Virus record (IMG/VR): IMGVR_UViG_3300000116_000087
Coordinates: 12,091 to 34,109 of that record
From: a virus
Reading direction: 5' to 3' (one strand)
DNA: 22,019 nucleotides
Within the stretch, counting starts at the first letter, position 1. Every line of letters starts with the position of its first letter. The position numbers were made by a program, and so were the translations under genes. Under the pieces are notes generated by a model, which saw nothing but the letters and a program-made list of their open reading frames with translations, searched no databases and was not told where the DNA came from. This document shows, in pieces, positions 1 to 22,019 of this stretch.

Positions 1-2112
1 GTGACCGTCATTTGCAGACACATGCAAGGTAGAGCTAGGGCTACTAGTCCCCAGACCTAAGCGGCCACTGGAGTCTAGGCGCATCCGCTCATAACTGGTA
101 ATGTCGCCAGTGAGATTTCCTGACGCATTAACAAAGAACTTGAGCGTAGATGCGCCGCTTGTTCCAGCAGTTGCTGAGATTGCAGCAGGAGCATAATTGT
201 TATCGCTTCCGTATGGAGCAAAGTAAATGGTCGCCCTATTGGCGGTGCTATTTCCTGCAATCGGCGTGGCGACCGAAAACTGGCTGTTAGCCCAGGTAAT
301 TGCGGTGGCGTCTGAAATGTTTGATGCAACGTGGAGGGTTGCTTGCTGACTTGACTCGCCTATGCCAATCTTTCCACTTGCGTTGACAAACAACCGCCCA
401 GTGCCATTAGTCGAGATGGCTACTTGGTTCGCTCCAGGTGAATAAACACCCGTATCGGTATCATCAATAAAAGAAATGGAAGGTGCAGCTTGTGTACCGG
501 AAGCAAACAATCCTGTGCTTAAAATTAAACCGCTTATTTCAAGATCTGTGAAAGAACCTGTTACAAAAATTCCACTAGTTGCTTGAATCGTATCTCCAGT
601 AATACTTGTACCCGAAACGTAGGTATATACACCGCTCGTTCCTGAGATTAAATCTCCGGTAATGGTGGCTCCAGATAAGTAAGTGTAGACGCCGCTAGTG
701 CCTGAGACTAAACCGCTTATTTCAAGATCTGTGAAAGAACCTGTTACAAAAATTCCACTAGTTGCTTGAATCGTATCTCCAGTAATACTTGTACCCGAAA
801 CGTAGGTATATACACCGCTCGTTCCTGAGATTAAATCTCCGGTAATGGTGGCTCCAGATAAGTAAGTGTAGACGCCTGAATTTGCTTGAACTAAATTCCC
901 ATTGATTGTCGAGCCGGAAATAATTCCTGAACTTACAATATTTTCGATAAATCCAGTTTGTTCAATAATTAAATTTGATTCGCCTGTTATATTTCCTACG
1001 ACCCTTAGATTTCCACTGATTACTTGATTTTCAATAACCGTGAAATTTCCACTAATTGTTTGATCTCCTTGGAAAGTCATGTTGACAGCGGTTAAGTCTT
1101 GAAAGACTCCCGTCTCAACATCCATACGGTTTGATTGAATATTAGTGCCGGTGATATTAGTAAATACTCCGGAAGTTCCGGAAATATTTGTAAACACTCC
1201 CGACACACCTGTGACTACAGTTGCTGAAACTGCATCTCCCGTGATTGTCGCACCTGAAAGGTGTGCAAATTGTCCCCCTGCTCCTGAAATATTATTTCCT
1301 GTAATGGTTGCTCCTGAAACGTGAGCATATACTCCACTAGTTACCGAAATTAAATCGCCAGTAATAGTTGTGCCTGATACATATGTAAAGATACCACTTG
1401 TGCCATAAATGGAATTTCCAGTAATAGTGTTGCCAGTTATTGTTCCTGTTATATAAGCACCTGACGCAGTTAAAAGTCCGCTTACACCAAGAGCACCACT
1501 TACTGTAAGTGCATCAGTGACAGTAACTCCACTTAACGTAACACTTTGCGCTGTTAAAGTTCCAAATTCGCCAGAGATTCCTGTAACAGTTCCGCCGCTA
1601 ATATAAGCTGCTGTAAAATTAGAAGTTGCAAAATTTAAAGCATTAATTGTATCACCTGTTATAACTGCTCCTGAAAAAAAAGAAGTTACAACACCTGTTG
1701 AATAAGTGAAGGTTGTGCCAGTAAGGGTTACAATTGTGCCAATCTGAATTTCAGATTGGTTAAAAGACGAAGTATTACCTGAAACAATACCTCCACTAAT
1801 AGTTCCGGAAACAATTGCATCATCCTGTACAGTCAGGCCAGAAACGGTGGCAGCATGGGTGACTGTAATTCCAGATGTAGTAGTTAACCCACTTATTGTT
1901 GCGTTGCCGCCAACAATAATATCTCCTGAAAATGTGTTGCCACTAGTATTCTGGAAGTACTGATCCAGATAAACGACTAACTCATCAAATTGAAATTTCT
2001 TATTACGTAAAGAAGGATCTGCTTCGTTAACAGCTACGACTGTAAGCAGATCCTCATCAACAATAGAGCCACCCTCAATACTGGGCATCTCCGTAATTTT
2101 TCTATTAGCCAC
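1..2112 (-). CDS. Tail fibre / adhesin-like protein, 3' end beyond the window
   Basis: Triplet-by-triplet reading shows an uninterrupted frame of 704 codons leaving the left edge, so the C-terminus is missing. I chose GTG 2112 (MANRKITEMPSIEGG), because short MANxKIT-type openings are common in phage fibres. ATG 2088 is an in-frame alternative, but a GGAG abuts it with no spacing. Residues 1 to about 55 form a non-repetitive, probably virion-attaching head (DEDLLTVVAVNEADPSLRNK). Then come many Ser/Gly/Thr-rich repeats of the type SGTxITGDxI and TSGVYTYxSG, typical of beta-structured trimeric fibre shafts. The distal part has IDDTDTGVYSPG, GRLFVNASGKIGIGESS and RLGLGTSSPSSTLHV, motifs common in receptor-binding fibre tips. 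The role, host recognition, is inferred from this architecture. A perfect 168-bp DNA duplication lies inside it. Confidence 0.85.
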   Translation of the reverse strand, partial: MANRKITEMPSIEGGSIVDEDLLTVVAVNEADPSLRNKKFQFDELVVYLDQYFQNTSGNTFSGDIIVGGNATISGLTTTSGITVTHAATVSGLTVQDDAIVSGTISGGIVSGNTSSFNQSEIQIGTIVTLTGTTFTYSTGVVTSFFSGAVITGDTINALNFATSNFTAAYISGGTVTGISGEFGTLTAQSVTLSGVTVTDALTVSGALGVSGLLTASGAYITGTITGNTITGNSIYGTSGIFTYVSGTTITGDLISVTSGVYAHVSGATITGNNISGAGGQFAHLSGATITGDAVSATVVTGVSGVFTNISGTSGVFTNITGTNIQSNRMDVETGVFQDLTAVNMTFQGDQTISGNFTVIENQVISGNLRVVGNITGESNLIIEQTGFIENIVSSGIISGSTINGNLVQANSGVYTYLSGATITGDLISGTSGVYTYVSGTSITGDTIQATSGIFVTGSFTDLEISGLVSGTSGVYTYLSGATITGDLISGTSGVYTYVSGTSITGDTIQATSGIFVTGSFTDLEISGLILSTGLFASGTQAAPSISFIDDTDTGVYSPGANQVAISTNGTGRLFVNASGKIGIGESSQQATLHVASNISDATAITWANSQFSVATPIAGNSTANRATIYFAPYGSDNNYAPAAISATAGTSGASTLKFFVNASGNLTGDITSYERMRLDSSGRLGLGTSSPSSTLHVSANDGH
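526..876. repeat. Perfect 168-bp direct duplication inside the tail-fibre gene
   Basis: Positions 526-693 and 709-876 are identical by eye over 168 bp and are offset by 183 bp, exactly 61 codons, so the reading frame is kept. The copies encode two turns of the fibre-shaft repeat (SGVYTYLSGATITGD and SGVYTYVSGTSITGD). The other shaft repeats in this gene are diverged at DNA level, so this looks like a recent in-frame duplication that lengthened the fibre. Confidence 0.9.
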
Positions 2113-2149
2113 CGAAAATCAAGCAAGTTCTGTTACAATTATAAATCTT

Positions 2150-2575
2150 TTATTTTTCCCTAATCTCAATACGAGATAAAATATCTGTAGAAAATCCCCA
2201 AGCAAATTGGACTCCTGCCAAAATTCCCGTTGACAGTGCCAAAATCAACAGAACTTCTGCTATGGTTAAATTACGCCGTAGATAAACAACATTAGGTTCT
2301 GGCACGGGTTGTTGGTATGTTTGTCTCGGAATTGGCTGAGGACGAGGTGGAGCTTGTGGGGCCTGGGCAATCTGTGGAGGAGGCGTCGGATTTGATTGCG
2401 GCTGCATACCACGAGCTGCAATTGCTTGCTGAATCGCAAGATCTCGTGCGCGTGCCTTCAATGCTTCAATGTTTTCAGGATTAAACATAGGTTCTTGAAG
2501 GCTCTGTTCATATTGTGGCAGCTCTTGTGCTTGAGCAGGAGTGCTGGAAGGGATTTTTTCTTGCATACTAGACAT
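2150..2575 (-). CDS. Proline/glutamine-rich protein with one C-terminal membrane segment
   Basis: A 141-residue protein with no family I recognise. Residues 1-50 are polar. About 55-95 is rich in Pro and Gln (NPTPPPQIAQAPQAPPRP), probably disordered. Residues about 103-128 form a hydrophobic stretch (EVLLILALSTGILAGVQFAW) that fits one transmembrane helix, with charged IEIREK after it. Starts at 2575 and 2566 (Met1, Met4) are both possible; neither has a clear Shine-Dalgarno. It lies just upstream of the fibre gene on the same strand, about 37 bp apart, and diverges from the 2619 operon. It could be a small virion or membrane-associated protein; function unknown. Confidence 0.7.
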   Translation of the reverse strand: MSSMQEKIPSSTPAQAQELPQYEQSLQEPMFNPENIEALKARARDLAIQQAIAARGMQPQSNPTPPPQIAQAPQAPPRPQPIPRQTYQQPVPEPNVVYLRRNLTIAEVLLILALSTGILAGVQFAWGFSTDILSRIEIREK

Positions 2576-2618
2576 TTACTTCGTGTATAGATTAGCATTA
2601 TTAAAAATAAAAAGCGAT

Positions 2619-3056
2619 ATGCCAGATGAAATCTCGCGCTGCCTTAAAAAAATCGGAACTGAGCTTGAAAATGTAAACAAAGCATTAAATAGTATTTGGC
2701 ATAGCCGTTATCAAAACGGAGAGACTGATGTACTAGATCCAAGATGCCACGCCGATGAGTACATCACACTTGAAATATGTGCTAAGAGATTACACGTAAC
2801 TCCACAAACTATAAGGAATTGGATAAAGATAGGCATGCACAACGAAAATAAGGGATGGAAAGCAGGTATTCATTATGTCAACGTTGCCGGAGACGCAAAG
2901 CTTAAAGGATATTTGAGAATTCCCTGGAACAACCTTGTGCAAACTTTTGCAAAAAACCCTGTAGAAAAACAAATTCTCCATAAGGGCATCGGAGGCCGAG
3001 AGCTTTATAAAGATATTCCTAAACCTGACGATGATGTTGATCATCCAAAATTATGA
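2619..3056 (+). CDS. HTH DNA-binding protein, excisionase/MerR-like
   Basis: First gene of a tightly packed plus-strand operon. The frame is open further upstream, but ATG 2619 (MPDEISRCLKK, 145 residues) is the sensible start; the upstream extension would overlap the divergent gene at 2150-2575. Residues about 48-68 (YITLEICAKRLHVTPQTIRN) are a good winged-HTH/excisionase-type helix-turn-helix, followed by a basic, Trp-containing wing (GWKAGIHYVNVAGDAKLKGY). The N-terminus is probably helical. It may regulate the operon or act as a DNA-architectural protein; the target is unknown. It ends with a 4-bp ATGA overlap with the next gene, suggesting translational coupling. Confidence 0.75.
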   Translation: MPDEISRCLKKIGTELENVNKALNSIWHSRYQNGETDVLDPRCHADEYITLEICAKRLHVTPQTIRNWIKIGMHNENKGWKAGIHYVNVAGDAKLKGYLRIPWNNLVQTFAKNPVEKQILHKGIGGRELYKDIPKPDDDVDHPKL

Positions 3057-3508
3057 GCTATAGATTTTACGGATTCGATATAGACGAGGTTACTGTAGAA
3101 AACTATGCAGAGGTGCTGCCTAAATCTTTAGCACGTCAAATAGAAATTTTCTTACCGCCTGAGGGGTCTTTCGCTACGCCCGAGCTCAAGAGATATCTAG
3201 AAATTTTAAAAAATTATGAAGAAGAGGATGAGGGTTCAAGTATGACATTGGCAAACAGGTTGCGCATAGCATTTAGAGATTTAGAGCCCGATACAATTTG
3301 TGGGAAATTCCCAAAAGCAGAGCTGCCTCTTAAGCGAAGACTGAGATGTGTTGCAGAGTATTTGATTAGATCCTCTGAATTTAAAAAACTTAAAGATGAA
3401 AATGGTAAACTCATCAAGAGAAAAGGAGTCTTGGGAAAAATGGTGGTTATCTACCAGCCTCAAACTAAACTCCTCGATTCATTACGTCGTCAAGGTTTAA
3501 TCCAATGA
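3053..3508 (+). CDS. Hypothetical protein of the early/middle operon
   Basis: A 151-residue protein whose ATG overlaps the previous stop and whose stop overlaps the next ATG, each by 4 bp (ATGA), so it sits inside a translationally coupled operon. The N-terminal half is acidic (DIDEVTVENYAEVLPKSL; NYEEEDEG) and the C-terminal half basic (PLKRRLRCVAEYLIRSSEFK; GKLIKRKGVLGK). No membrane segment, signal peptide or catalytic motif was seen. The layout is compatible with a small nucleic-acid-associated or adaptor protein, but I do not recognise a family and assign no function. Confidence 0.75.
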   Translation: MSYRFYGFDIDEVTVENYAEVLPKSLARQIEIFLPPEGSFATPELKRYLEILKNYEEEDEGSSMTLANRLRIAFRDLEPDTICGKFPKAELPLKRRLRCVAEYLIRSSEFKKLKDENGKLIKRKGVLGKMVVIYQPQTKLLDSLRRQGLIQ

Positions 3509-3909
3509 ACAGAAGAGAAAAACTTTTACTTAGTATTTTAGGCAAAGAGCCTGATCTTACTAAGACGAGGATGTTGGACACAACAGTAAAGATAATTCTT
3601 GCTGATTTGGGAAAACAATATGTAAAATTCTGGGAGCTTGAAGGTCCCGGCGTGATGTGCTTTCAGCCTGACCAAGAGCGTTCGATGTTTTATATGACAC
3701 TTAAAGAAGTTCATTCAGCAGAAGAAAGCTGTGAACGTGATGACAACGGTGAACTAGCGGAAACTTTTCGTAAAATTTTAGAGGCAGCACAAAAGATTGA
3801 TCCTACTGAAAAAGCTGCTTATGTAATTAACGATACAAACGGAATTCGTTATTTTGAAATTTGTTATAACACTACTAGTGAAAATTCTCTGGAAGACGTT
3901 GTTCAATGA
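3505..3909 (+). CDS. Hypothetical protein of the early/middle operon
   Basis: A 134-residue protein coupled on both sides by 4-bp ATGA overlaps. It begins with a basic helix-like stretch (MNRREKLLLSILGKEPDLTK) and looks like a compact alpha/beta protein with beta-like strands (QYVKFWELEGPGVMCF; SMFYMTLKEVHSAE) and an acidic C-terminus. There is no recognisable motif, signal peptide or membrane helix. Its place directly before the Dam-like gene suggests a role in phage DNA or nucleotide metabolism, by position only. Confidence 0.75.
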   Translation: MNRREKLLLSILGKEPDLTKTRMLDTTVKIILADLGKQYVKFWELEGPGVMCFQPDQERSMFYMTLKEVHSAEESCERDDNGELAETFRKILEAAQKIDPTEKAAYVINDTNGIRYFEICYNTTSENSLEDVVQ

Positions 3910-4487
3910 GACCTTTTATAGAGAACGAAGATTTTGAATTGATATCAAACTATGACCTAGTGCAAAGTGCCCATGCATTATTGGGTGGTATTGACTTAGA
4001 TGTAGCCAGCTCAGATAAGGCAAACTGTTATGTTTGTGCTGATTCGTACTACACACCATCAATGGATGGTTTAAATGAACAGCCATGGTCAGATAGTATT
4101 TATTTATTTCCTCCCGGAGGCACTTACTTTTGGCAGCATAAAATGCAGCGTTGGAAAAAAACACGCTCTGCATCAGTAACCCTTGCTTCGTCGCAAGCTG
4201 TATGGTTTAGACGAATGCATCGTGAATGGATGAAAGGAAATATAAAACAAGGACTATTCACGACCAATCATTCTGACATGATTCGTTACGACCAACGTAT
4301 ATTCGATTTTCCAATGTGTGTTTTGAAGCATTGTCCGGTCATGATCAAAAACACAAGCCAAGGAGTAGATGAAAGAAAGCAGACTTCAACGACCATAATC
4401 GTTTATATGCCTCCTCACGGCGTGAATACAAAGAACATCGAAAAATTTATCGACATTTATTCTGAAAAGGGCAGAGTTATTTGCTAG
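3906..4487 (+). CDS. Phage Dam-like (N6-adenine methyltransferase-type) protein with altered catalytic loop
   Basis: A 193-residue protein resembling the phage N-6-adenine-methyltransferase family (PF05869 type). Residues about 28-70 carry the family pattern: GGIDLDVASSDKANC, then YYTPSMDGLNEQPW, then the loop position. Where active enzymes have DPPY or NPPY, this protein has LFPPGG followed by TYFWQHKMQRW. The acidic or Asn residue and the aromatic residue of the catalytic tetrapeptide are therefore both absent, while the Pro-Pro is kept. It may bind SAM or DNA without methylating adenine, or modify another target. It follows the previous gene with a 4-bp overlap, and dCTP deaminase starts 26 bp downstream. 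Family assignment is fairly good; activity is uncertain. Confidence 0.65.
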   Translation: MRPFIENEDFELISNYDLVQSAHALLGGIDLDVASSDKANCYVCADSYYTPSMDGLNEQPWSDSIYLFPPGGTYFWQHKMQRWKKTRSASVTLASSQAVWFRRMHREWMKGNIKQGLFTTNHSDMIRYDQRIFDFPMCVLKHCPVMIKNTSQGVDERKQTSTTIIVYMPPHGVNTKNIEKFIDIYSEKGRVIC

Positions 4488-4513
4488 GCTTTTCTTTAAG
4501 CAATACACAGAAT

Positions 4514-5101
4514 ATGACGCTGTTAGCAGACTTTCAAATTCGCGATCTGGCAAACCAAAATAAAATGATCGAACCCTTTGTCGATCATGTGGTGAAAGAG
4601 GAAGAAGGTAACAAAATCCTTAGCTATGGACTAGGTTCCTACGGCTATGATATTCGTCTCGATAGTAAAGAGTGTTTCTTATTTGGGGGTCTTCAAGCAG
4701 GTGTTTGCGACCCGAAAGATTTTGATGAGTCTATTCTAAAACCCTTGGATCTTCACGTAGATGAAAAGGGTAAATTTTTTATCTTGCCGCCTTACGGTTA
4801 TTGCCTTGGTGTTGCAAAAGAAAGGCTTAAGCTTCCAAGAGATGTGACAGTAGTTGCAGTAGGTAAGTCAACTTACGCCCGTTCAGGAATACTGGTTAAC
4901 ATCACACCAGCTGAGGCTTGCTGGGAAGGTTATCTTACTTTAGAAATCAGTAATTGCACTGGGCTTTTTAATAGGATTTATGCAGATGAAGGTATTACAC
5001 AATTGCTATTTATGTCTGGTGAACCTTGTTTTGTAAGTTATCAGGATAGAAAAGGTAAGTATCAAGCACAACCTCATCAAGTTGTATTCTCTAAAGTTTA
5101 G
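4514..5101 (+). CDS. dcd: dCTP deaminase
   Basis: Deaminates dCTP to dUTP, feeding dTTP synthesis for phage replication. ATG 4514 (MTLLADFQIRDL, 195 residues) matches the usual start and length of the family; a TTG at 4481 would add 11 residues overlapping the upstream gene. The core signature is clear: SYGYDIRL (about 41-48), then GKSTYARSGI and TPAEACWEGYLTLEISN (about 120-150), which hold the nucleotide-binding Ser/Arg and the conserved Glu of the TLE motif, then GITQLLF. The usual Gly before WEG is Cys here. A dUTPase or bifunctional DCD-DUT relative cannot be fully excluded, but the overall pattern favours Dcd. Last gene of the operon; its end overlaps the convergent gene by 4 bp. Confidence 0.88.
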   Translation: MTLLADFQIRDLANQNKMIEPFVDHVVKEEEGNKILSYGLGSYGYDIRLDSKECFLFGGLQAGVCDPKDFDESILKPLDLHVDEKGKFFILPPYGYCLGVAKERLKLPRDVTVVAVGKSTYARSGILVNITPAEACWEGYLTLEISNCTGLFNRIYADEGITQLLFMSGEPCFVSYQDRKGKYQAQPHQVVFSKV

Positions 5102-5445
5102 AATCCATAAAACCTTCCAAAACGGAATGATGGTTTCTTGCTTACCATCATTCCACCTGCGCCTGGTTTTCCATAGTTGCGTCCACGGAGGCTCGGCAGC
5201 TCAGTACCATTTACCGTAAATTTACCGATTGGTATGCGTGAATCAAGGTTTGGTTCGTCGTAGTTACGTAGTTTTCGGTATTCACCAGCAGCTTTCGCAC
5301 TTGCTACTCTTCTTCTATTTCTATCTTCAACCACCTCAGGATTAGACCTTTGTTGAAAAGCTCTTCTCGCAGCGTTATTTAGGCGGCGATCATCACCTTC
5401 GAGAAAGCGTGCATCTGCTGAATAAGTAGATTGTATTCTTGTCAA
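5098..5445 (-). CDS. Small basic hypothetical protein
   Basis: A 115-residue, Arg-rich protein (RRLNNAARRAFQQRSN; DRNRRRVASAKAAGEYRKL) ending in KPSFRFGRFYGF. The only early start is TTG 5445; a stop lies two codons before it and no ATG occurs until the C-terminal Met-Met, so the start is uncertain. It converges on dcd with a 4-bp overlap. The charge pattern, with an N-terminal disordered basic half and a Gly/Phe/Arg-rich end, suggests nucleic-acid binding or virion packaging. No family recognised. Confidence 0.6.
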   Translation of the reverse strand: MTRIQSTYSADARFLEGDDRRLNNAARRAFQQRSNPEVVEDRNRRRVASAKAAGEYRKLRNYDEPNLDSRIPIGKFTVNGTELPSLRGRNYGKPGAGGMMVSKKPSFRFGRFYGF

Positions 5446-5497
5446 GGTCTAAATTACTGCCTGTTAATATTATAAAAGGACATAATCAAAGAATAGA

Positions 5498-5992
5498 ATG
5501 TACGACGTAGCTACAAGTTTCCTCGAGAACTTTGCGGGAAGTAATCCTTACGTAAGAAGGTGCGTTACAGGTTGTGATACTAATGGTCAACTTCTTGATA
5601 ATTACTATGCAGACGTTCCGATGTATGATCAATACAACAACGGAATTTCAACATGCGAACAAGGATACAACAGGGAGAATCTGGGGCTAACGGGGAACAA
5701 CCAACCTGTCTTGATGTCTCCGGAAGCAATGGCAGATCAACAAGTGGCTCGGATGCCTGGAAGTCAAGCCTCAGTGGACAGGGGCTTTTACATCGGGAAG
5801 GAGATGGCTCCAGTGATACCAGGACAAGCTCCGGGGGCGAGGCCCGGTCTAACCGGTTACATACCGAGCATGGAGGAAGCGCTGGCGGCGGGAGCGACCA
5901 ACGGAGTTACAGGCTCATTGATGATGGTGGAGATGGGTCCGGACGAGCAGATGATGCAGGAGTCAATGAAACGTCGTGGTTTGATCCGGTAG
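5498..5992 (+). CDS. Hypothetical protein overlapped by the DUF3310 frame
   Basis: A 164-residue protein, ATG 5498, preceded by an AT-rich stretch with TATAAAA (about 5472) that could be a -10 element. It has a Tyr/Asn-rich first half with several Cys (RRCVTGCDTNG; STCEQGYN) and a Pro/Met/Gly-rich second half (APVIPGQAPGARPGLTGYIP; MMVEMGPDEQMMQESM). The second half resembles disordered parts of phage structural proteins. From 5653 to its stop, about 340 bp are also open in the -1 frame, which continues into the DUF3310 domain. Function unknown. Confidence 0.7.
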   Translation: MYDVATSFLENFAGSNPYVRRCVTGCDTNGQLLDNYYADVPMYDQYNNGISTCEQGYNRENLGLTGNNQPVLMSPEAMADQQVARMPGSQASVDRGFYIGKEMAPVIPGQAPGARPGLTGYIPSMEEALAAGATNGVTGSLMMVEMGPDEQMMQESMKRRGLIR

Positions 5993-6252
5993 AAACTGAC
6001 TGTCCTGGAGGAATATGCAGTGTTCCTTGGTCAACTAAAGATTCTATCGACAATGTAAACCATCCTCCGCATTATACAAATGCTGCAGATATCGAATGCA
6101 TTGAAGCAATTGAAGCTCAGCTTACTGAAGAAGAATATAGAGGTTACCTGAAAGGTAATATTGCGAAATATATATGGAGAGAGAGGCATAAAGGGGGAGT
6201 TGAGTCTTTAAAGAAAGCAAACTGGTACTTGCAAAGACTCATTGAAATTTAA
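5653..6252 (+). CDS. DUF3310 (SaV-like) domain protein with long overlapping N-terminal frame
   Basis: The C-terminal 65 residues are a convincing DUF3310/SaV-like domain: VNHPPHYTNAADIECIEAI, then YLKGNIAKYIWRERHKGG, then LKKANWYLQRLI. Such domains are common in phage DNA-metabolism regions; their biochemical role is not established. The N-terminal ~115 residues are Ser/Gly/Asp-rich low complexity and lie in the -1 frame of the 5498-5992 gene. Within this frame I found no ATG, GTG or TTG between 5653 and the domain, so the domain is made either from ATG 5653 (a weak GGA lies 8 nt upstream) or by a -1 frameshift from the upstream gene. The domain is firm; the start is not. Confidence 0.65.
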   Translation: MRTRIQQGESGANGEQPTCLDVSGSNGRSTSGSDAWKSSLSGQGLLHREGDGSSDTRTSSGGEARSNRLHTEHGGSAGGGSDQRSYRLIDDGGDGSGRADDAGVNETSWFDPVETDCPGGICSVPWSTKDSIDNVNHPPHYTNAADIECIEAIEAQLTEEEYRGYLKGNIAKYIWRERHKGGVESLKKANWYLQRLIEI

Positions 6253-6258
6253 ATTAAA

Positions 6259-6552
6259 TCATAAAAAACTTTTAGTGTCTTCATCATCCTCGTCTAACTC
6301 ATCCTGGATGATGTAAGTAGTCAGCTCTGAAAGCTCAATATCAGTAGGAATGTCGAATTGAATATCGACCTGCTCTTCTGCCATTAAAGCTTTCAGGGCA
6401 TTCCACTCCATTAAACGTTGATGGTATAGGTTAAGCAATGCGATGATTAGCTCCTCTCGGTCTAAGGATTGTGCGTGTACTTCTGCTTTACGCATTGCGA
6501 ATTGCATCTCCAAAGGAAGATGAAACTCTTTAGTCTCAGAACTATTCTCCAT
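6259..6552 (-). CDS. nblA: NblA-like phycobilisome degradation adaptor
   Basis: Residues about 10-60 match the NblA pattern (PF04485 type): FHLPLEMQFAMRKAEV, then SLDREELIIALLNLYHQ, then MEWNALKALM. This corresponds to the family's LxLEqqFxxrxxE - SReqlxxxLvxLyxQ - kxNxxKxLL helical hairpin. In cyanobacteria NblA docks phycobiliproteins to the Clp protease and so triggers antenna breakdown; some cyanophages are known to encode it. This copy has 97 residues against about 60 for most NblA, the extra being an acidic C-terminal tail (DELDEDDEDTKSF). ATG 6552 has a strong AGGAG five bases upstream, better than most genes here. It lies next to the lysozyme gene, which starts upstream on the same strand. 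Confidence 0.72.
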   Translation of the reverse strand: MENSSETKEFHLPLEMQFAMRKAEVHAQSLDREELIIALLNLYHQRLMEWNALKALMAEEQVDIQFDIPTDIELSELTTYIIQDELDEDDEDTKSFL

Positions 6553-6576
6553 GTAACTCCTGCACTTTTCTTAATT

Positions 6577-7239
6577 TTACTCTAAAGCATAAAAGACATT
6601 CTCAATATCTTGGTGAAAAGGGAAAAAATGTTTAGTTCCTAATTCGAATTCATTTGCAAATTCGGATAAGACATAAGGATTTACACTTTGTTCAAATTTT
6701 CTAATAGCGTTGACTTGCGCAAGAGATGCCTCGTATTCTCTAAAAGCTTTTAATAAAATGTCAGGAGCTTTACAAAGGTAGCGCTCACAATTACTTAAAA
6801 ATAAATCAGCTTCTTCACGTCTTCTCTCTAGTAATCCTCCGATTACTTTATGCTCTGCATCAAAGATCCAACGGTTAAATTCATGTACAACTTCAGAAAA
6901 ATCTTCTCTCTCAATGGCGTCAACAATTGAGCTATATAAAAACGCATCCCATCCTACTGAATGTATAAAAGAAAGCAACGCATTATGCATACAAGAATCA
7001 ATATCTAAATTAAGAGATTGAACTTGACCATCAATTACATCTAATTCTGAAAGCAAATACTCAAGAGCTTTTTTCTTAGAAACAAGATGTCCTTTTAGGA
7101 CTGGTGATCCGTCTGGATAAAACTCAGAGCCATAACCAATCGTATAAGGAGCTGCTCCTGTTAAAGGATCAGGACATGCACGCTCATTAAAACCTTCGTA
7201 CTTTTTTACAATACAAATAGCGGACGAAAAATCGTGCAT
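6577..7239 (-). CDS. GH24 phage lysozyme (endolysin)
   Basis: Hydrolyses the glycan strands of host peptidoglycan, probably for lysis. The N-terminal domain has the GH24 pattern: KKYEGF with the catalytic Glu, then eight residues, the Asp of PDPLTGAAPYTIGYGS, and the Thr of TIGYG. Further family marks follow: ALLSFIHSVGWDAF, FNRWIFD and GGLLERRREEADLFL. The catalytic domain is about 150 residues; the remaining ~70 C-terminal residues match nothing I know. No signal peptide was seen, so a holin is expected elsewhere. ATG 7239 (MHDFSS) is the preferred start; GTG 7248 would add three residues. An AATAAATAG element about 30 bases upstream resembles a late-promoter core. Confidence 0.85.
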   Translation of the reverse strand: MHDFSSAICIVKKYEGFNERACPDPLTGAAPYTIGYGSEFYPDGSPVLKGHLVSKKKALEYLLSELDVIDGQVQSLNLDIDSCMHNALLSFIHSVGWDAFLYSSIVDAIEREDFSEVVHEFNRWIFDAEHKVIGGLLERRREEADLFLSNCERYLCKAPDILLKAFREYEASLAQVNAIRKFEQSVNPYVLSEFANEFELGTKHFFPFHQDIENVFYALE

Positions 7240-7269
7240 GATAAACACAAATCTCAGCCAATTATAAAC

Positions 7270-7278
7270 TATTTATTT
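7270..7278 (-). promoter_or_regulatory. Possible late promoter upstream of the lysozyme gene
   Basis: On the minus strand this reads AATAAATAG, close to the TATAAATA core of T4-type late promoters, and lies about 30 bases before ATG 7239. It overlaps the end of the small upstream gene. T4-type late transcription has not been shown for this phage, so the reading is tentative. Confidence 0.3.
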
Positions 7279-7386
7279 ACCTTGGCCTCGTAATTTTTTT
7301 CGCGTTCCTTTTGGTTTTGAATGTTTACCATTACCTTGTCTAGTTTTCTTAGGCTTTGCCTCTACGTATGTACCACCTTTTAACAT
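7273..7386 (-). CDS. Small, strongly basic 37-residue protein
   Basis: ATG 7386 opens a 37-codon frame ending in TAA at 7273-7275, with the sequence MLKGGTYVEAKPKKTRQGNG followed by a KHSKPKGTRKKLRGQGK tail. About a third of the residues are Lys or Arg. No Shine-Dalgarno was seen. I recall similar GxGKHSKxxxxxKKxRGQG miniproteins in cyanophage genomes, but cannot verify this here. It sits between the lysozyme and another small basic protein on the same strand, so it is probably co-transcribed with them. A DNA- or RNA-binding or packaged role is plausible, not shown. Confidence 0.6.
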   Translation of the reverse strand: MLKGGTYVEAKPKKTRQGNGKHSKPKGTRKKLRGQGK

Positions 7387-7422
7387 TTAATGAGTGCATC
7401 TACAATGAGCATAACACTTATG

Positions 7423-7725
7423 CTACCATTTTTCGCGGTCAGCCCAGTATGCTGCAGACATTTTTCCTTTGGCAATATTTTTTCCATGTCGTGCTTTAAA
7501 AGAGGCACGTTTATTTTTCATCTTTTCTGACTCACCTGCTTTTGGTTTACCTGCTGTTTTAGCACCTTGCTCACCAAAACGAATTAGTTTTTCTTTGCCG
7601 CCTTCTTTTGCTAGGACCATATGCGATTTGTTGGGATGATTAGGAGTTCTCACAGGCTTATTAGGCTTTAGCGAGTCCTTTGCTTTCTTTGCTGCTGATG
7701 CTGCTTTTAATCTTTTGTTAGACAT
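7423..7725 (-). CDS. Small basic conserved phage protein
   Basis: A 100-residue, Lys-rich protein. The N-terminal 35 residues are Lys/Ala/Pro-rich and probably disordered. The rest is a compact motif set: MVLAKEGGKEKLIRFGEQGA, then FKARHGKNIAKGKMSAAYWA and a final DREKW. I associate this RFGxQG - FKARHxKNIxKGKxSAAYWA pattern with a small domain widespread in T4-like and cyanobacterial phages (DUF6321-like, from memory). Its function is unknown; the charge suggests nucleic-acid binding. The stop of the 953-residue gene lies two bases before ATG 7725, so the two are coupled. Confidence 0.8.
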   Translation of the reverse strand: MSNKRLKAASAAKKAKDSLKPNKPVRTPNHPNKSHMVLAKEGGKEKLIRFGEQGAKTAGKPKAGESEKMKNKRASFKARHGKNIAKGKMSAAYWADREKW

Positions 7726-7727
7726 AA

Positions 7728-10589
7728 TTAGAATCCGAAACCTGGTAAACCACCAAAGCCACCGCCTCCTCCTCCTAATAAATCTCCTCCGAAGTCGGAG
7801 GTGAAATCATCTAAGAAGTTTTGACCTGAAGTTGATTTCTTAGTTTTAATTGTAGTATTATTACCAAAATCTGCAAAACTATTAGGTGATTGTATCGAAG
7901 GTGTATCAAGAAAACTTCCGATAGAACTCAAGGCCGCTTCTGGACTTGAAGTATTTAAACCTCCTAATATGTCGAAATCTCCAAATTCAGCCTTTACTTC
8001 TTCTTTGCTTTGCCCTGGGAAAAAAGTATCATAAAACTCATTCTCTGTTCCTTTAAAACCTGCTTGTTGAAATATACCAAATAGACCTGCTCCTTCTCGT
8101 CCGCTTTCTTTATCTATTTCCCTTTCAATATAATCCACTCCAAGTGTTTCTTGACTAATTTCTTCACCTGCCTCTGCAAGTGCTTTAATCCTTTCTCTTA
8201 AAGTAGCAGCATCTTGACCTTGAATCGTACTGATAAGAATATTTTTAACTTCATCTAATTCTCCTTCTCCTCCTACAAGTCCGAGTTGCCTTCCAATTTC
8301 AGTGTTAGGGCCAACACCTGCATTATCTAAAACACCTTCAGCAAATTCATCGGGTGAAATAAAATTACCAAAGACACCGCCGCCTAGTACATCGCGTTCG
8401 TCAAGAAGACTAGGTATAAGCTCAAAATTTTTATACCTTTCAATACGATCCGGATCAATTGGATTATCAAAAGCAGCAAAGGTAATTGGAGCCCCGTCTA
8501 ATAAAATTTCATTTCCATCAATATCCCTTCCGCCTCTGGTAATGTCGTATAAAGTTCTTGCAAAAGGCTCCTTTGGAATATCGTAAATTAAATTACCTTT
8601 ATTGTCTTCAAAAGGTTGAGGGACAATACCTCGCACAAGAAGAGCATTAAGGTATTTAGGATCGCCTGACTTAGCCCGTTCAAATTGTTCTTTAAAAAAG
8701 TTTTTTTGAAACTCTAGCTTTCTTTCGTATCTTGAAGAATCGGCTGCTACTTGCTCTTTAACTGGACGATCAAAAAATGGATTTTCAAAAAATCTTGCAT
8801 CAAAATTTGCATCTAATCCATCTACTGGCTTTAAGGCATCTAAAAAAGTTTTAGTCTGATCCAATGCTAAAACCTGCAAAGCATTTTTAGTAGACTGCGT
8901 CTGAAACGGAGTTTGTAGTTCTTCATCAACATCGATAAAATTTATAAACTCATTGATTGATTTAGACGCGTTAAATCTTGGGCGTAGATAATCATTAATA
9001 AAATCACGAGCAAATTGAGAATCAATACCTTTGTAATTAAAATCAGGGTTATTTGGATTGTCTATAGCCTTAATTTCATTATCTATTTTTTTAATACGGT
9101 CAAACTTATCTATTTTTTTTCCCCCAGGAACAAATTCTCTACCTGATATAGTAAATAAAATATCTCTGCCGCCAGGTAGTTCTTTTAAATACTCCACTAG
9201 GTCATCTGTTTTCTCAAAGCCAGTTTCTCTCAAAAACTCTCTGGTAAATTCACCAGAATCTTTATCAAAAACTTCGCCTTTTTTTTCTAAGGCTTGTGAT
9301 CTAAACTCTTTTTTACTTCCATTTTTCGCATAAAAAGCTCTACCGAAATCAGCTTTTGATACTTGGCGGCCGTTTGCATTTGCTGATGAACCGAAGAAAC
9401 CTTGGTTGTTTGTTTTACTTACTACTTCTTCATAGGCTTCTAAAACTTTAGGATTACTCTCTACATAAGCAATATAATCTTCTGGTTTTGGTTGAGCATT
9501 TTCTAAAATATCTTTTTCTAACTCAAGATCTGCGAATTTTTTTTCATAATCTTTTGCGTATTTTTCAATCAGATCTTTTTCAAAAAAGTTTTGCCAATTA
9601 ACGATAGTGCTATTACCACCAAATTGTCCTAGAGCCCCTCCTAATGTTTTACTGATTTCATCTCTTACACCGGTTGGTAATAATCCTCCGGCATCGCCCA
9701 ACAAGTCATTTGCTGCGTTACTTCCAAAATTACTAAATTGAGAACCTAATAAATTATTTGTTATATCAAATTGCTGTTCTTCTCTTTTTGCACGCTCCAG
9801 TCTATTAATAGTAGTTCGTAAAACATCTTCTGAAAGCCGACCAAATTGTTTAGTTTGTAATAGACCTTCTTCACCTAGTGCCGTAGTTACACTGTCTTCA
9901 GCCAATTCGTCTTTTTTATCAGCTCTAAACAGATTAATTGTTTGTTGAGTAACGGCAGGACCACCTTCAAAACCTAGCGGGTTGTCACCAACAAATTTTC
10001 CTTTACTTGCAAAAGCATTTGGCTCGCGATTTTGCGTAGCTCCATTGAATTGATAATCTCCGGCAGCAAACGTGTTGATATCTGGGAAAGTACCCAGGAT
10101 ATCTAAATTACCTTCTTCAACTGCTCGTTCATATTCAGCTTTGACTTCTGGATACTTTTCTAAATAAAATACAGGGTCAAAAAAATTGTCGGCTGAAACA
10201 GGTCCTGATGTAAGAGATACAGGCGAGTATCCAGGAACTTGTCTTATGTCAAAAGGCTTGACAACAAACTCTTTATAAAAGTTATCATAAGATTTAAGCA
10301 ATGCATCTTTCTTTCCGTCAGATATTTTTAGATTATTAAGTAAAAAATTCTTTTTAGTAAGGTATTGATTTTGGGTATTTAAAGAAGTTCTAGCTTCTTG
10401 TACAACAAGATCTATCGCCGCATTAATTCTTCTTGCTACATTTAATTGTTTACCAGAATAATCGTTTTCATTAAGCCTATTAACAATAAATTTATCTTTT
10501 TTTGCATTGTACCTAAAAATCTCATCTGGCAGTTTTGCCTGATTCATTCCTCCCGTCTGTGTTTCTGGCTGTGTCTGTGTGCTATTCAT
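7728..10589 (-). CDS. Large structural-type protein, 953 residues
   Basis: The longest complete gene in the window, starting at ATG 10589 (MNSTQTQPETQTGG). It is rich in Phe, Asn, Asp and Glu with long charged helical stretches, and ends in a Gly-rich tail (LLGGGGGGFGGLPGFGF). Near residue 135 there is FFDPVFYLEKYPEVKAEYE, resembling the FDxxYYLxxNPDV repeat found in some secreted cyanobacterial and phage tail proteins. No enzymatic motif, membrane helix or signal peptide was seen. Large size, low Cys and position next to virion genes suggest a tail or internal virion component, but I do not recognise the family. Strongly AT-rich compared with the capsid genes. Confidence 0.7.
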   Translation of the reverse strand: MNSTQTQPETQTGGMNQAKLPDEIFRYNAKKDKFIVNRLNENDYSGKQLNVARRINAAIDLVVQEARTSLNTQNQYLTKKNFLLNNLKISDGKKDALLKSYDNFYKEFVVKPFDIRQVPGYSPVSLTSGPVSADNFFDPVFYLEKYPEVKAEYERAVEEGNLDILGTFPDINTFAAGDYQFNGATQNREPNAFASKGKFVGDNPLGFEGGPAVTQQTINLFRADKKDELAEDSVTTALGEEGLLQTKQFGRLSEDVLRTTINRLERAKREEQQFDITNNLLGSQFSNFGSNAANDLLGDAGGLLPTGVRDEISKTLGGALGQFGGNSTIVNWQNFFEKDLIEKYAKDYEKKFADLELEKDILENAQPKPEDYIAYVESNPKVLEAYEEVVSKTNNQGFFGSSANANGRQVSKADFGRAFYAKNGSKKEFRSQALEKKGEVFDKDSGEFTREFLRETGFEKTDDLVEYLKELPGGRDILFTISGREFVPGGKKIDKFDRIKKIDNEIKAIDNPNNPDFNYKGIDSQFARDFINDYLRPRFNASKSINEFINFIDVDEELQTPFQTQSTKNALQVLALDQTKTFLDALKPVDGLDANFDARFFENPFFDRPVKEQVAADSSRYERKLEFQKNFFKEQFERAKSGDPKYLNALLVRGIVPQPFEDNKGNLIYDIPKEPFARTLYDITRGGRDIDGNEILLDGAPITFAAFDNPIDPDRIERYKNFELIPSLLDERDVLGGGVFGNFISPDEFAEGVLDNAGVGPNTEIGRQLGLVGGEGELDEVKNILISTIQGQDAATLRERIKALAEAGEEISQETLGVDYIEREIDKESGREGAGLFGIFQQAGFKGTENEFYDTFFPGQSKEEVKAEFGDFDILGGLNTSSPEAALSSIGSFLDTPSIQSPNSFADFGNNTTIKTKKSTSGQNFLDDFTSDFGGDLLGGGGGGFGGLPGFGF

Positions 10590-10597
10590 TAAAAAAA

Positions 10598-10963
10598 CTA
10601 AGCTATTTTTAATTCTATAGGATGGTTTATAAGGGAATAAATGTCAATAGTCTCTTGGTTTACCCATCTTTTAATTTCAACCAAACGTTCCTTACAAAAA
10701 AATTCTTGCTTTGTATACCACTGTTCCATATCATGACTGGCCTTGTTAGAATTACACCTTTGACAAGAAGGAAGTAAATTGCAACGACTGCTGGGACCAG
10801 ACTTATATCGTGGGATTATGTGGTCAAGAGAAGTTGCGGAGGCACCGCAGTAAGCACATTTGTTATCCCACGCATCATATATTGATTCTCTAAAACGTCT
10901 CTTCGCTCGTTTAGGTGTTAACTCAATGAGAAGGGCAAGTGGATCCTGTTCATTGTTAAACAT
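10598..10963 (-). CDS. HNH endonuclease, CxxC zinc type
   Basis: A 121-residue HNH nuclease (PF01844 type). The core runs from about residue 28 to 85: YDAWDNKCAYCGASATSLDH has the first Cys pair and the catalytic His, IIPRYKSGPSSRCNLLPSC holds the Asn region, and CQRCNSNK has the second Cys pair. The two CxxC pairs would bind a structural zinc; DH is the metal/catalytic pair. Free-standing HNH genes of this kind act in phages as homing endonucleases or assist terminase. No intron core was seen around it. ATG 10963 follows AAGAGGC at close spacing. It ends eight bases before the 953-residue gene and diverges from the gene at 11072. Confidence 0.85.
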   Translation of the reverse strand: MFNNEQDPLALLIELTPKRAKRRFRESIYDAWDNKCAYCGASATSLDHIIPRYKSGPSSRCNLLPSCQRCNSNKASHDMEQWYTKQEFFCKERLVEIKRWVNQETIDIYSLINHPIELKIA

Positions 10964-10987
10964 GCCTCTTGAGCAGTTATCTTATTC

Positions 10988-11043
10988 TAAGTCGACTTAA
11001 TTCGTAAAATCGAATTTGACAAGCTTTAAAAAAACGATATCGT
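10988..11043. promoter_or_regulatory. Dyad-rich divergent promoter/operator region
   Basis: Between the divergent genes at 10963 and 11072 are three inverted repeats: TAAGTCGACTTA (10988-10999, perfect 12 bp), AATTCG/CGAATT with a 6-base gap (10999-11016), and ACGATATCGT (11034-11043, perfect 10 bp). A TTGACA at 11016-11021 is followed after 16 bases by TATCGT, a weak sigma70-type promoter for the plus-strand gene. The dyads are candidate operator sites for the adjacent excisionase-like protein; this is inference. Confidence 0.45.
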
Positions 11044-11071
11044 ACTTATGTACAACTGCTGCGGTCGCAGT

Positions 11072-11284
11072 ATGAAGAACTCTCAAACTTGGAAGACGGC
11101 GCAAAAAACCGTCAGTGAGCTTGGCATCGATAAGAAAACATTGTTTAAGTACAGAGACGACGGAACCTTGAAGCTTGGACCGCACTTCTTAGCTTTTTCT
11201 AACACTTACTCAAGGGACAGCTATCGCTGGAATGTGAATGCAGTTAAAAGGCAGCTAACAAGCAAGGGTTTGCTTGCAGCTTAA
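11072..11284 (+). CDS. Small excisionase-like DNA-binding protein
   Basis: A 70-residue protein (MKNSQTWKTAQKTVSELGID). Its TVSELGIDKKTLFKYRDDGT segment fits a MerR/Xis-type helix-turn-helix, followed by LGPHFLAFSNTYSRDSYRWN and AVKRQL, a wing-like region. ATG 11072 is preferred over ATG 11048 because the TTGACA-TATCGT promoter would start transcripts at about 11050. It is the only plus-strand gene in this stretch, and its last 30 bp overlap the convergent integrase-like gene. It may control that gene, the HNH gene, or itself through the dyads upstream. The fold is a motif-based inference. Confidence 0.65.
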   Translation: MKNSQTWKTAQKTVSELGIDKKTLFKYRDDGTLKLGPHFLAFSNTYSRDSYRWNVNAVKRQLTSKGLLAA

Positions 11285-11647
11285 ATAACAGCATTTTTTT
11301 CTATTTCTATGAGCCGCTATTAAAGTATCGACATTTAAATCGATCTTTCCGTTCTTTATAGCTCTTTCAAGTGATCTACAAAGAGTACTTAAACGGCCTT
11401 GAATATTTCTAGGCTGTTTTTTAAGTTCAAAAATTATTGCCCAATGAGGATGCATTGGTTTGATTGGTTTTTTCTTTCCTTGTAAAAGGACTGAGTTATC
11501 TGGACCCCAAGAAAAGTTTTTAAGCTGTGAAGGCTTTAAACCATAAGTAGCAATCATTCCATACAGCCACGCAAGGCTTTTGCTGCGTTCACCTCTATCT
11601 AAAGAAAAGAAATCATCAACTATGCGCTGATCTAGGGGTGCGCCCAT
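11255..11647 (-). CDS. Tyrosine-recombinase (integrase)-like fragment
   Basis: About 130 residues from ATG 11647; GTG 11659 would add four. The middle resembles the start of the catalytic domain of cyanobacterial tyrosine recombinases: SLAWLYGMIATYGLKPSQL, then VLLQGKKKPIKPMHPHW. In active enzymes the first box reads YGLRPxE with the catalytic Arg; here that position is Lys. The later His-x-x-Arg box and the nucleophilic Tyr are not present, since the protein ends in a Cys/Lys/Arg-rich tail (HRNRKKCCYLSCKQ). So it is either a remnant or a repurposed DNA-binding protein. It converges with the excisionase-like gene, with a 30-bp overlap. The similarity is from memory and moderate. Confidence 0.5.
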   Translation of the reverse strand: MGAPLDQRIVDDFFSLDRGERSKSLAWLYGMIATYGLKPSQLKNFSWGPDNSVLLQGKKKPIKPMHPHWAIIFELKKQPRNIQGRLSTLCRSLERAIKNGKIDLNVDTLIAAHRNRKKCCYLSCKQTLAC

Positions 11648-11707
11648 TGTAAAAACCACAGGGGAGTAAGTTTTTAAAAGCTTGCGTCTAGTTTAACCCC
11701 TAGTAAT

Positions 11708-11938
11708 TTATGCGGGGCCTCCGCCCGTTATAGTGGCTGCCCAAGCAGCCCCCATTGCACTGATGGTAGATGTTTCCCCTGAACCAAATGGTAGGTTGAC
11801 TGTATCTCCAGCGTGGTATCGAGAAGGATTACCTGAAAGTTTTACAGGACTTCTACCAAATTCTCTTTTACTTAGTTGAGTTTCTGAAAGATCAACTCTC
11901 GTTTGAATTATATCTCCAAATCCAGGTGTATTAGACAT
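11708..11938 (-). CDS. Small hypothetical virion-region protein
   Basis: A 76-residue protein starting at ATG 11938 (MSNTPGFGDIIQTRVDLSET), overlapping the end of the 529-residue gene by 8 bp. GGAGG lies 12 bases upstream inside that gene. An earlier in-frame start at 11989 would overlap further and is less likely. The sequence is polar with a Gly/Ala/Ser-rich end (SAMGAAWAATITGGGPA). There is no recognised family; co-expression with the upstream virion gene suggests a small structural or assembly role. About 60 bp without genes lie between it and the integrase-like gene. Confidence 0.7.
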   Translation of the reverse strand: MSNTPGFGDIIQTRVDLSETQLSKREFGRSPVKLSGNPSRYHAGDTVNLPFGSGETSTISAMGAAWAATITGGGPA

Positions 11939-13520
11939 TAGAAGGTCTGCCTCCTGAAGCAGGTACATAAGCTGAGCCGTCTTTATCATACATAGTAAAA
12001 CCTTCTATCTTAATAAAATCTGCAGGAATATTAAGCAATTTCTGCATCATGCTCACCATGATTGGACTTTGAATGTTTAAAGGAGGAACATCCATATATG
12101 ACAGGCCATACGTGGTTATATTTTCAAATGCTTTCTGTTGATCTCTGCGTGTATCATCAACTAATTTTTGTTCCCATGTTACCTGCTCACTGGTAAAGGC
12201 AGGGTAATCAGAAGGCTCAGGAGGAAATAAATCATCTGTATATTTCATAGCATAAATATGTTTGCAGTATCTATATTCATCTAACAAATGACTCCAAGTA
12301 TCTTGAACCTGTATTAGTTGATTAGGTTCTCCTGCAGCTGCAGGAGGAATTGTATCGTAATCACCATATTTAACCATGCCCTCACTACGAGGTGCAGGGG
12401 CATCAGGGTTTTTAGGTAGGTCAGTACCTCTTAAATAAACATTTCCAAAGTCGCTAAAAACACCAGGGAAATCACGGTTTGTGTTCGATGGCTTGTTATT
12501 TATACCCGCAGAATTTACTGACTGATTATAAGGCAACTCGTATCCAGAAGGAGCAACAATTGTTAGCGCTCTATCCTGTAAAGCTTCTTGCATAATTCTC
12601 TCATCAATTTCACCGGCTGTTGTTGTAACTTCATAACGCCCTGGTTTTAATGTTGCACATCTAGTTATAGGAAAGGTCGGACTTTTTCTCTTACCTAAAA
12701 ATGTAGAAACATAATAGTATTGTCTACGTGTAAAATCTTGACAACTACAAGCATATTTAGATCCGTTAATAAAAAATCTTCCTACCTGAGGAGATCTCTG
12801 TGAAGGTGTGATTAAGACACTGTCAAATGTAGATTCAATAGAACCTTGCTTACGTAAAATTAATACGCCATTGTACGGTTCGATTGAATCCAATACCGCC
12901 GCTGTATACCCATACTTTATTCCTGTATCTGGATCAATTGTTTCTTTTGTAATAGGAATACCCGCTTGCGTTAGAACTCTATCTTCTAAAACATCTCCGT
13001 TTAAAGGAGTTAAGTTAGGTTGATTGCCAGGGGTTTCTATGAAGAGCGGAGGAGGCAGCGGATTATTCGCATCCCATGTTCCGTTTAATTGCACACGCCA
13101 GAAATTTCCTGAATCAGTAACAGATGCGATAGATAATTCTGTATTATTTTGATCAACTAAATTGTCAAATCTAAGACTTCCTGCAAGGATAGATCCGCAC
13201 CAATGCATTCCCAACTCTTTGTTTTTAGTAGGAAATCCCCTAATCAGTCCTGCCATAAGTGGCGGATTATCGCCATTCTGTGTAGAACCGGAAGGAAGAG
13301 GTATTCGATAAGAGAAGGGATATTCAAATGCTGCATAAGCAAGATTAGAAGTTGCTAACTCGTAACCTCTTCTCCAGCGATTCCAAGACGCCTCTTTATT
13401 GCTTGAATAAAGTGAGTCTGCAACACTACCACCGAATTCGGAAACGATTGGAAAAGGACCTGCTTTTGCTTTACTTTGAGGTGGCTCCTTGAATCCAAAA
13501 GAATTGCCACGCGGTGACAT
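11931..13520 (-). CDS. Virion structural protein with a split SWIM-like zinc motif
   Basis: A 529-residue protein from ATG 13520 (MSPRGNSFGFKEPPQ). It is mostly Pro/Asn/Tyr-rich beta-type sequence like phage fibre or baseplate proteins. Around residue 257 is YACSCQDFTRRQYYYV and around 418 is YRYCKHIYAMKY. Together CxC...CxH, followed by a small hydrophobic segment, fits a SWIM-type zinc finger, normally a DNA- or protein-binding module with only a short gap between the halves; here about 160 residues lie between. The last ~80 residues are helical (QKLVDDTRRDQQKAFENITT). It sits in a minus-strand structural operon, two bases after the 261-residue gene. Probably a tail or baseplate component; exact role unknown. 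Confidence 0.7.
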   Translation of the reverse strand: MSPRGNSFGFKEPPQSKAKAGPFPIVSEFGGSVADSLYSSNKEASWNRWRRGYELATSNLAYAAFEYPFSYRIPLPSGSTQNGDNPPLMAGLIRGFPTKNKELGMHWCGSILAGSLRFDNLVDQNNTELSIASVTDSGNFWRVQLNGTWDANNPLPPPLFIETPGNQPNLTPLNGDVLEDRVLTQAGIPITKETIDPDTGIKYGYTAAVLDSIEPYNGVLILRKQGSIESTFDSVLITPSQRSPQVGRFFINGSKYACSCQDFTRRQYYYVSTFLGKRKSPTFPITRCATLKPGRYEVTTTAGEIDERIMQEALQDRALTIVAPSGYELPYNQSVNSAGINNKPSNTNRDFPGVFSDFGNVYLRGTDLPKNPDAPAPRSEGMVKYGDYDTIPPAAAGEPNQLIQVQDTWSHLLDEYRYCKHIYAMKYTDDLFPPEPSDYPAFTSEQVTWEQKLVDDTRRDQQKAFENITTYGLSYMDVPPLNIQSPIMVSMMQKLLNIPADFIKIEGFTMYDKDGSAYVPASGGRPSNV

Positions 13521-13522
13521 GG

Positions 13523-14308
13523 CTAGAAGAAACCGCCCTGAGCAATGACCGTAACTCCAGGAGTGTAGCCTGAAGGATACGTGTTAGTTGGTAAAACACC
13601 CGCGTACAAGCGATCACCTTTTTCTAAATAAATGCCTCGCGCACGAACAGGCGTACCGCCTGACAAACCACTTGTATCGCCTGCTGCGGGAACGGGAGCG
13701 CTTAGTTGAGGTAGAACATCCGTGCAGTCAACGTCTTGTGAACCAGAAGGTAAGTACTTAGTAAAGAGCACAGCATAGTCACCGCTAGCAGGAATAGGAT
13801 TAGTTGTTCCTCGAGTATGATAAAAGGTTATTGTTACACCGTATTGCGCATAAGTAAATTGTGACTCAAATGAAAATCCAGAAGCGATTAGTCCTGAATA
13901 ATTTAAAGCTGTATTAACTCCCGTTAAAGTTGTTGAGCCCGTATATGTGTAATAACCTTTACCTGAAAACGGTGCTCCTCCTCCTGTTAATACTCCTGTT
14001 TCTTGAATAAATACTGTATTACCGCTTTCTAAAATAATTTCCGTTCCTGATGTTGTCGTATTTACAGTGTAGTCAGGAGGAATTTGATAATCGCTTCTTA
14101 CAATCTTAACTGAATCCACAACCCCTCCACTGTTATTGTCGTCTGACAAAGCAGCATCCATATCGACAATCAATGCAGGCGCTTGGCCTCCTTGGACTTG
14201 TAACGTTTTATTAGCTGAGCTACCTGCAATTTGAGTAGTAAGTACTGAATGATCAATAAAAGGACGATCAATAAACAGGGGCTGCTTGTTGGTATTAGTT
14301 GAAGTCAC
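13523..14308 (-). CDS. Virion structural protein, beta-rich
   Basis: A 261-residue protein from GTG 14308; no better start was seen, and the upstream stretch is AT-rich without a Shine-Dalgarno. It has few charged residues and many Thr/Ser/Gly/Tyr, for example SGKGYYTYTGSTTLTG and FTYAQYGVTITFYHT, and ends in VRARGIYLEKGDRLYAGVL and VTVIAQGGFF. This composition is typical of phage tail or collar beta-sandwich proteins. No enzyme motif. It lies two bases upstream of the SWIM-motif protein and is probably produced with it. Confidence 0.7.
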   Translation of the reverse strand: MTSTNTNKQPLFIDRPFIDHSVLTTQIAGSSANKTLQVQGGQAPALIVDMDAALSDDNNSGGVVDSVKIVRSDYQIPPDYTVNTTTSGTEIILESGNTVFIQETGVLTGGGAPFSGKGYYTYTGSTTLTGVNTALNYSGLIASGFSFESQFTYAQYGVTITFYHTRGTTNPIPASGDYAVLFTKYLPSGSQDVDCTDVLPQLSAPVPAAGDTSGLSGGTPVRARGIYLEKGDRLYAGVLPTNTYPSGYTPGVTVIAQGGFF

Positions 14309-14342
14309 TTTATTTTACTGAATAATTTTTATTTTACCAGAG

Positions 14343-14645
14343 CTATACGCCCAAAAAACTATTGGCGCTAAATCCTGGTATGGTTCCGTTTACTAAAGGC
14401 TTGGGTAAAGTTTGAGAAATCTTTGCAGCGAATAACGCATTAGGATTACTACGTAAAGTTGCAAAAGTTTCAAAGGCCGTTGTATCCATTGGACCATCTC
14501 TCATTTCAGCAAGATCAAAATCCATGCGCAGTTGGTTTAAGGCATCAACCTTACTCATGGCATCCGTTCCATATCTACTTGCTTGAGACCTATAAACTTC
14601 TCCTGGCAAAAAATCCTGATCCATGTATTCATAAAAACTATTCAT
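14343..14645 (-). CDS. Small hypothetical virion-region protein
   Basis: A 100-residue protein (MNSFYEYMDQDFLPGEVYRS) whose ATG overlaps the stop of the transglycosylase-like gene by 4 bp, indicating translational coupling. The middle is probably helical (SKVDALNQLRMDFDLAEMRD) and the end hydrophobic and Pro/Gly-containing (IPGFSANSFLGV). No family recognised. Its coupling to a virion peptidoglycan enzyme suggests a partner or adaptor role. Confidence 0.7.
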   Translation of the reverse strand: MNSFYEYMDQDFLPGEVYRSQASRYGTDAMSKVDALNQLRMDFDLAEMRDGPMDTTAFETFATLRSNPNALFAAKISQTLPKPLVNGTIPGFSANSFLGV

Positions 14646-15295
14646 TGAAGAAAACCTCCTAGTGGATTTAATACATTATTAATAAGTTGTTCTTTCAAAC
14701 TATTTACAAATTGATCTCTTAAAGAGGTAGCTTTATTGTCAGTTTTACGATATTCAGCTGGATCATACCTTAGTTTAGATAACACTTGATCTACAGTCTG
14801 TCTTTGTGGCGCATTTGTACTCATCAATGATACATCTGTGTTAGAGCCATCAAACGGACCTAAAACTGTTTGGCTGTATTTATAAAGCTCTCCACCTGGT
14901 AAAAGACTAGCTGTTGTATTTGCGACAGTAGTATTGTTTGCGTCTGGCGCATTAATATTCGCATTTGGGTTGCCGCCAAGAATAGTTGCATAAGCTTTTT
15001 GTGGTCCCATACCAGTTTCAAAACCGCGCCCTCTCAGCCACCGTTCAACCGCAGGTAATTGTTCAGAAATTGTATAACTTTTTTTCTTGATTTTTTCAGG
15101 GTCTAAGCCAGCCTCTCGTCTCTCCGGTCCACCAAATTGTATTAAGCCGTAGTAATTGCCTCCAGCTCCGCCCCAGATGTTTGGGTTGAATGATGATTCT
15201 TTCGCAATAATAGCGCCAAAAGAATAAGGATCTAAGCCTAATCTATCGGCCGTTGCTTTAATAGCTGCTTTGTCTGCTGCACTTAAATTCGCCAT
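14642..15295 (-). CDS. Virion-associated lytic-transglycosylase-like protein
   Basis: Residues about 5-110 look like an SLT/lysozyme-fold domain: ADRLGLDPYSFGAIIAKESS with the probable catalytic Glu33, then NIWGGAGGNYYGLIQFGGPE, and a helical part SEQLPAVERWLRGRG with a later AYATILGGNPNA. Such domains cut peptidoglycan locally during DNA entry. A polar linker of about 80 residues follows. The C-terminus SLKEQLINNVLNPLGGFL closely resembles that of the M23-like protein at 16962-17711, suggesting a common attachment site. ATG 15295 overlaps the preceding stop (TAATG). Family assignment is by motif; the fine subgroup is unclear. Confidence 0.78.
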   Translation of the reverse strand: MANLSAADKAAIKATADRLGLDPYSFGAIIAKESSFNPNIWGGAGGNYYGLIQFGGPERREAGLDPEKIKKKSYTISEQLPAVERWLRGRGFETGMGPQKAYATILGGNPNANINAPDANNTTVANTTASLLPGGELYKYSQTVLGPFDGSNTDVSLMSTNAPQRQTVDQVLSKLRYDPAEYRKTDNKATSLRDQFVNSLKEQLINNVLNPLGGFLQ

Positions 15296-16452
15296 TACCC
15301 CGGTCCACCTGGCCTAAAGTTGTTTAATTGTTGAAGATACATTGCACGATCTTCTGGACTGAGTACTGACTCAAGGCTAGGCTCAGAACCCATGCCTTGT
15401 GACTGCTGCTGAACCATTCCATTACGGAAATAGTCATTAAAGGACTGAGCAGCACTCTGCTGGACTCCAACAGGGTTCTCCATATTGTAATTTCTGCCTT
15501 CCATCATCGGATTAGTCTCGTCATAAACAAGACCAGCCATCAGTGGATTAGGGGTCTTAGGAGTCAGCTGGTCACCATACAAAGCACGGCTAATTGCCAT
15601 TCCCTGTTCTGCGGTATAGTTCACCATACGAGGACCACCTTCTCTGAAGAATGGATCTGCCTGCTGGGCTACCCTGGAAACTTCATTTTGATATGCGCGT
15701 CTCTCTAGTTCTTCTCGTGTAGGCAAGGGAGCTTCATATCTTGGTGGCGGCAAGGGAGCTTCATATCTTGGTGGCGGAGGGGCAAATCCACCACCACCAC
15801 CTGGCTGAAAGTTACGTCCAGGTACGTTGGTTTCAAATGGATTTAGTTTGGCAGTTGCGTTCATTTCGTCACGTCTACGCCTTTCATCCGGAGTCAGTGA
15901 TTTATAGCCAGCAGAACCTGGCGCAAATGTGCCGTCTGCCACTGAAGCAGGTGCTATTGCTTCAGTTCCAGCTAAGACAGCACCAGCTGTCAATCCAACA
16001 GGATTTAATAGTAACCGGTTTGCAAAACCAAGAGTTTTACCTGGGGCCAGTAGTGCTGCTTCCACTGCAGCACCTGTGTAATCTCCTTTTCTTATTTTAT
16101 TTGCAACATCAACACCACCTAAAACTTGCAGTGCTCGGCCACCATATCCCAAGGTTTTTTGAAATAAGCTCGGAGATGATGTCTGTGATCCTACATAGGA
16201 GGGTGCAGTATTTGGTTGAAGAGTTCCCGTGTAAGGTGTATTATTCGGCCTTATTTCAACACTAGAAGGTCGAGTAATAGGCCTTGCAACAACACCGGTC
16301 TCTAAGCCTCCGCCTCCAGGACCCATGCGGCCTCCAATTCCTGCATCCCTTGGCGGAACTCTTACCCTTCCAGTAGCTTTAGTAGCTTTAGCAGCCTTGG
16401 GGGCTCGACTAAAAGCTCCGCCTAGTGCTCTCATCAGAAGTTTAGTTATCAT
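15295..16452 (-). CDS. Pro/Gly-rich probable internal virion protein
   Basis: A 385-residue protein from ATG 16452. The N-terminus is basic (SRAPKAAKATKATGRVRVPP), like proteins that contact packaged DNA or membrane. Residues about 125-170 are Ala/Leu/Gly-rich (AAVEAALLAPGKTLGFA; VGLTAGAVLAGTEAIA) and could insert in a membrane. A Gly5 run and a tandem PPPRYEAPL repeat follow near residues 225-245, then a polar, Gln/Met/Asn-rich C-terminus. No enzymatic motif. Lying directly upstream of the transglycosylase-like gene with a TAATG overlap, it may be an ejection or tail-tube-associated protein. Function unproven. Confidence 0.65.
   Translation of the reverse strand: MITKLLMRALGGAFSRAPKAAKATKATGRVRVPPRDAGIGGRMGPGGGGLETGVVARPITRPSSVEIRPNNTPYTGTLQPNTAPSYVGSQTSSPSLFQKTLGYGGRALQVLGGVDVANKIRKGDYTGAAVEAALLAPGKTLGFANRLLLNPVGLTAGAVLAGTEAIAPASVADGTFAPGSAGYKSLTPDERRRRDEMNATAKLNPFETNVPGRNFQPGGGGGFAPPPPRYEAPLPPPRYEAPLPTREELERRAYQNEVSRVAQQADPFFREGGPRMVNYTAEQGMAISRALYGDQLTPKTPNPLMAGLVYDETNPMMEGRNYNMENPVGVQQSAAQSFNDYFRNGMVQQQSQGMGSEPSLESVLSPEDRAMYLQQLNNFRPGGPG
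15722..15775. repeat. Tandem 27-bp repeat (two copies)
   Basis: Two adjacent copies of a 27-bp unit beginning GGCAAGGGAGCTTCATATC encode two PPPRYEAPL units in the minus-strand protein. The unit length is a multiple of three, so the frame is kept; the Pro-rich linker probably varies in length between strains. Confidence 0.8.
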
Positions 16453-16454
16453 GG

Positions 16455-16916
16455 CTAGCGGTAGTTAGCATTTAGGTAAACATTTGAACCTACAGCGTTA
16501 TCTGCAGGACCTGGCAGGGCTTGGATGAACTCAGCACCTGAACGCTCATAGCGATAACGCGCTTGGAAGGGATCCTTGTAATTGGGAACGTATAAGATTG
16601 CGGCTAAGGCATTGGTCTCATACAGATAAATCTCATCCCATACTTTCAAGGATTCACGAGCATTGCTGGATGCAATTGTCCGGTCTACATCACCCTCGAT
16701 CTTTTCGATACGAGTTGAAGGAGAGGTTGCAACTTCAGTCTTTCGCTCAGCTGTATCGCAACGACCTAAGTGATAAATGATCTTGCGATAAAAGAAAGAG
16801 TCAGGAATGGTGTTCATGGCCTCTTCAAGCCGTGCGTAATCACCCGCTGGTACAGACACCGTGAAGTAACCTAAATGATAACGTACACGGCTTTTATCAA
16901 AAGTAGATAACTGCAC
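16455..16916 (-). CDS. Hypothetical virion-region protein
   Basis: A 153-residue protein from GTG 16916 with a good AGAGG seven bases upstream and a TATAAT-like element (about 16935) before that. It mixes beta-like strands (YHLGYFTVSVPAGDYARLEE) and helices (NARESLKVWDEIYLYETNAL), ending PADNAVGSNVYLNANYR. The size and mixed fold would suit a head-tail connector or tail completion protein, but no family is recognised. It starts the run of genes that reaches the transglycosylase-like protein; the next gene begins two bases after its stop. Confidence 0.7.
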   Translation of the reverse strand: MQLSTFDKSRVRYHLGYFTVSVPAGDYARLEEAMNTIPDSFFYRKIIYHLGRCDTAERKTEVATSPSTRIEKIEGDVDRTIASSNARESLKVWDEIYLYETNALAAILYVPNYKDPFQARYRYERSGAEFIQALPGPADNAVGSNVYLNANYR

Positions 16917-16961
16917 TGGTCGACCTCTTATATTCTTATTATATTAGGTTAAACCTTGAAC

Positions 16962-17711
16962 TTAATAGACTATATCAGGAGACTGCTGATACATTGCAGG
17001 TGAAGAATTTACGTAGGAGCTAAGAAAATCATCTCCAGCAAATGGATTAATTGCTTGTTGTATTAGCTGCATCTTGAGATTATCCATGAGTGACTCTCGA
17101 GTCGTTTTTTCTATTTTTCTTTTTCCTCCTCTGCTATCTAGAAATCCCTGTGCGTAAGCTTGATAAATGTCTCTCTCGCGTTCTACTTCTGAATAAGGGC
17201 CTGGTGACAAGGGCGCGTTCGGATCCATGATCGGCGAAGTTGCCATGGTGTCATTCATGGAACTGTCCGTCTTTTTCGATGGATCTAAATGTAAAACTTG
17301 AACGTCATACGGTCTGCCTTGAGCATCTGTAACGGATAAAGTTCCGATACGATCACCGGGAACAAATGAGCCTTTACCTTTGTAGCCAAGTTTAGTTCCC
17401 GTACCCAGTCCTATATCAATTCCTGAATGGAATGTAGAAGCGCCTGCAGTAGGTGCGGATCTAGGGCCAAATCCAGATGTTATTGGATAGTTCCAGCTCC
17501 ATTGCCCTTTCTCATTTTGCTGTACTAGAGGTGTATTATTATCGCCTATGACAACATTCTGCAAAATAGACCTTGCAGTTTTAGGGTCAATCTTTTGACC
17601 CTTATTTTTACCAAACTGAGGTATTACTCCGATATGAGAATGAGGAGCTGTTGTGGGAAATCTATCCTTAGAAGGATCGATAACTGCTCCTATAGGTATA
17701 AAATTAGCCAC
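16962..17711 (-). CDS. M23-like metallopeptidase, virion-associated
   Basis: Probably cuts peptide cross-links in peptidoglycan. Residues about 76-145 match the M23/LysM-peptidase core: YPITSGFGPRSAP, then FHSGIDIG with zinc ligands His95 and Asp99, then FVPGDRIGTLSV and VQVLHLDPS with His141. In canonical M23 the last motif is HxH; here it is His-Leu-Asp, so one zinc ligand is changed or supplied by Asp143. The C-terminal 45 residues carry NLKMQLIQQAINPFAG, shared with the transglycosylase-like protein, then a polar tail. GTG 17711 is the start (MANFIPIGAVID), with an AT-rich TAATAAATA element about 15 bases upstream. Confidence 0.75.
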   Translation of the reverse strand: MANFIPIGAVIDPSKDRFPTTAPHSHIGVIPQFGKNKGQKIDPKTARSILQNVVIGDNNTPLVQQNEKGQWSWNYPITSGFGPRSAPTAGASTFHSGIDIGLGTGTKLGYKGKGSFVPGDRIGTLSVTDAQGRPYDVQVLHLDPSKKTDSSMNDTMATSPIMDPNAPLSPGPYSEVERERDIYQAYAQGFLDSRGGKRKIEKTTRESLMDNLKMQLIQQAINPFAGDDFLSSYVNSSPAMYQQSPDIVY

Positions 17712-17724
17712 AACATCTACGTTT

Positions 17725-17746
17725 TTATTTATTATAAAATAAATAA
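17725..17746. promoter_or_regulatory. AT-rich inverted repeat with late-promoter-like core
   Basis: Arms TTATTTAT (17725-17732) and ATAAATAA (17739-17746) are separated by TATAAA. On both strands this offers an ATAAATA element like T4-type late promoters. It lies just upstream of the M23-like gene and downstream of the HhH gene. The spacing to GTG 17711 is short for a promoter of that gene, so the leader would be very short. Confidence 0.3.
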
Positions 17747-17769
17747 GCTCTTAATTAGTGAGGCTAACA

Positions 17770-18180
17770 TTAGATACGAATCAAGTCAGCTGCCATCACA
17801 GCATCCCAATCCACTGTCTTAACTGTCTTTAACTGATCAAGGGTAGAGAATCTTTCACCCGAAAGAGACATCTGAAGATCCTTGATCTTTTTGGCTGTTT
17901 TAATTCCAACTCCTTTAATATGATCTGCGATCATTTGAGCAGAAGCATTATTAATATTCAACCGTGTATCAGGAGGAAAGTCTCTAGGCGTTTCCTTATT
18001 GGCACGATCTTTAATTTGTAAAGATTTTACTTTTTTAGTGGCTTGTGTATCCTCTTCAATCTCTTCACGCCAAACAGTAAAAAGGCGACCTTCAGAGTCT
18101 TGGACCATCCTCCAATCGCCATTATCCCACTCTGTAATTACTTTTAGAGTGGCTCCCGTTTTTTTGTGACGGTATAACAT
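17770..18180 (-). CDS. Helix-hairpin-helix DNA-binding protein
   Basis: A 136-residue protein. The N-terminal 50 residues look like a small beta barrel (GATLKVITEWDNGDWRMVQD; GRLFTVWREEIEED), then a basic linker. Residues about 74-130 form a ComEA-type HhH: LNINNASAQMIADHIKGVGI, then KTAKKIKDLQ and FSTLDQLKTVKTVDWDAV. HhH motifs bind the DNA backbone without sequence specificity. Within a virion block it may act in DNA packaging, head completion or ejection. ATG 18180 follows directly on a perfect 12-bp hairpin and has no Shine-Dalgarno, so translation may be low or controlled. Confidence 0.8.
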   Translation of the reverse strand: MLYRHKKTGATLKVITEWDNGDWRMVQDSEGRLFTVWREEIEEDTQATKKVKSLQIKDRANKETPRDFPPDTRLNINNASAQMIADHIKGVGIKTAKKIKDLQMSLSGERFSTLDQLKTVKTVDWDAVMAADLIRI

Positions 18181-18205
18181 AAGACCAGTAAAATTTACTG
18201 GTCTT
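18181..18205. terminator. Perfect 12-bp hairpin between decoration and HhH genes
   Basis: AAGACCAGTAAA and its exact complement TTTACTGGTCTT flank a single A. The hairpin lies 12 bases beyond the stop of the 270-residue gene and ends right at the ATG of the HhH gene. In the minus direction only a weak T-rich tract (TTATGTTA) follows; in the plus direction TTATTTT follows. It is probably a partial terminator or transcript-end stabiliser after the abundant capsid messages. Confidence 0.65.
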
Positions 18206-18217
18206 ATTTTAACCTAT

Positions 18218-19030
18218 TCAGCTGCCGCTGCTAACAATTTTGTTAGGCAGATAAGCTTCAATGTCGTTATAGTCAGAAGCAACATCAGGTTGGATGTAGC
18301 AAAGCTCAACAACAATGTAGCCATAGGTTCCAGCAGTGGCATCTCCGGAAGAGATGTAGAAACCACCGGAAGTAGCAGTAGCATTACCGGATGCCTTTGC
18401 GTAGACCTTAAAGGTCGTAGCGGCAGTGTTTTCGCGGTATACCTTACCTGCGGTGACACCAGGAGCGCCGGTAGCGGTCAGGAAAGGCGTTGCGCTAGTG
18501 GCAGAAGAACCACCGGCAAAGTAAATCTCACCAGCTTGGCCTCCGGAAGTAGTGGAGGAAAGGTTGGCTTGAATCATTCCTTCACCAACGCCTGAAGCGG
18601 CGACAGGTGAACCAGCGTTATCGCGACCGAAAGAGATCACATTTCCAGTGGCTGCATACACACCAGAAGCAACGCGGCGGTCTCCCCAGCCCGAAGCGAT
18701 GGCGACAGTAGCGCGATAGCCGTAGGCAGGCAGGTCAGTAGAACCGGAGATCACCATTCCGGTGATGTCGGTACGGGTGTCGTCTTGCCGATAGGGGGAA
18801 GGAACGATCACATCAGCAGAGGCAACTGCGCCATCACCAGAAGTTGCGGTGACTTTGACATAACCACGCTGTTGGAAGTAGCGGTAACCAGGGACAGCCA
18901 ACACAGAGGTGGGGCCTGCCTTGGAAGAATTGTTAGTACCGTCTTGATTGGAATCAATGTTCTTGTACCAACCGTTTAAGGCCTCTGTCCAGTTACCTGG
19001 ATAGATTTTCTTAGCGGACAAGTAGGTCAT
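18218..19030 (-). CDS. Probable capsid decoration / head structural protein
   Basis: A 270-residue protein lying directly downstream of the major capsid gene, 39 bp away, with a strong AGGAGA before ATG 19030. It is Ala/Ser/Gly/Thr-rich with few charges and beta-type segments (YFQQRGYVKVTATSGDGAVA; TTFKVYAKASGNATATSGGF). Codon use is noticeably more GC-rich than that of the tail genes and matches the capsid gene, as expected for an abundant virion protein. No known motif. Decoration protein is inferred from position and composition; a minor capsid or collar protein is the alternative. Confidence 0.68.
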   Translation of the reverse strand: MTYLSAKKIYPGNWTEALNGWYKNIDSNQDGTNNSSKAGPTSVLAVPGYRYFQQRGYVKVTATSGDGAVASADVIVPSPYRQDDTRTDITGMVISGSTDLPAYGYRATVAIASGWGDRRVASGVYAATGNVISFGRDNAGSPVAASGVGEGMIQANLSSTTSGGQAGEIYFAGGSSATSATPFLTATGAPGVTAGKVYRENTAATTFKVYAKASGNATATSGGFYISSGDATAGTYGYIVVELCYIQPDVASDYNDIEAYLPNKIVSSGS

Positions 19031-19069
19031 TTATCTCTCCTATTGAGGTTTTGTTTTAATTAGTCAGGC

Positions 19070-20221
19070 TCAAATAGTGCCGTCGTCTTGAACGAAGCTA
19101 AATGCGGTTGTGATGAAGTCCTTATTAAGAATTTCGAAACCAGCATACAGTTGCCAAATCAGAATAATGAAGCGGCTGAAGTCATCATTATTGTTGATGA
19201 GCACCTGGGCGTTAGGGCCACCGATGCCAACACCGATTGACTGAGGACCGAAGAAGTAGCCCTGAGCGACTTCCTTGGAAGCATAGCTGCTGCCGCCGTC
19301 AAAAGACGTATTGACATTCTTGTTGGGGAAGTTGGTGGACTCGTAGAACTTCACACCTTCAAACTGAACGCCAGTAGGCATAACAGGCTCACCAGCCAAG
19401 AAGTAGGCTTGGCCTGCCTGAGGACCCATGTAGAAGCTGGCGTTGTTAGGCATCATGGGGTTGCCCATGTACATGCCTTGACCAGGATTACCGGCGTAAC
19501 GAGCGATCTCACGGAAGTCATCGTCACGACGCAGGTGCATCATGAAGGTGGGATCGCAAATACAACGATACAGACCGTCAGCAAAGGTAGGTACGTTGCG
19601 CTTACGCATCTGCTTAACAACGTTCAGCAGGTCAGTACGCACGGAGAATTGCTGAACCTGAGCTTCATACTCAGCAGTGGTGTAAGAGATACGGTTTTGA
19701 CTGTCTTTCTCTTTAGCGCCTGCAAAATAGTAACCGCCGATGTCATCGGATGCAGCTCCATTAGCCTCAGCTTTGGCCATTTCGTCAATGAAGACGCGGT
19801 CGCGCCAACGACGATAGTCGTCCAGCAGAGTCAGAGAACCGATGCTCTGGTGGAACATGTTCAAGTTGCCGGTGTCGAGCAGCAGACGCTGAGCGGTAAC
19901 CAGAGTCTCACGGGCAATTTTAAAGGTTGAAGGCTGGGTGGGATCGCCAGGATCAGCAGGACCGGTGTACTCTTTCAGCACAACAAGCACCTTCTCCTTG
20001 GTGATGTTGCGGCTGTTAGCAGTACCGATGGTCTGATCGGAGACGCGCTCACGGCTCTCCTTGGTTCCAGGGGTTCCCCAGAACTTGTAGCGATCAAGTT
20101 GCACCGTCTGGCCGGGCTGGCGAGTGAAGTCATGGACGACCACAGGCTCAGCAGCCATCTCGCAAATGTAAGCGGGGTGAGGGCGATAAAGCTCCGCACC
20201 TAGCAGTTTTGGAAAATCGTT
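19070..20221 (-). CDS. Major capsid protein, exon 2 of a split gene
   Basis: Forms the icosahedral shell. The layout resembles N4-gp56-like capsid proteins: a Q-x-V-x-L-D-R-Y strand (PGQTVQLDRYKFWGTPGT), then GTANSRNITKEKVLVVLKEY, helix RRWRDRVFIDEMAKAEANG, and FIILIWQLYAGFEILNKDFI near the end. ATG 20158 has no Shine-Dalgarno, and the frame continues upstream as NDFPKLLGAELYR, then PHPAYICEMAAEP, back to the predicted 3' splice site at 20221/20222. Exon 2 codes for 383 residues; exon 1 (21045-21056) adds MFID, giving 387. The annotation as capsid protein is firm by size, composition and position; the family name is less so. Confidence 0.82.
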   Translation of the reverse strand, partial: NDFPKLLGAELYRPHPAYICEMAAEPVVVHDFTRQPGQTVQLDRYKFWGTPGTKESRERVSDQTIGTANSRNITKEKVLVVLKEYTGPADPGDPTQPSTFKIARETLVTAQRLLLDTGNLNMFHQSIGSLTLLDDYRRWRDRVFIDEMAKAEANGAASDDIGGYYFAGAKEKDSQNRISYTTAEYEAQVQQFSVRTDLLNVVKQMRKRNVPTFADGLYRCICDPTFMMHLRRDDDFREIARYAGNPGQGMYMGNPMMPNNASFYMGPQAGQAYFLAGEPVMPTGVQFEGVKFYESTNFPNKNVNTSFDGGSSYASKEVAQGYFFGPQSIGVGIGGPNAQVLINNNDDFSRFIILIWQLYAGFEILNKDFITTAFSFVQDDGTI

Positions 20222-21044
20222 CTCCTGGTCTCCAATTTCTTGAAGGGGTGGACCATCTCTTCATCCCAGAGGGATGCCGGACGCTGTATCTGGTATTACG
20301 TTACAAGATCGTGTAACACCCAGTGGCCTCTGCACGTTCCAATCACGGGCTTGATTGGCTTCGCTCAGGATTACCCTCGTCTTTACGTTAGGGCTTCCCT
20401 GAATTCATCCAGTTTTCACTTAACGATTGCTCGCTAAGGTGACAACGCTTGAGAAGTTCAGGTGAGGTAAAATTTGGAAACTTGTTCATAAACATCATGA
20501 ATCCAAAATTAGTCTCAGGATTTGGTAATCTCTACTTAACTGAATCCGGAAGAGCTTTTGAAAAACACTTGGACGATAATGACCAGGAGTATTTTGAAGA
20601 ACTTCCTATACAACACACTAGTAAGTATGATCGTGTCTCAATCCTTGTTGACGGTAAAAGAAAAAGATTTAATTTACACGTCTTAATGGCTGTTGCTTTC
20701 TTGGATTTAGATTTGCGTTCACATGGAACACACAACTTTTCTTTGCAAGTTAATCATATAGATAACAACAAAAGAAATAACAATCTAAATAATTTAGAGA
20801 TTGCTACTAAACAAGAAAACCTTATAAGAAGCTGGACTGAAAACAATCAAATTAACAATGGTTTTGCAAGTAAAGGAAAGGCGAAAACATCACTCAGGAA
20901 ATTTTCTAAAGAAGATGTGAAACAAATTAAATCTTTAAAAGAAGCAGGTCTTTCATACAGAAAGATTGCTGAAAAATTTAATTGTAATCACGGTGCTATT
21001 TACCAAATGCTGAAAGGTAATACCTACCAGGATCTGAACTAGCT
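20222..21044 (-). ncRNA. Group I (IA-like) self-splicing intron in the capsid gene
   Basis: On the minus strand the core can be drawn in order (plus coordinates). P1: exon TGAT plus AGC (21042-21048) with GTTGTCA (20440-20446), U-G at the splice site. P2: eight pairs capped by a GCAA tetraloop (20419-20438). P3: CTGGATG (20406-20412) with CGTCCGG (20277-20283). P4: TTCAGG (20398-20403) with CCTGAG (20364-20369). P5: CCCT/AGGG (20390-20393, 20374-20377). P6a: CCAATCA/TGATTGG (20339-20358). P7: GGCCA (20324-20328) with TGGTCC (20250-20255). P7.1 hairpin (20300-20317), P8 CATCCC/GGGATG (20262-20276), J8/7 AAGAGA. P10: exon-2 AACG with CGTT (20444-20447). The last intron base is G. Removal joins GAT to AAC in frame. 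Confidence 0.87.
20497..21042 (+). CDS. HNH homing endonuclease encoded antisense to its intron
   Basis: 181 residues from ATG 20497 (MNPKLVSGFGNLYLTESGRA); the frame opens at TTG 20449, but that would overlap the intron's guide sequence. Residues 84-110 carry the HNH pattern: LQVNHIDNNKRNNNLNNLEI with His87 and Asn99, then ATKQEN with Asn108. The N-terminal part (about 8-65) resembles a NUMOD4-like strand region. Residues about 136-178 hold a C-terminal HTH, FSKEDVKQIKSLKEAGLSYR then KIAEKFNCNHGAIYQMLKG, for DNA recognition. It is AT-rich, unlike the capsid exons, and its stop lies two bases from the intron's 5' end, so it fills the P1 loop on the opposite strand. It presumably cuts intronless capsid genes near the exon junction. 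Confidence 0.85.
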   Translation: MNPKLVSGFGNLYLTESGRAFEKHLDDNDQEYFEELPIQHTSKYDRVSILVDGKRKRFNLHVLMAVAFLDLDLRSHGTHNFSLQVNHIDNNKRNNNLNNLEIATKQENLIRSWTENNQINNGFASKGKAKTSLRKFSKEDVKQIKSLKEAGLSYRKIAEKFNCNHGAIYQMLKGNTYQDLN

Positions 21045-21056
21045 ATCAATGAACAC
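21045..21056 (-). CDS. Major capsid protein, exon 1 (MFID)
   Basis: GTG TTC ATT GAT, preceded at ten bases by GGAGG (21067-21071). Without splicing, the frame stops one codon later (AGC TAG). The final T pairs with G in P1, as group I introns require, and splicing joins GAT to AAC in phase. Only four codons, so this rests on the intron model rather than on protein similarity; protein N-terminal data would settle it. Confidence 0.72.
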
Positions 21057-21066
21057 TTTGGTTTAT

Positions 21067-21116
21067 CCTCCAGTGTCAGGTTTATCGGGTGAAAGATAAA
21101 GCCAAACGGCTTATCT
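21067..21116 (-). promoter_or_regulatory. Capsid leader: GGAGG site and upstream hairpin
   Basis: The leader carries a strong Shine-Dalgarno GGAGG (21067-21071) and, upstream, a hairpin AGATAAGCC - GTTT - GGCTTTATCT (21094-21116) with one bulged base. The hairpin may protect the 5' end of the capsid message. No convincing promoter boxes were seen between it and the terminator. Confidence 0.5.
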
Positions 21117-21143
21117 AACAAAATACTAGCATCAAGTAATTTT

Positions 21144-21180
21144 AAATACGGAGGGGGTAATAAGTACCCCCTCTGTATTT
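21144..21180. terminator. Strong hairpin terminator between scaffold and capsid genes
   Basis: A 16-pair stem (one G-T pair) with a G5/C5 centre and a 5-base loop (21144-21159 with 21165-21180), ending in ATTT on one side and AAAT on the other, so it can work in both directions. It lies right after the stop of the upstream minus-strand gene and would also end plus-strand transcripts of the homing-endonuclease gene. Confidence 0.75.
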
Positions 21181-21181
21181 A

Positions 21182-22018
21182 TCATTCCATTACAAACAGC
21201 TTGTTAGCCATTGTTCCTGGATTTGCTTGGTTCAGGATACGCCAAGCGTTCTGCGGATCATTAATCATCTGCTGGTCAAAAACATTCCAGAACTCACGGG
21301 TATTCTGTGGACTGGACTGCACGGGAGGAGCAGGCATAGCTGCGCCACGAGTAGGTTGGACGGCAGTCGGATAACCGCGAGTTTCTAGCTGTTGCTCGGA
21401 CTCATAGACAGGGTAAGGTCCCTGGGGTCCGAAGAACTGCAAGGTGTAATCTGACAAAACATCGGGATTAGTTAAAATCTCGTTGTATGCCTTGTTTTCG
21501 ACGTGCTCGTTGACTGCAAAAGCTGCATAATCGCAAAGCGTATCATGTGCCCAAATAGCATAGTCGGCATAGTCAGCCAGACACTGACGCTCATCTTGAG
21601 CCCAAATTACTGCGTCATCGAGAAGCTTTTCTAGATTTACCGCGTAATTGTTTAGAATCCCTGGGGCCTCTGGACCGAACGCGTTCAGAACCGCCCTGCT
21701 TTCCGGACTCAGATTGTAATAATCCGCTATCGCTCCGTCCACTTCCGCGTGGGCTTCCTCCGCCGCCCGACCGTATAGAGTCGAGGAGGTTGGGGAATAG
21801 CTGGGCGAGGATACCTGGTTGGGCGACCAAGTCAGGCGATCCGATTGTGAGATACCCGGGCTGATCGCTTCCGCCTGTGCCCAGTTTCCCGGGATAGCTT
21901 GTGGGTATGTCTGGGCCGGAGCTGACGGTGCTGCCTGGAACGGGGATGGGGCTGGCTGACTCAGTGCTCCTACCACCTTGTTGAACGCCGCCTCCCATGG
22001 GTTGGACGGAGGAACCGC
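21182..22018 (-). CDS. Probable scaffold / head-assembly protein, 5' end beyond the window
   Basis: The frame is open to the right edge; the apparent GTG start at 21976 is internal, because upstream codons read PPSNPWEAAFNKVVGALSQ without a break. The first ~75 visible residues are Pro/Ser/Gln-rich and probably disordered. The middle is acidic and helical (GRAAEEAHAEVDGAIADYYN; LEKLLDDAVIWAQDERQCLA), followed by a Pro-rich linker and a C-terminal helix region (FWNVFDQQMINDPQNAWRIL) ending in FVME. Position directly upstream of the capsid gene, acidic helices and a short C-terminal helical domain are typical of scaffolding proteins, but no family motif confirms it. It shares the higher GC of the capsid genes. 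Confidence 0.62.
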   Translation of the reverse strand, partial: AVPPSNPWEAAFNKVVGALSQPAPSPFQAAPSAPAQTYPQAIPGNWAQAEAISPGISQSDRLTWSPNQVSSPSYSPTSSTLYGRAAEEAHAEVDGAIADYYNLSPESRAVLNAFGPEAPGILNNYAVNLEKLLDDAVIWAQDERQCLADYADYAIWAHDTLCDYAAFAVNEHVENKAYNEILTNPDVLSDYTLQFFGPQGPYPVYESEQQLETRGYPTAVQPTRGAAMPAPPVQSSPQNTREFWNVFDQQMINDPQNAWRILNQANPGTMANKLFVME

Positions 22019-22019
22019 C

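Follow-up and report, generated by a model that had tools for sequence, protein, structure and literature searches.

The window, meaning the whole stretch of 22,019 nucleotides analyzed here, spans positions 12091-34109 of a virus record 34,109 bases long (IMGVR_UViG_3300000116_000087) that IMG/VR classes as linear and that is likely a fragment. It derives from an uncultured cyanobacterial virus related to Synechococcus phage S-EIV1. A reading frame on the minus strand at 19070-20221 encodes a protein that matches PHROG 1357 (major head protein; E = 6.6e-14) and shares 84% protein identity with a frame of S-EIV1, a region annotated only with hypothetical proteins. Based on the PHROG match, the gene product is predicted to be a phage major head protein; searches with it against Pfam and NCBIfam gave no match. 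In the S-EIV1 GenBank record (L081, KJ410740 60784-62010), two hypothetical ORFs cover the capsid frame, one of them on the wrong strand, and the tblastn match across this frame is one uninterrupted piece. At the opposite end of the window, positions 1-2112 encode a long protein, perhaps a tail fibre, in which SG[A/T]TITGD-like repeats occur many times.

The whole open capsid frame comprises 396 codons, and its first ATG is at 20158. Ahead of this ATG are 21 codons of conserved protein sequence, and no ATG, GTG or TTG occurs in the 13 codons before the AAC at 20221. The original prediction, which was made from the sequence alone, had noted sensible protein sequence upstream of the only ATG with no start codon. 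It proposed that a group I intron separates this exon 2 (19070-20221, minus strand, beginning NDFPKLLGAEL) from a four-codon first exon behind GGAGG, so that joining GAT (21045) to AAC (20221) in frame would yield a product starting MFID-NDFPKLLGAEL. Our analysis bears out each of these elements. A Shine-Dalgarno sequence, GGAGG, can be read on the minus strand at 21067-21071, and it precedes exon 1, GTG TTC ATT GAT (MFID), at 21045-21056. The 823 nucleotides between the exons (20222-21044, minus strand), which end in G at 20222, are delimited as an intron by the Rfam model RF00028 and by alleles in which the site is empty.

We compared 80 close relatives from IMG/VR, most of which lack the intron; with further loci included, a rule classed 58 alleles as intronless, inspection by eye added two, and 55 distinct ones entered the tree described below. 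In approximately 55 distinct intronless relatives, GTG TTC ATT GAT (or a close variant) runs straight into AAY GAY TTY CC. The predicted junction is the sequence of the intronless allele, and removal of the intron restores the host reading frame with an exact match to these alleles. GGAGG is kept upstream of the GTG or ATG in nearly all of them. The spliced capsid product would have 387 residues, beginning MFIDNDFPKLLGAEL, and annotation that overlooks the intron would miss this N terminus, given that intronless relatives carry MFIDNDFPK in frame. A mechanical ORF caller chose the ATG at 20158, and if translation truly began there, the upstream conservation would be incidental and the intron would reside in the leader. 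We consider this very improbable, because intronless relatives do not start at MAAEPVVV but keep GGAGG-GTG-MFID/MFLD-NDFPK in one frame, and the 21 upstream codons are conserved as protein, with synonymous changes. The linear, likely fragmentary source record might also raise the concern that the region is an assembly chimera, but this explanation is scarcely credible, as many contigs, independent of one another and drawn from different datasets, show the same arrangement.

A group I core directly upstream of the capsid frame had been predicted, and the RF00028 covariance model accepts it: the P3-P9 ribozyme core at 20229-20461 (minus strand) scores 84.5 bits (gathering score 50; E = 1.6e-20). 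No second group I intron was found in the 34-kb record. Among 36 distinct introns, P1, P3, P4, P5, P7, P9 and P10 are paired in all 36 (100% of cells), and compensatory pairs are seen in P6a, P7, the P7.2 hairpin, P8 and P9. The guanosine-binding helix, P7, is formed by GGCCA (20324-20328, minus strand) and UGGUC (20251-20255, minus strand); it is paired in 180/180 cells, with a compensatory change in one pair. RNAalifold also predicts a distal extension of P1 between GUUCAG (21034-21039) and CUGAAC (20456-20461), both on the minus strand. This helix is paired in 36/36 introns and closes loop L1, the home of the HNH gene discussed below; in the L111 type, both of its strands are changed. Two extra hairpins between P7 and P3, at the place of P7.1/P7.2, are compatible with the "group IA-like" label assigned originally. 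A hand-picked P2 helix was dropped, since it is paired in 30% only. By its core, its P1, P10 and terminal G, and the restoration of the frame, the insertion is classified as a group I intron and is predicted to self-splice.

Comparison of alleles by itself leaves the junction ambiguous by one nucleotide, because an A starts both the intron and exon 2. Four features resolve the ambiguity: the U before the 5' splice site, the G at the end of the intron, and the P1 and P10 pairings. An internal guide sequence, CGUUGUCA (20440-20447, minus strand), pairs through its last four bases, GUCA, with the final UGAU of exon 1, placing a U.G pair at the splice site, and through its first four bases, CGUU, with the AACG of exon 2. 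P1 as a whole consists of UGAU-AGC (the hyphen marks the splice site) with GUUGUCA, and RNAalifold, unprompted, recovers both P1 and its distal helix. These re-derived pairings agree with the P1, P10 and terminal G invoked in the original prediction. Among 95 introns at this site, UGAU occurs with GUCA in 74 and CGAU with GUCG in 21, with zero exceptions. P10 varies in parallel, in that exon 2 AAU accompanies guide AUU in L094 and L133, and AAC accompanies GUU elsewhere. The covariation in P1 and P10 thus constitutes independent evidence for the splice sites given by the intronless alleles. In an initial model of P1, exon GUUCAUUGAU was paired with GUUUAUGAAC near 20490; we rejected this model because it sets C opposite A in four relatives.

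Beyond what was originally noted, loop L1 contains a gene for a putative HNH homing endonuclease of 181 amino acids (20497-21042, plus strand), which is antisense to the capsid gene and whose stop codon lies two bases from the 5' splice site. The protein matches Pfam HNH_3 above the cut-off, HTH_38 just under the cut-off and PHROG 59, and its HNH profile matches PDB 1u3e ("HNH homing endonuclease") over profile positions 1-125 (E = 2e-9). We take 1u3e to be I-HmuI, the intron endonuclease of Bacillus phage SPO1. This domain make-up, HNH followed by a C-terminal helix-turn-helix, suggests an I-HmuI-like HNH homing endonuclease. In all 98 copies that could be compared with a capsid gene, the HNH gene is antisense to it. 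Every one of 59 distinct HNH sequences scored is intact, with a median dN/dS of 0.108, and the gene is under purifying selection. Five introns of 275-277 nucleotides carry a short L1 hairpin in place of the HNH gene, which establishes that the gene sits in L1. The HNH-free versions (L194, L190, L104, L144 and L117) are scattered over the capsid tree and may have spread with the aid of an enzyme from another phage.

The sequence CTAG (intron positions 3-6) supplies a stop in the capsid frame on one strand and the HNH stop codon on the other. Read in the capsid frame, codon 2 of the intron is UAG in 50/50 HNH-bearing introns of the set, and four of the five HNH-free copies have CTGG in place of CTAG. 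The UAG may shield the intron from ribosomes. No relative of the HNH protein was found among 50,697 phage records, and bacterial genomes contain distant relatives only (26-47% identity). In the intronless loci examined, no such relative neighbors the capsid gene, and homing through an independent, free-standing copy of the enzyme was thus not seen. An HNH endonuclease gene of a different kind (PHROG 2214, Pfam HNH), possibly free-standing, lies elsewhere in the window, at 10598-10963.

Because it is encoded on the opposite strand inside L1, the HNH gene would need a transcript of its own; a scan for the sigma-70 consensus found no promoter for it. A strong hairpin separating the capsid gene from its upstream neighbor (21142-21181; -23.2 and -27.3 kcal/mol, z about -6) could be a transcript end on either strand. 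An HNH transcript running toward this hairpin would be complementary to three parts of the capsid pre-mRNA: exon 1, the ribosome site and the P1 strand. It might therefore have a regulatory role, holding back the splicing or translation of the capsid message for as long as the endonuclease is at work, although we regard this idea as unlikely.

To follow the intron across relatives, we used a tree of 126 capsid genes from which the intron site itself was left out. On the best tree, the intron is gained or lost 18 times, and at least 12 of these changes fall on supported branches; loci were picked by capsid similarity or intron pattern, and these and the following counts are not population frequencies. 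The insertion site reads TGAT-AACG in 50/50 intron-bearing rows versus 25/55 intronless ones, a bias expected if P1, P10 and the enzyme all need this sequence. A distinct 5' leader haplotype is present in 42/50 intron-bearing versus 9/55 intronless alleles, and the upstream haplotype goes with the intron in six to eight independent pairs, with almost none in the opposite direction. Such a linked haplotype is as expected of homing. In one pair with and without the intron (L040/L051), 64 bases upstream are identical and 1137/1150 match downstream. In another (L010/L008), only 62/89 of the last 100 upstream bases are alike, versus 919/978 over the whole kilobase, which is what one would expect of a conversion tract. 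The flank haplotype could also have arisen by ordinary recombination between lineages and not by repair after cleavage.

Alternatively, the insertion might be a group I intron that is defective in splicing or immobile, with the HNH gene as a relic and a distribution that reflects vertical descent with losses. Copies without the endonuclease gene do exist, so its loss or absence happens. Nonetheless, this explanation is improbable, since all 59 distinct HNH genes are intact at a dN/dS near 0.11, the seven helices from P1 to P10 listed above pair in 100% of cells, and presence changes on at least 12 supported branches. Moreover, because the second codon of the intron is an in-frame stop, failure to splice would scarcely be tolerable in a capsid gene.

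We therefore favor, with a probability of roughly 93%, the interpretation that this S-EIV1-like cyanophage capsid gene carries a mobile group I intron that is spliced GAT to AAC and spread by the antisense HNH enzyme. The sequences document the intron and its splice sites, the covariation of P1 and P10, intact HNH genes under purifying selection, gain and loss, and the flank haplotype; splicing in the cell, DNA cleavage, homing and separate HNH transcription are what we infer from them. In the proposed mechanism, the intron would fold within the mRNA, and the guide would hold exon 1 in P1 and then exon 2 in P10 while two transesterifications join GAT to AAC. The HNH enzyme would be made from its own transcript. 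During mixed infections, it would nick or cut intronless capsid alleles, and repair would copy the intron and flanking DNA into the cut allele.

Additional introns appear to interrupt the capsid gene in relatives of this virus. At L114:2861-7329, the capsid frame is in six pieces with five insertions between them. Three of these score above the Rfam threshold, and the other two, which contain long ORFs, give sub-threshold matches (E = 1.2e-7 and 1.2e-6). Every join has a U before the intron and a G at the intron end, and this capsid gene is apparently split by five group I introns. Three of the inserts carry endonuclease genes: HNH (antisense) in insert 1, LAGLIDADG_2 (sense) in insert 4 and LAGLIDADG_3 (antisense) in insert 5. 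In L093, L098, L164, L175 and L198, the capsid match is interrupted at one or two further places, and the last three of these loci have a second, sub-threshold core match. The scan by intron pattern also yielded L137, L168 and L091, which have several group I core matches per locus and no listed capsid match.

These observations correct the capsid protein start for a cyanophage lineage that is well represented in IMG/VR and largely unannotated, and they mark the capsid gene as an intron hot spot, with up to five introns per gene. They also provide naturally occurring alleles of three sorts (intron-bearing, intronless, and with an endonuclease-free intron), often in near-identical capsid genes, that are suited to measuring homing in the wild. 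Our search of mostly open-access literature found no description of the window's intron.

Several known systems resemble it in part. I-HmuI is the best solved relative of the HNH protein, but it belongs to another host gene and intron, and the gene here is antisense. In cyanophage Pf-WMP3, the HNH enzyme I-PfoP3I is encoded in the sense direction. Its group I intron, of 672 nucleotides, resides in the DNA polymerase gene (PMC3428280). Pf-WMP3 resembles our virus in being a cyanophage whose group I intron has an HNH homing endonuclease, and differs in that the intron here is in the capsid gene. Phage Twort reportedly has a gene with three group I introns. Three group I introns also interrupt the tape measure gene of ICP1 (PMC10448857). 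L114 resembles these phages in having multiple group I introns in one gene, but its capsid gene apparently has five, and among these are both HNH and LAGLIDADG enzymes and both orientations. In Jug phages of the gut, many essential genes are cut by group I introns, some of which splice in metatranscriptomes (PMC12363816); these are huge phages, and the genes named include those for the large terminase and nrdD. The closest parallel in plan is mycobacteriophage LittleE, whose major capsid gene contains a group I-type intron of 819 bp that has a homing endonuclease frame in its bottom strand and was proven by RT-PCR and protein sequencing to splice (PMC3706429). LittleE differs in its enzyme, which is described in the text as LAGLIDADG rather than HNH, in its phage and host, and in being a single isolate. 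There is therefore already a precedent for an antisense endonuclease gene within a phage capsid intron, which lowers the novelty of the window's intron; the support that the latter draws from natural alleles is unusually good.

Follow-up and report, generated by a model that had tools for sequence, protein, structure and literature searches.

The window analyzed here, a 22,019-nucleotide stretch of a virus contig (IMG/VR record IMGVR_UViG_3300000116_000087), contains, on its minus strand, a gene for the major capsid protein (MCP) that is split after codon 4 by a group IA intron and, on the plus strand, within the confines of this intron, a gene for a predicted HNH homing endonuclease (Table 1). 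The intron is numbered from position 21044 (nucleotide 1) to the final G at 20222; on the minus strand, the segment 20461-20229 matches the Rfam model RF00028 with a score of 84.5 bits, compared to the gathering score of 50. The capsid protein is 83% identical to that of Synechococcus phage S-EIV1, the closest named phage, in which the gene is intronless. In S-EIV1 and in about 60 of the best 80 IMG/VR capsid loci, the empty site, GTGTTCATTGAT followed directly by AACGAT or near variants of these sequences, is contiguous (the joined, intronless site reads GTGTTCATTGATAACGATTTTCC), and because of this contiguity in the intronless relatives, the limits of the intron are exact. An earlier note on this DNA, made from the sequence alone, had placed the ribozyme and the exons on the minus strand and had given the same intron ends; the Rfam match supports the former and the intronless relatives confirm the latter to the nucleotide. 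The alternative that was considered there, namely, a better 5' splice site beside P2 that would leave the nuclease gene outside the intron, fails because introns lacking the gene share the 5' splice site. As judged by sequence comparison, the intron family spans many uncultured relatives of S-EIV1, a freshwater cyanobacterial virus.

Table 1. Features of the split capsid gene, the intron and the antisense nuclease gene (window coordinates)
Feature	Position	Strand	Basis
Group IA intron, 823 nt	20222..21044	-	RF00028 score, empty sites in relatives
MCP exon 1, GTG TTC ATT GAT (start + 3 codons)	21045..21056	-	sequence; conserved in intronless relatives
Shine-Dalgarno sequence of MCP, GGAGG	21067-21071	-	sequence
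MCP exon 2, major head protein	19070..20221	-	PHROG 1357, E 5e-14
Internal guide GUCA, pairs with exon 1 bases -4 to -1 (21048-21045), forming P1	20440..20443	-	covariation 72/72
P10 strand CGUU, pairs with exon 2 AACG (20221-20218)	20444..20447	-	98% of cells paired, one compensatory change
P1 extension, 3' strand CUGAAC	20456..20461	-	covariation with 5' strand, in introns with and without the gene
P1 extension, 5' strand GUUCAG	21034..21039	-	covariation; plus strand = last two nuclease codons, CTG AAC
Ribozyme core P2-P9 with P7.1/P7.2, group IA type	20229..20443	-	covariation
Candidate -10 element TAAAAT of nuclease promoter	20468..20473	+	comparative, 29 nt before start
Inverted repeat TGTT-CATA-AACA, contains the guide of the earlier note	20483..20494	+	adjoins nuclease start; possible operator or 5' hairpin
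Predicted HNH homing endonuclease gene, ATG, 181 codons + TAG	20497..21042	+	HNH_3, phrog_59, I-HmuI likeness
CTAG, double stop	21039..21042	both	nuclease TAG 21040-21042 (+); in-frame TAG, intron nt 4-6 (-)

A search with a ribozyme core pattern yielded more than 100 related introns, 73 of which are distinct, complete and located at the same capsid site. Across 37 distinct core sequences, 94.4% of the cells in the proposed helices hold standard pairs, compared to 31 to 40% with slid partners, and 28 pairs show compensatory (two-sided) changes; no shuffle attained the observed values of pairing or compensation. P3 and P7 are paired in 100% of the cells, with 3 and 1 compensatory pairs, respectively, and form the pseudoknotted core typical of group I introns, accompanied by paired P4, P5, P6, P8 and P9, a terminal G and P10. 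The hairpins P7.1 and P7.2 are correctly placed between P7 and P3, hence the assignment to group IA; the pairing of only 70 to 77% of their cells reflects an alignment in which two forms of this stretch are not in register with each other.

The pairing of exon 1 with the guide includes a U.G wobble at the 5' splice site, between exon U(-1) and the G of GUCA, in each of 72 introns, and the exon and the guide covary perfectly in the same set, with ATTGAT facing GTCACC in 58 introns and ATCGAT facing GTCGCC in 14. These introns are related, so that the counts do not represent independent events: the pair between exon base -4 and the guide switched at least two times on the capsid tree, and two changes are all that this exon base requires. 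The alleles without the nuclease gene display the simple form of P1, in which UGAU (exon bases -4 to -1) pairs with a GUCA immediately 5' of the P2 hairpin; across the relatives, P10 is formed between the first bases of exon 2 and the 3 or 4 bases preceding the guide. An alternative guide, GUUG, was dropped in favor of GUCA because the fourth base of the guide changes in perfect step with exon base -4. The guide originally proposed, GUUUAUGAAC (minus strand, 20493-20484), pairs at 7 to 10 of its 10 positions in gene-bearing introns but mispairs in many relatives; we reject it because it does not track the exon changes and is missing from the gene-less introns, and the corrected position matters to anyone designing a splicing test. 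With the re-derived guide, the accompanying claim that the whole nuclease gene is inserted between the two halves of P1 holds, and the distance that P1 bridges, put at about 600 nt in the earlier note, is 601 nt from exon base -1 to the guide.

Between the splice site and the guide, P1 is extended by a second helix in which intron nucleotides 6-11 pair with a hexamer 15 to 18 nt before the guide. Five fully complementary versions of this extension (GUUCAG/CUGAAC, ACUCAG/CUGAGU, GCUCAG/CUGAGC, GCUUAG/CUAAGC and AUUCAG/CUGAAU) occur in introns both with and without the nuclease gene, and the compensatory changes preserve Leu-Asn or Leu-Ser at the C-terminus of the nuclease. It is covariation that supports this helix: unconstrained folding of the full-length intron RNA of the window did not recover it (probability 0.000) and missed it in several short gene-less relatives as well, that is, even short introns misfold in such predictions.

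The protein encoded opposite the intron matches Pfam HNH_3 (28.9 bits against a cut-off of 24.8) and phrog_59 (E 7e-24), and its C-terminal helix-turn-helix scores slightly under the cut-off for HTH_38. Among the solved relatives, I-HmuI is the best match both by sequence (E 1.3e-7) and by fold (E 6.9e-7, TM ~0.48, for a predicted model with pLDDT 81); by these comparisons, the protein is an I-HmuI-like HNH homing endonuclease with predicted cutting activity. Relatives have ATG (44 of 47) or GTG (3 of 47) at the position corresponding to 20497, which supports this start codon. Searches for relatives of the nuclease gave no match in named phage records and only distant ones in bacterial genomes, and no group I intron was detected near the closest relatives outside the family that were scanned (about 30% identical). 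As the earlier note had it, the gene ends on the plus strand two bases from the 5' end of the intron. The stop on the minus strand, two codons into the intron (AGC TAG), halts ribosomes that enter the unspliced intron from MCP exon 1; both stops of the CTAG are kept in all 58 gene-bearing introns.

These 58 are drawn from the 73 distinct MCP introns, and in every one of them the nuclease gene is antisense to the ribozyme and open throughout, with its stop codon at intron nucleotides 3-5. Among the loci found by the nuclease protein, 77 of 78 show the ribozyme core immediately ahead of the gene and on the other strand; the remaining one is cut off by the contig end. The layout is kept in L102, in which the nuclease is only about 45% identical, and the gene was never seen at the intron site without the intron. 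The nuclease genes evolve under purifying selection, with a median dN/dS of 0.10 and a maximum of 0.21 (1021 pairs; 47 genes without internal stops). An antisense frame that is open in 58 of 58 introns at a dN/dS of about 0.10 is conserved far beyond chance and, on this comparative evidence, the antisense layout is old and conserved in the intron family. The survey of related capsid introns thereby upholds the orientation reported in the earlier note and excludes an assembly inversion, given that many independent contigs agree.

The presence of the intron changes at least 9 times on well supported (starred) branches of the MCP tree (82 sequences, with L026 counted as empty although the contig end cuts through its intron). 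Near-identical capsid proteins differ in this respect, with the intron present in L046 and absent in L048, so that the distribution is that of a mobile intron, patchy among close relatives and confined to one exact site. The gene-less introns are 229 to 281 nt long (for example, L085, L091, L115, L118 and L088). Some of them retain the C-terminal codons of the nuclease as scars (ATCCTGGTA in L118 and L119, GTCCTGGTA in L107), whereas internal deletions are seen in L185 and L162; we therefore infer that the gene was lost by deletion whereas the P1 extension was retained. Judging from these alleles, the patchy loss of the gene with scars is the gain-decay-loss cycle of homing introns. L085 and L091 are short, regular introns (256-257 nt) with a clean P1 hairpin and a terminal GUG, not GAG, and would make good minimal ribozymes.

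Several other arrangements were encountered at and around these loci. A sister clade in which P1 is tiny (L135 and L176) has a 153-aa antisense gene that resembles phage HNH endonucleases; this gene lies immediately beyond the intron, on the 5' side of capsid exon 1 (-610 to -151 and -611 to -152 relative to the core, respectively), and is possibly a free-standing nuclease serving a gene-less intron. Two or three tandem group I introns occupy a single capsid gene in L282 (2064-2961) and L281 (2129-2739), and sense LAGLIDADG-like reading frames are found further downstream in the MCP gene of L088, L102, L117 and L177. The same ribozyme core motif also turns up in different genes or contexts away from the capsid site (L100, L116/L143, L126, L151 and L168); in L100 and L151, antisense nuclease-like genes lie just upstream of the split gene. 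Elsewhere in the window, a second, unrelated HNH gene (10598-10963, minus strand; phrog_2214, E 5e-26) is embedded among structural genes and probably encodes a free-standing homing nuclease, and a 23-base, 96% match to the nuclease gene (9997-10019, plus strand, the complement of 20857-20879) within a large virion-gene frame is probably due to chance.

Upstream of the nuclease gene, each of 48 distinct stretches has a TANNNT motif about 29 nt ahead of the start codon, compared to 53% of shuffles, and 41 of the 48 have the extended -10 form, TGnTAnnnT, compared to 6% of shuffles. The inner three bases of TANNNT vary among the relatives, and in the window the TG of the extended form is missing from the candidate element. 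This promoter-like stretch is absent from the fully gene-less introns displayed and is, by this comparison, linked to the nuclease gene. A standard sigma-70 scan detected no promoter in the region upstream of the nuclease, and no clear Shine-Dalgarno sequence precedes its start. The conserved motif suggests that the nuclease has its own promoter.

A phage precedent exists in the mycobacteriophage LittleE, in which MCP gene 14 contains a group I-like intron of about 819 bp that is spliced in vivo and carries an endonuclease gene on the bottom strand (PMC3706429); the sequence record (JF937101) confirms the opposite-strand location and describes an HNH protein, whereas the text likens it to a LAGLIDADG nuclease (PMC3706429). 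LittleE thus shares with the present family a phage MCP intron with an endonuclease gene on the opposite strand, but there the gene is 3' of the core (core at 559-762 and gene at 765-1298 of L437), rather than in P1, and the core is a weak Rfam match (30.7 bits). It is also a single case without comparative or promoter analysis, whereas the present family includes dozens of relatives. Antisense homing genes, for which an own promoter has been proposed, are also found in the Didymium rDNA introns Dir.S956-2 (I-DirII) and Dsq.L2066 (I-DsqI) (PMC9548176, PMC3073962). These slime mould introns resemble the present one in that the homing gene is antisense to a group I ribozyme but reside in eukaryotic nuclear rDNA and encode His-Cys nucleases; Dsq.L2066 belongs to group IE, with the gene in P9. 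The 3' peripheral placement of the gene, in the P9 region, that is seen in antisense homing gene introns is not found here, the gene being in P1. HNH nucleases in phage group IA introns are represented by I-HmuI of SPO1 and I-PfoP3I of the cyanophage Pf-WMP3 (group IA2), in which the host gene encodes DNA polymerase rather than MCP and the nuclease genes are sense-oriented. The td intron of T4, with I-TevI, is likewise a group IA intron in which the 3' coding end of the nuclease overlaps ribozyme helices and the promoter is regulated, but its gene is in the sense orientation and encodes a GIY-YIG nuclease, translation of which interferes with, and lowers, td splicing (PMC2988022).

The statement in the earlier note that intron endonucleases of phages are usually encoded in sense fits this literature and the few related introns, whereas LittleE and Didymium provide antisense precedents. 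Related introns in seven phage records were compared, a sample too small for a survey; Bas96 has an annotated sense endonuclease inside the intron, Muenster has an HNH gene downstream of the intron, and none of the seven has an antisense intron endonuclease. Two publications on group I introns of bacteria and phages (PMC3984707, PMC11878797) make no mention of antisense genes. As far as we could find, with most of the subscription literature not searchable, LittleE is the sole phage precedent, in one brief description; the present family follows the same principle with the gene in another place, P1, and a large family with apparent selection on the antisense gene and a fixed position is, to the same extent, reported here for the first time.

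By sequence comparison, this locus combines a group IA fold, exon-guide pairing, a P1 extension across the gene, and selection on the orientation and place of that gene, and we consider it highly likely that the MCP gene of this cyanophage contains a mobile group IA intron with its homing gene on the opposite strand, within the P1 loop. The MCP pre-mRNA would fold into the ribozyme and self-splice, with the P1 extension spanning the nuclease gene to bring the splice site and the guide into proximity. A promoter of its own, located on the ribozyme side and directed into the gene, would drive expression of the nuclease, which would nick or cut intronless MCP genes at GTTCATTGAT followed by AACGAT, with the insertion point between the two; repair would then copy the intron in, so that intronless capsid genes could be converted during mixed infections. 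Because the two are on opposite strands and the intron RNA never serves ribosomes as a message for the nuclease, nuclease expression should be unable to disturb ribozyme folding. This suggests a general benefit of the layout, whereby ribosomes translating the nuclease would never cross ribozyme RNA and the conflict known in bacteria and phages, where translation of a nuclease encoded in an intron can unfold the ribozyme and prevent splicing (PMC2988022), would be avoided without taking up additional space. MCP transcription and nuclease transcription are likely to interfere with one another, and the nuclease is therefore expected to be produced mainly before or outside strong MCP transcription.

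Why the gene is antisense is a separate question, and there is a real chance, although short of an even one, that the orientation is a neutral frozen accident, that is, a single capture into the P1 loop of a gene with its own promoter, the antisense RNA having no regulatory role. A single orientation family-wide is what one capture would produce, the closest outside relatives scanned are intronless, and the sense LAGLIDADG-like frames downstream in the same MCP genes imply that the antisense orientation is not required; nevertheless, retention of the layout down to 45% protein identity, along with the conserved promoter-like element, suggests that it is at least well adapted. Antisense RNA is a plausible built-in control of nuclease expression. 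Under an explicit version of such control, late MCP transcription would silence the nuclease via polymerase collision and base pairing between the MCP pre-mRNA and the nuclease mRNA, confining cutting to early infection. The opposite strands with full overlap, the promoter-like element upstream of the nuclease and the tight regulation known for T4 intron nucleases (PMC2988022) are all compatible with this scheme, but the T4 enzymes are restricted to middle or late times, the opposite timing (PMC2988022), and the excised intron RNA may be degraded quickly, so that we regard it as rather unlikely. Equally tentative is the broader proposal that the antisense position in P1 is an evolved switch, in which the nuclease would be made from its own promoter while the capsid operon is silent, and the onset of massive capsid transcription would both shut the nuclease off and free the ribozyme of translating ribosomes.

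The inverted repeat that adjoins the nuclease start has a stem of 4-5 bp in 36 of 36 distinct upstream stretches and is conserved, with different letters, in two clades. It could be an operator bound by the nuclease, which would explain the exon-like sequence at this place: in close relatives, GTTYATRAAC resembles the homing site GTTYATTGATAAC, and I-TevI represses itself at a look-alike of its homing site (PMC2988022). We nonetheless consider autorepression of this kind improbable, given that the resemblance is lost across most of the clade with the 176-aa protein (for example, GTTGTTTTTATACAAC) and that repeats this short are not rare by chance, about 33% of shuffles reaching at least 4 bp. 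Finally, a free-standing antisense homing gene that happened to come to lie beside P1 or within it, functionally tied neither to splicing nor to orientation, could be imagined from the outside relatives with about 30% identity that show no group I intron nearby among those scanned, from the antisense nuclease-like genes that adjoin other MCP introns (L135 and L176) and from segD beside T4 gene 23 (PMC2988022), but is very improbable, the covariation and the exact empty site having already largely disproved it, with the nuclease located between the splice site and the guide in 58 of 58 introns, with its last codons forming the P1 extension and its stop fixed, and never at the site without the intron.

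If the proposed switch is real, the antisense orientation of the homing gene in this mobile capsid intron would be a regulatory device that accomplishes what T4-type introns achieve with hairpins and repressors. The family also provides dozens of natural alleles at one site (with the gene, with a decayed gene, with a scar, and intronless) in an essential, highly expressed gene, and is therefore suited to direct tests of what antisense homing genes cost, when they are expressed and how they are regulated.
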